This document shows, in pieces, positions 1 through 64,000 of a stretch of 64,000 nt of DNA; position 1 is the first letter of the stretch, and each line of letters begins with the position of its first letter. The DNA comes from Candidatus Fermentibacterota bacterium. Lineage in GTDB: Bacteria > Fermentibacterota > Fermentibacteria > Fermentibacterales > JCC-6. The notes below the pieces were generated by a model. That model saw nothing but the letters and a program-made list of their open reading frames with translations, made no database searches and was not told where the DNA came from. The position numbers and the translations under genes were made by a program. The DNA lies in the NCBI GenBank assembly GCA_014728175.1, contig WJMA01000017.1, forward strand, positions 124,001 to 188,000. Direction: 5' to 3'.

Positions 1-1
1 G

Positions 2-136
2 ACCTATTCCGGTTATCCGGCCCGTCCCCATCGGGAGGCACTTCTGAGAGACGCCCTGGTCTCCAGGCTCCCTCGACTGTTCGAAAGGTTGTCTGCCTAC
101 TTGAGCGATCGTACCGAACGGAAAGACGACGAGTGA
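2..136 (+). CDS. lpxD: LpxD, C-terminal end only (UDP-3-O-acylglucosamine N-acyltransferase)
   Basis: The open frame from base 2 to the TGA at 134-136 reads as the last 44 residues of LpxD, with the characteristic SGYPARPHREALLRD stretch that closes the left-handed beta-helix, followed by a short helical tail. LpxD adds the second hydroxyacyl chain to the glucosamine of the lipid A precursor in the cytoplasm. The gene begins outside the window. Its stop codon overlaps the start of lpxC-fabZ (TGATG at 134-138), and lpxA follows, which is the usual lpx order. The identification rests on a short tail plus context. Confidence 0.8.
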   Translation, partial: TYSGYPARPHREALLRDALVSRLPRLFERLSAYLSDRTERKDDE

Positions 137-1455
137 TGGACCTTCCTCAGACCACATTGGAGAAAGCGATTTCCTACAGCGGGGTAGGGCTGCATACCGG
201 CAAGAATACCACGGTGACATTCGTACCTGCTTCGGCGAATACGGGCGTAGTCTTCAAACGGATGGACGTCGAGGGCAAGCCCAGCATCCGCGTCTGTTGC
301 GAGAACGTCAGAGAGGTGGAGGAGCAGTCCAGGCGAACCACTCTGGGTGAGGACTACTACGAGGTACATACGGTGGAGCACGTACTTTCGGCCTTGTACG
401 GCCTGGGCATAGACAATTGCATAATCGAGCTGGATGCCGACGAGCCCCCCGAGCCGGAGGACGGCTCCGTTCGACCGTACGTGGAGGTACTGCAGAAGGC
501 GGGCACCAAGGATATTGCCGGAAGCAGGAGAAAGGTGCTCAAGATTGCGGAGCCGGTGAGCGTAAGCACCCTGAGCGCAGACCTGACCGTGGTACCGCAC
601 GACGAGTTGAAGATCAGCTTCACCATAGACTACGATCATCCCGTGCTGGGAGCCCAGTTCGCCAGCTTCGAGATCACCCCCGAGGTGTTCATCGAAGAGA
701 TTGCCCCGGCCAGGACCTTCTGCTTCTACAGCGATGTCAAATCCCTGCAGAACAAGGGTTTGATAAAGGGAGGCACCCTGGACAACGCGGTGGTGATAGG
801 CGAGGACGGAATAATAAACCCCGAGCCCTTGCGGTTCAAGGACGAGTTCGTCAGGCACAAGATCCTCGACCTATTGGGCGACCTGTCCCTGCTGGGATCC
901 AGGCTGGAGGGGCACGTGATATCCGCGAAGTCGGGCCATGCCTCCAACGTCAAACTCATCAAAGAGATAAGAAGTAGATACAGACCGAAGAAGAAGGGCA
1001 AGGACCTATCGCAGACCAGGAAGTGGGACGTGGGAGATATCATGAGCCTGATGCCCCACAGGTACCCCTTCCTCCTGGTGGACAGAGTTCTGGAGATAGA
1101 GCCCGACAAGAGGATCGTGGGGTTGAAGAACGTCACTATAAACGAGCATTTCTTCCAGGGCCACTTCCCGGGCGAGCCTATCATGCCGGGTGTGCTGGTG
1201 ATCGAGGCCATGGGACAGGTCGGAGGTCTCATGCTGTTCAACTCGGTGGACAACCCGGAGAAATGGCTGGTCTACTTCGCCGGCCTGGACAAGGTCCGGT
1301 TCAGAAATCCCGTGGTTCCGGGCGATCAAGTCGTTTTCGATCTGCAGATGGTCAGGCACAGGGGAACAACCTGCCGGATGAAGGGAGTGGCCAGGGTGGG
1401 TGACAAGGTTGCCGCCGAGGCCGAGCTGTTGGCGATGCTGGTGGAAAAGTCATGA
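136..1455 (+). CDS. lpxC-fabZ: Bifunctional LpxC-FabZ: UDP-3-O-acyl-GlcNAc deacetylase fused to 3-hydroxyacyl-ACP dehydratase
   Basis: Residues 1 to about 285 are LpxC, the zinc deacetylase that commits the cell to lipid A synthesis. The EH pair (Glu81-His82 in HTVEHVLSALYGLG) and HKILDLLGD (His241, Asp245) supply the zinc and catalytic residues, and GHASN carries the further conserved His. After a Lys-rich linker, residues of about 295-439 are FabZ, with GHFPGEPIMPG (His343) and VIEAMGQ (Glu357) as the catalytic dyad; it dehydrates 3-hydroxyacyl-ACP in fatty acid synthesis. Both halves look complete and active. This fusion is known from Bacteroidota, Chlorobiota and relatives. The ATG at 136 overlaps the lpxD stop; a GTG at 133 would add one residue. 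The end overlaps lpxA by ATGA. Confidence 0.96.
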   Translation: MDLPQTTLEKAISYSGVGLHTGKNTTVTFVPASANTGVVFKRMDVEGKPSIRVCCENVREVEEQSRRTTLGEDYYEVHTVEHVLSALYGLGIDNCIIELDADEPPEPEDGSVRPYVEVLQKAGTKDIAGSRRKVLKIAEPVSVSTLSADLTVVPHDELKISFTIDYDHPVLGAQFASFEITPEVFIEEIAPARTFCFYSDVKSLQNKGLIKGGTLDNAVVIGEDGIINPEPLRFKDEFVRHKILDLLGDLSLLGSRLEGHVISAKSGHASNVKLIKEIRSRYRPKKKGKDLSQTRKWDVGDIMSLMPHRYPFLLVDRVLEIEPDKRIVGLKNVTINEHFFQGHFPGEPIMPGVLVIEAMGQVGGLMLFNSVDNPEKWLVYFAGLDKVRFRNPVVPGDQVVFDLQMVRHRGTTCRMKGVARVGDKVAAEAELLAMLVEKS

Positions 1456-2213
1456 TCCACCCGACGGCCCTGATAGATTCGGACCTGCCCGACGACGCCG
1501 AAGTGGGACCCTACGCGGTCGTAGGGCCCGAAGTAACCCTGGGGTCCGGATGCAGCATAGGCCCCCATGCCGTGGTTATGGGGCCTACAGACATCGCAAG
1601 TGGAGTGAAGATTGGTCCGGGCGCGGTGGTGGGGACCGACCCCCAGGACATGAAGTACTCCGGGGAGAGGACCACTCTGGAGATAGGTGAGGGTACGGTG
1701 ATACGCGAGTTCGCGAACCTGAACAGGGGTACGGCGGCGACGGGTAGCACTGTGGTGGGAAAAAATTGCCTGGTGATGGCTTACGTTCATATCGCGCACG
1801 ATTGCAAGATAGGTGACAATGTGGTTCTGGCCAACGCTGTGAACCTTGCCGGCCACGTTAGGATCGGGGACCACGCCCGGGTGGGAGGAGTGGTTCCGGT
1901 CCATCAGTTCGTAAGGATCGGAGCCCACTCGATGATAGGCGGCGGTTATAGGGTGAGCAAGGACGTCCCGCCGTTCGCGCTCGCCGGCGGTTACCCTCTC
2001 AGAGTCGTCTCCATGAATAAGGTAGGCCTGAGAAGGGATGGTTTCACGCCCGAGAGGATCGATCTTCTCAGGAAGGTTTTTCATAGGCTTTTCAGGAGCG
2101 AGGGTGTGCTCTCCGAAAAGGCGTCGGTCATCCTGGAGGAGGGAGGATGGGGCGAGGACTCGGAGGCTCTCGCCCGGTTCGTGATTTCCAGCGAGCGGGG
2201 CGTAATTATCTGA
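1452..2213 (+). CDS. lpxA: LpxA, acyl-ACP--UDP-N-acetylglucosamine O-acyltransferase
   Basis: This is the cytoplasmic first enzyme of lipid A synthesis; it moves a 3-hydroxyacyl group from ACP to the 3-OH of UDP-GlcNAc. The 253 residues are close to the family length. The first two thirds show hexapeptide repeats of a left-handed beta-helix. YVHIAHDCKIGDNV contains the expected catalytic His (His116), and GGYRVSKDVPPFALAGG with the following NKVGLRRDGF is the usual family signature before the helical C-terminus. The start overlaps the lpxC-fabZ stop (ATGA, 1452-1455), so translation is probably coupled. Confidence 0.96.
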   Translation: MIHPTALIDSDLPDDAEVGPYAVVGPEVTLGSGCSIGPHAVVMGPTDIASGVKIGPGAVVGTDPQDMKYSGERTTLEIGEGTVIREFANLNRGTAATGSTVVGKNCLVMAYVHIAHDCKIGDNVVLANAVNLAGHVRIGDHARVGGVVPVHQFVRIGAHSMIGGGYRVSKDVPPFALAGGYPLRVVSMNKVGLRRDGFTPERIDLLRKVFHRLFRSEGVLSEKASVILEEGGWGEDSEALARFVISSERGVII

Positions 2214-2218
2214 GACGC

Positions 2219-2755
2219 ATGTCATTCCTGTTCCTGTTATCCGGCCCATGCTGGCCGGGAACGCTGCTGGCATTGCTTCTACCTCTCTTTTCCCAGTATT
2301 GCCTTGCATCCAACGATGGTACGGAACGTACCGGTACTCCCCAGACGGACCCCGGGGAGACCGTGCTTCCTTCGGAAAGCTTTTCTCCGGATCCCACGGG
2401 AGCCGCCCTGCGGTCGGCGGCGCTTCCCGGATGGGGCCAGTTCTATAACCGCAAGCCCCTGAAGGGAGTGATCATGTTTCTGGCGGAGTCCGGCCTTCTC
2501 GCGTGGCTCCTGGTGGAGCATTTCGAGGCCGAGGAAGCGAGGGACATGTACTACCGGACCGGAGATTCTTTCTACGAAAGGGAGTACGACAGGCACAGCC
2601 AGAGAAGGTTGGACCTGATCTGGTACACGTCGGGGGCATGGCTGTACGGCATTATGGACGCTTACGTGGACGCTCACCTCTACTCCTTTGCCAGGGAGAA
2701 CGAGCGGTTCAGGGGCGAGGTGGGCCTGGGCCTGGAGCTACGCTTCCGGATCTGA
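2219..2755 (+). CDS. DUF5683-like small membrane protein
   Basis: The protein of about 178 residues begins with a hydrophobic signal or anchor segment. After a Thr/Pro-rich stretch comes ALRSAALPGWGQFYNRKPLKG, the ALPGxGQxYN signature that I associate with DUF5683 membrane proteins of FCB-group bacteria. A second hydrophobic segment follows (VIMFLAESGLLAWLLV), then a charged helical region and the patch AWLYGIMDAYVDAHLY. The function is unknown. I chose the ATG at 2219, just after the lpxA stop, because the segment before it in this frame lies inside lpxA. It sits between the lipid A genes and a sigma factor gene, which suggests an envelope role. Confidence 0.65.
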   Translation: MSFLFLLSGPCWPGTLLALLLPLFSQYCLASNDGTERTGTPQTDPGETVLPSESFSPDPTGAALRSAALPGWGQFYNRKPLKGVIMFLAESGLLAWLLVEHFEAEEARDMYYRTGDSFYEREYDRHSQRRLDLIWYTSGAWLYGIMDAYVDAHLYSFARENERFRGEVGLGLELRFRI

Positions 2756-2778
2756 CCGGATAGGGAAGGGAATATACC

Positions 2779-3378
2779 TTGTTCCTGTCGGTACTACTTA
2801 CGAGAAACGGAGCATCGGGCCGGGAAGAGCTGGAACTTTTGGAGCGGGCCCGGGACGGCGACAGAGAAGCCTTTGGAGAGATAGTGAGCCGTTACCAGAA
2901 GAGAGTGTTCAGAGTGGCCAGAAGAATGTGCAGGAACGACGATGACGCATGGGACATTACGCAGGAGGCCTTCCTCCGAGCCATGAAGGCCATGGGAGGT
3001 TTCGATACCAATTACAAGTTCTTCACCTGGATATACAGGATAGTGACCAACCTGGCCATCAACATGACCGAGAAGCGGAGAAGGCACGGAGAGGTGCAAT
3101 TCATCGAGGAGTACGACGGAGGCGGACGGCAGGTGGTAGAGGACAGAGCGCAGGAGCACGCGCAGACCCGCCAGCTGGCCAAAGCGGTGGAACGGGCTGC
3201 TCAGGAGCTCTCACCGCCCCTGAGGGCGGTCTTCGTTCTCCGTGTGGACCAGCAGCTGAGCTACTCGGAGATCGCCGAAACCCTGGATATAGCGATGGGC
3301 ACGGTGATGTCCAGGCTGAACAGGGCCCGGAAAGCGATAAGGAGCGCGGTGAGCCATCTGATGGGGGAGGAGTTCTGA
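2779..3378 (+). CDS. ECF-type RNA polymerase sigma factor (sigma-E family)
   Basis: The 199-residue protein has the two-domain layout of extracytoplasmic-function sigma factors. Region 2 runs from about 15 to 95, with DITQEAFLRAMKAMGGFD and FFTWIYRIVTNLAINM. Region 4 is in the C-terminal third, with LSPPLRAVFVLRVDQQLSYS and EIAETLDIAMGTVMSRLNRA, the helix-turn-helix that reads the -35 box. There are no regions 1 or 3. The start is a TTG at 2779, preceded by an AAGGGA ribosome-binding site; no in-frame ATG fits as well. The stop overlaps the start of the anti-sigma gene (TGATG at 3376-3380), as is normal for such pairs. Confidence 0.9.
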   Translation: MFLSVLLTRNGASGREELELLERARDGDREAFGEIVSRYQKRVFRVARRMCRNDDDAWDITQEAFLRAMKAMGGFDTNYKFFTWIYRIVTNLAINMTEKRRRHGEVQFIEEYDGGGRQVVEDRAQEHAQTRQLAKAVERAAQELSPPLRAVFVLRVDQQLSYSEIAETLDIAMGTVMSRLNRARKAIRSAVSHLMGEEF

Positions 3379-4493
3379 TGAACGGATGCCCCTCGTTCGA
3401 GGAGCTGATGTCCTACATGGACGGAGAGGCATCGCCGGAGCTCGCCCGGAGAATCGAGGAGCACCTGGAAAGCTGCGCAAAGTGCGATAGGATCGTTCGG
3501 CAACAACGGGCCATGGAGAGGGCGTACCGGGAGAGCTACCGCAGCCCCTCCGACCAGGCCTTCGACAGGCTGAGAAGAGGGCTGGGCCTTACAGGAACCC
3601 GCAATCGCTGGTTCAGGGTGGGTATCCCCCTGGTGGCCGCCGTGCTGGCCCTGACGATAGGCATAAAGCTGTTCGTCCATCCGGACGGCAGCCCGGGTCT
3701 TCTGGACCGCTACGAACCCGCCCCCCTGAGTCGCAGATCCGCCGAGGTCTCGCAACCGGCTCCCCCGGAGGCCACCGCCGGGGAGGAGCTGGAGGAGCAG
3801 CGGTTCGTGGTGGAGAATTCGGAGACGGCCGAAGAGCCGGCCCTGCAGGAGGAGATGGAGCTTTTGGCAACGGCGGAAGAGAGTGTAGGCCCCGGTCGAG
3901 GGGGAGCTCCCGCAGGTGTGGAAAGCATACACGTGGAGGCGCCGTTATCCGGAGCCGCCGATGAGGACCTGACCGAGATGGAGGGCCAGACTGCAAACGG
4001 TCGGGAAAGAACCGGGCGGCTTGACGATCTGACGGCGGATCGGGTTGTTGACGGAGTGGCCGGGGGGGCTGGCTCCACAGGTATGGGCGGGGTTTACTTC
4101 GAGGACGTTAATAGGGAGCTGGGTAGCGCCGACTCCGCGGATTCGGAAACCGAGCCGGTGGAGGAATCGGTCGGATTCGCCCAGCAATCCGTCGAGGCCG
4201 AGGCCTCGTCCGTATACTCCGTAAGTAGGGTTAACGAAGACTCCGGGCTGGAGTCGGTCGCCGAGCCGTCCGTCTCCGACTCGCTGTGGTCCCCCGACAA
4301 GAGCCTTGCGGCTGCTCTCGGGGATTCCGCGATCACTCTGGTTTTCGACAGCCTGGGCGTTCCCCGACCGGACGACCGCCTGGACTCGCTGTTCCCCGGA
4401 TGGCGGGTTTCCATGGAAAGCCTTTACGTCGACACCTGCATCCGGATGGACCCGGCCCGCATCCGTCTGATCCTGGAGGAAGGCGTCGACTGA
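3378..4493 (+). CDS. Membrane-anchored anti-sigma factor with zf-HC2 domain and large acidic outer domain
   Basis: The first 40 residues form a zf-HC2 (ZAS-type) anti-sigma domain with the H-x3-C-x2-C motif in EEHLESCAKCDR; it should hold the upstream ECF sigma factor at the membrane. A single membrane helix follows at about residues 80-100 (VGIPLVAAVLALTIGIKLFV). The remaining 270 or so residues would be periplasmic. They are strongly acidic and low in complexity (Glu/Ser/Ala-rich) up to about residue 300, then form a more ordered C-terminus (ITLVFDSLGVPRPDDRLDSL). The outer part resembles no sensor domain I know. Release of the sigma factor probably needs cleavage or a conformational change, but the signal cannot be read from the sequence. 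Confidence 0.85.
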   Translation: MNGCPSFEELMSYMDGEASPELARRIEEHLESCAKCDRIVRQQRAMERAYRESYRSPSDQAFDRLRRGLGLTGTRNRWFRVGIPLVAAVLALTIGIKLFVHPDGSPGLLDRYEPAPLSRRSAEVSQPAPPEATAGEELEEQRFVVENSETAEEPALQEEMELLATAEESVGPGRGGAPAGVESIHVEAPLSGAADEDLTEMEGQTANGRERTGRLDDLTADRVVDGVAGGAGSTGMGGVYFEDVNRELGSADSADSETEPVEESVGFAQQSVEAEASSVYSVSRVNEDSGLESVAEPSVSDSLWSPDKSLAAALGDSAITLVFDSLGVPRPDDRLDSLFPGWRVSMESLYVDTCIRMDPARIRLILEEGVD

Positions 4494-4570
4494 CGTTCGT
4501 CGTTTGCACAGCATCACCGCCGTTGTTAGATTAATCCGCAACTTTCAACCCGCTGCCGAAAGGTCACCGG

Positions 4571-5884
4571 ATGAGGCTGGTAATCCTTCTCCTGAGCGTT
4601 GGGGTCTTCCTTCCCGCGGCAGCATCGCTTCCCAGGCTGGGTCTTCTACCCCTGGACGTAAGCGAGGAGTACGACTCCCGGCTGCTGATGATGCGCCTGC
4701 AGCAGGAGCTCTCGGAGAGCGGCAGGTTCGATGCGGTCAACCTATTCGATGACAGTACGTCCGAGCTGACCCCCGAGAACCTACCATACAAGCTGGAGGA
4801 AATAGCTTCGGAGAGTAGCCTGGACGTACTTATGCTTCTGGAGGCGCGAAAACCTACGGTCAGGGAAAGAACCCGGTACACCGGCGATTCGCTTAGGACC
4901 ACCGAGGAGCACACCGTAGAACTGTCCGGACGATTCTACTCCTCCACCGGCCGGCTGATAGGATCCATTTCCGACCGGGTAACCAGGGAGGTTAGTTTCC
5001 CCACCCGCCCGGACCTGCAGGCGATGTCGCTGACCGCGGCGGACCGCCTGGTCTCCAAAGCCTTGATACAGCTGTTTCCGGTAGAGATCAGCTTTAGCAC
5101 GGAGGAGGGTTCCCTGGTCCGCTTGCCGGAAGGCAGCTCGGCGGGGATACGCAAGGGCATGGTGATGTCTGTGGTGGCCACGGCGGAGCGGCTGCCGACC
5201 CGGGAAGAGGACTACCAGCTGCTTCGCAGTCGGGGCCTGGTACAGATCACGGACGTGTCGACGGCCAGCTCGGCGGGAAGACTGCTGTCCGGGGAGCTGG
5301 TGCCCGGCGGCCCGGTCACTGCGGTGGAGACCGCAGCCCCCGCCATGGTAACAGTTTCCTATCAGGCCAGCCCCTGCAGTGTGGAGCCCGGAGAGGCCGA
5401 GGAAGCGGGCGACAGCGGCTCGCTTCTGGTGAGCAGGTTGAGGCTGCATGGCAGAACGTGCAGGTGGGGCCTGGGCTTCGGTGGGGCGCTCAACGCTTCC
5501 GCGGCCGACAATCTGTCCGCCATAGGGGTGGAGGTCTACGCCGGCCCCCGGATTCCGTTGAGGTCTCCCCAGCTGGCCCTGAGGCTGAACGGCGGGTTGG
5601 GAGTCGCCTTTCTGATGCAACGGACCGAGGGGGACGATGTGTCTACTGACGGCTCGGCGTTCACCTTCGGTGGAGTGGCCGACGTGGCGCTGGAGTACCT
5701 ATTCTCTATGCACCTGGGAATGGAGGCCTCAGTGGTGGGAAGGCTTTACACCACGGCCGACACCTGGACGGTACAGAACGTCTACGGCGAAACCAGGGAC
5801 GCCCGTCCCTCGGAGCTGTACTACACCGAGTTCAACGAGGCGCCGGTGAGTGGCAGCCTGGGTCTGTTCTATCTGATCTACTGA
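4571..5884 (+). CDS. Secreted envelope protein: CsgG/LpoB-like N-terminal domain plus beta-rich C-terminus
   Basis: The 437-residue protein has a signal peptide (MRLVILLLSVGVFLPAAA) followed by PRLGLLPLDVSEEYDSRLLM and QLxxELSESGRFDAVN. This resembles the start of the periplasmic CsgG/LpoB/TolB-N type domain that occurs in lipoproteins and FlgT-like proteins. The middle part (LPEGSSAGIRKGMVMSVV, then a GPVTAVE end) resembles the small beta domain found after such domains. From about residue 300 the sequence alternates polar and hydrophobic residues and ends in FYLIY, as in an outer-membrane barrel or beta-sandwich. The exact function is unknown. It may belong to the regulon of the neighbouring ECF sigma factor, which is inference. 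Its last codons overlap the convergent gene. Confidence 0.6.
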   Translation: MRLVILLLSVGVFLPAAASLPRLGLLPLDVSEEYDSRLLMMRLQQELSESGRFDAVNLFDDSTSELTPENLPYKLEEIASESSLDVLMLLEARKPTVRERTRYTGDSLRTTEEHTVELSGRFYSSTGRLIGSISDRVTREVSFPTRPDLQAMSLTAADRLVSKALIQLFPVEISFSTEEGSLVRLPEGSSAGIRKGMVMSVVATAERLPTREEDYQLLRSRGLVQITDVSTASSAGRLLSGELVPGGPVTAVETAAPAMVTVSYQASPCSVEPGEAEEAGDSGSLLVSRLRLHGRTCRWGLGFGGALNASAADNLSAIGVEVYAGPRIPLRSPQLALRLNGGLGVAFLMQRTEGDDVSTDGSAFTFGGVADVALEYLFSMHLGMEASVVGRLYTTADTWTVQNVYGETRDARPSELYYTEFNEAPVSGSLGLFYLIY

Positions 5885-6567
5885 TCGGTGGTCTTGGAAA
5901 GACTGCTCCAGGGCCTTCTGGCCATTCCCCTCTCCCAGATGATCTCCAGCGTGGACCAGGCCGCTATGGCGAATAACACCCCACCGATTATCCCAGAGAT
6001 AGGGGTTTTGCCTATGATGCCAATGGCCAGGGCCGCCCCTCCCAGGACGGCGTTCGCCAGGGCCAGGATGGTAGCCGCCAGGGAAGAGGGTCCCCATTTT
6101 GATAGCACCCTTACCCTGGTTAGATGTATTCCCCATACTACGACCGGATAGCCCAGGGCTCCCTTAAGGCCCACCGGAAGGCCGGATACGAAGAAGCAGA
6201 TCACCAACCATCCGGCCAGAGAGGGGAGGAAGAGCAGTATCGCCCGCCGGGACAAGGTGGAGATCCAACCCAGCTTCTCGCTTACGTCCCCCAGAGCGGT
6301 CCACAGGGCAACGCCGGCTGCCAGACCCACCACCAACGCCGTTCCCGTGTAGGGGATGAGACAGGCTACCACCGTTCCCCCGGCGCCGACTGCGAGCATG
6401 GAGCCGAAGAAGAGAACCGGCCCCACCCTGCCGGACTCCTGCATCCGTAGGAAGAGCTTGGTGCCCAGCATATGCAGAAAGATGAAAAAGGGGACCGTGG
6501 CCACCGCGAAGAAAGCCGCAACGATGTAATCCTTCGCAGGGTTGGGAATCCCCCATATGTAAGGCAT
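5878..6567 (-). CDS. Multi-pass membrane protein of unknown function
   Basis: The start chosen at 6567 has a strong ribosome-binding site (GGAGGACTT directly before the ATG); the frame runs open further upstream, but without a better site. The protein of about 229 residues has roughly six to seven hydrophobic segments separated by short loops, for example VAAFFAVATVPFFIFLHMLG, GSMLAVGAGGTVVACLIPYTG and AAIAAW-type stretches near the end. No catalytic motif or known family signature is recognised. It is convergent with the upstream gene, and the two coding ends overlap by seven bases. Confidence 0.7.
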   Translation of the reverse strand: MPYIWGIPNPAKDYIVAAFFAVATVPFFIFLHMLGTKLFLRMQESGRVGPVLFFGSMLAVGAGGTVVACLIPYTGTALVVGLAAGVALWTALGDVSEKLGWISTLSRRAILLFLPSLAGWLVICFFVSGLPVGLKGALGYPVVVWGIHLTRVRVLSKWGPSSLAATILALANAVLGGAALAIGIIGKTPISGIIGGVLFAIAAWSTLEIIWERGMARRPWSSLSKTTDQ

Positions 6568-6811
6568 AAGTCCTCCAGTGTCGGCTTGGGTGGGAAGCGG
6601 AGCCGCTTTCCGGGCGAATGTGGCCACTCGGCCCATACATGTCAACGGCTAGGAGTCTTTTCGTCCCGGTTGCCGGAATGGATGGTGGAGAACGCGTCGC
6701 ACCTTGCTGCTCCGGGCCGGTTGGCGTACAATATCAGGCAAAACGACGGCCACGGCCGAGAACGCTCCTAGGCGGAACCGGGGAGGTGGAGTCATCCGTA
6801 TCGTCCAGCTT

Positions 6812-8959
6812 GTGAAGCCGCTGGTATTCCTGGTCTCGTTGATGGCCGTAGTGGGCATCACGGGGTGCGGGAAACCCGCGGAGACCAGGCGCCAGAGCCG
6901 GGAAGAGGAAACCCTAACCCTGGAGGCCGGAAAGGGATGCGCGGTCGTTCTTCCCGTAACATCGGATATGCTTCTGGATACGTTGCAGGATGGAACCTCC
7001 CGCAGTTCCGCCCTGATCTCCATACCCCCGGACGTGGTGGCTCTCAGCGCCCTGGTAATACCCGACAACGGTCCCGGCGCGGAGTCTCGGCTCCAATTCC
7101 TATCCGAGTCCGGTATCGAGCAGGCGGAGATCGTGGATCGGCCCGGGGCCGGAGACGGTACGGGCGTAGAGCTCCTGACCTACGCCACCGCCGAGTCCTC
7201 GGTCGTGGAAAGGCTGTGGCCCAGAGGAGCCAACGAGGCCCTCGTATGCAGGGCCAAGATGGGTGGAAGGACCCCGGGGCTGCTTCTTAGCTACGCCGGT
7301 CCGCTTCTCGAGGAAGCCAGATACTATCCCTGGAGCCTGGAGAGGGGGGTCCGGCTCTCGGACCGAGACCGCGACCTGCTCGAGCTGGAGATGCAGGAGG
7401 TCGACGTATCTCCGCCTCCCGAGGTTTCCCACGATCTGCTTATCGACGTCGTGCCCTCCGAGCGCAGGCTGGTGGTGATCGATACCCTGAGGGTGGATTT
7501 CGCTCCCACCGGTGGGGATTCCCAATTGATCTTCTACGTTCCCGGGCTGGGAGAGCCCTCCTCGGGCAGGTTCCAGGCGCTCAGGGGCAGCGTCAGGCCC
7601 GTCTCTGACTCCGCCGTTTGCATCGCCGACAGCACCTTGCTGTTCGAGGGTCTGTACGAGAGAGACTACCAGAGCTTCAACCTGGATGCGGAGAGCGAGC
7701 GGTACGGCTTGCGGGGGCAGGTAAGGCTGACCAGCTCGTTTTGCTGTGGGGCCTGGTTCTATCCGGGAGTCGACGTTCCCGCCGACTATACGATAACGAT
7801 AACCAGGCCAAACGGCCTGGACGTCTACGTTCCCCTAACCCGCTCGGACGAAGCGGGACCGGATACGTCCTCGCGGGTGGTGTACCGCTCGCGGGAGGGG
7901 GGTGTACGGGGGCCAGTGGCATGGGTGGTCGGCCCGTTCGAGAGCACCCCCGCCGCGGGGGGAAGAAGCACCATAATCCACCGCCCTCTGGGAGGGACCG
8001 ACGAGGAGTTCACCACGGCTCTGAGGTGGACGGAGACCCTGGCGGAGGTGACGTGGGACAACCTGGGCTTCGACGGGGCCAGATTGGACGTGGTTCTGGT
8101 GGAGAGCCTGGATAGGCCCGTTCTACAGGTCGCTTCGGGATGCCTGGTGGTCTCCCCCCGGTTCCTACGGGGTTTGGCCGGTTACGACTCGTGGCCCGAC
8201 TCCCTTCTGTCCGGAAACAGGGTGGACGATGTGTCGGTCGTCGCCAGGGCCGCCTCGGCGATGCTGCTCCGCTCAACCTACCTCGATCCGTCCCTGAGAT
8301 CCGTGCTCTGCTCGTGGGCCGTCTACCTCTTCTACGACGACCTCGCCGAGAGCCCCGACAAGAAGGCCGATCTGCTGGAGGCCTACCGGAGGTACTATCT
8401 CTACTCCACAGAGCAAAGCGGCGGAGTGGAGCACGCCCTGGCCGACCCCCTCCTTCTTCGCAGCGACCTGGCGGAGCCGGTCCTGTTGGGAAAGGGTCCT
8501 TTGGTCATGACCATGCTCGAGAGAAGGGTTCCCCGTTTACGCTACGCCCTGCCCAGGGCCCTTTCCAATCTCCGACACAGTGGGAACTCCTACCTTAGAT
8601 TGTTCTCCGCGTTGAGGCTGCAGGAGGGTGAGCGGGAGGCGGAGCTCTATTGGAAATGGCTGTTCTATCCGGGAGTACCCCAGATCAGGGTCGGGTGGTC
8701 CGACTCCGCCTCGGTTCTGATCCTGCAAGCCGATCAGTACCAACCGGGGAGAATTTTCCCGGTCTACCTCGAGAGAGTCGAGGTCGATTTCGCCGACGGC
8801 AGCTCGGAGATCCTGGAGCTGGACTCACCGGGCTTCGGTGGCAGGTTCACGGCCGGTCTGCCGGAGGACCGCGGAAAGGTCTGGGCCATCGATCTCAATC
8901 CGGACGAATATCTTCCCGTGGACTTCATCTACGAAAGGATTCGAAGAGATGAGGATTAA
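6812..8959 (+). CDS. Lipoprotein resembling an M1-family aminopeptidase without a zinc site
   Basis: With a GTG start at 6812 the N-terminus is a lipoprotein signal (KPLVFLVSLMAVVGITGCGK, lipobox ITGC). The region at about residues 310-480 follows the M1 (gluzincin) peptidase layout: ACWYP-like GAWFYPGVDVPADYTITITR, a PFEST strand, then FDGARLDVVLVESLDRPVLQ, as in the strand before the active site. Where HExxH and the downstream Glu should be, there is VARAASAMLLRSTYLDPSL. KGPLVMTMLERRVPRLRYAL matches the usual KGALxLxMLR helix. I therefore infer an M1-like fold without peptidase activity. Another possible start is an ATC at 6794, directly behind GGAGGTGG; the GTG has a weak ribosome-binding site. 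Confidence 0.6.
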   Translation: MKPLVFLVSLMAVVGITGCGKPAETRRQSREEETLTLEAGKGCAVVLPVTSDMLLDTLQDGTSRSSALISIPPDVVALSALVIPDNGPGAESRLQFLSESGIEQAEIVDRPGAGDGTGVELLTYATAESSVVERLWPRGANEALVCRAKMGGRTPGLLLSYAGPLLEEARYYPWSLERGVRLSDRDRDLLELEMQEVDVSPPPEVSHDLLIDVVPSERRLVVIDTLRVDFAPTGGDSQLIFYVPGLGEPSSGRFQALRGSVRPVSDSAVCIADSTLLFEGLYERDYQSFNLDAESERYGLRGQVRLTSSFCCGAWFYPGVDVPADYTITITRPNGLDVYVPLTRSDEAGPDTSSRVVYRSREGGVRGPVAWVVGPFESTPAAGGRSTIIHRPLGGTDEEFTTALRWTETLAEVTWDNLGFDGARLDVVLVESLDRPVLQVASGCLVVSPRFLRGLAGYDSWPDSLLSGNRVDDVSVVARAASAMLLRSTYLDPSLRSVLCSWAVYLFYDDLAESPDKKADLLEAYRRYYLYSTEQSGGVEHALADPLLLRSDLAEPVLLGKGPLVMTMLERRVPRLRYALPRALSNLRHSGNSYLRLFSALRLQEGEREAELYWKWLFYPGVPQIRVGWSDSASVLILQADQYQPGRIFPVYLERVEVDFADGSSEILELDSPGFGGRFTAGLPEDRGKVWAIDLNPDEYLPVDFIYERIRRDED

Positions 8960-9203
8960 CGTAGATTTTCAGGGCACGTTCGACCGGGCGGTTTTTGTCG
9001 CCGCCCTGGTCCTGCTACTTGGCGCCGCTTTTCTGCTGGGCCGTCTGACCGCTCCCGCCCCGGCCCTGGCGGAGTGGGACAGCTCCGGCTCCTTCGGGGA
9101 CAGCTACTATCTGGAGCAGACCGCCTCCGCCGTGGAGTCGTGCGCCGACCGGCTTTCGGAGATATCCAGGACGCTGGAGGAGATCGAACGGGTTATGCCC
9201 TGA
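8949..9203 (+). CDS. Small membrane-anchored protein, unknown
   Basis: This 84-residue product overlaps the end of the M1-like lipoprotein gene by 11 bases, so the two are probably translated together. Residues of about 12-35 form one hydrophobic helix (RAVFVAALVLLLGAAFLLGR), followed by an Ala/Pro stretch and a C-terminal amphipathic helix (LSEISRTLEEIERVM) that could form a coiled coil. No family is recognised. It may be a partner of the lipoprotein. Its stop lies one base from the stop of the convergent serC. Confidence 0.6.
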   Translation: MRINVDFQGTFDRAVFVAALVLLLGAAFLLGRLTAPAPALAEWDSSGSFGDSYYLEQTASAVESCADRLSEISRTLEEIERVMP

Positions 9204-9204
9204 G

Positions 9205-10287
9205 TCAGCTCTTCTTTCTGAAATCCTCCATGAAGTCCACCAGGGCCTGAACCCCCTCGACGGGCATGGCGTTGTATATGGACGCCCTGCAGCCACCCAC
9301 GGACCTATGGCCCTTAAGGCCTATCAGGTCGCGCTCCTCCGCCTCGGCCACGAACCTCTTCTCGAGGCCCTCCGAGGGGAGCCTGAAGGTGACGTTCATC
9401 TTGGACCGGCTGTCCTTCCGGACTACCCCGGAGTAAAAGCCGTCGCTTCCGTCGATAGCGTCGTATATCATCCCGGCCTTGCGGTCGTTCTTCTGCTGTA
9501 CGCCTTCCAGCCCGCCGTTACGCTTTATCCATTGCATGACCAGGCCCACGACGAAAGTGTTGAAGACCGGCGGCGTGTTGAACACTGAGTTCTTGGAGAG
9601 GTGCGTACGGTAGGACATCATGGTGGGTATGCCCTCCTTGGACCGCTCTATCCAGGATTTTTTGATGACCACCGCCGTGACGCCCGCCGGGCCGATGTTC
9701 TTCTGGGCCCCGGCGTAGACCAGGTCGAACTTGCCGAAGTCGATGTTGCGGGAGAGGAAGTCGGAGGACATGTCGCTTACCAGCGGGACGTCGCCGGTCT
9801 GTGGAAACTCGAACATCTGGGTGCCGGCCACGGTGTTGTTGCTGGTTACGTGGACGTACTGCGCGTCCGGAGCAAGGTCGTACTCCCGAGGGACGTGCTT
9901 GAAATCCTCGGGCTCGCTGTCGGCGGCTAGATTCACGTTACCGAACAGCTTGGCCTCCTTTATGGCCTTAACTGCCCATCTACCGGTATTGACGTAGTCG
10001 GCCGTCTGGCCTTCGGACAGGAAGTTGTAAGGAATCATGAGAAACTGGGTGCTGGCGCCTCCTCCCAGGAAGAAGACCACGTACTCGTCCCCGGAGAGCC
10101 CCATCACGTCCAGCATGTCCTCCTGGGTGCGTTCCCACATCTGGTTGAAGGGCGCGCACCGGTGGGATATCTCCATTATTGACATGCCCAGGTCGTTGTA
10201 GTTCAGGCCCTTCTCGAAACTCTCCCGTACCACCTCGAACGGCAGGGTCGCCGGTCCGGGGTAGAAATTGTACACCCTATCAGGCAT
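9205..10287 (-). CDS. serC: SerC, phosphoserine aminotransferase
   Basis: This cytoplasmic PLP enzyme converts 3-phosphohydroxypyruvate and glutamate to phosphoserine in serine synthesis, and can also act in pyridoxal phosphate synthesis. The 360 residues match the family length. The N-terminus VYNFYPGPATLP is typical, and the cofactor Lys is Lys196 in YAGAQKNIGPAGVTAVVI. Later family landmarks are PTMMSYRTHLSKNSVFNTPP and LKGHRSVGGCRASIYNAMP. The gene stands alone on the minus strand with lptG upstream, separated by about 120 bases, which may hold its own promoter. serA or serB are not in the window. Confidence 0.97.
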   Translation of the reverse strand: MPDRVYNFYPGPATLPFEVVRESFEKGLNYNDLGMSIMEISHRCAPFNQMWERTQEDMLDVMGLSGDEYVVFFLGGGASTQFLMIPYNFLSEGQTADYVNTGRWAVKAIKEAKLFGNVNLAADSEPEDFKHVPREYDLAPDAQYVHVTSNNTVAGTQMFEFPQTGDVPLVSDMSSDFLSRNIDFGKFDLVYAGAQKNIGPAGVTAVVIKKSWIERSKEGIPTMMSYRTHLSKNSVFNTPPVFNTFVVGLVMQWIKRNGGLEGVQQKNDRKAGMIYDAIDGSDGFYSGVVRKDSRSKMNVTFRLPSEGLEKRFVAEAEERDLIGLKGHRSVGGCRASIYNAMPVEGVQALVDFMEDFRKKS

Positions 10288-10408
10288 TGCATGCCTCCCG
10301 TTGATTCGGTTTTCGTACGCTAACGTATTTCTACATAAGACCGATCAGTGCGAGAAGAATAAACAGGATCACGGGTGGGCTGCAAGCCCTGACCGACCGG
10401 GAAGCGGG

Positions 10409-11500
10409 CTAAACGTTTCTGCCGGCGCGGAACAGGAGAAAAGCTCCCAGAGCCAGGTATACCGCATCCGCAAGCCCCGCGGCCAGCAGTGGATCGAGCG
10501 CGCCCTTGTGACCCAGGGTCTGACCGAACCTGACCAGCGAGAAGAACAGGAAGGCCAGGAATATGGCTATCCCTATGCTGGTGCTCTTGCCACTCCTGGG
10601 ATTTCTGGTGGCCAGGGGAGCCCCGACCAGGACCATGATCAGGTTGGAGAGGGGAAAGAGGATCTTAAGGTACAACTCGACCCGGTCACCCCTGGTATCG
10701 CCGCCGGCCGCCCTTACCCTCTCGATGTAGCTCTGCAGCTCGAAGAAGTTCATCTCCTCGGGTGATTTCTGTCTGGTGGCGAAATCCGCCGGTCGCTCGG
10801 ACAGGCCCTCGACGACCAGGGTGTCGACAGAGTTGTACAACACCGCGCCTCCGGGTCCGAACTCTCTCTCCACTACGTCACTGGCTATCCATGCGCCGTC
10901 GGACCACCACATCTTCCTGGCCTCCAAGCGTCTCTCCACCCTCGAGCTGTCGCCGAACCACTCGATGGATACCCTGGTCATCACTTTGTCGCGCCCGTTG
11001 TAGTGACCTATCTCCAGTATGGAACCGTCGACTGACCGGTAGGCGAAGTTGCTGCGTGAGCTATAGTTGACAGGGTCTTTATTCTCTATCTCCACCCTTT
11101 TGACCATGGCCTGGCTGTGCAGGGCTTCGGCCACCACGAAATCCCCCACCACCATTACGAACAGCGAGGACAGGAGCCCCACCACCACCAGGGGCAGGAA
11201 GATCCTGGGTATGCTGATGCCCGCGCACCGCATGGCCACCAGCTCGTTCCGCTTGGACAGGGAGGCCACCAGGAAGAGAGAGGAGAGAAGCACTGCCACC
11301 GGCATCACCAGGACCACCACGTACGGCAGCCCGTAGTAGTAGTACCGCAGGAATGTGCCCAGTCCGACGTCCCTGTCCACCCACCGGCTGAAGTGCTCGA
11401 AAGCATCCACGCTCACGAATATCACCACGAAAGAGGCGACGGCCATACCGATCATCTTGAGGAATCGTCCGCCCATGTAGAGGTCCAGCTTGCTAACCAT
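10409..11500 (-). CDS. lptG: LptG-type permease of the LPS export ABC transporter (YjgP/YjgQ family)
   Basis: The protein of about 363 residues has the family architecture: N-terminal membrane helices (SKLDLYMGGRFLKMIGMAVA, then YYGLPYVVVLVMPVAVLLSS), the cytoplasmic coupling segment KRNELVAMRCAGISIPRIF, a periplasmic beta-jellyroll domain, and three C-terminal helices with APLATRNPRSGKSTSIGIAI. With LptF and LptB it extracts LPS from the inner membrane and feeds the Lpt bridge. I chose the ATG at 11500, which has AAGGAG five bases upstream; a GTG at 11506 overlaps the lptF stop. It directly follows lptF, so the two form one operon. Assignment as LptG rather than LptF is by gene order and length. 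Confidence 0.9.
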   Translation of the reverse strand: MVSKLDLYMGGRFLKMIGMAVASFVVIFVSVDAFEHFSRWVDRDVGLGTFLRYYYYGLPYVVVLVMPVAVLLSSLFLVASLSKRNELVAMRCAGISIPRIFLPLVVVGLLSSLFVMVVGDFVVAEALHSQAMVKRVEIENKDPVNYSSRSNFAYRSVDGSILEIGHYNGRDKVMTRVSIEWFGDSSRVERRLEARKMWWSDGAWIASDVVEREFGPGGAVLYNSVDTLVVEGLSERPADFATRQKSPEEMNFFELQSYIERVRAAGGDTRGDRVELYLKILFPLSNLIMVLVGAPLATRNPRSGKSTSIGIAIFLAFLFFSLVRFGQTLGHKGALDPLLAAGLADAVYLALGAFLLFRAGRNV

Positions 11501-11502
11501 GA

Positions 11503-12882
11503 TCACTCCTTCGCCCCGGAACGGCCCGTGATCTTGCGCCAGATGAGCCGGAAGTTGGGCATGGGAATCGGATGTCCCTCATGCAGGCTCCTCATGGTCA
11601 GATAGCATCCCAGAGCGCCCAGGACGATGTTCGGGGCCCACATGGCGAGGAAGGGGGATACCCGGCCCCGATCGGCCAACTGCTCTCCTCCGATCAGAAA
11701 CAGGTAGTACACCACAATGAACAGTAGGCTTACCCCCAGAGCGATGCCCGGGCTCCCCCTCCTGATGGACAGAGCCAATGGAACGCCCAGCAGCACGAAC
11801 ACTATGCAGGCGAAGGGAATAGAGTACTTCTTCTCTATTTCCACCTCGTACTTGTTTACGCTCTTTACCGTGGAGTTGATTAAGTCCCTTAGCATTCTCA
11901 GGTTGCTGGCCCTCTGGGCCACGAAGTTACGAATCTTGTTCGAGCGAACCCGGGGATGGAGTGACTGGTCCGGGGGAAACAGCGGCTCCGATCCATCCGG
12001 AGACTTGACGGGCCGCCCACCAATGATGGCCCTCAGAGGTTTTCTGCCCATGACGGAGAGGGAGTCCCTGAGGGAGTCGGCGGTTCGGGTGAGGGAGTCG
12101 ACCAGCAATCTCATCTGGGAGGCGGACATCTCCCTGTCCCCTCTGTGCTCGCGCTCCCTGCGCATAAGCTCGGAGGATCTGGTCACCTGAACCGAGTAGG
12201 TCTCGAAGTCCAGCTTCCTGTATCCCGCCCCCCGGGCGTCCTCGTGTATCTGGCCGTCGTGAAGCACCAGCCTCATCCTGTTCGCGGAGACCGGCTCCAT
12301 CTTGCCCCTCATGGCGGTAATGGTCCGCCTGGGACGCCCGGGAACGTTCTCGTGCACCACCACGTCGAAGAGATCTCCGGTTATGTCGTTCTTGGACTGA
12401 ACGAGTATCCTGTAGTTCTCGATCTCATCGACGAACATCCCGGGCACTATCTTGGCGGCCGGACGCATGGTGCCGATGTCCAGCAGCAGGTTCTTGGCCA
12501 TATGGTTGGCATCCGGAAGAACGCTGTTGTTGAACACGACGAGCATCCCGGCCAGCACCACGGCCACCACCAGCAGGGGAACCATGGGAGTGAATATGGA
12601 TATCCCCGAAGCCTTCATGGCGGTTATCTCCAAATCGCCGGACAGTCTCCCCACCGCCATCAGGACCCCCGCCAGCACCCCCATCGGGACCACCACCGCT
12701 ATCATCGACGGAAGCAGAAGCAGGAACACCTCCGCCACCGTGCGCAGGGGCACTCCCTTGCTGACGATCATCTCCAGCAGGTCCAGGAGCTTGTCCAGAA
12801 GGAGCACGAAGGTGAACACGGACAACGAGAGAAGGAACGGCCCCACGAACTCCTTCACCGTGTAAACTTGCAGCTTCTTCAT
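11503..12882 (-). CDS. lptF: LptF-type permease of the LPS export ABC transporter (YjgP/YjgQ family)
   Basis: The 459-residue permease is the first gene of the lptF-lptG pair. Helices at the N-terminus (FVGPFLLSLSVFTFVLLLDK, LLLLPSMIAVVVPMGVLAG) flank the coupling segment SGDLEITAMKASGISIF. The periplasmic domain is followed by an extra segment of about 100 residues, rich in Ser/Arg/Asp (roughly residues 240-340), which makes it longer than enterobacterial LptF. The C-terminal helices carry GVPLALSIRRGSPGIALGVS. Longer LptF proteins of this kind occur in FCB-group bacteria. It exports the LPS that LpxA/C/D begin to make. Confidence 0.9.
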   Translation of the reverse strand: MKKLQVYTVKEFVGPFLLSLSVFTFVLLLDKLLDLLEMIVSKGVPLRTVAEVFLLLLPSMIAVVVPMGVLAGVLMAVGRLSGDLEITAMKASGISIFTPMVPLLVVAVVLAGMLVVFNNSVLPDANHMAKNLLLDIGTMRPAAKIVPGMFVDEIENYRILVQSKNDITGDLFDVVVHENVPGRPRRTITAMRGKMEPVSANRMRLVLHDGQIHEDARGAGYRKLDFETYSVQVTRSSELMRREREHRGDREMSASQMRLLVDSLTRTADSLRDSLSVMGRKPLRAIIGGRPVKSPDGSEPLFPPDQSLHPRVRSNKIRNFVAQRASNLRMLRDLINSTVKSVNKYEVEIEKKYSIPFACIVFVLLGVPLALSIRRGSPGIALGVSLLFIVVYYLFLIGGEQLADRGRVSPFLAMWAPNIVLGALGCYLTMRSLHEGHPIPMPNFRLIWRKITGRSGAKE

Positions 12883-12988
12883 AGTGGTCCCATGATAGGC
12901 ATTCCATTCCCGGCGAACAACGTTCCATCCGGTCGAGGTTACTCACTGCGAGGGGAACAGGCCCGATGCTACGGGATATAACCCAAAC

Positions 12989-15900
12989 GTGAAGAAAGTC
13001 TTCCCTTTTCTGTTGCTGCAGGCGCTTGTTGTCGTTTACACGTCCGCTATCGCCGGAATCGGGGTGTCTCCTCCCTCCCTGCTCCCCGACTACCCGTACC
13101 GGTTTCTGGACCGGGAGTTTCCAAGGATCTACGGAGACGTCGGCTACAGGGTCCTCGTAGTGCCCTCTGTTCGCAAAGAACTGCTCAACTTCAGGTTGTC
13201 CTACATGGGTCGCCCGGTGTCCCGAGCCCGCAGCTGGGGCGTCGACCCCTTGCTCTCCAGGCTCACCACCGAGGGCATGCTCCGGGTGTGGCGTAGGACC
13301 AACCGTGAGCATTCCATAAGAAGGGACAGGGAGGAGGGAACTCTGGTACCCACCATTTACCTTCCCCTGGACATGCCCACGGCGCTGGAGAGGACCATAG
13401 GCGAGGGAGGCCAGCTGGACATATCCGGCCATCAGAAGCTCACCCTGTCCGGAATCACCCACTACAGGCCCAACGCCGTTCTGGAGGAGGACGAGAGCAG
13501 GTCGCTCTTCCCCGATCTCAAGATGGAGCAGGAGCTGAGGATCAGGCTCCAGGGTACGATAGGGGAGAAGATACACGTGGACGTCGACCACGACAGCGAG
13601 CGCAGCCTGCAACCGGAGAGCAGCATCAGCCTTCGGTACGAGGGGTGGGACGACGAGATAATCCAGAGTGTGGAGATGGGAGACGTCAGCCTATCCATCA
13701 CCGGGCCGGAGTTCGTCTCCTACAGCATACCGCACCAGGGGCTGTTCGGGGCCAAGGTCGAGGCCCAGGTGGGGCCTGTGGACGTTACCACCATAGCCAG
13801 CAAAGAGGCCAGCTCGACCGAGTCGGCGGAGTTTGTGGGCCAGGCGACCTTGTACTCCGACTCCCTGTTGGACATCCATCCCGCCCGGAACTACTTCTTC
13901 CTGACCGAGCCGGACACCGCCCCCCAGCCCAGGATAGTGAGCATCCGGGTCTTCCAGGACGACCTGGATGGAACCAACAACCTGGAAACCGGCGCCGTGG
14001 AGGGCGACTGGTTCCTTTCGGACACCACCGGCTCCGGACACTGGGACGAGCTGACCCAGGGATTGGACAACGACTTTGTTTTGGAGGACTCCACCTACAT
14101 CAGGTTCATCTCGCCGATCTCGGAGTACTACCGGGTGGCCGTGTGGTACGTAACGGCCGAAGGCGATACGATGGGATTGGTTCCTTCCGGCGGTCCTTAC
14201 GAGCTGAAGCTGATAAAGGATTCCAACCGCACCACGTCCAACCCGACCTGGTTCTACGAGCTTCGCAGCCGTTATTTCCTGGGGGCCAATAACATCGTTC
14301 GTGAGAGCTTCGAATGCGAGATCTATCTCGACCGGCCGGGGGAGGATCCGGTCTCAACCCAGGGAGACAGCACGTTCGTGCAGCTGCTGGGCCTGGACAC
14401 CAACGGCGACGGCAGCATGGTCGATGAGGCGGATGCGGTGGATTGGGACAACGGATTCCTGGTCTTTCCCAAGCCCCGGCCCTTCGACAGCGAGGTGCTG
14501 GACGTAAGGAATCCCCAGGTTTACGAGAAACGCAACCCGCAGACCAGCGACAGCAAGTACTTCATCTCAGTGAGCTACAGGGCGGCATCGACCACATACA
14601 CCCTGGGAAGGCTGGGCATAGTTCCGGGAAGCGAGAGGGTAACCCTATCCTCGCCCACCGAGACCATAACCCTTCAGCGGGACGTCGATTACACAATTAT
14701 CTACGAAGCGGGCATGCTTACCCTGATGGGCGAGGCCGCCGAGAAGGCCCAGGACCCCACCTACGAATTGAGGGTGACCTTCGAGTACCTTCCCTTTATG
14801 GCGGCCCAACAGAAGCTGCTCTTCGGTACCAGAGCGGTGTACAATCTGGGGCAGCACTCCTGGGTGGGGACGACCATGATGTTCGAGGACGCCAGCACGC
14901 CGGACCAGAGACCCAGGGTGGGCGAGGAATCCAGCAGGACGTTCGTAACCGACGTCGATGCCCATCTGGAAGTCAGGCCGGGAATCCTTAACGACATCGC
15001 AAACGCCGTCCCCATGGTTAATACCGACGCCGAGAGCAGGCTGGTACTCTCCGGAGAGGTGGCGGCCAGCATTCCCAATCCCAACGTGGACGGCAAGGCC
15101 TACATCGACGACATGGAAGGAGCCGAGTCTTCCCTTCCTCTCGGCCAGAGCAGGCTGTCGTGGTCCCGAAGCAGCTTCCCGGAGAGCTCCTCGCCCATGC
15201 TGCATCCTCCCGGCAGGCTCAAATGGTACAACCCGTCCAAGAGGTGGAAGAGGGGAGACATAGTGCCCAACCTCTCCGAGGAGGATGCAGACGACTGGGC
15301 GCAGACCGTGCTGGAGCTTTGCTTCCGTCCTGCCGACGACAATCCCACCTCGTGGGGAGGGATCATGCGCTGCATCGACAGGTACGGTATGGACATGACC
15401 AGGAAGACCAGGATAAGGCTGTACGTCAGGCCTCCGCAGAACACCCAGGACGCGACCCTCTACATCGACATCGGCGAGAGGATCAACGAGGACGCCGTCT
15501 GGCTGGAGAGGGTGGGAGGAACCCTGCGGCGATGGGCGAACGGCGAGTTGGACACCGAAGACGTTGACGGAGACGGAATCTTCGAGCAATCCAGCGAGGA
15601 TACAGGCCTGGACAACGTGTTCAGCAGCGGGGAGGAGGGGTACGATCCGGATACCCTGCCGGATCCCAACAAGGACGACCAGGGTCAGACCACGTATCCC
15701 TACGAGAGGATAAACGGTACCGAGGGCAACAAGCGCCTGGACACCGAGGACCTGAACGGCAACGGCGCCCTGGATGCCTCCAACTCCTTCTTCAGGATAG
15801 AGGTCCCGCTGTACGACGACGACTACGTGGTCTCGGAGAATCTGCAGACCGGCTGGAAGCTGATAGAGGTTCCCCTGGATGACAGCCTGATGGTGACCGT

Positions 15901-18580
15901 GCCGGAGAACGTGTCCGGCCAACCCACCTGGGAGAAGGTATCCTACGTCAGGCTCTGGACCGAGGGCTACACGACCCAGGATACCCTTCTGGTCTACGAC
16001 ATGTCCGTGGTGGGAAACAGGTGGGAGCAGAGGAACGTTACGGTCATCAGAGTTCCCGCACCCCCCGTGAAACCCTACGAGCAGTTGCTGGTCTCCACGG
16101 TCAACAACAAGGAAAACCCGGAGTACATAAACGATCCTCCCCCCGGAGTGGATCCCGGTGAGGACGAGAGAGGCGACCCCAAGCTGGAGCAGTCGATAAG
16201 GCTGAACTGTGTTTCGATGGAGCCCGGGCACGAGGGACGGGCCAAGCAGGTCTACTACTCCTCGGAGAGCTATACGGGCTACGGTAGCGTGCAGTTCCTG
16301 CTGCACGGAAGCGAGGACGCCCCGGGGGAGTTCTTCTACCGCCTGGGAAGCGACAGCCTCAATTACTACGAGATAAACGTGCCCTTGCGGCGGGGGTGGC
16401 AGGTGGTCAGGGTTAGCATGGAGGACCTGGTCGCTCTCAAGCAGCAGCTGCAGGGACAGGGCGGCGATTTCATCAGATCCGACGATCTTGCGATCAGGGG
16501 TACGCCCAACTTCGCGGACGTCGTGGAGATGAGCATAGGCATAAGAAACACCTCCAGCTCCACGTTGTCCACGGAGGTCTGGGTGAACGACATCACCCTT
16601 CACGACCCCCGCAGCGAGGCGGATCTGGCCCGCAGGATGACCGCGGAGGTTGATTTCGCGGATCTTCTTCTGCTGGACGGTGACTACCGCTGCGTGGGCG
16701 CGGACTTCCACGGGTTGGGAGAGCAGTCCGGCCAGGGCTACGAGTCGACCCGGTACACCACCGGGGGAACCCTGAACATGGAGCGTTTCACCCCGCCCCT
16801 GTGGTCGCTTTCGGCGCCCTTCGGCCTGGCGTGGACCAGAAAGACCACCGAGCCAGTTTTCCAGCCCAGCTCCGACGTGAGATTGAGCGACGAGGAGTCC
16901 TGGGCCAACCGGACGGATGTCCGTACCTTCGATACCAGTCTTCAGCTGGACAGAAACGCCCGCTCGGACAACGTCTGGCTACGCTACTTCGTCGACCCTC
17001 TTCGGTTCGCGCACAACTACGGAAGGTCCAACCGGCTTGCCCCCAACTCTCGGGACAGCTCGACCTCGCACCGGATAAGGCTGAGTTACAGCCTGTCACC
17101 CGGCCCCATGCGGCTGCTGGAGTTGCCCGTACTCAAGGAGCTGCGACTCCGGCCAACCAGCGTCGGCTGGTCGGCGGAAAGGTCTGCCGGTTGGAGTACC
17201 AGGTGGGAGACGTCGTCGGGGGAAGACGTGCAGACCCGCTACACCCTGAAGAGAGAGCTCAGGACCAACGGCTCGGCGGGATTCGCTTTCTGGACGGGGC
17301 AGAACACCAATTACTCGCTCAACGTAACCAGGGACCTTCTATATCCATGGGACAAGGCAACGCTGGTCAATGTGGGACGGGAGATAGCAAGGAGCCAGAG
17401 CGTCAGCCTATCCCAGGACGTAAACCTGTTCAGATATCTCCGTCCGAGGGTAAGCTTCGACTCCCACTACTCCTCCGCCCGGCCGGCCCCCCACACCAAG
17501 TCCGGCCAGGACAGCCTGGGGCTGCCGGATTACTCCCTTTCCACCACCAGAAGGTTGAGCCTGACGGTGGGTCTGGTCCATACGATACGCTCCCTGGCTC
17601 GTTTGAGGGACGAGCGTCTGGACGAGGAGGCGGAGCCGGGAAGCCCGAGGTGGCTGCTGGTCCAGCTGGAGAAGTACGCGGACAGAATATACGACCCCAA
17701 CCTTACCATCAGTCGCTCCCTGGGTAGCGAGTACCGCGACATGCAGCACTATCCGGACCTGGAGTACCAGTTCGGACTGAGGACCGTTCTGGAGGACGAG
17801 GAGGCGTACGACCGCAGCAAGACCGACAACTTCCAGATAAACGGCGGGTTCCGCCCTCTGAGCATGATGTCGGTCCGGATGGAGTACAGCAACTCCGACA
17901 GCAGGAACTACTACGCCGGTTACTGGAACCGTCAGAAGTCAACCACCTGGCCCTCGGTCACCCTCTCCTGGTCCGGCCTGGAGCGCCTGGCCGCTTTCAG
18001 GGACCTTTTCAGAACCGGCACGATAAGCACCGGTTACAGCGTACAGACCACCGAAAGCGGAAGGTACGAGCAGGACAGCTACGTACCCACCTCCAAGACC
18101 GAGAACAGGAACTGGTCCCCTCTGTTTAGTTTAAATGCAACACTATACAATAGCGTCCAGGTTACGATTTCGGATAATCTTAGAACCACCAGAACCCGCA
18201 ACTATACCGGGACCAACGCCCAGACCAAGAACAGCAGCAACAACCTCCAGTTCAAGCTCCAGTACGCCTTCAGCGCTCCCGGGGGATTGGCAATTCCGTT
18301 GCCGCTGCTGGATAGGTTGAGGGTTCGCTTCCGCAGCGATTTGACCACCAGCCTGAGCATCAGCGCCAGTACGTCGAAGAGCGAGATAATCGGTCTAAGC
18401 CAGGGAAGTGAGGTGCAGAGCGACATCGAGCAGTGGAGGATCGAGCCTGCGCTGAACTACGACTTCGGCTCCGTGGTGGCTGGTCTTACGGGTATATACG
18501 GTTGGAAGAAAGACAACGTGAACTCGCAGTACGACCAGAAGGACGTAGGTCTGAACGTCTGGGTCACCATAAACTTCTAG
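12989..18580 (+). CDS. sprA: SprA-family giant outer-membrane protein (type IX secretion translocon)
   Basis: The protein has 1863 residues, a signal peptide at 1-22, and mostly beta-type sequence ending in VWVTINF. At about 220-275, IIQSVEMGDVSLSITG, then HQGLFGAKVEAQVGPVDVTT, matches the repeated SprA region (a membrane-strand pattern with a LFG-x-K motif). The phrase IVSIRVFQDDLDGTNN at about 310-330 is also SprA-like. Three DxDGDG-type loops, probably calcium-binding, lie at about 470, 860 and 920. In Bacteroidota, SprA is the conduit for type IX secretion across the outer membrane. This homologue is shorter than the roughly 2400-residue gliding-motility SprA. The start is a GTG at 12989 without a clear ribosome-binding site. 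Confidence 0.85.
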   Translation: MKKVFPFLLLQALVVVYTSAIAGIGVSPPSLLPDYPYRFLDREFPRIYGDVGYRVLVVPSVRKELLNFRLSYMGRPVSRARSWGVDPLLSRLTTEGMLRVWRRTNREHSIRRDREEGTLVPTIYLPLDMPTALERTIGEGGQLDISGHQKLTLSGITHYRPNAVLEEDESRSLFPDLKMEQELRIRLQGTIGEKIHVDVDHDSERSLQPESSISLRYEGWDDEIIQSVEMGDVSLSITGPEFVSYSIPHQGLFGAKVEAQVGPVDVTTIASKEASSTESAEFVGQATLYSDSLLDIHPARNYFFLTEPDTAPQPRIVSIRVFQDDLDGTNNLETGAVEGDWFLSDTTGSGHWDELTQGLDNDFVLEDSTYIRFISPISEYYRVAVWYVTAEGDTMGLVPSGGPYELKLIKDSNRTTSNPTWFYELRSRYFLGANNIVRESFECEIYLDRPGEDPVSTQGDSTFVQLLGLDTNGDGSMVDEADAVDWDNGFLVFPKPRPFDSEVLDVRNPQVYEKRNPQTSDSKYFISVSYRAASTTYTLGRLGIVPGSERVTLSSPTETITLQRDVDYTIIYEAGMLTLMGEAAEKAQDPTYELRVTFEYLPFMAAQQKLLFGTRAVYNLGQHSWVGTTMMFEDASTPDQRPRVGEESSRTFVTDVDAHLEVRPGILNDIANAVPMVNTDAESRLVLSGEVAASIPNPNVDGKAYIDDMEGAESSLPLGQSRLSWSRSSFPESSSPMLHPPGRLKWYNPSKRWKRGDIVPNLSEEDADDWAQTVLELCFRPADDNPTSWGGIMRCIDRYGMDMTRKTRIRLYVRPPQNTQDATLYIDIGERINEDAVWLERVGGTLRRWANGELDTEDVDGDGIFEQSSEDTGLDNVFSSGEEGYDPDTLPDPNKDDQGQTTYPYERINGTEGNKRLDTEDLNGNGALDASNSFFRIEVPLYDDDYVVSENLQTGWKLIEVPLDDSLMVTVPENVSGQPTWEKVSYVRLWTEGYTTQDTLLVYDMSVVGNRWEQRNVTVIRVPAPPVKPYEQLLVSTVNNKENPEYINDPPPGVDPGEDERGDPKLEQSIRLNCVSMEPGHEGRAKQVYYSSESYTGYGSVQFLLHGSEDAPGEFFYRLGSDSLNYYEINVPLRRGWQVVRVSMEDLVALKQQLQGQGGDFIRSDDLAIRGTPNFADVVEMSIGIRNTSSSTLSTEVWVNDITLHDPRSEADLARRMTAEVDFADLLLLDGDYRCVGADFHGLGEQSGQGYESTRYTTGGTLNMERFTPPLWSLSAPFGLAWTRKTTEPVFQPSSDVRLSDEESWANRTDVRTFDTSLQLDRNARSDNVWLRYFVDPLRFAHNYGRSNRLAPNSRDSSTSHRIRLSYSLSPGPMRLLELPVLKELRLRPTSVGWSAERSAGWSTRWETSSGEDVQTRYTLKRELRTNGSAGFAFWTGQNTNYSLNVTRDLLYPWDKATLVNVGREIARSQSVSLSQDVNLFRYLRPRVSFDSHYSSARPAPHTKSGQDSLGLPDYSLSTTRRLSLTVGLVHTIRSLARLRDERLDEEAEPGSPRWLLVQLEKYADRIYDPNLTISRSLGSEYRDMQHYPDLEYQFGLRTVLEDEEAYDRSKTDNFQINGGFRPLSMMSVRMEYSNSDSRNYYAGYWNRQKSTTWPSVTLSWSGLERLAAFRDLFRTGTISTGYSVQTTESGRYEQDSYVPTSKTENRNWSPLFSLNATLYNSVQVTISDNLRTTRTRNYTGTNAQTKNSSNNLQFKLQYAFSAPGGLAIPLPLLDRLRVRFRSDLTTSLSISASTSKSEIIGLSQGSEVQSDIEQWRIEPALNYDFGSVVAGLTGIYGWKKDNVNSQYDQKDVGLNVWVTINF

Positions 18581-18849
18581 CAGGTCCCCCATGGTTTCCT
18601 CAACCTATGTAGTTGCAATATTCATAACGGCTCACAGAAGAGATATACCCATGACGGCTAAGATCGGGAGTCGCCGCATCGAATACCAATCGACGTGCAT
18701 AGGCCTTGCGTGCTGCTCGAAGCTCTAATCACTTTCCGTTATTGACATAGACCGCCTGAAGAACAAAGGTTTACTTGTGTGGTGGGTGCGACCAACGATA
18801 CTCAGGTCCAGTATGGAATTCTATCCATGAGGAGAGGACCAGAAGCAAC

Positions 18850-20628
18850 ATGAAGATAGGCCAGATGCTTCTCAACTCCGGCCTTATTACCAGAGAACAG
18901 CTGGAACAGGCGCTCCGCAAGCAGAGGGAGGAGGGGGGACGCATAGGCTACAACCTGGTGAAAATGCAGGCCATAAGCGAGGATGACCTCAACGACTACC
19001 TGGCCCGGCAACACCGAATAGAGTCGGTCAACATCGACGAGATCGAGATCGAGGATGACGTTGTCAATCTGATTCCCGGAGACATAGCCAGGCGGTACGA
19101 GGTGGTTCCCATTCAAAGGATGGGCAAGACCCTGGTGGTAGCCATGACCGACCCGGACAACCTGTTCGCCATAGACGACCTCAGGTTCTCTCTGGGCATG
19201 GAGATCGAGCCCCACATCTGCGCGTCCAGCATGGTAATGCGTGCCCTAAGGAAGTTCTACCCCGATTCCGAGTCCATGGTTTCTGTGGAGAAATCCGAGG
19301 CCATGATGGAACGTGAGGAGAAGGAGGAATCCGCTCCCAGCGCCGTGGACGAGCTCAAGGAGAAACTGGCGGAGGAAGATCTCATAGTCGGTGACGACGT
19401 CTTCGAATCCATGGTCGAGGAAGAGGAGGAGGAAGAAGAGGAGCTGGACATCGACATCGCCGACTCCCCCGTGGTAAAGCTGGTCAACAGCGTGATAGCC
19501 GACGCGGTAAGGAAGGGAGCCAGCGACATCCACTTCGAACCCTTCGAGAAGTACGTCAGGGTAAGGTTCAGGATCGATGGTGTCCTCCACGAGGTAATGC
19601 GGCCCAGCAGGAAGTACAGGCAGGCTATAGTCAGCCGCTTGAAGATTCTCGGGGGAATGAACATTGCAGAGAAGCATCTGCCCATGGACGGCAGACAGAA
19701 GGTCCGCGTGGGTGACCGCTTCGTAGACCTGAGGTTGTCCACCCTTCCCACGGTGTTTGGGGAGAAGGTCGAGGTAAGGCTTCTGGACAGGTCTCAGGTC
19801 ATCCTCGACCTGAACGGCCTGGGAATCGAGGATGAAAGCCTGGCTCTTTTCAGAAAGTCCATCCACCGCCCATTCGGTATCGTCCTGGTTACCGGGCCCA
19901 GCGGCTCGGGCAAGACCACCACCCTGTACTCCGCCCTTACCGAGCTGAACGACGTCGGCGTCAACATCATGACCGCCGAGAACCCGGTCGAGTACAACCT
20001 GAAGGGCATAAACCAGGTACAGATGAACGACGAGGTGGGCCTGACCTTCGCCAGCGCGCTGAGATCCTACCTGAGGCAGGACCCGGATATAATCATGGTG
20101 GGAGAGATAAGGGACGAGGAGACCAGCTCCATAGCCATCCGAGCCGCTCTCACCGGCCACCTGGTCCTGTCCACCACCCATACCAACGACGCCCCCAGCA
20201 CCATCAACCGGCTGGTGGACATAGGCACCGAGCCCTACATGCTCAGTACGTCCCTGGCCTGTGTCGCCTCCCAGAGGCTCATCCGCAAGGTGTGCCCTAA
20301 CTGCAAGACTCCGGTGGAGGTTCCCGTGGAGTCCATGGAGGAGGCGGACATCAATCCGGACCGTTTCAAGGACGTCTCCTTCTACGAGGGAACAGGTTGC
20401 GGCAAGTGCAACAACACCGGTTACAAGGGCCGTACGGGCATCTTCGAGGTCATGCCCATAGACGAGGAGATACGCCAACTGGTAGAGACCGACGCCAACA
20501 GCATTCAGATAGAGAAGGCCGCCATTAGCCATGGAATGATAAACCTCAGGGAAGCGGCCCTGAGAAAGCTGGAACGCGGGATCACCACCTTCGAGGAGGT
20601 GGTCAGAGAGACCGTGGCCAACATCTAG
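18850..20628 (+). CDS. pilB: PilB/GspE-type assembly ATPase, copy 1
   Basis: This 592-residue hexameric ATPase powers type IV pilus extension. Residues 1-150 hold MshEN/GspE N-terminal domains (MKIGQMLLNSGLITREQLEQ and a second domain with IPGDIARRYEVVPIQRMGK). A Glu-rich linker at about 165-205 leads to the ATPase core with Walker A GPSGSGKTT at about 349-357, the Asp and His boxes, and DPDIIMVGEIRDEET. Four cysteines form the metal site (CPNCKTP and CGKCNNTGYKG). The ATG at 18850 is preceded by GGAGAGGACC. The 270 bases upstream hold no gene; a TTGACA at 18742 has no convincing -10 partner. It is followed at 11 bases by a second copy. Confidence 0.94.
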   Translation: MKIGQMLLNSGLITREQLEQALRKQREEGGRIGYNLVKMQAISEDDLNDYLARQHRIESVNIDEIEIEDDVVNLIPGDIARRYEVVPIQRMGKTLVVAMTDPDNLFAIDDLRFSLGMEIEPHICASSMVMRALRKFYPDSESMVSVEKSEAMMEREEKEESAPSAVDELKEKLAEEDLIVGDDVFESMVEEEEEEEEELDIDIADSPVVKLVNSVIADAVRKGASDIHFEPFEKYVRVRFRIDGVLHEVMRPSRKYRQAIVSRLKILGGMNIAEKHLPMDGRQKVRVGDRFVDLRLSTLPTVFGEKVEVRLLDRSQVILDLNGLGIEDESLALFRKSIHRPFGIVLVTGPSGSGKTTTLYSALTELNDVGVNIMTAENPVEYNLKGINQVQMNDEVGLTFASALRSYLRQDPDIIMVGEIRDEETSSIAIRAALTGHLVLSTTHTNDAPSTINRLVDIGTEPYMLSTSLACVASQRLIRKVCPNCKTPVEVPVESMEEADINPDRFKDVSFYEGTGCGKCNNTGYKGRTGIFEVMPIDEEIRQLVETDANSIQIEKAAISHGMINLREAALRKLERGITTFEEVVRETVANI

Positions 20629-20639
20629 GCTGGGATAAG

Positions 20640-22454
20640 ATGCTGAACCGGCTAGCGATAATGCTCACGGAGGCCGGGATAATAACAAACGAGGATATCG
20701 ACGAGATATCCCAGGAGTACGGTCCGGGAGAGACCGAGCTGGCGGAGATACTCGTCGCCACCGGAAAGGTCCCCGAGGAGCTGATAACGGAGTTCTTGTC
20801 CGACATCTACAGCGTTGATCCGGTCTACCTCAACGAGACCGAGATATCCCCCGAGCTGGCCAACAAGCTCACAGAGGAGATAGCCCGCCGCTTCATAGTC
20901 GCTCCGGTCAGGGAGTACGACGGCATGTTCCAGGTCGCCATGGCCAACCCGGCCAACCTCTACGCCATAGACGAGATCAAATTCAACGTGGGCAAGGAGG
21001 TTCTCCCCCTGGCGTCAGCCCCCTCCGCCATAAGGCGCACCCTGGACGAGATCTACGGCAAGGTCGACGACCTGGTTACCGTTGAGAACCAGCTGGACGA
21101 CTACGACGAGGAGGACGACGACCTGGAGGTGGTGGACACTCTGGACTCAGACCTCGAGGAGGACGAGTTCGAAGAGGAGTACGCTACCGTCGACGAGAAC
21201 GAGCCGGTGGTCAAATTCGTAAATCAACTGATTGCCAAGGCCGTTCTGACCGAGGTCAGCGACATACACGTCGAGCCTTACGAGAAGTACGTCAGGGTAC
21301 GGTACCGACGGGACGGAACCTGCTTCGAGGTGGGAAGGCTGCCCAAAGCGGTGCAGGGCCCGATAATAAGCCGTCTCAAAATAATGTCCCACATGAATAT
21401 AGCAGAGAGAAGAAAAACCCAGGACGGCAGGATAAAGGCCAACATCCAGGGTAGGTCGATAGATTTCAGGGTCAGCTGCGTCCCGGCGATCAACGGCGAG
21501 AAGATAGTCCTCAGGATTCTGGACCGGGGCAACCTGGAGTTCGACCTCAGGCAGCTGGGTTTCCCAGAAACGGCCCTGAAGGACTTCATGAAGGGCGTCA
21601 ACTCCCCTTATGGCATAGTCCTGGTCACCGGCCCCACCGGAAGCGGGAAGACCACCACCCTGTACTCGGCCCTTTCCGGTCTCAGTACCCCGCACGTCAA
21701 CGTTCACACCGCAGAGGACCCGGTCGAGTACAACATAGACGGCATCACCCAGACCCAGATAGATGCCGGGATCGGTTACGATTTCGCATTCGCGCTCAGG
21801 GCCATACTTCGCCAGGACCCCAACATCATCATGGTGGGCGAGATAAGAGACCTGGAGACCGCCTCTATAGCGGTGAAGGCCTCTCTCACCGGCCACCTGG
21901 TATTCTCCACCATTCACACCAACGACGCTCCCAGCACCATTACCAGGCTGGTAGACATAGGAATCAAGCCTTTCCTAGTGGCCTCATCCACCAGGGTGAT
22001 AATGGCCCAGCGCCTGGTCAGAAAGGTCTGCGAGAACTGCAAGCGGCCCCACGAGTACAGCGAGGACGAGCTGGTCGCGGCCGGCGTGGACCCCCACAAG
22101 CTCAGGGATTGCACCACGTACGTGGGCGCAGGCTGCAAGAAGTGCGGCCACATAGGCTACAAGGGCAGGATAGGCCTGTTCGAGGTTCTCACCGTAGAGC
22201 GTGAGATCAAGCAGGCGATAATAGACCGCGCTTCCGCGGGCAAGCTGCGGGAGATGGCGGTGGAGAGAGGTATGAGAACCCTGCGCATGGACGCCGTCGA
22301 CAAGCTGGCGAAGGGAATAACCACTCTGGAGGAGGTTACCAGGGTGACCGCGGAGGACGACGACGAGGTAAGGCTTGCAGAGCGTAAGTTTAAGGCTATT
22401 CAAAGGAAGAAGGCCCGGGAGACCAAGCGAACCAGCAAGACCCAGGCTGGATAG
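20640..22454 (+). CDS. pilB: PilB/GspE-type assembly ATPase, copy 2
   Basis: This 604-residue paralogue of the preceding gene has the same order: N-terminal MshEN-like domain, an acidic linker (DDYDEEDDDLEVVDTLDSD, about residues 155-180), core with Walker A GPTGSGKTT at about 331-339, DPNIIMVGEIRDLETASIAV, and the four-Cys metal site (CENCKRP and CKKCGHIGYKG). All catalytic motifs are intact, so both copies should be active. Its C-terminus is extended by a basic tail of about 30 residues. The two copies differ clearly in the N-terminal domains and linker, so they are old duplicates rather than recent ones. They may form mixed hexamers or serve different pilus types. Confidence 0.93.
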   Translation: MLNRLAIMLTEAGIITNEDIDEISQEYGPGETELAEILVATGKVPEELITEFLSDIYSVDPVYLNETEISPELANKLTEEIARRFIVAPVREYDGMFQVAMANPANLYAIDEIKFNVGKEVLPLASAPSAIRRTLDEIYGKVDDLVTVENQLDDYDEEDDDLEVVDTLDSDLEEDEFEEEYATVDENEPVVKFVNQLIAKAVLTEVSDIHVEPYEKYVRVRYRRDGTCFEVGRLPKAVQGPIISRLKIMSHMNIAERRKTQDGRIKANIQGRSIDFRVSCVPAINGEKIVLRILDRGNLEFDLRQLGFPETALKDFMKGVNSPYGIVLVTGPTGSGKTTTLYSALSGLSTPHVNVHTAEDPVEYNIDGITQTQIDAGIGYDFAFALRAILRQDPNIIMVGEIRDLETASIAVKASLTGHLVFSTIHTNDAPSTITRLVDIGIKPFLVASSTRVIMAQRLVRKVCENCKRPHEYSEDELVAAGVDPHKLRDCTTYVGAGCKKCGHIGYKGRIGLFEVLTVEREIKQAIIDRASAGKLREMAVERGMRTLRMDAVDKLAKGITTLEEVTRVTAEDDDEVRLAERKFKAIQRKKARETKRTSKTQAG

Positions 22455-22462
22455 GAGGCCTG

Positions 22463-23533
22463 ATGAACGTCAAGACGCTGCTAAAGGAGATGCTGGAGAG
22501 GAGGGCGACGGACCTCCACCTGACAGTTGGGGCACCTCCCACCATTAGGATCGATGGCGAGCTGGTCAGGATGGAGTACGACCCGCTCACTCCCCAGGAG
22601 ACGCAGGACCTGGTCTACAGCCTGCTCAAGGACACTCAGAAGAAGAAGTTCGAGGAGAGCAAGGAGCTGGACCTCGCCTTCGGCATAAAGGGCTTGTCCA
22701 GGTTCCGTTCGAACGTATTTCAGCAGAGGGGATGCGTGGCCTGCGCCATAAGGGTGATCCCTTATGAGATATTAGGCTTCGACGAGCTGGGGCTGCCCTC
22801 CGTCGTAAAGAAATGGTCGCGCAAGAACCAGGGCCTGATTCTGGTTACCGGGCCCACCGGCTGCGGCAAAAGCACTACGCTGGCTTCGATAATCAGAAAG
22901 GTGAACTCAACCAAACCCGTTCACATAATTACGATCGAGGACCCGATAGAGTACGTTCACCATCACGACAAGGCCATAGTCAACCAACGGGAGATAGGGG
23001 AGGACACCACCACCTTCCACGACGCGCTGCGGTACATCCTAAGGCAGGACCCGGACGTGGTCCTGATAGGCGAGATGCGCGACATGGAGACCATGCAGAC
23101 GGCCCTCAACATAGCCGAGACCGGCCACCTGACCATGGCCACCCTTCATACCAACTCCACTTACGAGTCTATAAACAGGATAATCGATACTTTCCCGTCG
23201 GAGAGCCAGGTACAGGTAAGGGGCCAGCTGTCGTTCGTTCTTATAGGCGTGATGACCCAGATGCTCCTTCCGCGAGCCAGAGGTAGCGGAAGAGTGCTTG
23301 CGGCGGAGGCTCTTGCATGCACGCCGGCCATCAGGGCCGCCATAAGGGAGGACAAGCTGCATCAGATCTACGGAATGATGCAGGCCGGCCACAAGTTCGG
23401 CATGCAGACCATGAATCAAGCACTTTACAATTTGTATATAAGAAGAGAGATTACAAAGGAGATGTGTCTTGAGCGGTCTCCGGACCCGATAGAGCTTGAA
23501 GAGATGATGGTCACCGGACGCGAGGTGCTTTAA
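22463..23533 (+). CDS. pilT: PilT, pilus retraction ATPase
   Basis: The 356-residue protein matches PilT in length and motifs: N-terminal PAS-like domain (RRATDLHLTVGAPPTIRIDG), Walker A GPTGCGKSTT at about residues 133-142, the Asp box and IEDPIEYVHHHD, Walker B VVLIGEMRDMETMQT, His box GHLTMATLHTNST, and the PilT-specific C-terminal AIRAAIREDKLHQI, needed for retraction. It depolymerises pili at the inner membrane. Walker A has Cys where Ser is usual, which should be tolerated. It lies nine bases after pilB copy 2 and 12 bases before pilC, in one operon. Confidence 0.96.
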   Translation: MNVKTLLKEMLERRATDLHLTVGAPPTIRIDGELVRMEYDPLTPQETQDLVYSLLKDTQKKKFEESKELDLAFGIKGLSRFRSNVFQQRGCVACAIRVIPYEILGFDELGLPSVVKKWSRKNQGLILVTGPTGCGKSTTLASIIRKVNSTKPVHIITIEDPIEYVHHHDKAIVNQREIGEDTTTFHDALRYILRQDPDVVLIGEMRDMETMQTALNIAETGHLTMATLHTNSTYESINRIIDTFPSESQVQVRGQLSFVLIGVMTQMLLPRARGSGRVLAAEALACTPAIRAAIREDKLHQIYGMMQAGHKFGMQTMNQALYNLYIRREITKEMCLERSPDPIELEEMMVTGREVL

Positions 23534-23545
23534 CGGAGGTCTGAC

Positions 23546-24757
23546 ATGGCGGAGTTTGCGTGGCAGGGAACCAACGTCCAGGGAAGGACGCTATCCGGCA
23601 GGATAACCGCCAAGAGCAAGCGCGAGGCCCGAAGCCTTCTCGAGCGCAGAGGGGTCGCGGTCGAGAAGATCCGGGGCAAAGGCTTCGATCTGAGCGCGCT
23701 GGGCAAGTTCGGGGCGGGAATAAAAGATACCGATCTGGCCCGGTTCACCAGGCAGTTCGCCACCATGATCGACGCCGGTCTGCCTCTGGTCAACTGCCTG
23801 CAGATACTGGCCAGGCAGACGGACAACAAAACCTTCTCCAACATAATATCCAACGTGACTCAAGAGGTGGAGAAGGGCGGTACGCTCGCCGATTCGATGG
23901 GCAAGCACGTCAACATTTTCAGCGAGCTGTACATCAACATGGTGGCCGCGGGTGAGCAGGGCGGTATTCTCGATACCATCCTACACCGGCTGGCTAACCA
24001 CCTCGAGAAATCCGCGCAGCTCCGGCGCAAGATCAAGACGGCCATGATGTACCCCCTGATCGTCCTGATCGTGGTGTTACTGGCCACCGCTGCGCTTCTG
24101 CTGTTCGTCATCCCCATATTCGAGAGGATGTTCGCCGACTTCGGAAGCGAGCTCCCCGGTCCTACCCAGTTCGTCATCAGCCTCTCGCAATTCTTCCAGC
24201 ACAACATACTGTTCATAATAGTAGGCGTGATCGGTCTTATAGTCCTCTACAACGTCTACTACAAGACCGACAACGGCAAGAAGGTAATAGATACCATCAA
24301 GCTGAAGATGCCCATCTTCGGGCCGCTGGTTCGCAAGATGGCTATTGCCCGGTTCACCAGAACGCTGGGAACGCTGGTATCGAGTGGTGTGGCCATCCTG
24401 GATGGGCTGAGCATAACCTCCAGGACCGCCGGCAACCGGGTGGTTGCCGACGCGATACTGGAGGCTCGGGTCAGCATCTCGGGGGGCGAGAACATATCCG
24501 ACCCCCTGGAGGCCTCCGGGGTCTTCCCTACCATGGTTACCCAGATGATAGCGGTGGGCGAGGAGACGGGTGGCCTGGACGACATGCTCACCAAGGTGGC
24601 CGACTTCTACGAGGACGAGGTCGATACCTCCGTGGCGGGACTGACCTCCACCCTGGAGCCCATTATGATCGTCGTGCTGGGCGGCATAGTGGGTGGCATG
24701 GTGATAGCCATGTACCTTCCGATCTTCGACCTGATCGGTACGGTCGGAGGCGGTTAA
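23546..24757 (+). CDS. pilC: PilC, type IV pilus inner-membrane platform protein
   Basis: The 403-residue protein has two GspF/PilC domains, each a cytoplasmic four-helix bundle followed by membrane helices. The first repeat carries FTRQFATMIDAGLPLVNCLQ and GGTLADSMGKH, and the second FTRTLGTLVSSGVAILDGL and the EETGGLDDMLTKVADFYEDE stretch. Membrane helices lie around residues 170-195, 215-240 and 372-395. It joins the PilB and PilT motors to the growing pilin fibre. It is in the same run of genes as pilB and pilT. Confidence 0.95.
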   Translation: MAEFAWQGTNVQGRTLSGRITAKSKREARSLLERRGVAVEKIRGKGFDLSALGKFGAGIKDTDLARFTRQFATMIDAGLPLVNCLQILARQTDNKTFSNIISNVTQEVEKGGTLADSMGKHVNIFSELYINMVAAGEQGGILDTILHRLANHLEKSAQLRRKIKTAMMYPLIVLIVVLLATAALLLFVIPIFERMFADFGSELPGPTQFVISLSQFFQHNILFIIVGVIGLIVLYNVYYKTDNGKKVIDTIKLKMPIFGPLVRKMAIARFTRTLGTLVSSGVAILDGLSITSRTAGNRVVADAILEARVSISGGENISDPLEASGVFPTMVTQMIAVGEETGGLDDMLTKVADFYEDEVDTSVAGLTSTLEPIMIVVLGGIVGGMVIAMYLPIFDLIGTVGGG

Positions 24758-24836
24758 GAAAAGGGGGTCTCGGCCCACGATCCTCGACACGGATAGAACG
24801 CCAACCAGAGACTTCGGGCGCCTCACCTGGCTGCAG

Positions 24837-26447
24837 GTGGGGCGCCTTTCCGTAATAGGCTCTCTCGCGGTTCTGGGAATCCTCTTCCTGGAAAGCAAGC
24901 TGGTTTCCGTCGTGTATGCGTCGGTTGGCGTTGCCGCGGTGGTCTCCGGACTTCTGGTCACTCTCTACCTGCGCAACTGCCCTGCCAAGAGGTGGCCGCT
25001 CCGCATGCAGTTCCTGCTGGACGCCTTCCTGCTGGGCCTTCTGATCCATTACGGGGGAGGTATAGACGGCCCTCTGGTGGTGTTCTTCTACCTCCACTCG
25101 GCCGCGGCTGGTCTTTACCTGGGCATGCTGGGAGGAGGAGGAATCGCTCTTCTGGACTCCCTGGTCATACTAGCTTCAGGGCTCTACTCCATAGCCGGGA
25201 CCGGCGAACCAACCGGAAGCGTAACCCTTGAGGTGCTGGGAAGGACCGGCCTGATATCTCTTTCCTTCCGCTACGTACTCCTGAAAGCTCTGCTGGACTT
25301 CCTGATCCTGGCTGCGGTGGGTCTGGTCTCGGGCTACCTCTCCGAGCTTCTGGAGCGGGAGTCGGGAAGGGTTCAGAGCATACTCCATGCCCTGCGGGAG
25401 GTCCGCACCAGATCGCGGGAGATACTGGAGAGCATGGAGGACGGGGTGCTGGTCATAGACGACAGAGGCAATCCGATAAGCGTCAACGCCGCGGCCCGGC
25501 GCATTCTTTCCCTGGGCCGGGACTGGCAGGCGGACGTGAGGGAGACCGAGCTCTACAGGATGCTCTCCGATTACCTCAGCACGGGGGAGTTTCCGGAGAA
25601 CATAGACCTGGTGATGGGCGAGAACATAGTCGAATGCAGGATGGCCAACTTTTTAAACGAATCCGGCGAGCCGGCCGGGGCCATGGCGGTCATGACGGAC
25701 GTAACCGAGGTAAGGACGCTCAGGAGCCAGCTGGACGAGCAGGAGAAGCTGGCGGTGGTGGGAAGGCTGTCCTCCACCATGGCCCACGAGATACGCAACC
25801 CGCTGGCCTCGATGAGCGGAGCGGCGCAAATCCTGATGCAGGGAGGTACCGACGACCAGGGAACGGCCAGGATGACCCGACTGATAGTCAACCAGGCCAG
25901 ACGGATCTCGGAGGTCATAGAGGGCTACCTGCAGATCTCCAGATCCTCCGGCCCCCCATCCATGGCCAAGTTGAACCTGGCCGACGTGGTTAGGGAAGCC
26001 GTTGAGAGCTCTAGCCACGGGATCGCCAGAGGGGTGGAGTTCGAGGTGGACGTCCCGGACGAAGTGGAGGTGGTAGGAAGCAGACCCCGTCTCTCGCAGA
26101 TGCTCAACAACCTGATAAGGAACAGCGCAGAGGCTACGGAAAGCATGGACGAGAGATTGATATCGGTTCGGCTTCAAGCCCTTGAGGGCACCGGTACCGC
26201 CGAACTTGTCGTGGAGGACAACGGCCCGGGATTCCCCGATGACATAATGGACAGCGCCACCAGGCCCTTCGTCACCACCAAGGAGGAGGGAACCGGGCTG
26301 GGGCTGTACGTGGCCCGGAAGGTTGTACAGGATCACAAGGGACGCATGATATTACAGAGAAGCGATACCGGCAGCGCGAGAGTAAGGGTTATCCTGCCTC
26401 TTGCCGCTACCAGCGAAATAGCCGAGGAAGGTACAGATGCCGGCTGA
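24837..26447 (+). CDS. pilS: PilS/NtrB-like sensor histidine kinase
   Basis: The protein has six or so membrane helices in the first 190 residues, a PAS domain at about 195-300 (ILESMEDGVLVIDDRGNPIS), then a HisKA/HATPase kinase: AHEIRNPLASMSGAA with phospho-acceptor His317, N box LNNLIRNSAEA, G1 DNGPGFP and G2 GTGLGLYVA. It should phosphorylate the adjacent PilR. The GTG at 24837 is the only standard start, but the frame stays open upstream and reads FGRLTWLQVGRLSVIGSLAV; in PilS-like proteins the residues before the first helix are similar. The real start may be the ATC at 24780 or the ACG at 24777, behind AAGGGGGT. Confidence 0.88.
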   Translation: MGRLSVIGSLAVLGILFLESKLVSVVYASVGVAAVVSGLLVTLYLRNCPAKRWPLRMQFLLDAFLLGLLIHYGGGIDGPLVVFFYLHSAAAGLYLGMLGGGGIALLDSLVILASGLYSIAGTGEPTGSVTLEVLGRTGLISLSFRYVLLKALLDFLILAAVGLVSGYLSELLERESGRVQSILHALREVRTRSREILESMEDGVLVIDDRGNPISVNAAARRILSLGRDWQADVRETELYRMLSDYLSTGEFPENIDLVMGENIVECRMANFLNESGEPAGAMAVMTDVTEVRTLRSQLDEQEKLAVVGRLSSTMAHEIRNPLASMSGAAQILMQGGTDDQGTARMTRLIVNQARRISEVIEGYLQISRSSGPPSMAKLNLADVVREAVESSSHGIARGVEFEVDVPDEVEVVGSRPRLSQMLNNLIRNSAEATESMDERLISVRLQALEGTGTAELVVEDNGPGFPDDIMDSATRPFVTTKEEGTGLGLYVARKVVQDHKGRMILQRSDTGSARVRVILPLAATSEIAEEGTDAG

Positions 26448-27837
26448 GGATCTGCGGGTTTTCGTAGTCGACGACGAGGAGTCCATGCTGGAATGGCTGG
26501 GAGTCCTGCTGGATCAGAAGGGCTACCAGGTGGAGTGCTTCTCCGAACCGGAAGAGGCCCTGAAATCCGCTCGACGCGATCCCCCGGACATCCTTCTGGT
26601 GGACATAAAGATGCCCGGAATGAGCGGTCTGGAGCTCTTCTCCGGGGTTAAGGAAACGCAACCGGACGTCATTGGCATAGTCATGACCGCCTTCTCCAGC
26701 GTAGACACGGCGGTAAAAGCCATAAGGCAGGGCGCCAGCGATTACCTTATAAAGCCCTTCGAGGTAGACCAGCTGTCGGTCTCCCTGGAAAGGGCGTTGT
26801 GCCACAAGGAGATGGAGAACGAGAACCTCAAGCTGCGCAAACAGGTTCACCGCCGTTACGATTTCGAAAGCATAATCGGGAGCTCAGAGGCCATACTGCA
26901 AATGCTGGAGCAGATCAGAATGGTCGCCGATAAGAAAAGCACCGTGCTCATAACGGGGGAGAGTGGAACGGGCAAGGAGCTGGTGGCCAGAGCGCTGCAC
27001 TATAACAGCTCCCGCTCGGAAGGGCCCTTTCTGGGAGTGAACTGCGGCAGCTTCACCCGCGATCTCCTGGCCAGCGAGCTGTTCGGTCACGTAAAGGGCT
27101 CGTTCACCGGAGCCCACAAGGACAAGGAGGGGTTGCTGGTGGCGGCCTCGGGCGGTACTTTCTTCCTCGACGAGGTCAGCGAGTTGCATCGCGATTTACA
27201 GGTGAAGCTCCTACGCACCCTACAGGAGCGTCAGGTTCTTCCGGTAGGCGGAACCTCCCCAAAATCCTTCGACGTAAGGCTGGTGGCGGCCACCAACCGC
27301 GACCTCCACAAAAAAGTGGAAGACGGCGATTTCCGGGCCGACCTCTACTACAGACTGAACGTTATCCCCATCCACGTTCCCCCTTTGAGGAAGCACAGAA
27401 CCGACATCCCCGTACTGGTGGAGCGCTTCATAGCCGAGAACTGCTCGCGGCACGGCATAGACGCCAAGAAGATGGACGAGCAGGCCATGGCCGCCCTTAC
27501 CCGCTACGATTGGCCGGGCAACGTCCGGGAGCTGGAGAACGTGGTGGAGCGGCTGTGCGTTATGACCAGGGCGTCGAGGATCACCAGAGACGACATACCG
27601 GATCATATACTGGAGAACGCCGCCACCGAAGAGCCGGCTGCATCCGAGGATAATACCTCTTCCGAAGCTCCGGCCGCTCAGCCGACCCTCAGGGAGATGG
27701 AAAAAGCCTACACGTACTACATCCTGGAGCACAAGGCAGGCGGCCAGAAACGCATGGCGGCCAAAATACTGGGAATAGATGAAAGCACCCTCCACAGAAG
27801 GCTGGAGAGGTACCGGTCCGAGGAGGAGGGTGACTGA
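26437..27837 (+). CDS. pilR: PilR-like sigma-54-dependent response regulator
   Basis: The 466-residue NtrC-family activator has a receiver domain (residues 5-120; Asp56 in LVDIKMPGMSG is the phosphorylation site), a central AAA+ domain with Walker A GESGTGKE and the sigma-54 contact loop GSFTGA (GAFTGA variant), and a C-terminal Fis-type helix-turn-helix (RMAAKILGIDESTLHRRLE). It overlaps the end of the kinase gene by 11 bases. Two sigma-54 promoters of near-perfect consensus lie just downstream, before the pilin genes at 29314 and 29882, so its job as pilin activator is well supported by context. An acidic Ala/Glu linker precedes the DNA-binding part. Confidence 0.94.
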   Translation: MPAEDLRVFVVDDEESMLEWLGVLLDQKGYQVECFSEPEEALKSARRDPPDILLVDIKMPGMSGLELFSGVKETQPDVIGIVMTAFSSVDTAVKAIRQGASDYLIKPFEVDQLSVSLERALCHKEMENENLKLRKQVHRRYDFESIIGSSEAILQMLEQIRMVADKKSTVLITGESGTGKELVARALHYNSSRSEGPFLGVNCGSFTRDLLASELFGHVKGSFTGAHKDKEGLLVAASGGTFFLDEVSELHRDLQVKLLRTLQERQVLPVGGTSPKSFDVRLVAATNRDLHKKVEDGDFRADLYYRLNVIPIHVPPLRKHRTDIPVLVERFIAENCSRHGIDAKKMDEQAMAALTRYDWPGNVRELENVVERLCVMTRASRITRDDIPDHILENAATEEPAASEDNTSSEAPAAQPTLREMEKAYTYYILEHKAGGQKRMAAKILGIDESTLHRRLERYRSEEEGD

Positions 27838-29179
27838 CCGCCCCCGGCCCGCTGGAATTCTTCGAAGTCTCACCAGGCGCAGCCGCGCGCAGGACCTGCT
27901 GGGGCTGATCCTGCTTTTCGTTCTTTCGCTGCGCCTGGGCCAGTCGGGAATTCCGGTGGAGGACGGAGCCGAGTTCCTGACTGTCGCCCGTCTGGGGGGC
28001 ATCGCCCATCCTCCGGGGATGCCCATGCTGGCCCTGGCCTGCCGGGCGTCCTGGGTGCTTCTGGGAAGCTCATGCCTGAAGGTTCTGTACGGGTTGATGG
28101 CCTCCGTAGGCTTATGGTTGCTGGCCAGGAGGCAGGGGATCGCGGGATACCTGATGGCGGCGGCCGTTCTACTGCTTCCCTGCAGCAGGGAAAGGCTGCT
28201 CCTTTGGGACGCCTACTGTCCCCTTTTCCTGCTTCTGGCCGTAGCCTGGGAATGCAGGCCCCGCTCGCTTCCATGCGGCTACCTTACCGGGGTCGCTCTG
28301 TGCATCCACCCTCTGGGAATAGTATTACCGGCAATCTGTTTCTCCAGAAGGACGTGTCCCCTCCGCTTCGGGGGAGGGCTTCTGCTGGGACTGAGCCCCT
28401 ACCTGGCCCTGCCCCTCCTCTCTGAGGGTGGGGCGATCGTGAACTGGGGCAATCCCTCGCAGTTTTCTCTCTTCGTAAGGCATGTGACGGCGGCCGGTTA
28501 CAGGGAGGTTTACGGCCGCGCAATGGGAGCGGCCGGTTTCAATACCTTGCTGCTGCACGCCCGGGAGGTCTGGAGCATGCTGTCGCCGGCGGTGATACCC
28601 GCTGCGGTGATAGGAGCGGCTGTGGTCCTGCGCACCCGGCGAAGGGCCGTGTCTCTGGGTCTGCTTCTTGTACTGGAGCTGGCGTTCGTAATAGCCGTCA
28701 ATCCAATGGCGGCAGGGACCTCACAGACCGGCGTACTGGCCTTGTTCGTTATCGTCGTCCTTTCCGTGGAATCGATCAGGCTGGTAGAGCCATATGTATC
28801 GCTTGCCCTCGCGCTGGCCATTGCCGGATGGGGCATTTTCTCCCCCGATCCCCTGATCGATCAGGGGCCAGTCGTCAGGGACGTCTACAGGAGGGCTCCA
28901 ATAAGAACGGTGCTGTTCACCTCCGACAACGATCTTCTGTATGGTGGATGGCAGCTGAAGTACGTCCAGGACCGCCGGCCCGATATAGCTCCCCTGTCCA
29001 CGGCCAACTTCTCGGGTTGGTTCGAGTGCATGGCCGAGAGGTACACCAGGGGGCTGGACCTATCCCGCAGCGTAACCGATGTGGGTGACCGCTCCATGCC
29101 CAGAGACAGCCTGGCGGCCCTGCTGGTTCGGGCCACCGCCGAGGACAATACGGACATGCGCATTGTAGTTATCCAGTAG
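27830..29179 (+). CDS. DUF2723-family multi-pass membrane protein (GT-C-like)
   Basis: The frame could start at an ATG (27779) inside pilR; I prefer the GTG at 27830, with GAGGAGG close upstream and overlapping the pilR stop. The product of about 449 residues has ten or so hydrophobic segments. GIPVEDGAEFLTVARLGGIA followed by HPPGMPML matches the DUF2723 signature DxGEf...lGiaHPPGyPL, and NWGNPSQFSLFVRHVT the second family motif. A C-terminal soluble part (VLFTSDNDLLYGGWQLKYVQ) is also typical. DUF2723 proteins share the GT-C fold with protein O-mannosyltransferases, so it may use a lipid-linked sugar. Its place between pilR and the pilins suggests pilin glycosylation, which is inference. 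Confidence 0.75.
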   Translation: MTDRPRPAGILRSLTRRSRAQDLLGLILLFVLSLRLGQSGIPVEDGAEFLTVARLGGIAHPPGMPMLALACRASWVLLGSSCLKVLYGLMASVGLWLLARRQGIAGYLMAAAVLLLPCSRERLLLWDAYCPLFLLLAVAWECRPRSLPCGYLTGVALCIHPLGIVLPAICFSRRTCPLRFGGGLLLGLSPYLALPLLSEGGAIVNWGNPSQFSLFVRHVTAAGYREVYGRAMGAAGFNTLLLHAREVWSMLSPAVIPAAVIGAAVVLRTRRRAVSLGLLLVLELAFVIAVNPMAAGTSQTGVLALFVIVVLSVESIRLVEPYVSLALALAIAGWGIFSPDPLIDQGPVVRDVYRRAPIRTVLFTSDNDLLYGGWQLKYVQDRRPDIAPLSTANFSGWFECMAERYTRGLDLSRSVTDVGDRSMPRDSLAALLVRATAEDNTDMRIVVIQ

Positions 29180-29271
29180 GATTTTTGCAGCGTGCAATAC
29201 CGTTTCCGCCGGCGCGTCAGCCGCCCCGGCCAAGAAGTCTAATTATATACCCAATTATACTGTAGAGTGCA

Positions 29272-29287
29272 TGGAACGATATATGCT
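29272..29287 (+). promoter_or_regulatory. Sigma-54 (-24/-12) promoter of pilin gene 1
   Basis: TGGAACGATATATGCT fits the consensus TGGCACG-N4-TTGCW in all but two positions, with the essential GG (29273-29274) and GC (29285-29286) ten bases apart. The pilin start is 27 bases downstream, with a GGAGGG ribosome-binding site between. The upstream gene pilR encodes a sigma-54 activator. Confidence 0.85.
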
Positions 29288-29313
29288 TCCCTATATGGTA
29301 TAGGAGGGAAGAG

Positions 29314-29679
29314 ATGAAAAAGGGATTTACGCTTATTGAATTGATGATCGTGGTGGTGATCATTGGAATCCTGGCCGCAATGGCCATTCCCAAGTTCACC
29401 AACGTCCAAGACCAGGCGAAAACCGCCGGCTGCAGGCAGAACATGAAGGTTATAGCTACCGCCGAGGCAGTCTATTTCGCCGTCTACGACTCGTACACAA
29501 CCGCCTTGGCGAACCTGAACAAGATTCAGCCCAACGCCTCGCTGCTGCGCTGCCCCACCCAGTCCGGAACCTACACCTTATGGCTTCCCGGAGCCGGGGA
29601 GTACGCCGTGTCGTGTGACGATTATCCGGCCGTTTCCGAGCACGGTTCGGTCTACGAGGGAATAACCAGCTGGCAATGA
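29314..29679 (+). CDS. Type IV pilin 1
   Basis: The 121-residue prepilin has a short leader and class III signal KKGFTLIELMIVVVIIGILA; cleavage by prepilin peptidase comes after Gly4, leaving Phe1 and the conserved Glu5. The hydrophobic helix continues to about residue 28, then an amphipathic alpha part and a small globular domain with two Cys (RCPTQSG and VSCDDY), probably forming the C-terminal disulfide loop. The end EGITSWQ is shared with pilin 2. Ribosome-binding site AGGAGGGAA precedes the ATG. At 121 residues it is a short pilin, comparable to the compact pilins known from Geobacter and some other lineages. Confidence 0.93.
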   Translation: MKKGFTLIELMIVVVIIGILAAMAIPKFTNVQDQAKTAGCRQNMKVIATAEAVYFAVYDSYTTALANLNKIQPNASLLRCPTQSGTYTLWLPGAGEYAVSCDDYPAVSEHGSVYEGITSWQ

Positions 29680-29813
29680 GGCTACGTATCCCGCGCTTTG
29701 CGCATCGCAGGGCTTGCAGAATGCAACACATTGGTGTTTCCCCGTTCTATGCATTTCGTCTGGAAAAACATCAAACCCCAGTTAAGCGACCAGTTAGAGC
29801 ACGATATGGGCTT

Positions 29814-29829
29814 TGGCACGCTTTATGCT
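29814..29829 (+). promoter_or_regulatory. Sigma-54 (-24/-12) promoter of pilin gene 2
   Basis: TGGCACGCTTTATGCT matches the TGGCACG-N4-TTGCW consensus except for one base. GG at 29815-29816 and GC at 29827-29828 are ten bases apart. It lies 53 bases before the pilin start. With the similar site at 29272 this gives each intact pilin its own PilR/sigma-54 promoter. Confidence 0.88.
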
Positions 29830-29881
29830 CTTTTTTATGTTAGATAGTGCAACTAGAAACCCAAGCCGGAAAGGAGTGAAG

Positions 29882-30244
29882 ATGAAGAAAGGCTTCACCC
29901 TGATCGAGCTGATGATCGTGGTGGTCATCATAGGCATTTTGGCCGCGATAGCCATCCCGAAGTTCAGCAACGTTCAGGAACAGGCGAAGAAGGTATCTTG
30001 CCAGGGCAACATGAGAACTCTGGCCACTGCCGAGCAGATGTACTACTCCGAGTACAACACCTACGGAACCCTCGCTCAGATCGATGCGAGCATGCAGGAG
30101 AACGCGGCCGAACTGAGATGTCCCGAGGACACTAACCTCGGCTCGTATAGCGTAACTGACGGAGGCGATTCGTACAGAATCGACTGCCCTTGGGATCCAA
30201 CCTTGCATGGATCGATCGACGACGGAGTCATCAGCTGGCAGTAA
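29882..30244 (+). CDS. Type IV pilin 2
   Basis: The 120-residue prepilin starts at the ATG at 29882, behind GGAAAGGAGTGA. Leader and helix are textbook (KKGFTLIELMIVVVIIGILA, then AIAIPKFSNVQEQAK), with cleavage after Gly4 and Glu5 kept. The C-terminal domain is rich in acidic residues and has Cys in RCPEDTNL and DCPWDPT, likely a disulfide, and ends GSIDDGVISWQ. It shares the architecture of pilin 1 and is most like the damaged pilin 3 in the C-terminal half. A strong terminator follows directly. It is probably the major pilin, given the best promoter and a perfect helix, but this is inference. Confidence 0.93.
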   Translation: MKKGFTLIELMIVVVIIGILAAIAIPKFSNVQEQAKKVSCQGNMRTLATAEQMYYSEYNTYGTLAQIDASMQENAAELRCPEDTNLGSYSVTDGGDSYRIDCPWDPTLHGSIDDGVISWQ

Positions 30245-30266
30245 CCTAGGAGAGCCTTCGAAGGGA

Positions 30267-30297
30267 ATGGCGGTGGAGATCCCACCGCCATCTCTTT
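30267..30297 (+). terminator. Rho-independent-type terminator after pilin 2
   Basis: A perfect 10-bp inverted repeat (ATGGCGGTGG / CCACCGCCAT, 30267-30276 and 30282-30291) with a 5-base loop is followed by CTCTTTGT. It lies 23 bases after the pilin 2 stop and separates it from pilin 3. Confidence 0.75.
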
Positions 30298-30318
30298 GTC
30301 CCCTAAAGCAAGAGGAAG

Positions 30319-30687
30319 GTGCTAAAGAGAGGCTTCACCCCGATAGAGCCGGTAGTGGCGGTGGAAGTCCTGGCACTGCTCGCGTTGATAGCCGTTCCGC
30401 GTATCGCAGGACAGACAGAGGAGGCCGCCACGTTTTCCTGCCAGCGGAACATGATCGCCCTGGCCACGGCCGAATCGATGTACTTCGCCGAGTACGACTG
30501 CTACAAGGCACATATGCCAGATCTGGCCGTCATGCTTGATAACGCTCCCGATCTGCGCTGTCCCGAAGACGCCGGCGTTGGTCAGTACAACCTTGCCGGA
30601 ACCGCCAGTGACGTATACGAGATCCGCTGCCCCTGGGATGCTACGGAGCACGGATCGATCGACGACGGAGTTGTCGGCTGGGATTAG
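30319..30687 (+). CDS. Pilin-like protein with a disrupted N-terminal helix (decayed or divergent pilin 3)
   Basis: The 122-residue frame begins with GTG at 30319, behind AGAGGAAG. It aligns end to end with pilin 2: the C-terminal half is close (RCPEDAGVGQYN, RCPWDATEHGSIDDGVVGWD). Yet the helix that must pack into the pilus core is altered: KRGFTPIEPVVAVEVLALLA has Pro at positions 3 and 6 of the mature protein (CTG to CCG changes) and a Glu inside the hydrophobic stretch. Gly-Phe and Glu5 are kept. Such prolines should bend the helix and probably impede assembly. The frame is otherwise intact, which suggests a recent decay, a specialised minor pilin, or a sequence donor for pilin 2. Confidence 0.7.
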   Translation: MLKRGFTPIEPVVAVEVLALLALIAVPRIAGQTEEAATFSCQRNMIALATAESMYFAEYDCYKAHMPDLAVMLDNAPDLRCPEDAGVGQYNLAGTASDVYEIRCPWDATEHGSIDDGVVGWD

Positions 30688-30694
30688 CGGCCGG

Positions 30695-31530
30695 CTAGAG
30701 CTCGAAGCGGATCCGCATGTTCAGCACGGAGACCGCTTCCATCGTTACCCCGCCGCCCTCTAACCTGACCGTAGGAATGTCGTAAGCGATTCCCAGGTTA
30801 TCGAATGCCGTAAACCGATATGTGCCCGGCTTTAGCGTCAGTGTCACCCAGTCCTGGGGCTCGGAGGGAAAATACTCTCGGCGGAAGTCATTCCGTCCCT
30901 CAACTAATATCTCATCCAGGTATTGCCCCGGAGGGAGGTCGTTCTTTACAAGCAGCGCCCCATGGCCGAAAGCGGGCCTTGCGACCCCGTCCGGCAGGCG
31001 TACGTCGACATCGGTAACCGGAATCGTGTCGGTGTGGGTCGATTCCGTATCGTATGCTCTACCCCTCTGATCTAAAGCGGTCAGGGCCGACAGCGTCTGG
31101 TCCGTCCAGAGGATCAGCTCCTCTCCCGGAAACAGCACGCGGCCCCCTAATAGTTCGGTGAACCCTTCCCGGGAATCGAGTCTGACCCGTATCTCCATAA
31201 GTCCCATGCCAGTCAAACTGTTGCGGATGGTAACGGCCCTGGTCCCCGTCCCTCTGTGAAAACGGGAGAAACCTTTTTGGGCGAGTGATACGTTTATCGA
31301 GCATGTTTCTCCGGAGCGCTGTGGCAGCCGCAGCAGGTACGACTCGCCCGACTCGTCGTAGGCTGCCAGGTGCTCCGACTCATCGGGAACGACAAGGATC
31401 ATGGCCTTTCCAGCCGCAATATTGTCTTCCAACAGGTTGCCCGTGGACCGACCGTCCCGAAGAACCGCCAACACCCCGCTGACGACGTGCCCGGACAGCC
31501 GGTTCTCTACGGCAACAGAAAACGTGTCAT
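30695..31530 (-). repeat. Three tandem copies of a ~92-residue beta-type domain (coding)
   Basis: Within the C-terminus of the 915-residue membrane protein, the copies begin near FSVAVENRLSGHVVSG, AVTIRNSLTGMGLMEIRV and ALLVKNDLPPGQYLDEILV. Each has a V-x-(V/I)-(E/R/K)-N-x-L opening and a closing (A)-(Y/L/F)-D-x-x-G-x-x-Y strand. Boundaries are by eye. Confidence 0.6.
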
Positions 31531-33442
31531 CCGTCGGAAAGGCGTAACTGGTTGGTGGAGAGAACGCTTCTTCGGTGTCATCTCCCAGGTTGTCCGGGTT
31601 GAAGCTGCATAACACGAAGTGGTTCAGCACCAGTCTGGGAACCAGCACGTCACCCTTCCCGATCCTGTCCAGCAGCAATAATCCCTCCTCGGCGGAGAGG
31701 GGAAGAGGATCCTCTCTGCCGAAGACAACGTAATCCGTTCCCAGCGAGCGGAGTATCTCAATCTCGTCCCGGAGGGAGTTCTCCAGATAGATCGCTCTTA
31801 CCCGGGGATGCCTCCAGGCGGCGACCCATTCGTGCTCACAGAAGTACCTTTTCGGTTCCCATAGGGAAACGATGCGGGTATCCTCCGGCAGGGATCGATT
31901 GGACCAGAGCTGCAGGGGTACGTTGGGGGGGATGTAAAGGTTCCTCTTTCCCTCCACCCGCCACCGGTAAGAAGCGAAGCTCTCCACCAGCTGGGTTCCC
32001 CTCGAGAGTTCCCATCTGGCGTGGGCGTATCCCTGTTTCGAGAAGAAAAGGAAGAACAGTACGAATGATGAGAGAAGATAGGCCACAGGCACCCATCCCC
32101 GGGCTGGTATCATTGTCGTTGCCCAGAGAGCGGCGAAGGGTATGGCCAGAACCGTGTACTTCGCTCCCCACCAGGGAGGCCAGAAGACCGCGACGCATAA
32201 GGCAAGGAATCCCAAGACACCTATAATTACAGGTAGGTGTCGCCTAAAAATCCTCCTTAGAAGAGCGGTTAGGGAAACAGCGAAAAAGAGGATGATCGGT
32301 ATCTCCCACTGCCGCAGCAGCTCCAGAACGTTCCCCAGGAAACCGTAGGAGGGATAGAGCGACGACGTTCTGTCCACCATGCTGCGGAGCAGGGGATGGA
32401 GCTCGGGCATTCTCCATTCGGGCCTGGAAAGGAAGTCCAGGGCCAGGGTGGGATAGAAGGGGCTGCCGGTGTGCAGAGCAGTCCTGATTGCGAAAACGAC
32501 CGGAAGGAAGAGCATCACCGCAATCCCCGGCATTATTCTAGCCCGACGGCGATTGGCCTGGTCGGATAACGCCAGAGCCGCAAAGGGCAGCAGCACTACG
32601 TAGGCGGTTAGCTTGGTTGCCAGGGCGGCGCCCATAAGAAGGAAAGCGGAGTAGTCCACGGTTGTACGTTTACGTTCCATGATCAGCAGGGAGAGGGCGA
32701 GAGTGCAGAAGAACAGGGCGGTCATGTCCACCTTGGCAGACCCGGAGATGCCGAAGAGCAGGTTGCAGGAGAGAACCGCGAAGAGGGCCAGAAGAAGCCT
32801 TCGACACCGCAGGCCGAGTATTGACGCGCCAATTAAGACGGCGAGGACCAGCAGGCACCTTTGGAAAAGCTGCAGCAGCACCAGCTGCTCCAGCATGTCC
32901 CCAGCCAGGGCCGCGGGCCATACGGAGACTATCTCCCCGAGCACGGGGAAGGCGGAGAAGACCGTTTCGTCCAGGAAGTATATCCTGCCCCGTTCCAGCC
33001 ACCTGTCCGGCTGTACCGCGTAGGTTATCTGGGGGTCCCGTTCCTCCAGGTTGGGACGGCATGCACCCAGCGCTCCCAGCAACAGTAGCCACACCACGGG
33101 CAGGGCCAGGACCGAAGTAAACAGTTTTTCCTTATCCAGAGCTGTTCTTTTCAGCTTCGAGCGAGCCAAATCCATCAGATGCAGAAGGCCGAACAGGGCT
33201 CCGGGCAGGAGGAGCCATCCGAGAAGGCTCCTGTCCAGGGCACCCACCGCCGAAAGAAGGACCGCTATTGCGGCATGAAGAAGCATTCCCACCGCAAGGG
33301 AGGGACAGCTTTCCAGGCGGGTCCGGATAAGGGGCAATTTCTTGCCCAGCCACCCCAGGCCAAGCATGGAGAGAAGGGCCAAAGACACCTTCAGCAGCGA
33401 CGATAGAACGAACCAGATACTCAACCAGTTCTGTTGTGGCAT
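30695..33442 (-). CDS. Large multi-pass GT-C-like membrane protein with three C-terminal repeat domains
   Basis: The 915-residue protein has about 12 hydrophobic segments in its first 460 residues. A loop near residue 140, RDPQITYAVQPDRWLERGRI, followed by YFLDETVFS and GEIVSVWPAALA, is also present in the protein at 39412-41277, so the two form one family. The layout (first periplasmic loop with acidic residues, many helices, periplasmic C-terminus) suggests a GT-C glycosyltransferase fold. From about residue 640 three repeats of roughly 92 residues follow, the same domain as in the lipoprotein at 45630. No known family name is recognised. It starts six bases after the sulfatase-like gene and is co-transcribed with it. 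Confidence 0.7.
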   Translation of the reverse strand: MPQQNWLSIWFVLSSLLKVSLALLSMLGLGWLGKKLPLIRTRLESCPSLAVGMLLHAAIAVLLSAVGALDRSLLGWLLLPGALFGLLHLMDLARSKLKRTALDKEKLFTSVLALPVVWLLLLGALGACRPNLEERDPQITYAVQPDRWLERGRIYFLDETVFSAFPVLGEIVSVWPAALAGDMLEQLVLLQLFQRCLLVLAVLIGASILGLRCRRLLLALFAVLSCNLLFGISGSAKVDMTALFFCTLALSLLIMERKRTTVDYSAFLLMGAALATKLTAYVVLLPFAALALSDQANRRRARIMPGIAVMLFLPVVFAIRTALHTGSPFYPTLALDFLSRPEWRMPELHPLLRSMVDRTSSLYPSYGFLGNVLELLRQWEIPIILFFAVSLTALLRRIFRRHLPVIIGVLGFLALCVAVFWPPWWGAKYTVLAIPFAALWATTMIPARGWVPVAYLLSSFVLFFLFFSKQGYAHARWELSRGTQLVESFASYRWRVEGKRNLYIPPNVPLQLWSNRSLPEDTRIVSLWEPKRYFCEHEWVAAWRHPRVRAIYLENSLRDEIEILRSLGTDYVVFGREDPLPLSAEEGLLLLDRIGKGDVLVPRLVLNHFVLCSFNPDNLGDDTEEAFSPPTSYAFPTDDTFSVAVENRLSGHVVSGVLAVLRDGRSTGNLLEDNIAAGKAMILVVPDESEHLAAYDESGESYLLRLPQRSGETCSINVSLAQKGFSRFHRGTGTRAVTIRNSLTGMGLMEIRVRLDSREGFTELLGGRVLFPGEELILWTDQTLSALTALDQRGRAYDTESTHTDTIPVTDVDVRLPDGVARPAFGHGALLVKNDLPPGQYLDEILVEGRNDFRREYFPSEPQDWVTLTLKPGTYRFTAFDNLGIAYDIPTVRLEGGGVTMEAVSVLNMRIRFEL

Positions 33443-33448
33443 GGCCCC

Positions 33449-34768
33449 CTACCTGATGTACCCGAGGTCGCGCAGCTGGGTTTTTATGGCTTCGTCCATC
33501 TCCACCGCGGGCGGCTCTGCCAACGGAGGGGTGGACCAGTAGTCCAGAGCGGCCTGCAGCAGAGACTCGTCGGGGGGCAGAGGATCGGTTTCCCCGGCGT
33601 CTGCCGATAGATCGAACGCCTGGGAGACGTCTATGGCGGCATCCCAGATTACCTTTTTTTCCCCCCGAAGGACGCAGGCCTGTTTCTGGTTGCCCCACAA
33701 TATCCCGCTGGAGGGAAGGATCCTGGACGAATCGGAAAGCAATGACAGATCAACTCCGTGCGAGGCGGAAGGCGCCTCCACTCCCAAGGCCGAAAGCACC
33801 GTAGGAAGGACGTCCAGCTGGGCCACGGTGGTGTGAATGGTCTGTCCGCCCCGAAAGCCCGGCCCACACAGGATCAACGGGACGTGCAGAAGCTCCTGGT
33901 ACAGCGTGTGACCGTGCTCGATGCCTCCGTGATCCAGGAACTCCTCTCCATGATCGGCTATTACCGTCACCAGCGTGGAATCACCTCCGGTGGCTCTCAC
34001 CTCGGCCAGCAGCCTTCCCAGCTCTCGGTCGGTGTACGCGATCTCCCCATCGTAGAGGTTTACCAGGTTGCGCAGACCCTCCGGGGGAATGGAATCCTCA
34101 CCGGAGTTGACCCCCATGATCTGAGGCACGTGTCCCCAGCTGTTGTCGTACGGTCCTTCGTAGCCGGGATCGGTGAACAGGGTATCGAATGGAGGTGGAG
34201 GATCGTAGTTTATGTGCGGGTCGTAGAAGTGGACCGCCAGGAAGAACGGCTCGCCGGGCTCACGGTCGGCCAGCCAGGATATCGCCTGGTCGACGGTTTG
34301 ACCGGCCGTCCTTCGGCTGTGGAAATCCGTCAGACCCGAGCAATCGAAATGGTCGAATCCCCTGTGAAGACCGAAATCGGCGTTCATGAAGACCACGTTG
34401 AAGAACGCCGTGGTTGCGTATCCCTGTGCAGAAAGGACCTCGGGCAGATAGGCAAGCTCGTAGCTAAGGCCGTGGAAGCGGTCGTTCCTTGCACCAGCTC
34501 CGTGCTGCCTGGGAGTCAGTCCGGTGAGGATGGTCACCATCGCGGGCAACGTCCAGGAACTCTGTGATTGGCAACGCTCGAACAATACACCCTCGGCGGC
34601 CAGGCTGTCTATGGTGGGAGAGGTATCGCGATGGTAGCCGTAGCAGCCCAGGTGGTCCGCCCTGAGGGTATCTATCAGAACGAGAACTATGCTAGGCCCG
34701 ACCGGTCGCTTACCACATGAAGCTGCTAAAAGCAATACAATGATGGAAATGGCGGTTGCGATTCTCAT
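33449..34768 (-). CDS. Sulfatase/alkaline-phosphatase-superfamily lipoprotein
   Basis: The 439-residue protein has a lipoprotein signal (IVLLLAASCGK). The metal-binding start VLVLIDTLRADHLGCYGY and the later VIADHGEEFLDHGGIEHGH give the two-metal site of the alkaline-phosphatase/sulfatase fold. The nucleophile region reads SQSSWTLPAMVTILTGL. The C-x-P-S-R motif that is modified to formylglycine in true sulfatases is missing, so Thr or Ser is the likely nucleophile and it may be a phosphatase or a phospho-sugar/phosphoethanolamine-type transferase. The ATG at 34768 has AAAGGTG upstream. It is the first gene of a two-gene unit with the GT-C-like protein. A run of 6 G and 7 A lies inside the coding sequence (33654-33666). 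Confidence 0.82.
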   Translation of the reverse strand: MRIATAISIIVLLLAASCGKRPVGPSIVLVLIDTLRADHLGCYGYHRDTSPTIDSLAAEGVLFERCQSQSSWTLPAMVTILTGLTPRQHGAGARNDRFHGLSYELAYLPEVLSAQGYATTAFFNVVFMNADFGLHRGFDHFDCSGLTDFHSRRTAGQTVDQAISWLADREPGEPFFLAVHFYDPHINYDPPPPFDTLFTDPGYEGPYDNSWGHVPQIMGVNSGEDSIPPEGLRNLVNLYDGEIAYTDRELGRLLAEVRATGGDSTLVTVIADHGEEFLDHGGIEHGHTLYQELLHVPLILCGPGFRGGQTIHTTVAQLDVLPTVLSALGVEAPSASHGVDLSLLSDSSRILPSSGILWGNQKQACVLRGEKKVIWDAAIDVSQAFDLSADAGETDPLPPDESLLQAALDYWSTPPLAEPPAVEMDEAIKTQLRDLGYIR

Positions 34769-34889
34769 TGATTCACCTTTCCGACGATTAGGTCGAGTAA
34801 TCCTAGCCTAATAAAATATCCTTACTATCTGTTAGAACTCACTCCCAATATGTGTTCAATTCAGAAATAGGCAACGTAACTGGAGCGAG

Positions 34890-34914
34890 TTGACAGTATG
34901 GGGGGGGGTATGAT
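34890..34914 (+). promoter_or_regulatory. Promoter-like boxes separated by a 9-G tract
   Basis: A perfect -35 box TTGACA (34890-34895) and TATGAT (34909-34914, five of six consensus bases) flank GTAT plus nine G (34900-34908). The spacer is only 13 bases; about 17 would be best, so promoter strength should depend on the length of the G run. The gene start is 81 bases downstream. The assignment assumes that the primary sigma factor reads standard boxes. Confidence 0.5.
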
Positions 34915-34994
34915 GCAATTATGGCTTCCTAGTTCGCCTACCGGCCATAAGTTTTTTATTACTTACCTATCTTGTAGGATAAGGAGGGCCTGAC

Positions 34995-36482
34995 ATGGCT
35001 ACTCTCCGAGCAAGCCTGCTGTGTCTCGTTATCGGCTGTTTTCTTGCTGCCGGGCCTGTGGCGGCAAACGATTGGGAGGAGGTAGAAACCACTAGCGGCA
35101 ACTGGGCCAGACTCTTCGAGGTGTTCGATGATGATCATGCCATATTGGCCGGACATGGCGATTTTTTAGACGGTTGGCATGACGCCTTCGGCGCTACGGA
35201 TGATGGTTTCAGCACCTGGCCTTCCGGTTCTGACCAGTATTACTTCAACGAAAAAACACTCGACAAGGTTCGAGCCATTTCCTTCCCGTCCGATAGCTGC
35301 GCCTACTGGGTCGAAAAAACAACTCTGTGGGTAAACAACGATAGCGTATACACTTACGATAGTTCCGATTGGGACAGCGTCTATACGTGGAGTGATTACG
35401 ATGTCATTAGGAATATTCACTTCATAAGCAATGACGAGGGTTGGGTGCTTCTCAAGGATGGTGGGAAGACAATCCAATACTCGATCCAATACACCTCAGA
35501 TGCTGGCAGCAGTTGGACCGAAGTCGATTTATGGAATCATAGCGTCGAATGGCCTGAGCACAGTGGAATGTACTGGGGACGTGGTGGCTATAGACTCATG
35601 GTGAATGACGATTACTATGGTGTAGTAACCGGAATGGGTTGCTTCAGATATACCACTGATGCCAGCGATTCCACAACCAGCTGGGCATTTGGAGCAATAC
35701 CGAACAGCAGTCGGATATGGCGCGACAAGCACATAAATCAAACATGTTTTGGTCAGGCAGCTCTTGCAACCGATTCTACGCATAGGGGCTGGGTTGCACG
35801 ATGGGGAATTTGGCCAGCATCGGTCCATTTTGGGCAGGTACTGGGATTCTCCCTCCCCAAGGCGCCAATCACCTTTTATTGGGAGGAAATCACTGAACTT
35901 GCCGATAGTGGGTCTATTTACTACAGCGTACTCCCGGAGGAGTTTACGTCCGGCTATGCCATTGGCCAGGCAGAAATAGGTAACAATGTAATCCATGCTA
36001 TTGCAAGGCTTTACTATTCCCAAAGCAGTTGGCACAAGGACGTTGAATGGCAGGAAACGATCAACCGCATTACCATGCCAGCCTACGAGGGAGAGCCACT
36101 CCGCCTTATTTCGGATGTTGAAGATGCTGCCTATGCTCTGCTTTTGTTTGGTGACGTTAGCGGTAGAATACTACGAAGAGACCCGAACGACGCGTTGGTT
36201 GCGTGGAACGCTCCGAACAGTGCTACTGAGAGACATGAAGTCAGCACCGAGTTCCGAGCCGGACAATTACGTGTGATGATGGAACTGGACTACGCAGGAT
36301 CGGCAACAATCGATGTATTCGATCTTGCAGGTCGAAAAGTCTGCGAATACTACGCCGAAGATCTAAGTCCAGGCATGAACAGCCTGTCAGTTCCCATACC
36401 CGAGGTGCCCTTCGGCGTATATTGCTATCGCATTAGCAATGATGATAATACTCTGGGAACCGGTAAGTTCTTGGTTTTTTAA
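34995..36482 (+). CDS. Secreted protein with type IX secretion-like C-terminal sorting domain
   Basis: The 495-residue protein has a signal peptide (ASLLCLVIGCFLAAGPVAA) and a large region rich in Trp, Tyr, Ser and Asp with WVLLKDGGKT and YTSDAGSSWTEVDLW, like the BNR/sialidase-type or YCF48-like beta-propeller blades. The last 80 residues resemble the T9SS type A sorting domain: ATIDVFDLAGRKVCEYY, then LSPGMNSLSVPI, PFGVYCYRISNDD and GTGKFLVF. It is therefore probably exported by the SprA machinery. The DNA here is clearly more AT-rich than in the rest of the window. GGATAAGGAGGGCC precedes the ATG. A strong hairpin follows. The substrate or role is unknown. Confidence 0.75.
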   Translation: MATLRASLLCLVIGCFLAAGPVAANDWEEVETTSGNWARLFEVFDDDHAILAGHGDFLDGWHDAFGATDDGFSTWPSGSDQYYFNEKTLDKVRAISFPSDSCAYWVEKTTLWVNNDSVYTYDSSDWDSVYTWSDYDVIRNIHFISNDEGWVLLKDGGKTIQYSIQYTSDAGSSWTEVDLWNHSVEWPEHSGMYWGRGGYRLMVNDDYYGVVTGMGCFRYTTDASDSTTSWAFGAIPNSSRIWRDKHINQTCFGQAALATDSTHRGWVARWGIWPASVHFGQVLGFSLPKAPITFYWEEITELADSGSIYYSVLPEEFTSGYAIGQAEIGNNVIHAIARLYYSQSSWHKDVEWQETINRITMPAYEGEPLRLISDVEDAAYALLLFGDVSGRILRRDPNDALVAWNAPNSATERHEVSTEFRAGQLRVMMELDYAGSATIDVFDLAGRKVCEYYAEDLSPGMNSLSVPIPEVPFGVYCYRISNDDNTLGTGKFLVF

Positions 36483-36514
36483 TAAGGTAGACTAACTGAA
36501 AGCCATTAACCTGA

Positions 36515-36546
36515 GAGAAGGCCGGGGAGAAATCCCCGGTCTTCTC
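36515..36546. terminator. Long GAAA-capped hairpin after the secreted-protein gene
   Basis: GAGAAGGCCGGGGA pairs with TCCCCGGTCTTCTC over 14 base pairs (one G-T pair) with a GAAA tetraloop. It lies 33 bases after the stop at 36482. No T run follows, so it may act as an RNA-end stabiliser as well as a terminator. Confidence 0.65.
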
Positions 36547-36549
36547 ACA

Positions 36550-37152
36550 TAATTTGGCTATAAACCACTCCTGGCTAAGTGATCCGTGCAGTGCTTTTGG
36601 CTGTGCAAACGACGCCTTAACATTATCCAGGTGACGATTTAGTTTCTTGATGTTTGCTCGAATATCGTATTGACTGCCATGAGGGGGCGTTGACAACAGG
36701 CTATTTTCCCATGTTTGGGAATCGCATCTACAAGAAACGTAATCAATGACAGCGCAATCAATTTCGGAATCATAACCGCGGCGTATAGCTACTGATGCCA
36801 AATAGAATGCCGTACAATGAGATCGAAAACATAGGTGGCTTGGGTGTAGGGATGCCTTGGAACCTTCAGCGTCAGGATGACCAAAAGCGATAATGGGACC
36901 GCGGTTTGGCCTACACTGCGTGGGACGGTTTGTTTACGGAGGCAGAATAACCCAAAATATTCATTTATCCGAGTAGCCCAATAAAGATGTACGTAAGGAA
37001 ACTAATCGCCGTACTTTATTAGTGAATGCAGGAGTTATGCGCACTGAAGGGGGCCGTCGGCCTTCAAGCTGTTGGAGGATCATCTACCTTGGGACTATCG
37101 TACTAACTGGGAAAAGGGGCGTCTCAAACATTCCTTAACAAAAAGAGAATGC
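36550..37152. other. AT-rich 600-base stretch without a convincing gene
   Basis: No open frame with a good start and ribosome-binding site is seen on either strand. A minus-strand frame (stop near 36433, open back to about 36927) has no ATG. A TTG at 36801 would give 122 residues with no recognised similarity and without a ribosome-binding site, and it would run through the hairpin. A short inverted repeat GGCC-GTC-GGCC lies near 37055. The composition suggests either a decayed gene or the regulatory region of the TMTC-like gene. Confidence 0.4.
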
Positions 37153-39411
37153 ATGGCGATTGGATCCCTGATAAACATGGCTGTAAGCGCTGTCGTTACT
37201 AGTTCAAAAGTATGCAGAATCTTGCTTTACGCTCTGATTCTGGTTACGGGTTTGATCTACCTCCCGACGCTTGGATTCGGTTTCCTTGGTTACGACGATC
37301 CTCACCAGGTCTACGACAACTACATCGTTACGGGTGGTCTAAGCCTGGAGACGGTCAAACAGTCGTTCACTTCGTTCGTCATAGCCCACTACCAGCCTCT
37401 GGTTACTCTATCGTTCGCCGTGGAGTACGCGCTGGTTGGGCCTTCTCCGCTATTGTACCATCTAACCAATGTTTTGCTGCACCTGCTGAACGTGGTGCTT
37501 CTGTACCTGCTGGCGCTGCGGATTGTCCGGAACAGAGCAGGAGCGCTGTTCGTTGCCGCCGCGTTCGCGCTGCATCCGATGAGGATGGAGTCGATCGCCT
37601 GGATAACCGAGCGCAAGGACGTCCTGGGTGGATTCTTCTACCTATCATCCTTTCTGTCATACGTTCGCTACAGAGAGGACAGGAGAGGGTGGCTCCTCGC
37701 CTGGAGCATCGTGCTCTTCATGTGCTCTCTTCTTTGCAAGGCAATGGCCGTGACACTGGCACCGGTGCTACTCGCCTACGAGCTGATACTCATCGAAAAA
37801 GGCCCCCGGAGATTAGGGAAGCTAGCTCTTAGGATGGTTCCCTTCGTCGTTTTGGCAGCCGGTGTCTCCCTGATGGCGGTCATTGCGCACGGCTGGATGG
37901 GAGGTTACGAACAGTTCTCCCGCATGGATTTCACCGGCAGGCTGCTCTTGATGTCCAGGAACGTCCTGTACTATCCTCTGAAACTGCTTATGCCCACTGG
38001 CCTTTGCGCATTCCACCCACTGCCCGAAGGCCCCACGGGAGTGCTACCCCTGACCTATAAGCTTGCGCCGATACCGCTTCTGGCGCTCCTGGCCATGTTG
38101 CTTGTCTTTGGCAGGCGCAACCGTCTACTACTGTTTGGGTCAATTTTCTACCTCGTGGCCATAATCCCTGTCTCTCAGGTGGTTTTGTTCGGCAGGGTGG
38201 TCGTGGCTGACCGCTTCACCTACCTGCCTTCAATTGGCCTTTTGGTGATGCTGTGGGCCCTCGCTCTGGCTCTGGTTCGTCGTTTCGGGAATCTCAGGCT
38301 TCCGCTGGTGGGCGCTGCCGTGGTCTGGCTTCTGCTAGTGGGCTACGCGAGTTCCGCCAGAGTAAGGGCATGGAGCAGCAATGTCAAGTTGTGGAGCGAG
38401 GTGATCCGGAAGTACCCCGACGAGCCATATCCGTACACTCTGAGAGCCTTCGCGTACAACGAGGAGGGGGAAACAGGGCTGGCTCTTCATGATTACCATA
38501 CCGCCATCGCGCTCGATCCAAAGGATCCAAAACCCTACGAAACGGCGGCCTTCCTGTTGATAGGACTCGAGGAGTACGATCAGGCTACCGATCTTCTGGA
38601 CGACGGTTTGCAGAGGGCTCCCGAAGACCCCCGCCTTTTTACCGCGATGGGCTACGTGTCGTTGGAATCGGGGCGACCGGGCGAGGCGATGGACTGGTTC
38701 GAGCAGTCGCTTGCGATCGATTCAACCAGCGAGTTGACCTTGTATGGCATGGCAGTCATTGCTGCAGAGGGAGGCGATCCTTCGAGTGCGGAGAGCATGG
38801 TTACGAAGGCCCTGAGATACGACCGTGATTTCCCCCGTGCCCTCAACCTACTGGGAAACCTGCTGTTGGATCGTGGAAAAGCGGACTCAGCCTTGATCTG
38901 CATGGAGAAAGCAGCACGGTTCGAAAGAGGCCGGAGAAGGCACGTGTATCTGGTCGACCTTGGAAGGGCCCGCATGGCCGTAGACAACGTTAGCGGAGCG
39001 ATTGAGTCGTTCGAGCAAGCCCTGGAGCTGGACGAGGGGAGCTACGTGGCCCATTACAACCTGGGCAACGCGTTGATGAGGGCCGGACGGTTATCCGATG
39101 CGGTGCAATCCTACGATGCCGCGATCGCATTGAATCCCGAGCTTCCTCAACCTTATCTGAATAGAGGCAACGCGCTACTAGACCTTGGGCTGGTCGGAGA
39201 TGCGCTAGAGAGCTATACATCGGCGATCGAGGCCGACTCGTCTTTCGCTATAGCTTGGGCCAATAGGGCACGGTTGCTGCACCACATTGGAAGCCATTCT
39301 GAGGCCCTCCGTGACATCCATACCGCTATCGAGCTTGGCTACTACGTGGATCCAGGCTTGCTTGTCGAGATAGAGGAAGCGGCTGGAGATGATGCTGGAA
39401 CGGATACTTGA
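37153..39411 (+). CDS. TMTC-like protein O-mannosyltransferase: multi-pass membrane part plus TPR repeats
   Basis: The start is uncertain; I chose the ATG at 37153, with another ATG at 37177 and an open frame back to a TTG at 37072. The first 400 residues hold about ten membrane helices. The first loop, LGYDDPHQVYDNYIVTGG, carries the DD motif of TMTC/GT-C enzymes, and ALHPMRMESIAWITERKDVL is the family signature. From about residue 410 to the end come eight or so tetratricopeptide repeats (for example AHYNLGNALMRAGRLSDAVQ and PYLNRGNALLDLGLVGDALE). In eukaryotes TMTC1-4 O-mannosylate cadherins; bacterial relatives are poorly known. The stop abuts the stop of the convergent gene. Confidence 0.82.
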   Translation: MAIGSLINMAVSAVVTSSKVCRILLYALILVTGLIYLPTLGFGFLGYDDPHQVYDNYIVTGGLSLETVKQSFTSFVIAHYQPLVTLSFAVEYALVGPSPLLYHLTNVLLHLLNVVLLYLLALRIVRNRAGALFVAAAFALHPMRMESIAWITERKDVLGGFFYLSSFLSYVRYREDRRGWLLAWSIVLFMCSLLCKAMAVTLAPVLLAYELILIEKGPRRLGKLALRMVPFVVLAAGVSLMAVIAHGWMGGYEQFSRMDFTGRLLLMSRNVLYYPLKLLMPTGLCAFHPLPEGPTGVLPLTYKLAPIPLLALLAMLLVFGRRNRLLLFGSIFYLVAIIPVSQVVLFGRVVVADRFTYLPSIGLLVMLWALALALVRRFGNLRLPLVGAAVVWLLLVGYASSARVRAWSSNVKLWSEVIRKYPDEPYPYTLRAFAYNEEGETGLALHDYHTAIALDPKDPKPYETAAFLLIGLEEYDQATDLLDDGLQRAPEDPRLFTAMGYVSLESGRPGEAMDWFEQSLAIDSTSELTLYGMAVIAAEGGDPSSAESMVTKALRYDRDFPRALNLLGNLLLDRGKADSALICMEKAARFERGRRRHVYLVDLGRARMAVDNVSGAIESFEQALELDEGSYVAHYNLGNALMRAGRLSDAVQSYDAAIALNPELPQPYLNRGNALLDLGLVGDALESYTSAIEADSSFAIAWANRARLLHHIGSHSEALRDIHTAIELGYYVDPGLLVEIEEAAGDDAGTDT

Positions 39412-41277
39412 TCAGCCCGAATAGTCGAGCCTGCATATGAGATAGATATCTGACTGGTGGATCGGTTCCAATACGCGCCCCTGACCGACGTGGTCCAGAA
39501 TGGATAGGTTCTCCCGCATGGCATTCAGCGCTTCCCTTTCGGGCTTCCAGTAGTTCAGGTCTGCGATCGACGCGCACAAAGGGTCTCCTTGGACGAAGTA
39601 GACGTAGTCTACATCTAGCCTTTCAAGTATCTCCAACTCGCTTTCCAGCCCGTCGTCCAAAAACAGCCTTCTGGCGTAGGGATGGGTCCTGGCGCAGATC
39701 ACCTTTTGGCCCGCGAAGTAGCGCTCCCCGCTGGATAAAGAGAGCAACACGGATTGTCGGGGTAGCTCTTTCGCGGCCCATTCCTGTATTTCCCTTGGCG
39801 TCCAGTAGGTGTCGGTGTCGAATCTCAGCTCTTCGGGAGAGGTTATGAAACCCGCCGTGAATCTCAATCTCGGCCAGATCGAACCTTCCAGTACCGTGAA
39901 GACCGCCAGGGCAATGGTGCAATAACCGAGTGCCTTACCGTTTCTGATCGCTGCCGTCCCGGAGGCTGCCAGAAGAGGAATTACAAAGAGGGTGTACTTG
40001 GCTCCCCACTGTAATGGGCTGAGAACGATGATGAATATTGTGGCAAGAACAGCTACGGCCACCAGGATCGGAAGCATTCTTCTCTTGAACCGTTTCGTTC
40101 GGAGCGTGTTCAGCAAACCCATGGCGAACATGAAGCCTGCGGCGTGCCATGAGGATACCAGCGCCCACACGTCGGTCAGCAAAGAAGCCCGTTGACGGCC
40201 GTAAAGGGCGTCCAGCGCCGGCACCGATGCTCGGTGCCAGAAATCGTCCGGACGAATCGGGAAAAAGCTCGAGTAAATCAGGGTACCCGAGTGTAGATAC
40301 GTTCTCGCCATGTAGCAAAGGGGAAAGAGAAGCATGAGAAACAGGCACAATAATATCCGCTTACAGTTCAACCAGCGCCGGTCCCAGATGGCGAGCAACA
40401 GAAAAGACGGAAGAAGCATCCAGGCGGTCAGCTTAGTGGATAGCGCAAGGCCCATGGCCAAGAACGCAACCGTCGGCGGTGCGTTGCCATGGGCACGGTG
40501 TCGGTGCTCGATTACCTCGGTAAGCGCAACCGTACAGAAGAAGGCTAGTGTCATGTCTATCTTCGCCAACGCGCCCCATCCTGCTATCTTGGGAGCAACC
40601 AAAGCGGCCAGAAGAACTACCGGCAACGAGACGAGCCGTCCATCGAGTCTCTTCCATGCATAGTAAAGGGCAGCGATGATGAGCGACATTTGAAAACACT
40701 GTAACAGGCTTAGTCTATCTATTTTATCCAGAGCCAGGGACGCCGGCCATAACGAAAACGTTTCTCCAACCAGGGGCATGAGGGAGAAATGCGTTTCTTC
40801 CAGGAAGAAGATGCGTCCCTCGTCGAGCCATCTGTCTGGTTGTACGGCGTATGTTATAAGAGGATCCGAATGATCGTTGGGCCTTGCAGCTCTAAGAAAA
40901 TTACTCAGAACGACCGTAAGGAGCAGAACTGTTGCAACGGCTGTGGCCATTCCCCTGAGGGAAGTAAGATATTGCTTTATCTTTACTGCCAGTTCAGGGA
41001 AAGGGCCTCTGAAGGATTTTTTAAGGCTCGCAATCAAGAACACCAGGACACCGAATCCCAGTACGATAGATAAGACCAGGGGTCTCAGCAGATGCAGGAG
41101 CGATATGGGAAAGGAGATCAGGTAAAGGAATAGAAGGCCATAAAAGAGGGAGATGGCTGGATCGTATCGTCGCCGACTCCCGACTACGTTGTGGAAGCAC
41201 TTTCCATAGCCGGCAACGGCCGTCCAGAGCAATGCGATTCGAATCAGTACGAACAGGGAAGTCGGAAACCGAGGCAT
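39412..41277 (-). CDS. Multi-pass GT-C-like membrane protein, paralogue of the one at 30695-33442
   Basis: The 621-residue protein has about 12 hydrophobic segments. It shares with the 915-residue protein the loop SDPLITYAVQPDRWLDEGRI, FFLEETHFS, GETFSLWPASLALDKI and AKIDMTLAFFCTVALT, as well as a C-terminal soluble part with YRRLFLDDGLESELEILERL and VDYVYFVQGDPL (compare EIEILRSLGTDYVVFGREDP). It lacks the three repeat domains. The family is not one I can name; the layout suggests a lipid-linked-sugar glycosyltransferase. Its stop meets the stop of the TMTC-like gene without a gap. It is divergent from the gene at 41337, with 59 bases between. Confidence 0.7.
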   Translation of the reverse strand: MPRFPTSLFVLIRIALLWTAVAGYGKCFHNVVGSRRRYDPAISLFYGLLFLYLISFPISLLHLLRPLVLSIVLGFGVLVFLIASLKKSFRGPFPELAVKIKQYLTSLRGMATAVATVLLLTVVLSNFLRAARPNDHSDPLITYAVQPDRWLDEGRIFFLEETHFSLMPLVGETFSLWPASLALDKIDRLSLLQCFQMSLIIAALYYAWKRLDGRLVSLPVVLLAALVAPKIAGWGALAKIDMTLAFFCTVALTEVIEHRHRAHGNAPPTVAFLAMGLALSTKLTAWMLLPSFLLLAIWDRRWLNCKRILLCLFLMLLFPLCYMARTYLHSGTLIYSSFFPIRPDDFWHRASVPALDALYGRQRASLLTDVWALVSSWHAAGFMFAMGLLNTLRTKRFKRRMLPILVAVAVLATIFIIVLSPLQWGAKYTLFVIPLLAASGTAAIRNGKALGYCTIALAVFTVLEGSIWPRLRFTAGFITSPEELRFDTDTYWTPREIQEWAAKELPRQSVLLSLSSGERYFAGQKVICARTHPYARRLFLDDGLESELEILERLDVDYVYFVQGDPLCASIADLNYWKPEREALNAMRENLSILDHVGQGRVLEPIHQSDIYLICRLDYSG

Positions 41278-41336
41278 CTTCTCCCAGCTCTCGATTGGTT
41301 GCTGCGTCGAGTTAGACCAGGACCTCTACTGCTGGT

Positions 41337-42932
41337 ATGTTGGGTATTATGAAGTCGATTGAAGGGTTGTCAAAAGGACCTATATCCACGTTCCTGGTGT
41401 TGATCGTAACGCTCCTGGCCACTTGCCTATTCTACCATCCGTATCCGTACGACAATGTAGTTACTAGATGGGCATTGACTTCCGGGTTAGCGGCGAGATC
41501 AAGCACCAGAATCGATCCTTACGCCCACATGACCAACGACAGAGCCGCCAGCGGCGGGCACTTCTACTGCGACAAGGCCGTTTTAACCTCAGCTGCTGGA
41601 GCGCTGGTTCTTGCTCCCGCTCAGTGGTTGGGATTACGTGATCTACCGGACGCTCTGCCCGTAGGGGGCGTAGGGCGATACCTGGTGGAGAGAGTCGTTT
41701 GCGGAATGGCTCTATTCCTTCTTCTGGTTCTGTTGAGAAGACACCTCAGACAGGAAGGCGGTCCCGCACTTGCTTCCATGGCCGCTTTGGGGCTCGGGAG
41801 CATTCTCCTGCCGTATTCAACCGTTCTCTACGGGCACGTTCCGGCTGCAACGTTGATCTTCGCATCTTATCATCTCCAGAGTAAAGGGAGGTATCTGGGG
41901 GCGGACGTGGCCGGGGCTCTGGCCTGTGGATTCGAGTTTCCCGTACTTCTTTTGTACGGGATTCTGCTTCTTTACAGGCCGAGGTCGTGCTGGAAGCCGA
42001 TTTCTCTGATCAGAGTACCGGCCATTCTTTTACTGGCTCTTTCCCCCCAGATGATGCACAATTGGATCTCTTTCGGGGATCCAATCACCATGGGTTATTC
42101 GCTGGAGACCGAGAAAGCCTTCGAAGGGATGAGTGAGGGCTTTTTCGGCTTTACCTATCCCCGGTTGGTTGCGCTCAGGATGCTCCTGCTCTCGCCGGAG
42201 CGGGGTCTTCTGTTCTACATGCCATGGGTTGCTCTTGGATTCGCAGGATTCTTCGCCGGATCCTGCAACCCGATCGCGGTTTTTCGAAGGAATCCGTTGC
42301 CCATATGCATAGTGGCATACGTTTTGCTTTTTTCCGCCTACTACATGCCGGGCGGTGGTTGGGCCTTCGGACCCCGCCACGTGATCCCTGTTATCCCCTT
42401 TGCAGCCGTGGGATTGTCCAGTTACACCGCCTACTCGCCACGGAGACGCTTCGTCTCCTGGGTCCTCTTGCTTCCCGCGATCCTGCAAGCGCTTATAGGA
42501 ACTTTCGGAGAGATACATCAACCCGTACACCCCGGCTTCGGCCCCCTAGCTCTGCCACAGATGGAGTTCGGAATCGGCATGATGCTGGACGGTCACCATT
42601 CGTACTGGTTGCTGGGCACTACGGGAGTAGCGTTGATGATCGCGGGAAGCCTAATCGTATGGTTTTTGATTTACGCGGGGAGCAAACCTACTTCATGGGG
42701 GGCATTGGGCTTGGCGGCCTGGTTTGTGGTATTTGCTCTCGGCTTCGAGGATTCAGGGGGGAAAGTAGACTACTACCGGGGCGTTATGGCGGAGCACAGA
42801 AGGGAGTACGAACTGGCCATCCAATACTATACGGACGCTCTGGAGGATCCCTCGGCGCCGGAGGGATATATTCTTCTCAGAATGCGTGGGTGCCAGTCGG
42901 AACTCGATGGATTGGTGGGTAAGTCGATATAG
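41337..42932 (+). CDS. Multi-pass membrane protein, GT-C (PMT-like) glycosyltransferase-like
   Basis: The 531-residue protein has about 11 hydrophobic segments. The first loop has RIDPYAHMTNDRAASGGHFY followed by CDKAVLTSAAGA, a pattern like the DK/GH motif of bacterial membrane proteins annotated as GT39-like. SPERGLLFYMPW and GGWAFGPRHVIPVIPFAAVG resemble later motifs of the same group. The C-terminus is a short cytoplasmic or periplasmic tail with YYRGVMAEHRREYELAIQYY, like a single TPR. Sugar and acceptor are unknown. The start could also be the ATG at 41349. It is followed by a DUF354 gene in the same direction. Confidence 0.7.
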   Translation: MLGIMKSIEGLSKGPISTFLVLIVTLLATCLFYHPYPYDNVVTRWALTSGLAARSSTRIDPYAHMTNDRAASGGHFYCDKAVLTSAAGALVLAPAQWLGLRDLPDALPVGGVGRYLVERVVCGMALFLLLVLLRRHLRQEGGPALASMAALGLGSILLPYSTVLYGHVPAATLIFASYHLQSKGRYLGADVAGALACGFEFPVLLLYGILLLYRPRSCWKPISLIRVPAILLLALSPQMMHNWISFGDPITMGYSLETEKAFEGMSEGFFGFTYPRLVALRMLLLSPERGLLFYMPWVALGFAGFFAGSCNPIAVFRRNPLPICIVAYVLLFSAYYMPGGGWAFGPRHVIPVIPFAAVGLSSYTAYSPRRRFVSWVLLLPAILQALIGTFGEIHQPVHPGFGPLALPQMEFGIGMMLDGHHSYWLLGTTGVALMIAGSLIVWFLIYAGSKPTSWGALGLAAWFVVFALGFEDSGGKVDYYRGVMAEHRREYELAIQYYTDALEDPSAPEGYILLRMRGCQSELDGLVGKSI

Positions 42933-43000
42933 TGCTATTAGCGAAGCTGTCGGGTGTTCGCCGTGTGCCGGCATGAAATCGGGAACAGGCGGCCATAAGG

Positions 43001-44041
43001 ATGAAGGTGTTGTTCGATATCGGTCATCCTGCCCACGTTCACCTCTTCAGGAATCCCCGAGAAATACTGCTGGATAGAGGCCATACGGTCCACATGGTAG
43101 CCAGAGAAAAGGAAATGGCCAGGTCCCTTCTCCGAACCTATGGAATCGATTTCTTCCCCGGCTCCACTCAACGGAACGGAATGGGGATGGTGCTGGAGCT
43201 TTTCGAGTGGTTTTATAGAGTCAGACGCTTAATCGGGGGGCTGGACATCGACGTGGTGGTCAGCGTGGGCTCGCCGGCCGGAGCATGGGCATCTCGCGTT
43301 CAAGGCATTCCCCATCTGGCCTTCAACGACACCGAGAGCGCCAGTCTGCAGAGGATTCTCTACAAACCTGTCGTCACCAGGATCTATACACCAAGTTGCT
43401 ACTCCCTCGATTTAGGGAGGAAGCACGAGAGGTATGAAGGTTACCATGAATTGTCCTACCTTCGTCCGAGGTACTTCGATCCCGACCCGGAGGTTTTAGG
43501 TGAGCTTGGAGTGGAGGAGGGGGAGAGGTACACCATCCTGAGGTTCGTGGGTTGGCAGGCCAGTCATGATGTTGGTCACAAAGGTCTTTCGAATGACACC
43601 AAGCTTAGTGCGGTCGAACGCTTCGGTCGATTCGGCAAGGTATTCGTATCTTCCGAACGCCGGCTTTCCGGGAAGTTGGAGCGCTTCAAGATCGGCATTC
43701 CCCCAGAAAGAATCCACCACGCCCTGGCGTTCGCTACCCTCCTTTACGGCGAGAGCGCCACGATGGCCTCCGAGTGCTCGGTGCTGGGAACCCCCGCCAT
43801 TTATCTGGACGACGATGGCCGCGGATATACGGATGAGCAGGAGAAGAGGTACGGCATGGTATTCAACTTCTCGGAATCCCGGAGTGATCAGGAAGCTTCC
43901 ATATCCAAGGGTGAGGAAATATTGGAATGGAATAACGCTAAGCAGGAATGGGCGGCGAAGAGGGACAGATTGCTGGCTGAGAAGATAGACGTCGCAAGAT
44001 ACATAGCCGACCGGATAGAGGACACCGTCGAACGGAATTGA
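43001..44041 (+). CDS. DUF354-family protein (GT-B glycosyltransferase-like)
   Basis: The 346-residue protein begins MKVLFDIGHPAHVHLFRN, the hallmark of DUF354, a family related to UDP-GlcNAc 2-epimerase-like and MurG-like GT-B proteins and often found in polysaccharide loci. Other family stretches are DVVVSVGSPAGAWASRVQG, the EGYHELSYLRPRYFDPDP sequence and LLYGESATMASECSVLGTPA in the C-terminal half, where a nucleotide-sugar would bind. It is soluble with no membrane helix and should act in the cytoplasm. ATAAGG precedes the ATG. It is followed by the methyltransferase and the flippase-like gene. Confidence 0.85.
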   Translation: MKVLFDIGHPAHVHLFRNPREILLDRGHTVHMVAREKEMARSLLRTYGIDFFPGSTQRNGMGMVLELFEWFYRVRRLIGGLDIDVVVSVGSPAGAWASRVQGIPHLAFNDTESASLQRILYKPVVTRIYTPSCYSLDLGRKHERYEGYHELSYLRPRYFDPDPEVLGELGVEEGERYTILRFVGWQASHDVGHKGLSNDTKLSAVERFGRFGKVFVSSERRLSGKLERFKIGIPPERIHHALAFATLLYGESATMASECSVLGTPAIYLDDDGRGYTDEQEKRYGMVFNFSESRSDQEASISKGEEILEWNNAKQEWAAKRDRLLAEKIDVARYIADRIEDTVERN

Positions 44042-44098
44042 GGCCCTGAGAATACTAACTGCCTTGTCTAAGTCTTCGCACTTATCGAAGTAGGTATT

Positions 44099-44665
44099 AT
44101 GGGAAAAGAAGAATACAGGCTTAGAAGAATGGCGACATTCGTAAGGGGAAAGCCGCGGGTTCTGGACATCGGCTGGACGGAGCTTCCAAACACTTATCTC
44201 GACAACGAGGAAGTCGTCGGACTGGATAGGGTGGAAGGTGATATGCCTTCCAACTACTCCGAATGCGTAACTGGCGATGCGACTGACCTCCCGGAGCCGT
44301 TCGGAAGGGAATCGTTCGACGCCTTAGTGGCCGGAGAGATAATCGAGCACATGGAAAGACCTGTGGATTTCCTGCGTGGCTGCCGCGCAGCGCTTTCTCC
44401 TGGCGGTGTCCTGGTGTTGTCAACGCCGAATCCGAACTCCCTCATCGAAAGAGCCCTAACGGTCTTTCTATGCAGGAAGCGTTTCTACACCGCTACTCAT
44501 GTGATGCTCTATCCGCAAAGATGGCTCATCAGGATGTTGGAGAGAGCCGGATTCGCCGAAGTAGAGCTCCACTCGGGGGGATTTCCTCTGCCGCCCTTTG
44601 GCACCATTCCCTTTCCCCGCCCCTGGTGCTACCAGACGATAGCCGTCGCCAGGAAAGGTATCTAG
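44099..44665 (+). CDS. Class I SAM-dependent methyltransferase
   Basis: The 188-residue soluble protein has a methyltransferase fold of type Methyltransf_11: motif I PRVLDIGWTELPN (less Gly-rich than usual), acidic loop VVGLDRVEGD, GDATDLPEPFGRESFDALVA, EIIEHMERPVDFLRGC and LSPGGVLVLSTPNPNSL. The context of glycan genes suggests methylation of a sugar or lipid carrier intermediate, but no acceptor can be read from the sequence. It is four bases before the flippase-like gene, so they are co-transcribed. Confidence 0.85.
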   Translation: MGKEEYRLRRMATFVRGKPRVLDIGWTELPNTYLDNEEVVGLDRVEGDMPSNYSECVTGDATDLPEPFGRESFDALVAGEIIEHMERPVDFLRGCRAALSPGGVLVLSTPNPNSLIERALTVFLCRKRFYTATHVMLYPQRWLIRMLERAGFAEVELHSGGFPLPPFGTIPFPRPWCYQTIAVARKGI

Positions 44666-44669
44666 GGAC

Positions 44670-45608
44670 ATGTTCGACAAGATCAAGCGTTTTGCCGGCA
44701 AAATACTCACTCTCGCAATCCTTGTATCGATCGTGATCTACGTTTACTCCAACGTGGAAGAGCTCAGAGATGCCGAGTTCGATCTGAGGATCGAGTACGT
44801 TTGCTTATCCTTCCTCTTTGCTTCCCTGGGCCATCTACTGAACATGCTGACCTGGTATAGGCTGGCCCACTCCTACGGCTTAAAGGCCGACCTGGTAACG
44901 ACCGCCCGGGCGTGGATCCTATCCAGGCTGGGAAGGTACGTTCCGGGAAAGGTCGTCCTTCTCATCGTCAGGATGAATCTGTACAAGGGCATGTCCAAGA
45001 AGTCCGTGGGAATGGCGACCGTGACCGAGTACCTATCGTCACTCGCTGCAGCCGGAATCGTCCTTTCCGCCGCAATTGTAACCTATCCCGGAAAGTCCCC
45101 GCTATACTACCCGGCAGCGGTCATCACGGGTGTTGTCCTGTTGGCGATAGCGCTACATCCAAAAGTCTTGCAAAGGTTTGCAAACAAGTTGCTCCAACTC
45201 GCGAAGAGAAGACCGATCGAAGAATATCCCCCGTATACCAAAATCCTGGGGTACGTTGCCGCATACCTGCTTCCAATTGCAGCGCATGGATTGGGATTCT
45301 TCTTTCTCCTGAATGCTCTGCAGGAGGTATCCGGCCGATATATTCTTACACTTACGGGGATCTACTACGCTTCCTCATTGATTGGAATGGCTGCGGTCTT
45401 CGCTCCCAGCGGCATCGGGATCAGGGAGGGTATACTGTTTCTCATCCTCCCTCAGATAATCCCTAAACCGCTGGTAATCGTGGGTGCGGTGTCCATAAGA
45501 CTCGTAGTGACGGCGGCGGAGCTCTTGCAAGCGGGCGTATTCTCGCTTTTTGCCAGAATGAGAGGGAGGGACTCCGTCAAGTCTATTGCCTCCGAATCAC
45601 CTGAGTAG
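44670..45608 (+). CDS. Flippase-like membrane protein (lysylphosphatidylglycerol synthase TM-region family)
   Basis: The 312-residue protein has about eight membrane helices and the family's landmarks: ASLGHLLNMLTWYRLAHSYG, WILSRLGRYVPGKVVLLIVR and the C-terminal FAPSGIGIREGILFLILP. The family (LPG_synthase_TM, formerly UPF0104) includes the membrane part of MprF and stand-alone members in polysaccharide and glycolipid loci, where they probably move lipids across the inner membrane. No synthase domain is attached. It ends 21 bases before the convergent lipoprotein gene. Confidence 0.85.
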   Translation: MFDKIKRFAGKILTLAILVSIVIYVYSNVEELRDAEFDLRIEYVCLSFLFASLGHLLNMLTWYRLAHSYGLKADLVTTARAWILSRLGRYVPGKVVLLIVRMNLYKGMSKKSVGMATVTEYLSSLAAAGIVLSAAIVTYPGKSPLYYPAAVITGVVLLAIALHPKVLQRFANKLLQLAKRRPIEEYPPYTKILGYVAAYLLPIAAHGLGFFFLLNALQEVSGRYILTLTGIYYASSLIGMAAVFAPSGIGIREGILFLILPQIIPKPLVIVGAVSIRLVVTAAELLQAGVFSLFARMRGRDSVKSIASESPE

Positions 45609-45629
45609 AATAAGATCTTTGTTAATCAG

Positions 45630-46472
45630 CTATTCCACAAGAATATCGTTCAGCTCGATGTAGCAGGTTTCCTCTTCGATACCAACGGTCAGTGAGTCCA
45701 GGAGATACGAGTCCGAATCCTCGTCCATCGCCCGTATCCGATAGGTTCCCGGACTCAGCCTGATCACCACCGATTCCATGTAATCCAGGGTATCGATTCC
45801 GATTACGTTTTCACTCCAGTCCGGTGAGCCCAGGGGTTTGAACCTCAGTTCGACAACGTCCCAGGAAGCCAGCCGGCTTACTATCTCCACAGCAGCCTCG
45901 CCTTCACCGTACGTGGCTATAATCTTAGAAGTGTCTCTGTCGGAAGCTTCCACGGTCAGCGAGGCACCGGTGGAGTCGACGGAGATTCCCCGGGAGGTGT
46001 AGGCGTTGCCGTCCTGGTCCTCCGCCACCACCCGGTAGCTGCCCTCCTCCACCCAGGCGGTCAGCACCTCATCGGGCCACAGCGTGTTCCACTGCAGATA
46101 GTCGGTCCATTCCTCCTCCGCGGGATCCGAGATCCGCAGGTAGTAGATGCAGGAGCCCTCCAGACCGTTGCGCACGTTCAGGGCGTAAGGGCCGTCTCCG
46201 TAGTGGAACCGGGTGGTGGAGATGTCGTCCAGGGTTACCGCCAGGGAGTCGTTCCCTCCTCTGGCAACGTTCGTGAACAGGTAACTGTCGCCGTCCTCGT
46301 CGAACAGCAGTACGCTGCTGAGGCTGTCTTGGAGGCTCACGGTCACCGAGGAGTCGGGGGGAAGGGCGTCCCGGAGCAGGTTCGAGCCCCTGTCCGCCGA
46401 GCCTTCGGCGTAGACGTAGACCCGGGTGATCACGAAGTCGTCCAGGCCGTTGACCACCGTGAGCGAAGCTCT
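45630..46472 (-). repeat. Three tandem copies of the ~90-residue beta-type domain (coding)
   Basis: Copies start near SLTVVNGLDDFVITRVYV, YALNVRNGLEGSCIYYLR and AVEIVSRLASWDVVELRF. They share spacing and hydrophobic pattern with the three copies at 30695-31530. Boundaries are by eye. Confidence 0.65.
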
Positions 46473-46538
46473 CTCCTCGCCGCATCCAATCATGGCGAGG
46501 ACCATAACGAGCGAAACGGAAACCAGGCTCTTGCTCAC
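45630..46538 (-). CDS. Lipoprotein made of three ~90-residue repeat domains
   Basis: The GTG at 46538 is chosen because GGAGGGAG lies just upstream; an ATG at 46553 is inside that site. The signal peptide ends in a lipobox (VSVSLVMVLAMIGCGEE). The rest is three repeats of about 90 residues, each beginning LxVxNxLxx and containing an LxPGTYRxxAxDxDxxxY-type strand; the best copy has VVIRLSPGTYRIRAMDEDS. The same domain occurs three times in the tail of the GT-C-like protein at 30695. Function unknown; a beta-sandwich on the outer or inner membrane is likely. It overlaps the end of the preceding lipoprotein gene by GTGA. Confidence 0.75.
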   Translation of the reverse strand: MSKSLVSVSLVMVLAMIGCGEERASLTVVNGLDDFVITRVYVYAEGSADRGSNLLRDALPPDSSVTVSLQDSLSSVLLFDEDGDSYLFTNVARGGNDSLAVTLDDISTTRFHYGDGPYALNVRNGLEGSCIYYLRISDPAEEEWTDYLQWNTLWPDEVLTAWVEEGSYRVVAEDQDGNAYTSRGISVDSTGASLTVEASDRDTSKIIATYGEGEAAVEIVSRLASWDVVELRFKPLGSPDWSENVIGIDTLDYMESVVIRLSPGTYRIRAMDEDSDSYLLDSLTVGIEEETCYIELNDILVE

Positions 46539-47050
46539 AGGCTCTCCCTCCATCGTCTTACCCTCTCCGGCCAGCGGCCCAGGACCAGGTTGCGGTGGCT
46601 CAGAGAGGTTCCCTCCAGAAAGAGGTCGACCTCTCTGCGCAGGGCCGGAGAAAGGTCCAGAAGCCAGCCGTCCTCCTGCCTGAGGAACACCAACGTGTCT
46701 CGCCCGCCCCTTTGCAGAAGGATCAACAGGGCGCTGTCCGTCCGGACCGCTACCCGCTCCACCTCACCCGCGGGAACCAGGCTCGAGTCGGCCAGGAAGG
46801 CCTCATAGAGGATGGTCTCCCGGTCCATGCGGCATCCGGGGCACAGCGTTTCCCATCCCTCCGCCATCGCTTGCAGGAGATGAAGCGAGGAGCTGTCCAG
46901 ATAGGCCTCCAGGGAGTCCGTATCGCCGGCTAGAAGGCCGTCGCGGAAGGAGTGGTACTTCCGCTCGATCTCCGCCTCTTCCGGAGAGCCTCCGCATCCG
47001 GTCTGAATGGCGGCGTATACGACCGCGACAACCATAAGCTCTTTGTGCAT
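46535..47050 (-). CDS. Small lipoprotein, unknown function
   Basis: The 171-residue protein has a short signal with lipobox AIQTGC (MVVAVVYAAIQTGCGGSP). The mature part is helical at first (AEIERKYHSFRDGLLAGDTD, then LEAYLDSSSLHLLQAM), with CPGC in the middle, and ends in strands (ALLILLQRGGRDTLVFLRQE). The order helix-strand with a LLDLSPALR end recalls small NTF2-like or DUF4878-type lipoproteins; this is a weak guess. It is the first gene of a two-lipoprotein unit, divergent from the GGDEF gene across 169 bases. Confidence 0.7.
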   Translation of the reverse strand: MHKELMVVAVVYAAIQTGCGGSPEEAEIERKYHSFRDGLLAGDTDSLEAYLDSSSLHLLQAMAEGWETLCPGCRMDRETILYEAFLADSSLVPAGEVERVAVRTDSALLILLQRGGRDTLVFLRQEDGWLLDLSPALRREVDLFLEGTSLSHRNLVLGRWPERVRRWRESL

Positions 47051-47219
47051 AGATCCTCCCCGTTCGGACTGGATTGTTCTTTCAGGGAAGACTAGCCGGG
47101 AGGGCGGGCTCTGTCAACGAACGACGAGGTTCCTATCCGACTGGGCTGTGATTATCTTCCCCCTCGAGCCCTAAGGGTAGCTGTTGGCTACCGCCCATCT
47201 CGGCCGGCGAGGTTTATTC

Positions 47220-48107
47220 ATGCTGTTGAAGAGAGCGGATTCCGACATCGAGAGGACCGACCTAGACGCGGTGACCGGCCTTCCTCCCAGAAATGCCCTG
47301 GATAACGAGCTACCCGAGTTTCTCAGAGCTATGGGAAGGAAGAGGCTGCCCCTGTCCGCCATCATGGTGGACGTAGACGACTTCAAAGCCTTCAACGACA
47401 CCTACGGGCACGACGTGGGAGATCGGGTGCTCAGACATGTCTGCTCGCTTATCGGGGACTCCGTGCGCTACCGGGGAGAGGCCTACCGCTACGGGGGCGA
47501 GGAGATCACCGTGCTGCTGCCCAACGCAGATCCTGGCGAGGCCCTGGCCACCGCCACCAGAATATGCAGGGCCGTACGAGTAACGCCGCTGGTGCTGGAC
47601 GGCGGGGACAGTGGAGATTCCGAAAAGGACCCCCTTCAGCTGACCGTTACCATCTCCCTGGGGGTGAGCAGCTTTCCCTCGGTATCCGGCGACCAGCTGC
47701 TGGTTACCGCGGACAGCGCCCTGCTGCAGGCCAAGAGGAACGGCAAGGACCAGGCCGTGTCCTACGAAGGAAAGCTGCGCTCACTGAGCGAGGAGCCCAC
47801 CACCGTGATAAACGTCCGCTTTCCCGGGCTGATCGACATAAAGGACGGCGGCATCATCCTCCTCAGCAGGTGGTTCAGCCATCTGAACGACCCCACCGAG
47901 CTGGAGGCCAGAGAGATATCGCAGCCCGGCCGCAAAAAGAGGGACATGGTGGAGGGCCCGGCCCCCAAGGGGGGCATGGCCACATCCGAGATAAGGGGAA
48001 GGGCCAGCGACGTGGAGAGACAGGGGAAGTACACCTTCTTCAGCTTCGAGGTGGAGAGCGAGGTCCTGGAGCTGATAGTGGACGCCCTGAAGCATCTGAA
48101 ATCATGA
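47220..48107 (+). CDS. GGDEF-domain protein (probable diguanylate cyclase) with unknown C-terminal domain
   Basis: The ATG at 47220 has GAGG upstream. After a short N-terminus, residues of about 12-190 form a GGDEF domain: LDAVTGLPPRNALDNELPEF, LSAIMVDVDDFKAFNDTYGH, and the active site YRYGGEEITVLLPNAD (GGEE instead of GGDE, accepted in active enzymes). It should make c-di-GMP, a regulator of surface behaviour. An RxxD inhibitory site is not evident. The last 95 residues (FPGLIDIKDGGIILLSRWFS to FEVESEVLELIVDALKHLKS) match no domain I know. There is no membrane or sensor domain. It starts a six-gene run with metabolic genes. Confidence 0.85.
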   Translation: MLLKRADSDIERTDLDAVTGLPPRNALDNELPEFLRAMGRKRLPLSAIMVDVDDFKAFNDTYGHDVGDRVLRHVCSLIGDSVRYRGEAYRYGGEEITVLLPNADPGEALATATRICRAVRVTPLVLDGGDSGDSEKDPLQLTVTISLGVSSFPSVSGDQLLVTADSALLQAKRNGKDQAVSYEGKLRSLSEEPTTVINVRFPGLIDIKDGGIILLSRWFSHLNDPTELEAREISQPGRKKRDMVEGPAPKGGMATSEIRGRASDVERQGKYTFFSFEVESEVLELIVDALKHLKS

Positions 48108-49555
48108 TGCGGCTGCGGGCGCGGTGGATGTGGCCCGGTCCCGGGGGGAATGTGCGAAGCAACGTATCGGTATCGGTCGATTCCGGCCGCGTATCCTCCG
48201 TCGACCATGTTTCCTCCGCTCCGGAGGTTTTCATGATGCCCTCCTTCGTCGACGCCCACTGCCATTTCGTCCAGATGGGATTGAAGAGGGCCTGCCTGGA
48301 CCTGTCGAATACCCGCTCCGCCCGGCAGCTTCTGGACGAGGCGGCCGCCGTCCGGTCCTCCGGTTCTGGAATCCTGCTGGGAGAGGGCTTCGATGACAGC
48401 ACGTGGGACGACCCGGCGCTGCCCTCGCTGGGCGATATGGACGCGGCCTTCCCCGACCGGCCGGTGTTTCTCAGAAGGATTTGCGGTCACATGGCTCTGC
48501 TCAACTCCAGGATGATGGAGATCCTGCCCCCGGGGCTGGAGGGAGTGGACGAGGCCAGGGGAGTGGTCAGGGAGGAGCCCGTTCTCAGGTTCAGAGAGTT
48601 ATTTCCCCCATCGGAAGAGGAGATAGATAAAGCCACGCGGGCGGCCTTCGGGATGTGCGCGGCCTCCGGGGTGACCGCCGTGGGGGCCCTGGAGACATTG
48701 AGCAGGGCGGCCGGGTTGGGCGAGCTGGTGCCGGACATGTCGTTCGCCTGCTACGTTCCCTACACCGATCTGGATGCGCTGAAGGAAGATCGCCCGGAAT
48801 GGGTGAAGGGCGTCAAGTTCTTCCTTGACGGTTCCATCGGCGCCGAGACCGCGGCCACCGGATGCCGTTACCTGACGGGTGCCGAGCCTTCCCTGCTTTG
48901 GGATTCGACCGAGCTGGAGGAGGCTCTTGCGGAGGTGTACGCTGCCGGTCTGTACCCGGTGATGCATGCCATAGGTGCCAGGGCCATAGAGCAGGCCGGG
49001 AGGGCCAGTATAACCGCATGGGAAAGGTCCGGCGGCACCGAAAACCGAATAGCTAGAATCGAGCACGCGGAGGAGCTCTCTGCCGTTCCTACGGAAGCCC
49101 TGGATCCCTCCTTCCATCGGCTGTCCATGCAGCCCAACTTCGTTCTCAACTGGCAGGCCCGGGACCGTTTGTACGGTGCGAAGCTTCCCTGGGATGCCGT
49201 AGAGGAGCTGAATCCTTTCCGGTCGGTTCTGGAGAGGGGTTTTCGGCTGGCCTTCGGAAGCGACGGGATGCCTTTCGGGCCCCTGGCCGGTCTGGCGGGG
49301 GCCACTGACCATCCGAACCGGGCACAACGGATTAGTGTCCCGAAGGCGCTGGCCGCCTACACGACCGATGCCGCCGCGATGTGTGGTCTGGGGGAGCTTT
49401 CTACCCCCATCGGGCTCAATAGAAGAGCGGACTTGGTCCTGCTTTCCGCAAACCCGTTCGATTCCTCCTGGAGCGGGGTGGAAGTGGTGGCCACCGTCTC
49501 GGGCGGCAGGATCGTATACGGTGAGGAGTCGTTGGGGAGGGAGGTTTCGGTATGA
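48104..49555 (+). CDS. Amidohydrolase-superfamily metal-dependent hydrolase (YtcJ-like)
   Basis: The 483-residue protein has the metal-binding DAHCHF near residue 47, the conserved FFLDGSIGAETA strand, MHAIGARAIEQAG and RIEHAEEL for further metal ligands, and the catalytic Asp in AFGSDGMPFGPLAGLAGA. This order is that of the YtcJ/exoenzyme-regulatory type amidohydrolases (Amidohydro_3). The substrate cannot be predicted. Its cytoplasmic position, with no signal peptide, and neighbours in cofactor synthesis do not narrow it down. The start overlaps the stop of the GGDEF gene (ATGATG at 48104), and its end overlaps nadC by ATGA. Confidence 0.82.
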   Translation: MMRLRARWMWPGPGGNVRSNVSVSVDSGRVSSVDHVSSAPEVFMMPSFVDAHCHFVQMGLKRACLDLSNTRSARQLLDEAAAVRSSGSGILLGEGFDDSTWDDPALPSLGDMDAAFPDRPVFLRRICGHMALLNSRMMEILPPGLEGVDEARGVVREEPVLRFRELFPPSEEEIDKATRAAFGMCAASGVTAVGALETLSRAAGLGELVPDMSFACYVPYTDLDALKEDRPEWVKGVKFFLDGSIGAETAATGCRYLTGAEPSLLWDSTELEEALAEVYAAGLYPVMHAIGARAIEQAGRASITAWERSGGTENRIARIEHAEELSAVPTEALDPSFHRLSMQPNFVLNWQARDRLYGAKLPWDAVEELNPFRSVLERGFRLAFGSDGMPFGPLAGLAGATDHPNRAQRISVPKALAAYTTDAAAMCGLGELSTPIGLNRRADLVLLSANPFDSSWSGVEVVATVSGGRIVYGEESLGREVSV

Positions 49556-50418
49556 CCGGGTTCGAATGGTGGGACTACGAAGCAGTATTGAGATTGGTGA
49601 TCAGCTCCGCCCTGGAGGAGGACGCCGCCCGGAGGGACGTTACCACCGGGGCCATGGGGAAGGCTGCCCAGGCCAGGCACCGGTGCGACCTGGTCGCCGG
49701 TGAGGAGCTGGTGGTCTGCGGATGGAGCGGCGTGGAGATGACCTACGACCTCCTGGGCTGCGGAGTCGAGGTACGGAAAGTAGTCTCCGAGGGACGCTCC
49801 GTCACCGAGGGAGGGCTTTTGGGAACCCTGACCGGGCCGGCCGGATGCCTGCTGCAAGGGGAAAGGGTCGCCCTTAACGTTCTGTGCCGCCTGTCCGGCG
49901 TGGCCACCCTTACCTCCCGGGTGATCTCGGCGGTGGAGGGCACGGGGGTGGACGTGTTGGACACCCGCAAGACCGTACCGGGCATGCGGGCCCTTCAGAG
50001 ACACGCGGTCGGGGCGGGTGGAGGGCAGAACCACCGCTTCGACCTCGCCGGAATGGGGATGATCAAGGACAATCACATTCAGGCCATGGGAGGGATCGAT
50101 AAGGTTTCCCGCCTGGTGGGAGCGATAGAGGAAGCCGGGGTTCCGGTGGAGGTTGAGGTGGACAGCATCTTCCAGTTGAAGAAGGTTCTTACCATGAGGC
50201 CGGACCGGATACTTCTGGACAACATGTCGCCCCGGGAGATATCGGAGGCGGTGTCCCTCAGCAGGGGAACGGGTATATACATCGAGGCCTCCGGGGGAAT
50301 AGACGAGGAGAACGCCAGAGAGATCGCCGAAACCGGCGTGGACGGCATCTCCGTAGGCTCGCTGACCCATTCGGCCCCCGCGGTCGACATCTCCTTCGAA
50401 TGGAGAGGCCCGTGCTGA
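49552..50418 (+). CDS. nadC: NadC, nicotinate-nucleotide pyrophosphorylase (carboxylating)
   Basis: The 288-residue enzyme turns quinolinate and phosphoribosyl pyrophosphate into nicotinate mononucleotide in NAD synthesis. Family landmarks: EEDAARRDVTTGAMG near the N-terminus, LNVLCRLSGVATLT, the DTRKTVPGMRALQRHAVGAG signature with active-site Arg/Lys, FDLAGMGMIKDNHI, and the barrel end IEASGGIDEENAREIAETG with ISVGSLTHS. Length is normal. nadA and nadB are not in the window. It is followed by coaX with overlap; a similar nadC-coaX order is found in other bacteria. Confidence 0.96.
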   Translation: MTGFEWWDYEAVLRLVISSALEEDAARRDVTTGAMGKAAQARHRCDLVAGEELVVCGWSGVEMTYDLLGCGVEVRKVVSEGRSVTEGGLLGTLTGPAGCLLQGERVALNVLCRLSGVATLTSRVISAVEGTGVDVLDTRKTVPGMRALQRHAVGAGGGQNHRFDLAGMGMIKDNHIQAMGGIDKVSRLVGAIEEAGVPVEVEVDSIFQLKKVLTMRPDRILLDNMSPREISEAVSLSRGTGIYIEASGGIDEENAREIAETGVDGISVGSLTHSAPAVDISFEWRGPC

Positions 50419-51176
50419 GACTTGCCGCTGACGTGGGGAACACCCGAAGCTCCTTCGGTTTGTTCGACGACGGCTCGCTGGTCGGGCGGTGGAGGGTGGG
50501 AACCCGTCATTGGACCGCCGACGAGCTGTGGCTGATGGTAAGCGGCCTTCTGCGAACGGCAGAGGTCCCGAACCCGGAGTCGGTGGCCTTCGCCTGCGTG
50601 GTGCCCCAGTTGAGGCATGCCCTTCTGGAGATGTGCTCGGACCGGCTGAAGGTGGACGTGGTCGAGGTAGGTCCGGACACGGCGGGCATAGAGGTGGACT
50701 ACCCCTTTCCCTCAGAGCTGGGAGCCGACCGCCTGAGCAACGCGGCGGCGGCGTTGAAGCTGGGCGCCTCCCCGGCCATCGTGGCCGATTTCGGCACCGC
50801 CACCACCTTCGACGTCATAGACGACGAGGGCAGGTACGTGGGGGGGGCCATAGCGCCCGGGATCGGGGTGTCGGCCAGCGAGTTGTTCAAGAAGGCGGAA
50901 AGGCTGAGCCCGGTGGACCTCCGGTTCCCGCCCTCCCCTCTGGGCAGGAGTACCGCGCAGGCCATACAGTCGGGCGTGCTTTTCGGGGCGGTGGGAGCGG
51001 CCGAGCGGATGGTTCGACTCCTCTCCAGCGAGCTGCGGGGAAATCCCACGTTGTGGGCGACCGGCGGATGGGCGGCGGGCATAGTAGCCCGTTGCGGCTA
51101 CGAGTTCGAGGTGGTGCCCGAGCTTACCCTGATCGGTATAGACGAGATAGGCAGGCTTAACGAGGAGGTACTCTAA
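50400..51176 (+). CDS. coaX: CoaX, type III pantothenate kinase
   Basis: This cytoplasmic enzyme phosphorylates pantothenate in the first step of coenzyme A synthesis. The 258-residue protein starts RLAADVGNTRSSFGLFDDG (the DxGNTxxxxG phosphate loop). Other type III motifs: DYPFPSELGADRLSNAAAAL with the catalytic Asp, ADFGTATTFDVIDDEGRYVG and GGAIAPGIGVSASELF. The start may be the ATG at 50400 or the GTG at 50412, which has GGAGAGG in front; both overlap nadC. Type III kinases are not feedback-inhibited by CoA. coaC follows. Confidence 0.95.
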   Translation: MERPVLRLAADVGNTRSSFGLFDDGSLVGRWRVGTRHWTADELWLMVSGLLRTAEVPNPESVAFACVVPQLRHALLEMCSDRLKVDVVEVGPDTAGIEVDYPFPSELGADRLSNAAAALKLGASPAIVADFGTATTFDVIDDEGRYVGGAIAPGIGVSASELFKKAERLSPVDLRFPPSPLGRSTAQAIQSGVLFGAVGAAERMVRLLSSELRGNPTLWATGGWAAGIVARCGYEFEVVPELTLIGIDEIGRLNEEVL

Positions 51177-51180
51177 CAGG

Positions 51181-51738
51181 ATGGCGGATACGGATAGGGT
51201 TCTTTTGGGCATTACGGGAAGCGTGGCCGCCTTCAAGGGGGTCGCCCTGGCATCCTTGATGAGCGGCGAGGGTTGCGAGGTGGACTGTATTCTCTCCGAT
51301 GGTGGAAGCAGGTTCGTCACCCCGTGGCAGGTTTCCGGGGTTACGGGCAGGCCCTGCAGGACAGAGCTCTTCGACCGCACCGACGTTGCTGTCTCGCCTC
51401 ACCTGGAGCTGACCAGGCCGGCGAGGCTGATGGTCGTGGCTCCGGCCAGCGCGAACTTCCTGGCCGGGTTGGCGTGCGGGTTCGCCGGGCAGCTGCTGAC
51501 GGCGGCGGCCCTGGCCTTCGAGGGACCTCTGGTAGTGGCGCCGGCCATGAACCATCGAATGTGGACCGCAAAAGCCACTCGGGAGAACGTAGAAAGGCTT
51601 AAAGGCAGGGGTGTGATGTTCGTCGGTCCGGTGGAGGGAAGGCTGGGCTGTGGCGAGGAGGGTCCGGGCAGGATGGCCGAGCCCCAAGCGGTATGGGCCG
51701 AGTGCCAGGGACTCCTGGCGCGATCCGGGAAAGCCTAG
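51181..51738 (+). CDS. coaC: Flavoprotein, phosphopantothenoylcysteine decarboxylase (CoaC) without CoaB part
   Basis: The 185-residue protein covers only the CoaC (HFCD flavoprotein) half of the usual bifunctional Dfp/CoaBC. RVLLGITGSVAAFKGVALAS is the FMN-binding N-terminus, SPHLELTRPARL holds the active-site His, and VVAPASANFLAGLACGFAG, VVAPAMNHRMW and GCGEEGPGRM are the family signatures. These fit CoaC rather than a flavin prenyltransferase. The CoaB synthetase domain must be encoded elsewhere or replaced. Its position after coaX supports the CoA assignment. Confidence 0.88.
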   Translation: MADTDRVLLGITGSVAAFKGVALASLMSGEGCEVDCILSDGGSRFVTPWQVSGVTGRPCRTELFDRTDVAVSPHLELTRPARLMVVAPASANFLAGLACGFAGQLLTAAALAFEGPLVVAPAMNHRMWTAKATRENVERLKGRGVMFVGPVEGRLGCGEEGPGRMAEPQAVWAECQGLLARSGKA

Positions 51739-51744
51739 TCCGGC

Positions 51745-52737
51745 ATGGAACCCATACCGACCCTGCGATGGGTGGACGGCTCGCTCCGTCTTCTGGATCA
51801 AAGGCTTCTGCCCGACGAGGAGAGGTACGTGGACTGCAGCCGGGTGGAGGAGCTGGTCCGGGCCATAAAGACCCTGACCGTGAGGGGAGCTCCGGCCATC
51901 GGGATAGCCGCCGCCTACGGTGCAGTGATCGCGGCCATGACCGCCGACGATGATGGATCTTTCCCGGATCGGGTATCAGCGGACCTAGACGCGCTGGAGA
52001 GCACCAGGCCCACCGCCGTGAACCTGTTCATCTGTATTCGGCGCCAGAGGGAGATATTGCAGCGGGCCGAGGGCAAGGACGAGGCGGTCGAGCTGCTCCT
52101 GGAGCAGGCGAATCGTTTCCTGGAAGAGGATCTGGAGTCCAGCAGGGCCATGGGAAGGTTCGGGGCCGATCTGCTGGAGCCGGATTCGGTCCTTCTTACC
52201 CATTGCAACGCCGGCGGGCTGGCGACGGCAGGTTTGGGAACGGCCCTGGCGGTGATTTACGAGGCCTCGGACAGAGGATGGGTCAGCCAGGTGTACGTCG
52301 ACGAGACCAGACCGCTGCTACAGGGGGCCCGGCTGACCGCATGGGAGCTGTGCAGGGCGGGCGTCCCGGTGCGGGTGCTGCCCGATTCGGCCGCCCCCTC
52401 CCTGCTAAGGTCCGGAACGGTCGATGCGGTTCTGGTGGGCGCGGACAGGGTAGCAGTAAACGGAGACGTAGCCAACAAGATAGGTACGTATACTCTGGCT
52501 CTCGCCGCCATGAAGGCGGAGGTGCCGTTCTACGTGGTGGCCCCGCTTTCCAGCTTCGACCCGGAAACCCAGGACGGTGGGGGGATAGAGATAGAGCACC
52601 GCGGACGGGAGGAGCTGGAGCTGCTCGGTGACCGGAAAGTGCTGCCGGACAGGGCGGAGGTCTACAATCCGGCTTTCGACGTGACGCCCTCGGATATGGT
52701 CACCGCCTTGATTACGGAGAGAGGAATACTGAAGTAG
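51745..52737 (+). CDS. mtnA: MtnA-type methylthioribose-1-phosphate isomerase (eIF-2B-like family)
   Basis: The 330-residue protein follows MtnA closely: LTVRGAPAIGIAAAYGAVIA, the catalytic Cys in LTHCNAGGLATAGLGTALAV, DETRPLLQGARLTAWEL, and the catalytic Asp region LVGADRVAVNGDVANKIGTY followed by PFYVVAPLSSFD. It isomerises 5-methylthioribose 1-phosphate in methionine salvage. Some relatives act on 5-deoxyribose 1-phosphate or ribose 1,5-bisphosphate, so a second use is possible. The rest of the pathway is not in the window. It ends a run of six genes from 47220. Confidence 0.93.
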   Translation: MEPIPTLRWVDGSLRLLDQRLLPDEERYVDCSRVEELVRAIKTLTVRGAPAIGIAAAYGAVIAAMTADDDGSFPDRVSADLDALESTRPTAVNLFICIRRQREILQRAEGKDEAVELLLEQANRFLEEDLESSRAMGRFGADLLEPDSVLLTHCNAGGLATAGLGTALAVIYEASDRGWVSQVYVDETRPLLQGARLTAWELCRAGVPVRVLPDSAAPSLLRSGTVDAVLVGADRVAVNGDVANKIGTYTLALAAMKAEVPFYVVAPLSSFDPETQDGGGIEIEHRGREELELLGDRKVLPDRAEVYNPAFDVTPSDMVTALITERGILK

Positions 52738-52762
52738 CTACCAGCCATCGGGCGATCGGTTG

Positions 52763-52791
52763 TTGACAGATGAATGAGTTGACGGTACGTT
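52763..52791 (+). promoter_or_regulatory. Possible sigma-70-type promoter upstream of the beta-propeller gene and dnaK
   Basis: TTGACA (52763-52768), a 17-base spacer, and TACGTT (52786-52791, three of six -10 bases). It lies in the 122-base gap after mtnA, 69 bases before the next start. The -35 and spacing are good, the -10 weak. Confidence 0.4.
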
Positions 52792-52859
52792 TTCCCCGCA
52801 AGGAAGGGCCTTAGAACGGTCAAGAGAAGGTACTCGACAATGTACGAGGAGGAGCATCC

Positions 52860-53603
52860 ATGGGAAGAGTAGTCGTTTTGTTCGCATGTCTACTCGCGGT
52901 GTCGGCGTTCGCCGACATGGGCGATATAGTGAAGCAATTCCCGGCCCCGATGGGTAACCCGGACGGTCTTACCTATCTGGACGGGTATCTCTGGATAACC
53001 AGCGACGTAGGGTTCACCATTTTCCAGGTGGACACGGTCGACGGCACGGTAGCCAACTACATCCCCGGTCACGGGGAAGGTAACCTCACCGGCCTGACCA
53101 CCGACGAGACGGACCTCTACTCCTGCTGTACCGGCTCGCAGACCGCCTACATATACAGGAGGGAGATACCGTCCGGAACGGTTCTGGATTCGATCCCCGC
53201 GCCCCATAAGGACAGCGAGGGCCTGGCCTGGGACGGAACGTACTTGTGGAGCACCAACTACAAAACTGATTCCATATACAAGGTCGACCCCGCAAACGGA
53301 GACATCATAGAGAAGTTCTATCCCAACAACCCCGATGGGTCCACCGGGCTGGTTTACGACGGGTACTTCCTGTGGGCCACTTTCCAGAATAGCTGTATGA
53401 TCTACAAGATGATTCCCGGGGATCCGGTCCCCGTGGCCTACTGTCTGGCCCCCTGCGAGATTCCCCAGGATCTCGCCTGGGATGGTCAGTACCTCTGGCT
53501 GACCGAGTACGTGGCGGACGATCCCCAGATATACATGGTAGATCCGGGTCCCCTGGGCCTTGACAGCTACACCTGGGGCAGCCTGAAGGCCAACTTCGAA
53601 TAG
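52860..53603 (+). CDS. Secreted beta-propeller-like protein
   Basis: The 247-residue protein has a signal peptide (VVVLFACLLAVSAFA) and four or five repeats of about 45 residues with the blade pattern GLTYLDGYLWITSD, GLTTDETDLYSC, GLAWDGTYLWSTNY, GLVYDGYFLWATFQ and DLAWDGQYLWLTEY. Such blades occur in NHL/SMP-30-like and glutamine-cyclotransferase-like propellers; the protein is short, so it may be an incomplete ring or form a dimer. No type IX tail is present. No catalytic residues stand out. It is 33 bases ahead of dnaK and may share its transcript. Confidence 0.75.
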   Translation: MGRVVVLFACLLAVSAFADMGDIVKQFPAPMGNPDGLTYLDGYLWITSDVGFTIFQVDTVDGTVANYIPGHGEGNLTGLTTDETDLYSCCTGSQTAYIYRREIPSGTVLDSIPAPHKDSEGLAWDGTYLWSTNYKTDSIYKVDPANGDIIEKFYPNNPDGSTGLVYDGYFLWATFQNSCMIYKMIPGDPVPVAYCLAPCEIPQDLAWDGQYLWLTEYVADDPQIYMVDPGPLGLDSYTWGSLKANFE

Positions 53604-53636
53604 GCCCGGGGCTGGAAATTCGCAGAGGAGGCGCAT

Positions 53637-55505
53637 TTGGGTAGAGCCATAGGCATCGACCTCGGCACCACGAACTCCTGCATGGCGGTCTCCGACGGCT
53701 CGGAGATCATAGTCATCTCATCCGGAGAGGGCCCCAGGGTGATGCCTTCCGTGGTGGCCTTCACCTCCAAGGGTGAGCGGCTGGTGGGCCTGGTGGCCAA
53801 GAGGCAGGCCATAACCAATCCCCGCAACACCATTTCCAGTATAAAGCGGTTGATGGGCCGCAAGTACGAAGAGGTGGAGCAGGAGCGCCAGAACGTCGCC
53901 TACGAGATAAAGCCCAACGAGAAGGGCGATGCCTCCGTGCGTGTCTTCGACCGTTTGTATACCCCTCCGGAGATATCGGCGATCATCCTCCAGAGGCTCA
54001 AGGCCAGGGCCGAGGAATACCTCGGGGAGGAGGTCACCGACGCGGTCGTAACCGTTCCCGCCTACTTCAACGAGGTGCAGAGAGAAGCCACCAAGGCAGC
54101 GGGAAGAATAGCGGGTTTCGAGGTAAAGAGGGTGCTCAACGAGCCCACCGCCGCCTCCCTGGGCTTCATGGAGCCCACGGAGCGAAAGAACATAGCCGTA
54201 TTCGACCTCGGCGGGGGCACTTTCGATATAAGCATCCTCCAGCTGGTCAACGGCATATTCGAGGTCAAGGCTACCAGCGGCAACACCCATCTGGGTGGAG
54301 ACGACTTCGACCAGAGGATCGTGGAGTGGATCCTTGGCGAGTTCCGCAGGGACAATGACATGGATCTCAGCGAGGACCCCGTGGCTCTGCAGAGGGTTCG
54401 GGAAGCCGCCGAGAGGGCCAAATGCGAGCTGTCGTCGACCCTCGAGGCCAGAATCAACCTGCCGTTCATAGCCTCCGACGAAGAAGGTCCCAAGCATCTG
54501 GAGCTGTCGATAACCAGGGGCCTTTTGGAGAGCCTGATCGAGGATCTGGTGGAGCTGACCCGTCTGCCCTGCGAGGATGCTCTGCGGGAAGCGGAAAAGA
54601 CGCCGGACGACATCGATCACGTAATACTGGTGGGCGGCTCCACGAGGGTTCCGTTGGTGCGGAAGCAGGTGGAGGAGATATTCCAACAACGGCCGGCGCA
54701 CAACGTCAATCCCGACGAGGTGGTGGCGATCGGCGCTGCCGTCGAGGCTTCCGTGCTGACAGGGCAGCGGAAGGACCTGGTGCTTCTGGACGTAACGCCT
54801 TTGAGCCTCGGTGTGGAGACCCTGGGCGGCGTAATGGCTCCCATACTGGAGAAGAACAGCCCCATTCCCGCCAAGAAGAGCCGGATGTTCACCACCGCCG
54901 TGGACAACCAGCAGGTGGTTAACGTTCACGTGCTGCAGGGGGAAAGGGAGCTGGTGGAAGGCAACAGGAGCCTGGGCCGATTCGAGCTGGTGGGTATACC
55001 GCCGGCCAGAAGAGGGGTCCCCAGAATAGAGGTCTCCTTCGAGATAGACGCCAACGGCATACTGAACGTATCCGCCATGGACGCGGTGACCGGAAGGGCC
55101 CAGGGAATGAAGGTGAACCCCAGCGGGGGGCTTACCGAGGAGGAGATCAACGAGTTGATCCGGGAGGCCGCGGCCAATGCCGAGGAGGACCGCAACCGGA
55201 TGAAGCTGGTCGAGGCCCGCAACGCCGCGGACCAGGTCATATACGATGCGGAAAAGGTCCTCGAGACGGCCAGGAAAGAGCTGGAAAAGGAGTCCTGGCA
55301 GGAGCTGGAGACTGCCGCGACATCGCTCAGGGAATGCCGGGACAGCGAAGATAGAATCAGGATAGCGAAGGAGACTAGCAGGACGTCCTCGCTCGTCTCA
55401 CAGACCTCCAAGCTGCTGGATATCGTCCACAGCGGCTCGGTGGAGCAACAGGACGATGATGAGGTATACGTTCTGGAGGAGGATACGGAGGAGCAGGAGC
55501 AGTAG
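53637..55505 (+). CDS. dnaK: DnaK, Hsp70 chaperone
   Basis: The 622-residue chaperone has the ATPase domain (residues 1-380) with AIGIDLGTTNSCMAVSDG, VTVPAYFNEVQREATKAAG, the FDLGGGTFDISIL phosphate-binding loop and VILVGGSTRVPLV, then the substrate-binding domain with LLDVTPLSLGVETLGG and IEVSFEIDANGILNVSA, and a helical lid. The acidic end (EVYVLEEDTEEQEQ) is usual for the family. The start is a TTG at 53637 behind AGAGGAGG. dnaJ follows; grpE and hrcA are absent here, and no CIRCE inverted repeat is seen upstream. Confidence 0.97.
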   Translation: MGRAIGIDLGTTNSCMAVSDGSEIIVISSGEGPRVMPSVVAFTSKGERLVGLVAKRQAITNPRNTISSIKRLMGRKYEEVEQERQNVAYEIKPNEKGDASVRVFDRLYTPPEISAIILQRLKARAEEYLGEEVTDAVVTVPAYFNEVQREATKAAGRIAGFEVKRVLNEPTAASLGFMEPTERKNIAVFDLGGGTFDISILQLVNGIFEVKATSGNTHLGGDDFDQRIVEWILGEFRRDNDMDLSEDPVALQRVREAAERAKCELSSTLEARINLPFIASDEEGPKHLELSITRGLLESLIEDLVELTRLPCEDALREAEKTPDDIDHVILVGGSTRVPLVRKQVEEIFQQRPAHNVNPDEVVAIGAAVEASVLTGQRKDLVLLDVTPLSLGVETLGGVMAPILEKNSPIPAKKSRMFTTAVDNQQVVNVHVLQGERELVEGNRSLGRFELVGIPPARRGVPRIEVSFEIDANGILNVSAMDAVTGRAQGMKVNPSGGLTEEEINELIREAAANAEEDRNRMKLVEARNAADQVIYDAEKVLETARKELEKESWQELETAATSLRECRDSEDRIRIAKETSRTSSLVSQTSKLLDIVHSGSVEQQDDDEVYVLEEDTEEQEQ

Positions 55506-55673
55506 CCGGGCAACCGGCCCCACCGGCTCCTGCGGGTTCCTGAGAAGCACAGGCCAATTTACGACTCCTGCGAGCCCTGGCCATCAGCGTCGTTTTAGTC
55601 CGTAGGTGGCCCGGGGCTCGCTCGCAGTATTGGCCGATCGTAGAACTTGCGTAAGCGCAACCGGAGGGCAACC

Positions 55674-56756
55674 GTGACCGGCTTCGATCCCTACGAGGTA
55701 TTGGAAGTAGATCGAAACGCCTCCAGCAGCGAGATAAAGAGTTCCTACAGACGTCTGGCCCTCAAGAATCATCCCGACAAGAACCCCGGCGACAAGGGTG
55801 CCGAGGATCGGTTCAAGCGCATATCCGAGGCCTACCAGATTCTCAGCGATCCGGTCAAGAGGGACCGCTACGATAGGTTCGGCACCGTCGAGAGTGGTCC
55901 GGACATGTCCGACATCTTCGGTGGTTTCGGGCTGGACGATGCGCTGAGGGCGTTCATGGAGAACTTCGGATTCGGAGGGTTCTCCACCACCAGGGCCCGG
56001 ACGGCACGCAGAAGAAGAGGCCAGGACATAGTCGTCGATGTGGAGCTGGGAGTGGGGGAGGTCGCCTTGGGAGCGACCAGGGAGCTTACGGTGATGAGAG
56101 CCGAGCCTTGCCCCGAGTGCGGGGGAGATGGAGCCGATCCCTCCGAGGGGATGGAGGACTGTCCGGCCTGCGACGGCAGAGGCCGGGTGCGAACCACCAG
56201 AAGGACCTTTCTGGGGTCGATCCAGTCCGTGCACGTCTGCGACGACTGCGACGGAACGGGAAAAGTGCCCAAGAAGAAGTGTTCCGTATGCTCCGGTACG
56301 GGGGCCAAGTCCGTCAAACGCCGCATCAAGGTCGACATACCCGCGGGAATAGAGGAAGGACATTACCTGAAACTGGGCAGGCAGGGAGACTTCCCCGGCG
56401 CCAACGGGATCAGCGGGGATCTGATTGTACACGTGGAGTCGGTGGATTATACCCCTTTCGAGCGGGAGGGCGACGACCTGATTTACGATGCCGTCCTGTC
56501 CTTTCCCCAGGCCGCGCTGGGCACCAGGATCGAGGTTTCCATGGCCACCGGGGAGAGCAGGGAGGTGGAGGTCGACAGCGGCATGCAACCCGGAGATGTC
56601 ATCCTATTGGAAGGTGAGGGAATCGGCAGGCTCCGCGGCCGGGGACGCGGAGACCTGAGGGTGGTTATCGACGTGCACGTTCCCCGCAAGCTCTCCAGGG
56701 AGGAGAAGAGGATCCTCTCCGACCTGTCCGAGTCCAAGCGTTTCAAGCCCGACTAG
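55674..56756 (+). CDS. dnaJ: DnaJ, Hsp40 co-chaperone
   Basis: The GTG at 55674 has GGAGGGC upstream. The protein of about 360 residues starts with the J domain ([20 protein letters not shown], with the HPD motif in [15 protein letters not shown]), a short G/F region (IFGGFGLDD to GFGGFS), then a zinc-binding domain with four CxxCxGxG repeats ([32 protein letters not shown]) and the C-terminal substrate domains. It stimulates DnaK's ATPase. The G/F region contains fewer glycines than in E. coli. It is 168 bases after dnaK; that gap holds only a weak inverted repeat. Confidence 0.95.
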
Positions 56757-56794
56757 ACCCCCGACTGCCTTAACCGTCCCACCGGGAGGCCCTT

Positions 56795-59164
56795 TTGAAG
56801 GATGCGCTTACAGAGCTCGAGCTGCAAGAGCTGCTACTAACCGTAAGCTCGAGATGCAAAAGCGGGAAGGGGGCCCGTCTGGTGCAGGGGCTCTCCCCTG
56901 GCTGGGACCGCGAAAGCTCCCTGAGGCTGCGAAGTGAGACCCTGTTCGCTTTGAGCCTGCTTCATAGGCAGGTGCCGTTTCCCGCCGATGACGTGGATCA
57001 GGTCCTGCAGATCGCGCGAAAGGTATCCGGGGGAGCGTTGGCCCTCGATCCTTCCGACCTGAGGTGTACCGGAAGGGCCCTGGCCGACTGGGCGGAGCTG
57101 CGGCTTCGGCTTTCGAAGGTAGGCGGCGAACAGGATGACCGTCCCCCCGTTCCGGAAAGACAGCTGGCCGTAGCCGCCGATTGGCTGGGAGGCATTCCCG
57201 ATCTCGGCGATCTAGGCTCCTTTCTCATGCATCTGACCACGGAGGACGGGGAGCTCTCTCCAGATGCCTCGCCGGCACTGAAGCGTTTGCGCAAGAAGGT
57301 CCGAAAGCTTCGCGATAGGCTTCGGGGAAGGGTGGAGGATATCTCCCGGAGGTTGGGCAAGGCCGGATATCTCAGGGATACCCCGCCTTCCCTACGCAAC
57401 GGTCGCTACGTACTGCCGGTGCTGGCCGGCAGCAGTGGCCACGTCAGGGGAATAGTCCATGACCGGTCCGATACGGGAGAGACCGTATACATGGAGCCCA
57501 TTGAGATAACCGAAGATGGCAACCAGCTGCAACGGGCGCTTCTGGACCTGGAGGACGAGAGGAGAAGACTGCTCAGGGAAGCCACGACCAGGATCAGGGA
57601 AGCCCGGGAATCGGTGCTGGAAGGTGCCCGTACGATGGCTGAGATGGACGCGGTCTTGGCCCGGGCATCGTACCACGAGGACGAGGGCCTGTGCTTCCCC
57701 CGGACAGGTAGGCTCAGTCTATTGGGGCTGAGGCACTTGCTCATACCACCCGACGAGGTTGTTCCCAACGACGTCGATCTTCCGGAGTCCTGCAGGGTTT
57801 TGCTTATAAGCGGTCCCAACGCCGGGGGAAAGAGCGTGCTGCTCAAGGCGGTGGGCCTGGCGATAGCGGGTTCGCAGTCCGGTCTGGGAGCCGCTGTCAG
57901 GGAGGACTCCTCGCTGCCCCACTTCAGCGGGCTGATGGTATCGATAGGTGATCAGCAGTCCATCTCCGAGCACCTCAGCACGTACTCCGCCCGTCTCATG
58001 GAGGTGACCCGAATGCTCAGGCAGGCGGGTTCTTCCACCCTGGTTCTGATAGACGAGCCGGCGGCCGGTACCGATCCCGTGGCAGGATCGGCGCTGGCCT
58101 CGGTAGTGCTGGACAGCCTGGCCGACAAGGGCTGCATGACCATAGCCACCACGCATATGGGGGCTCTGAAGGCAATTGCCGCCGACCGTGAGGGCTTCTA
58201 TAACGGAAGCATGTCTTTCGACGAGAAGAGCCTTCAGCCGGAGTACAGGTTCCGCCTGGGATTGCCGGGGTCTTCCTACACCATGCAGATAGCCCGCAGA
58301 ATGGGATTCCCCGAGGATCTTCTGGACCGGGCCTTCGATCGGTCGGAGGGATATCTCCGCGCGGATGAGCTGCTGGCCGAGCTGGAAGGCCTGAGGGAGG
58401 ACCTGGGACGTGAGCGCGCCCTTCTGCAAGATGAGAGGCGTGCCCTAAGGGACGGCAGGGAAAAGGCCAGCGTGGAGTTGAGCAGGGACAGGGCGGAGTT
58501 GGAAAGGCTAAGGGAATACCGGGCCGAAGAGACGGAACGCATGTTGAGGGAGCTGGAGTCCAGGGCGGATTCCCTGCTGCAAAAGCTGTCCAGGGCCGAG
58601 AGCCCGGACCAGAGAACGAGAGCCAGGCGAGAGATACGCGATTTGACCCGTAGTGAGGGTCCGAAAGGGGCCGACGTGGCCGTTTCCGGCGGGAAGCCGG
58701 AAGGTCTGAGGGAGGGCTCGTGGGTCAGCGTACGGGGATGGAAGGGAGTGGGGCGAATAGAGTCCATGGGGAGGAACAGGGCCCTTATCAGCTTCGGTAA
58801 CCTGAGGTTGGAAAGGGAGCTGGATCAGCTTTCTCCGGCGCAACCGCCCGAGGAAGAGCCGGTGGCGGAGGTGCAGTGGGAAGATGCCGGTGGCGACCCG
58901 GAGATCGACCTGATCGGGCTGCACGTGGAGGAAGCCCTGGTGGAGCTCGACCGGTGGTTGGACGAGTGCGTCGCCGCCGGTCTCTCCCAGGTCAGGGTGA
59001 TACACGGCAAGGGAACCTGGGCCCTGATGAGGGCGGTGTCCGATTTCCTCAGAGACGACGCCAGGATCGACTCCTTCCGCCAGGCCCCCGACCGGCGGGG
59101 AGGGGCTGGAGCGACGGTCGCCGATCTGCGTCCGGCCGGCGGTCGAAAGGACGGCGGCGGATGA
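56795..59164 (+). CDS. mutS2: MutS2, endonuclease/ribosome-rescue ATPase
   Basis: The 789-residue protein has a TTG start at 56795 with GGGAGG upstream. The MutS-type ATPase core is clear: Walker A SGPNAGGKSVLLKAVGL near residue 340, VSIGDQQSISEHLSTYSAR, and Walker B LVLIDEPAAGTDPVAGSAL. The coiled-coil clamp follows (about 510-640), then a KOW-like part (WVSVRGWKGVGRI) and a C-terminal Smr nuclease domain (DLIGLHVEEALVELDRW, VRVIHGKGTWAL). MutS2 suppresses recombination or splits collided ribosomes in other bacteria. It overlaps dnaG by ATGA. Confidence 0.94.
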   Translation: MKDALTELELQELLLTVSSRCKSGKGARLVQGLSPGWDRESSLRLRSETLFALSLLHRQVPFPADDVDQVLQIARKVSGGALALDPSDLRCTGRALADWAELRLRLSKVGGEQDDRPPVPERQLAVAADWLGGIPDLGDLGSFLMHLTTEDGELSPDASPALKRLRKKVRKLRDRLRGRVEDISRRLGKAGYLRDTPPSLRNGRYVLPVLAGSSGHVRGIVHDRSDTGETVYMEPIEITEDGNQLQRALLDLEDERRRLLREATTRIREARESVLEGARTMAEMDAVLARASYHEDEGLCFPRTGRLSLLGLRHLLIPPDEVVPNDVDLPESCRVLLISGPNAGGKSVLLKAVGLAIAGSQSGLGAAVREDSSLPHFSGLMVSIGDQQSISEHLSTYSARLMEVTRMLRQAGSSTLVLIDEPAAGTDPVAGSALASVVLDSLADKGCMTIATTHMGALKAIAADREGFYNGSMSFDEKSLQPEYRFRLGLPGSSYTMQIARRMGFPEDLLDRAFDRSEGYLRADELLAELEGLREDLGRERALLQDERRALRDGREKASVELSRDRAELERLREYRAEETERMLRELESRADSLLQKLSRAESPDQRTRARREIRDLTRSEGPKGADVAVSGGKPEGLREGSWVSVRGWKGVGRIESMGRNRALISFGNLRLERELDQLSPAQPPEEEPVAEVQWEDAGGDPEIDLIGLHVEEALVELDRWLDECVAAGLSQVRVIHGKGTWALMRAVSDFLRDDARIDSFRQAPDRRGGAGATVADLRPAGGRKDGGG

Positions 59165-60912
59165 CCGGCGGTTCCCTCCATGGCTACGACGACGTGGAAA
59201 AGGTTCGTGACGCCAGCGACATAGCGGAGATCGTGGGTCGTTACGTGAACCTGGAAAGAAGCGGCCGCAGCCTGCGGGGCCTTTGCCCGTTCCATAAGGA
59301 GAAGACCCCGTCCTTCTTCGTCGCCCCCGAGAAACAGGTGTTCCACTGCTTCGGCTGCGGGGAGGGCGGGGACGTGTTCACCTTCCTTATGAAGTACTTC
59401 GGTATATCGTTCTCCGAGGCCCTGCGGGAGTTGGCCGACGAGGCCGGAATAACCCTCAGCCGGGGGCGGAAGGATAGCGACCGCTCCGAGCAGCTGCTGG
59501 AGATACTGCGGGAGAGCCGGGAATTCTTCTACTCCCATCTCTTCTCCGATACCGGGTCCGGGGCCAGGAGCTATCTTCAGGGCCGACAGATCTCCCTGGA
59601 AATCGCCCGCAGGCTGGGTATCGGTTGGGCGCCACCGGGAAACGTTCTTCTGGAGCACCTGCGGGAGATGGGCTACTCCGAGTCCACCATCGTGGAGACC
59701 GGGGTGGCGCGAAGGTCCAGGGACGGTCGGAGGGTCTACGATCTGATGAGGGAACGGATCGTTTTTCCCATCGGGGACCGCAGCGGCAGGACGGTTAGCT
59801 TCGGCGGCAGGGCCCTGGGGGACGGGGAACCAAAGTACCTCAACGGTCCCGAGACGTCCGTTTACCGCAAGGGGGCGCTTCTGTACGGATACCGGGAGGC
59901 CAGGGAGCCGGCCCGGGAGAGGGAGATGGTCATTCTCGTCGAGGGCTACTTCGATCATGCCCGGCTGTTCGAGTCCGGGTTCGAGTGCGTGGTGGCCACC
60001 TGCGGCACCGCGCTGACTCCTACCCAGGCCCGGCACGTGTCCTCCCTCTCACCCCACATATTGCTGTGCTTCGACAGCGACCGCTCCGGAAGGAGGTCCG
60101 CGGTGCGGGCCGCCGAAGTATTGCTCCAGGAGGGAGGCAATCCCCTGATGGTAGGGTTGCCCCAGGATATGGACCCGGACGATTTCCTTCAAAAGAAGGG
60201 TCCGGAGGCCTTCGAGAAGCTTCTCGGCTCAGCCATGAATCCCATCGATTACGGTCTGTGGGTGTTGGGAGGCTGGGAGGAGGTGGAGGGCACCAGAAGG
60301 CGGGTGGACGTGGTCAAGAGGTTGGTCGAGGTATCCATGTCCGCCTCGGACCCTGTGGTGAGGGAGACGCTTCTGCGTACCATAGGGGAGCGAACCGGCT
60401 ACTCCATGGCTACCCTCAAGGAAGAGCTCGAGGAGATCTCCAGGCGCTCCCGCCCGGGGCGGAGAAGACGCAGGAAAGAGACCGACCGGCTCTCGCGGCG
60501 TGAATCCACGCTGCTCAGGGCTCTCCTCAGCTCTTCGGGCGAGTGCTTCGAGCGTCTGGCCTGCAACGTCCAGGTCGACGATTTCGAGTCCAGAGCGGGC
60601 AAAGAGCTGTTCGAGATGATAAGAAGGCAGGCGGAGGCAGGTTGTGACAGGGTTTCGCTTGGTGAGTTGGGCGATACATATTCGTCACTTTCGGCCAGAT
60701 TGATGACCGATGGAAAGGCTCCCGAGGCGTCGGAGGTGGACAGGATACTGAGCAGCGTCGAGGTCCACAGGCTGGAGCGAAAGCGCAGGCAGCTTCGACG
60801 GGAGATGGAAGAGTTGTCGGACATGTCGAAGAGGGGGGAAATGCTTTCCAGGCTGGACAGACTGGGGAGAAGGATAGTCGAGCTGAAGAGCGGTCGGGAC
60901 GATGACCGATAG
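59161..60912 (+). CDS. dnaG: DnaG, DNA primase
   Basis: The 583-residue primase makes RNA primers at the replication fork. The N-terminal CHC2 zinc finger has Cys42-x2-His45 in LCPFHKEKTPSFFV and Cys63-x2-Cys66 in FHCFGCGEGGDVF. The TOPRIM core carries VILVEGYFDHARLF with the catalytic Glu, LTPTQARHV and LLCFDSDRSGRRSA for the metal-binding Asp residues. RYVDLMRERIVFPIGDRSGR-type sequence precedes it. A helicase-binding C-terminal region (about 430-583) is helical and diverged. It overlaps mutS2 and the sigma factor gene; dnaG-rpoD is the conserved order of the macromolecular-synthesis operon. Confidence 0.96.
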   Translation: MTGGSLHGYDDVEKVRDASDIAEIVGRYVNLERSGRSLRGLCPFHKEKTPSFFVAPEKQVFHCFGCGEGGDVFTFLMKYFGISFSEALRELADEAGITLSRGRKDSDRSEQLLEILRESREFFYSHLFSDTGSGARSYLQGRQISLEIARRLGIGWAPPGNVLLEHLREMGYSESTIVETGVARRSRDGRRVYDLMRERIVFPIGDRSGRTVSFGGRALGDGEPKYLNGPETSVYRKGALLYGYREAREPAREREMVILVEGYFDHARLFESGFECVVATCGTALTPTQARHVSSLSPHILLCFDSDRSGRRSAVRAAEVLLQEGGNPLMVGLPQDMDPDDFLQKKGPEAFEKLLGSAMNPIDYGLWVLGGWEEVEGTRRRVDVVKRLVEVSMSASDPVVRETLLRTIGERTGYSMATLKEELEEISRRSRPGRRRRRKETDRLSRRESTLLRALLSSSGECFERLACNVQVDDFESRAGKELFEMIRRQAEAGCDRVSLGELGDTYSSLSARLMTDGKAPEASEVDRILSSVEVHRLERKRRQLRREMEELSDMSKRGEMLSRLDRLGRRIVELKSGRDDDR

Positions 60913-62296
60913 GGCCCGGTCCCGGAACCTGGATCTTAACTCCAGCACGCTCTTCTACAAGCAGCTGGACGTGGTACCGCTGCTTACCGAGGAGGAGGAG
61001 AGGAGCCTGGTACAAAGCCAGGAGGAGAGCAGGCTTCGCATGCTGTCCGCTCTTATGAGCGTGCCTCCGGGAAGGAAGGCCGTGCTCCGGCCGCTGCAGA
61101 GACTGGCTGCGGGTAGAAGGGAGCCCGACGAGATACTTGACGCCTCCTACTGGGAGACCTCGAACGGCGTGCTCCCCCGGAAAAGAAGGGAAGAGCTGAG
61201 GAGCCGCCTGGAGGAGGCAGCGAAGGCGGGCGCACCCTCCGAGGCCATGGGTCGGGCCCGGCTGGACTGGCAGTACGTGGAGTCCGAAGGCAGGAGGGTG
61301 TTCGGTAGGCTGCGGGAATGCGAACAGCTCATGCAGGAACTGGAGTCCGCCCTGGAAGGTAGCGGCAAATCCGGTCAGACCATCGAGAGGGAGGCGCTGC
61401 AGTTCGAGACCGGCTGTAACAACGACGGGGAGCTGAGAAGGTCGTGGATACTCAGACACAGGTTGAGCGACCTCCGCAAGCGTCTGGCGTTGGTGGAGGC
61501 GGAATGCGGGGTGACCCTGGAGGAGCTGTTCGAGGCCGGAAGACGTTTCGAGAAGGCGTTCGGAGAGTACAGGTCCATACTGGAGAAGCTGGTGGAAGCC
61601 AACCTGAGGCTGGTCGTGAAATGGGTCAGGAAGTATTACCGCACGAACGCCATAGAGGAGATGGACCTGATACAGGAGGGTTGCAAGGGCTTGTTGAGAG
61701 CGGCCATGCGATACGACTGCAAGCGGGGGTGCCGGTTCTCCACCTACGCCGTGTGGTGGATAAGACAGGCCATTCTGAAGGCTCTGGTGGGCCAGTGCAG
61801 GATCATAAAGCTGCCCCCCAAGGCGGCAAGCAGGAACTCGGCCCTGAGGGACGCCATCCATGAGAGCGTGGTCCGAGACGGCAGACAGCCCAGCGTGTCC
61901 GAGTTGGCGGAAAAGCTACAGATCGATAGGGAACACGTGATCTGTCTGCAGGAGATGGGCGAGGTGCCGGTCTCCCTGGACGTGCCCGTAGGACGCGACG
62001 ACGTTCCACTGGCCGATTACATAGCCTCCAGGTGCGTAACCCCGGAAGCGGAGGCTTTCGTCGACGATCAGAGAAGGAGGATCTACAAGGCATTGGCCAA
62101 GATATCGGAGAGGGAGAAGACCGTTATCTCGCTTCGGTTCGGCCTGGTCGACGGAGAACCGCAGACCCTGGAAGCGGTGGGGAAGGTGTTCGGGGTGAGC
62201 AGGGAGAGGATAAGGCAGATAGAAGCCAGGGCTCTGGCCAAGCTGCGCAGGGAGGGCATCCTGTTCATAGCCGACAGAGAGGACACCAGGGGATGA
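60902..62296 (+). CDS. rpoD: Sigma-70-family (RpoD-type) sigma factor with divergent region 2.4
   Basis: The 464-residue protein follows dnaG, the usual place of rpoD. Region 1.2 (LFYKQLDVVPLLTEEEERSL), a helical nonconserved stretch, region 2 (NLRLVVKWVRKYYRTNAIEE, MDLIQEGCKGLLRAAMRYD, FSTYAVWWIRQAILKAL), region 3 and region 4 (EREKTVISLRFGLVDGEPQT, VFGVSRERIRQIEARALAKL) are all present; region 1.1 is missing. In region 2.4 the usual DQARTIRIP reads GQCRIIKLP: the Gln that contacts -12 is kept (Gln298), but the neighbouring Thr is Ile301. It may be the primary sigma factor with changed promoter taste, or an alternative one that took this place. Confidence 0.85.
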   Translation: MTDRARSRNLDLNSSTLFYKQLDVVPLLTEEEERSLVQSQEESRLRMLSALMSVPPGRKAVLRPLQRLAAGRREPDEILDASYWETSNGVLPRKRREELRSRLEEAAKAGAPSEAMGRARLDWQYVESEGRRVFGRLRECEQLMQELESALEGSGKSGQTIEREALQFETGCNNDGELRRSWILRHRLSDLRKRLALVEAECGVTLEELFEAGRRFEKAFGEYRSILEKLVEANLRLVVKWVRKYYRTNAIEEMDLIQEGCKGLLRAAMRYDCKRGCRFSTYAVWWIRQAILKALVGQCRIIKLPPKAASRNSALRDAIHESVVRDGRQPSVSELAEKLQIDREHVICLQEMGEVPVSLDVPVGRDDVPLADYIASRCVTPEAEAFVDDQRRRIYKALAKISEREKTVISLRFGLVDGEPQTLEAVGKVFGVSRERIRQIEARALAKLRREGILFIADREDTRG

Positions 62297-63117
62297 GAAG
62301 GGCCGTTGCTTTCACGGCGCTGGCATTGGTGGTCCTGTCCTGTTCCGGCGATAACGGGCCTTCCTCGGACCGGGACGACCGGCTGGTGGTCTTCGGTCCA
62401 TCCCTGGTGGACATGTTCTGCCGCCTGGGCGGGCACCATAGAATAGTGGGAATGGATAGGTACTCCTCCTGGCGGGTCGACGCCCCCAGGCCGACGGACG
62501 TGGGTGGTTACCTGGACCCCAACCTGGAGGCCGTGGCTGCCCTTTCTCCAACCTCGATCCATACCGTCGGTCACAACAGGACCTTGCAGGATCTGTGCGA
62601 GGAGCTGGGAGTGCCGTACTACCATTATAGTTTCGACCGTCTGGATGACGTGATCGCTTCGGCGGAGAGCTTGTGCTCGAGGTACGGGCTTGCCGCCGAT
62701 ACCTTCAAGATCGAGCTCTACAGAACCCTGGACTCTCTGCGCGAATCGGGAGAGGGGGTCAGGGCAATGCTGGTGGTGGACCACCTTCCGGGAACCTCGA
62801 CGGTTACCCTGGCCGGAAGGAAGACCTTCCTCGGCGACCTGGTGGAGGCCGTCGGATCGGAGCTGGCCGCGCCGGAGAGCGGAGCTTATCCCAGGCTCTC
62901 CATCGAGGGTGTGCTGGACCTGGAGCCGGAGCGGATCCTATACCTCGCTCCCTCCGTGTCGGACACGGCGGCTTTTCGGCGGTCGGTGAAGCAACAGTGG
63001 TCATCGGTCGGGTTCCCTTCCGCTCACGTCAGGTGCTTGTTCCAGGATTATCTTCTCGTACCGGGCGCCAGGCTGGGCGCCACGGCCAGGGAAATAGTAA
63101 GGTGCCTGAGATCCTAG
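62293..63117 (+). CDS. Substrate-binding lipoprotein of a cobalamin/iron-type ABC importer (BtuF/FecB-like)
   Basis: The 274-residue protein has a lipoprotein signal (FTALALVVLSCSG) and the class III binding-protein fold: VVFGPSLVDMFCRLGGHHRI, then DRYSSW, VGGYLDPNLEAVAALSPTSI, and the long helix between two lobes. A typical late motif is TFLGDLVEAVGSELAAPESG. It should bind vitamin B12 or an iron chelate in the periplasm. The start overlaps the sigma factor stop (ATGA). The ATPase and permease genes follow, so the gene is the first of an importer unit attached to the macromolecular-synthesis run. No cobalamin riboswitch is seen. Confidence 0.85.
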   Translation: MRRAVAFTALALVVLSCSGDNGPSSDRDDRLVVFGPSLVDMFCRLGGHHRIVGMDRYSSWRVDAPRPTDVGGYLDPNLEAVAALSPTSIHTVGHNRTLQDLCEELGVPYYHYSFDRLDDVIASAESLCSRYGLAADTFKIELYRTLDSLRESGEGVRAMLVVDHLPGTSTVTLAGRKTFLGDLVEAVGSELAAPESGAYPRLSIEGVLDLEPERILYLAPSVSDTAAFRRSVKQQWSSVGFPSAHVRCLFQDYLLVPGARLGATAREIVRCLRS

Positions 63118-63878
63118 AGGTATCGGACGTTTCCCTGGGTTACGGCGGGGACGCCGTTCTCAGGGAGGTCGATCTGAGTTTGGACAGGGGCGACATCTGT
63201 GGGATAATAGGCCCCAATGGTGCCGGCAAAACCAGCCTTATCAAGGCGATACTGGACCTGGACGTTTGGTGGGATGGGAACATTTCCATCTCGGGGAAGG
63301 CCAACGACACCCTGAGCAGGACGGAACGGGCCAGGCTGGTATCCTACGTTCCGCAGAGCTACTCCCAGGGCGCAGAGCTTACGGTTGAGGAGTCCGTCCT
63401 GCTGGGCCGCTACCCTCACCGCAGGTCATGGTCCAGAGACTCCGGAGAGGATCTGGAGATCGCCGCCCGATGCATGAGGGCCACCGATACCTGGCGGCTG
63501 CGATCCAGGTTGTACACCCGTCTGTCCGGAGGAGAGAAGAGGCTGGTTCTAATCGCTTCGGCGTTGGCACAGCAGCCCGTTCTACTTCTGCTGGACGAGC
63601 CTGCGGCCGCCCTGGACTTCAGGCACCAGGTCGAGCTGTGGTTGCTTCTGAACCGGCTGGCCTCCGAGGGGCTTACCATTCTCCTGAGCACACACGAGAT
63701 AGGAATTGCCAGTGGCTTTCTGACCAAAATAATGGTGCTTGCGGAGTCCCGTTGCGTGGCCTCGGGAAGGCCGGACCAGGTCCTCAGGTCCGACCTGCTC
63801 TCCGAGGTATTCGGCCTCGGTCTGAGCGTGGAAAAGCATTCCGGCGGCAGCTACGTGGTTCTTCCCAGGATGGAGTAG
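63102..63878 (+). CDS. ATP-binding protein of the same ABC importer (BtuD/FecE-like)
   Basis: The product of about 258 residues starts at the GTG at 63102, inside the end of the binding-protein gene. Motifs: Walker A IIGPNGAGKTSLIKAIL, Q-loop YVPQSY, signature LSGGEKRLVLIASALAQQP, Walker B VLLLLDEPAAALDFRHQVEL and the switch His in LLSTHEIG. The order and LDFRHQ phrase fit the FecE/BtuD/FhuC group. It powers uptake through the permease that starts at 63880. The ribosome-binding site is AGGGA, nine bases before the start. Confidence 0.9.
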   Translation: MPEILEVSDVSLGYGGDAVLREVDLSLDRGDICGIIGPNGAGKTSLIKAILDLDVWWDGNISISGKANDTLSRTERARLVSYVPQSYSQGAELTVEESVLLGRYPHRRSWSRDSGEDLEIAARCMRATDTWRLRSRLYTRLSGGEKRLVLIASALAQQPVLLLLDEPAAALDFRHQVELWLLLNRLASEGLTILLSTHEIGIASGFLTKIMVLAESRCVASGRPDQVLRSDLLSEVFGLGLSVEKHSGGSYVVLPRME

Positions 63879-63879
63879 A

Positions 63880-64000
63880 ATGGCCGAACCTCAAGGGCCC
63901 GGAATTCTATGGCCCGTACTGGGAGCCTTTCTGGTAGGCGGTTTCCTGCTGTCCCTGGCCGTGGGGCCGATGGGGTTGAGCGAAGGCTGGGTGGTGATGC
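63880..64000 (+). CDS. Permease of the ABC importer, N-terminal part only (BtuC/FecCD-like)
   Basis: The ATG at 63880, one base after the ATPase stop, opens a frame to the window end. The 40 residues show one membrane helix (ILWPVLGAFLVGGFLLSLAV) followed by GPMGLSEGWVVM, like the LxxGxxxLxxxxV start of FecCD-family permeases. The rest lies beyond the window. The call leans on the two genes before it. Confidence 0.7.
   Translation, partial: MAEPQGPGILWPVLGAFLVGGFLLSLAVGPMGLSEGWVVM

Follow-up and report, generated by a model that had tools for sequence, protein, structure and literature searches.

A run of nine G lies between the -35 and -10 hexamers of a promoter-like site upstream of an orphan gene for a putative secreted protein, in the 64,000-nucleotide stretch of Candidatus Fermentibacterota DNA analysed here (hereafter the window). 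We tentatively interpret this G9 locus, with somewhat less than even confidence, as a phase-variable promoter in which the tract forms part of the spacer, with weak or no activity at G9 and full activity at G12-G14. It is a credible, unproven candidate for the kind of switch described for porA, fetA and tp0126. Phase variation had been proposed in a preliminary description of the same DNA; that proposal was somewhat strengthened by the present analysis and stays plausible. Its account of the boxes, the tract and the spacing defect was borne out; the sorting domain of the downstream protein is weak, and the analogy to opc needs correction.

On direct reading of the plus strand, TTGACA and TATGAT are separated by a 13-nt spacer (34896-34908), which consists of GTAT followed by GGGGGGGGG (Table 1). 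The box coordinates, the count of nine G and the 13-base spacing reported earlier were all exact on re-reading. TATGAT is identical to TATAAT at five of six bases. The gap between the sulfatase gene and the secreted-protein gene is 226 bp, and a separate promoter-like pair, TTGCCT-N16-CATATT, starts at 34874 on the minus strand. The short reading frame that opens just past the tract is probably not translated.

Table 1. Features of the G9 locus and its surroundings; positions are those of the window.
Feature	Positions	Strand	Basis or remark
-35 box TTGACA	34890..34895	+	8.2 bits under the promoter model of this genome, locus held out
G9 tract within the 13-nt spacer	34900..34908	+	direct reading and run survey
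-10 box TATGAT	34909..34914	+	6.1 bits under the same model
Short reading frame, start just past the tract	34910..34993	+	direct reading; ends 1 base before the gene's ATG
Downstream gene's ribosome binding site (AAGGAGG)	34981..34987	+	direct reading
Gene of the orphan 495-aa putative secreted protein, ATG at 34995	34995..36482	+	
Divergent sulfatase-family gene, same intergenic region	33449..34768	-	PF00884, 154.5 bits

Genes were predicted in a 0.82 Mb sample of the genome, 296 upstream regions were taken, and a two-block promoter model was fitted on the 295 other regions with the G9 locus held out. TTGACA was the top enriched hexamer upstream of genes (29 regions versus 7.3 in shuffles), near-consensus box pairs showed a sharp peak at spacers of 16-18, and the learned promoter was TTG(A/C)C(G/A)-N17-TAT(A/C)TT. 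Spacers of 16-18 carried 89% of the spacer weight, with the optimum at 17, and a spacer of 13 carried 1.2%. The TTGACA/TATGAT pair scored 14.3 bits before the spacing term, and the next-best promoter-like pair in the region scored 8.4 bits. With a spacer of 17 the pair would be outscored by 3% of the upstream regions, compared with 46% at its actual spacer of 13. By this organism's own standard the boxes are thus good, and what is defective is their spacing. The earlier view that the spacer is too short was thereby confirmed, with good boxes, an optimum of 17 and spacing as the only flaw. By position and by box scores, the homopolymer separates a putative -35 and -10 pair that matches this organism's promoters; a spacer of 16-18 would need G12-G14, and the optimum spacer is attainable through a change in the tract. 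None of the other canonical spacers in the upstream sample contained a G/C run longer than 5.

In the proposed mechanism, the housekeeping sigma factor would use a promoter whose spacer carries a slippage-prone G9 tract. Nine G would give the 13-bp spacer and leave the promoter weak or off, which is probably its present state. Slipped-strand mispairing with a gain of 3-5 G would extend the spacer to 16-18 bp, at which length the orphan secreted protein would be transcribed. We infer both the slippage and the off state at this locus, as well as every step from slippage to expression. A tract only nine long and 3-5 G short of a good spacer counts against a switch, as do the presence of MutS and the lack of a second such promoter in the organism's own genome. 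With MutS encoded, raised slippage through loss of mismatch repair is not expected.

The primary sigma factor is encoded within the window (60902-62296) and has an atypical segment, VGQCRIIKLPP, after WWIRQAIL. The preliminary description had added a caveat about its -10-reading region, and region 2.4 is indeed unusual, reading WWIRQAIL against WWIRQAIT in solved homologues, with leucine replacing the usual threonine. We take this threonine position, as in E. coli RpoD, to have a role in reading the first -10 base. The caveat proved to be of minor importance, since the -10 element learned from the genome is ordinary; the -35-reading helix RERIRQIE is intact.

On present evidence, coincidence is nearly as likely as phase variation: an ordinary G run would have fallen between promoter-like hexamers, with transcription of the gene driven by a different promoter or sigma factor. 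A first-order Markov model of the window (GC 59%) predicted, for runs of at least nine in 64 kb, about two of G and one of C, in line with a coincidence; one was observed. Genome-wide (2.6 Mb), 13 G/C runs of at least nine were found, eight of them in predicted genes and four at contig ends, and the tract of the G9 locus was the sole internal intergenic one, which speaks against coincidence. With about two runs expected by composition and a single internal intergenic one, the length of the run is ordinary and its placement singular. Because runs of nine are otherwise mostly genic, the genome shows no class of long intergenic tracts, which counts against a switch.

The promoter survey also bears on both sides of this question. 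Thirteen pairs of equal score occurred at non-standard spacings among the 296 upstream regions, spacers in this genome are G/C-rich at positions 6-9 anyway, and the whole window had been scanned for anything notable, all of which favor coincidence. Against it, the genome's own model found no other good promoter pair on the plus strand of the 226-bp gap, and a run inside a good pair would arise by chance in at most about 5% of cases with other notable placements allowed (rough hand estimate). Over the whole window, TTGACA was not above chance (14 seen versus 18.9 expected). A strict pattern of TTGACA, G8 and TANNAT in this order, with gaps of at most 8 and at most 5 bases, respectively, was scanned in 42 genomes of the phylum; in the organism's own genome it matched the G9 locus only, and it matched none of the other 41. 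A 33-G run at the extreme end of contig C23 (L073:732-764) is likely a sequencing artefact.

Several characterized promoters provide a comparison. In T. pallidum, tp0126 (an OmpW homologue) has a poly-G tract between -35 and -10, with a transcription optimum at a spacing of 17 (PMC7864442). The G9 locus shares the tract position, and its model optimum is also 17; dependence of transcription on tract length has been shown for tp0126, whereas it is presumed here. The two loci also differ in phylum and in product, an outer-membrane protein versus an orphan secreted protein. A poly-G tract between the boxes is likewise common to N. meningitidis porA (PMC7864442) and the G9 locus; strain variation is known for porA, whereas one assembly represents the locus here. 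In N. gonorrhoeae fetA, the length of a homopolymer between -35 and -10 alters expression (PMC5320596), but that tract is poly-C and ranges from 10 to 14 across strains, in contrast to G9 in a single assembly. The original analogy to both opc and porA held for porA, with its tract between the boxes, and was imprecise for Neisseria opc, where the poly-C tract extends into the -35 region (PMC7864442).

Short poly-G tracts of T. pallidum tprL and tprE/G/J vary in vivo and affect transcription; that of tprL is mostly 9, with an in vivo range of 7-11 (PMC7864442). The tprL tract differs in lying in the -10 region and leaving the spacer unchanged. Since it is mostly nine long yet varies, nine G are not too short for variation. 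If the G9 locus is a switch, spacer-tract phase variation, described for Neisseria and Treponema in the papers cited above, would reach a lineage that is uncultured and has type IX secretion, and a simple read-based test of switching would become available for other metagenome-assembled genomes. If it is not, the locus would be a useful case of a composition-driven G run mimicking a switch.

About 1.5 Mb from relatives was sampled, including some contigs chosen for carrying a tract. A looser pattern (G9, up to 4 bases, TANNNT) gave sites in 22 of 42 phylum genomes; the reversed control gave a similar total, so the total by itself is no excess. When the sites were read singly, many were coding or adjoined a start codon, and two further loci were promoter-like. 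One (L165) reads TTGACA-N9-G9-TATATA, with a spacer of 18, upstream of a predicted lipoprotein gene. The other, present in two closely related genomes (L176 and L178), reads TTGACG-C-G10-TAAA-TATATT, with a spacer of 15; a model built from relatives of that genus gave the same kind of promoter, with spacer 17 at 68%. TTGAC(A/G) accompanied 3-5% of ordinary TANNNT sites at spacers of 12-20. With the G9 locus excluded, it stood behind 2 of about 15 intergenic G9-TANNNT sites versus about 0.6 expected (P about 0.1; about 0.03 with the G9 locus included; hand estimate), a weak excess in the relatives. The spacers of the tract promoters (13, 15 and 18), set against the sharp peak at 17 elsewhere, are what would be expected of varying tracts.

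Tract length could also be compared between homologous sites. One intergenic tract, whose flanks are 91% identical, is G9 in L168 but G10 in L241, and a tract inside a 64-nt element (81% identity) is G11 in L152 and G10 in L155; the tracts of L176 and L178 are equal, both G10. Intergenic G tracts thus change length over evolutionary time in this phylum, which is distinct from switching at the G9 locus. A broader proposal appears rather doubtful: that G tracts in promoter spacers, perhaps before start codons too, would act as lineage-wide contingency loci in this small uncultured phylum, where they would switch lipoproteins, small modified peptides and secreted proteins in bacteria that have a type IX secretion system. 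In L176 (1640-3017) and L178, a gene for a small Cys-rich peptide (MQFTVINLVQSVSQAGCNMNQGVCNELGG...) is followed by a radical SAM gene; together, behind the promoter-like site with its G10, they resemble a gene cluster for a modified peptide.

At several sites in relatives (L150, L154, L161, L239 and L240), the start of a gene lies 1-4 bases past a G9 tract, which looks like a stand-in for the ribosome binding site, and several of these genes have signal-peptide-like N-termini. The ATG of the short leader frame at the G9 locus lies at the same distance from its tract. A translational role, with the tract replacing the ribosome binding site of this leader and the leader coupled to the gene, would nevertheless be very improbable: the gene has a strong ribosome site of its own, the tract-to-start spacing in the relatives is partly forced by the search pattern, and under the promoter reading the RNA start falls downstream of the leader's ATG.

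Some candidate sites in relatives were rejected. A bump of intergenic G9 runs in genome G009 had been considered as promoters, and two of the three runs are arms of a G9/C9 hairpin (L202:7205-7235), with the arms 13 bases apart between converging genes. A perfect -10 hexamer after G9 in G020 (contig C277) contains a start codon 4 nt past the tract, and a good -35 box at normal spacing is missing.

The 495-aa product of the downstream gene has a signal-peptide-like N-terminus, and the genome encodes a type IX translocon (SprA family TIGR04189, 416.9 bits, window 12989-18580). The C-terminal sorting domain is weak: the protein reached 18.0 bits for PF18962 (cut-off 27) and 17.4 bits for TIGR04183 (cut-off 23), and no type A sorting domain over a curated cut-off was found in it. 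Of the 81 sorting-domain matches in the genome, 79 are over the cut-off. Scores below the curated cut-offs indicate a likeness to divergent cargo and no family membership, and we infer from sequence that the protein may be a divergent type IX cargo that falls outside the family as defined. The initial label of a type IX-like secreted protein fits the N-terminus and the translocon and is partly supported, the sorting domain being weak.

No full-length relative of the orphan gene was found in 60 genomes, where only the C-terminal sorting tail matched; sorting tails of relatives align to residues 428-494. The source genus comprises this one genome. A phmmer search of the protein against solved structures gave no useful match, and single-sequence structure prediction gave a mean pLDDT of 35.

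The GC content of the gene is 0.50, the lowest among sampled genes over 600 bp (mean 0.62), and the surrounding stretch (34769-37152) is mostly 0.43-0.55 versus about 0.60. This low-GC stretch with its orphan gene suggests horizontal acquisition. Composition and orphan status, together with a spacing of 13 far off the preferred 17, are compatible with a dead or permanently weak promoter, in which the tract shrank or the gene was horizontally acquired and the 13-bp spacer is fixed. We consider this unlikely: the 495-codon frame is intact and has a good ribosome site, which suggests that the gene is used at least sometimes.

Phase variation within the coding sequence was rejected for the G9 locus. 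A stop codon, TGA (34911-34913), lies in the gene's own frame directly after the tract, so no change in tract length could bring the gene into one frame with a start codon further upstream. G9-TAAAAT sites on contigs C47 and C48 were discarded as a second tract promoter, since they are at contig ends and fall within the first part of a gene encoded on the opposite strand. The first 141 bases of these contigs (L076:1-141 and L077:1-141) are identical, an overlap that looks like the assembler's k-mer. On the other strand this stretch carries the start of a secreted-protein gene with C9 right after the ATG, and in the C38 paralogue (L109:1501-1641) the tract is interrupted and 1 base longer, with the ATG out of frame. 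This is a possible coding-tract switch, judging from these sequences.

Three tandem type IV pilin-like genes were observed at 29314-30687 of the window; the leader of the third is degenerate, with GFTPIEPVVAVE replacing GFTLIELMIVVV.
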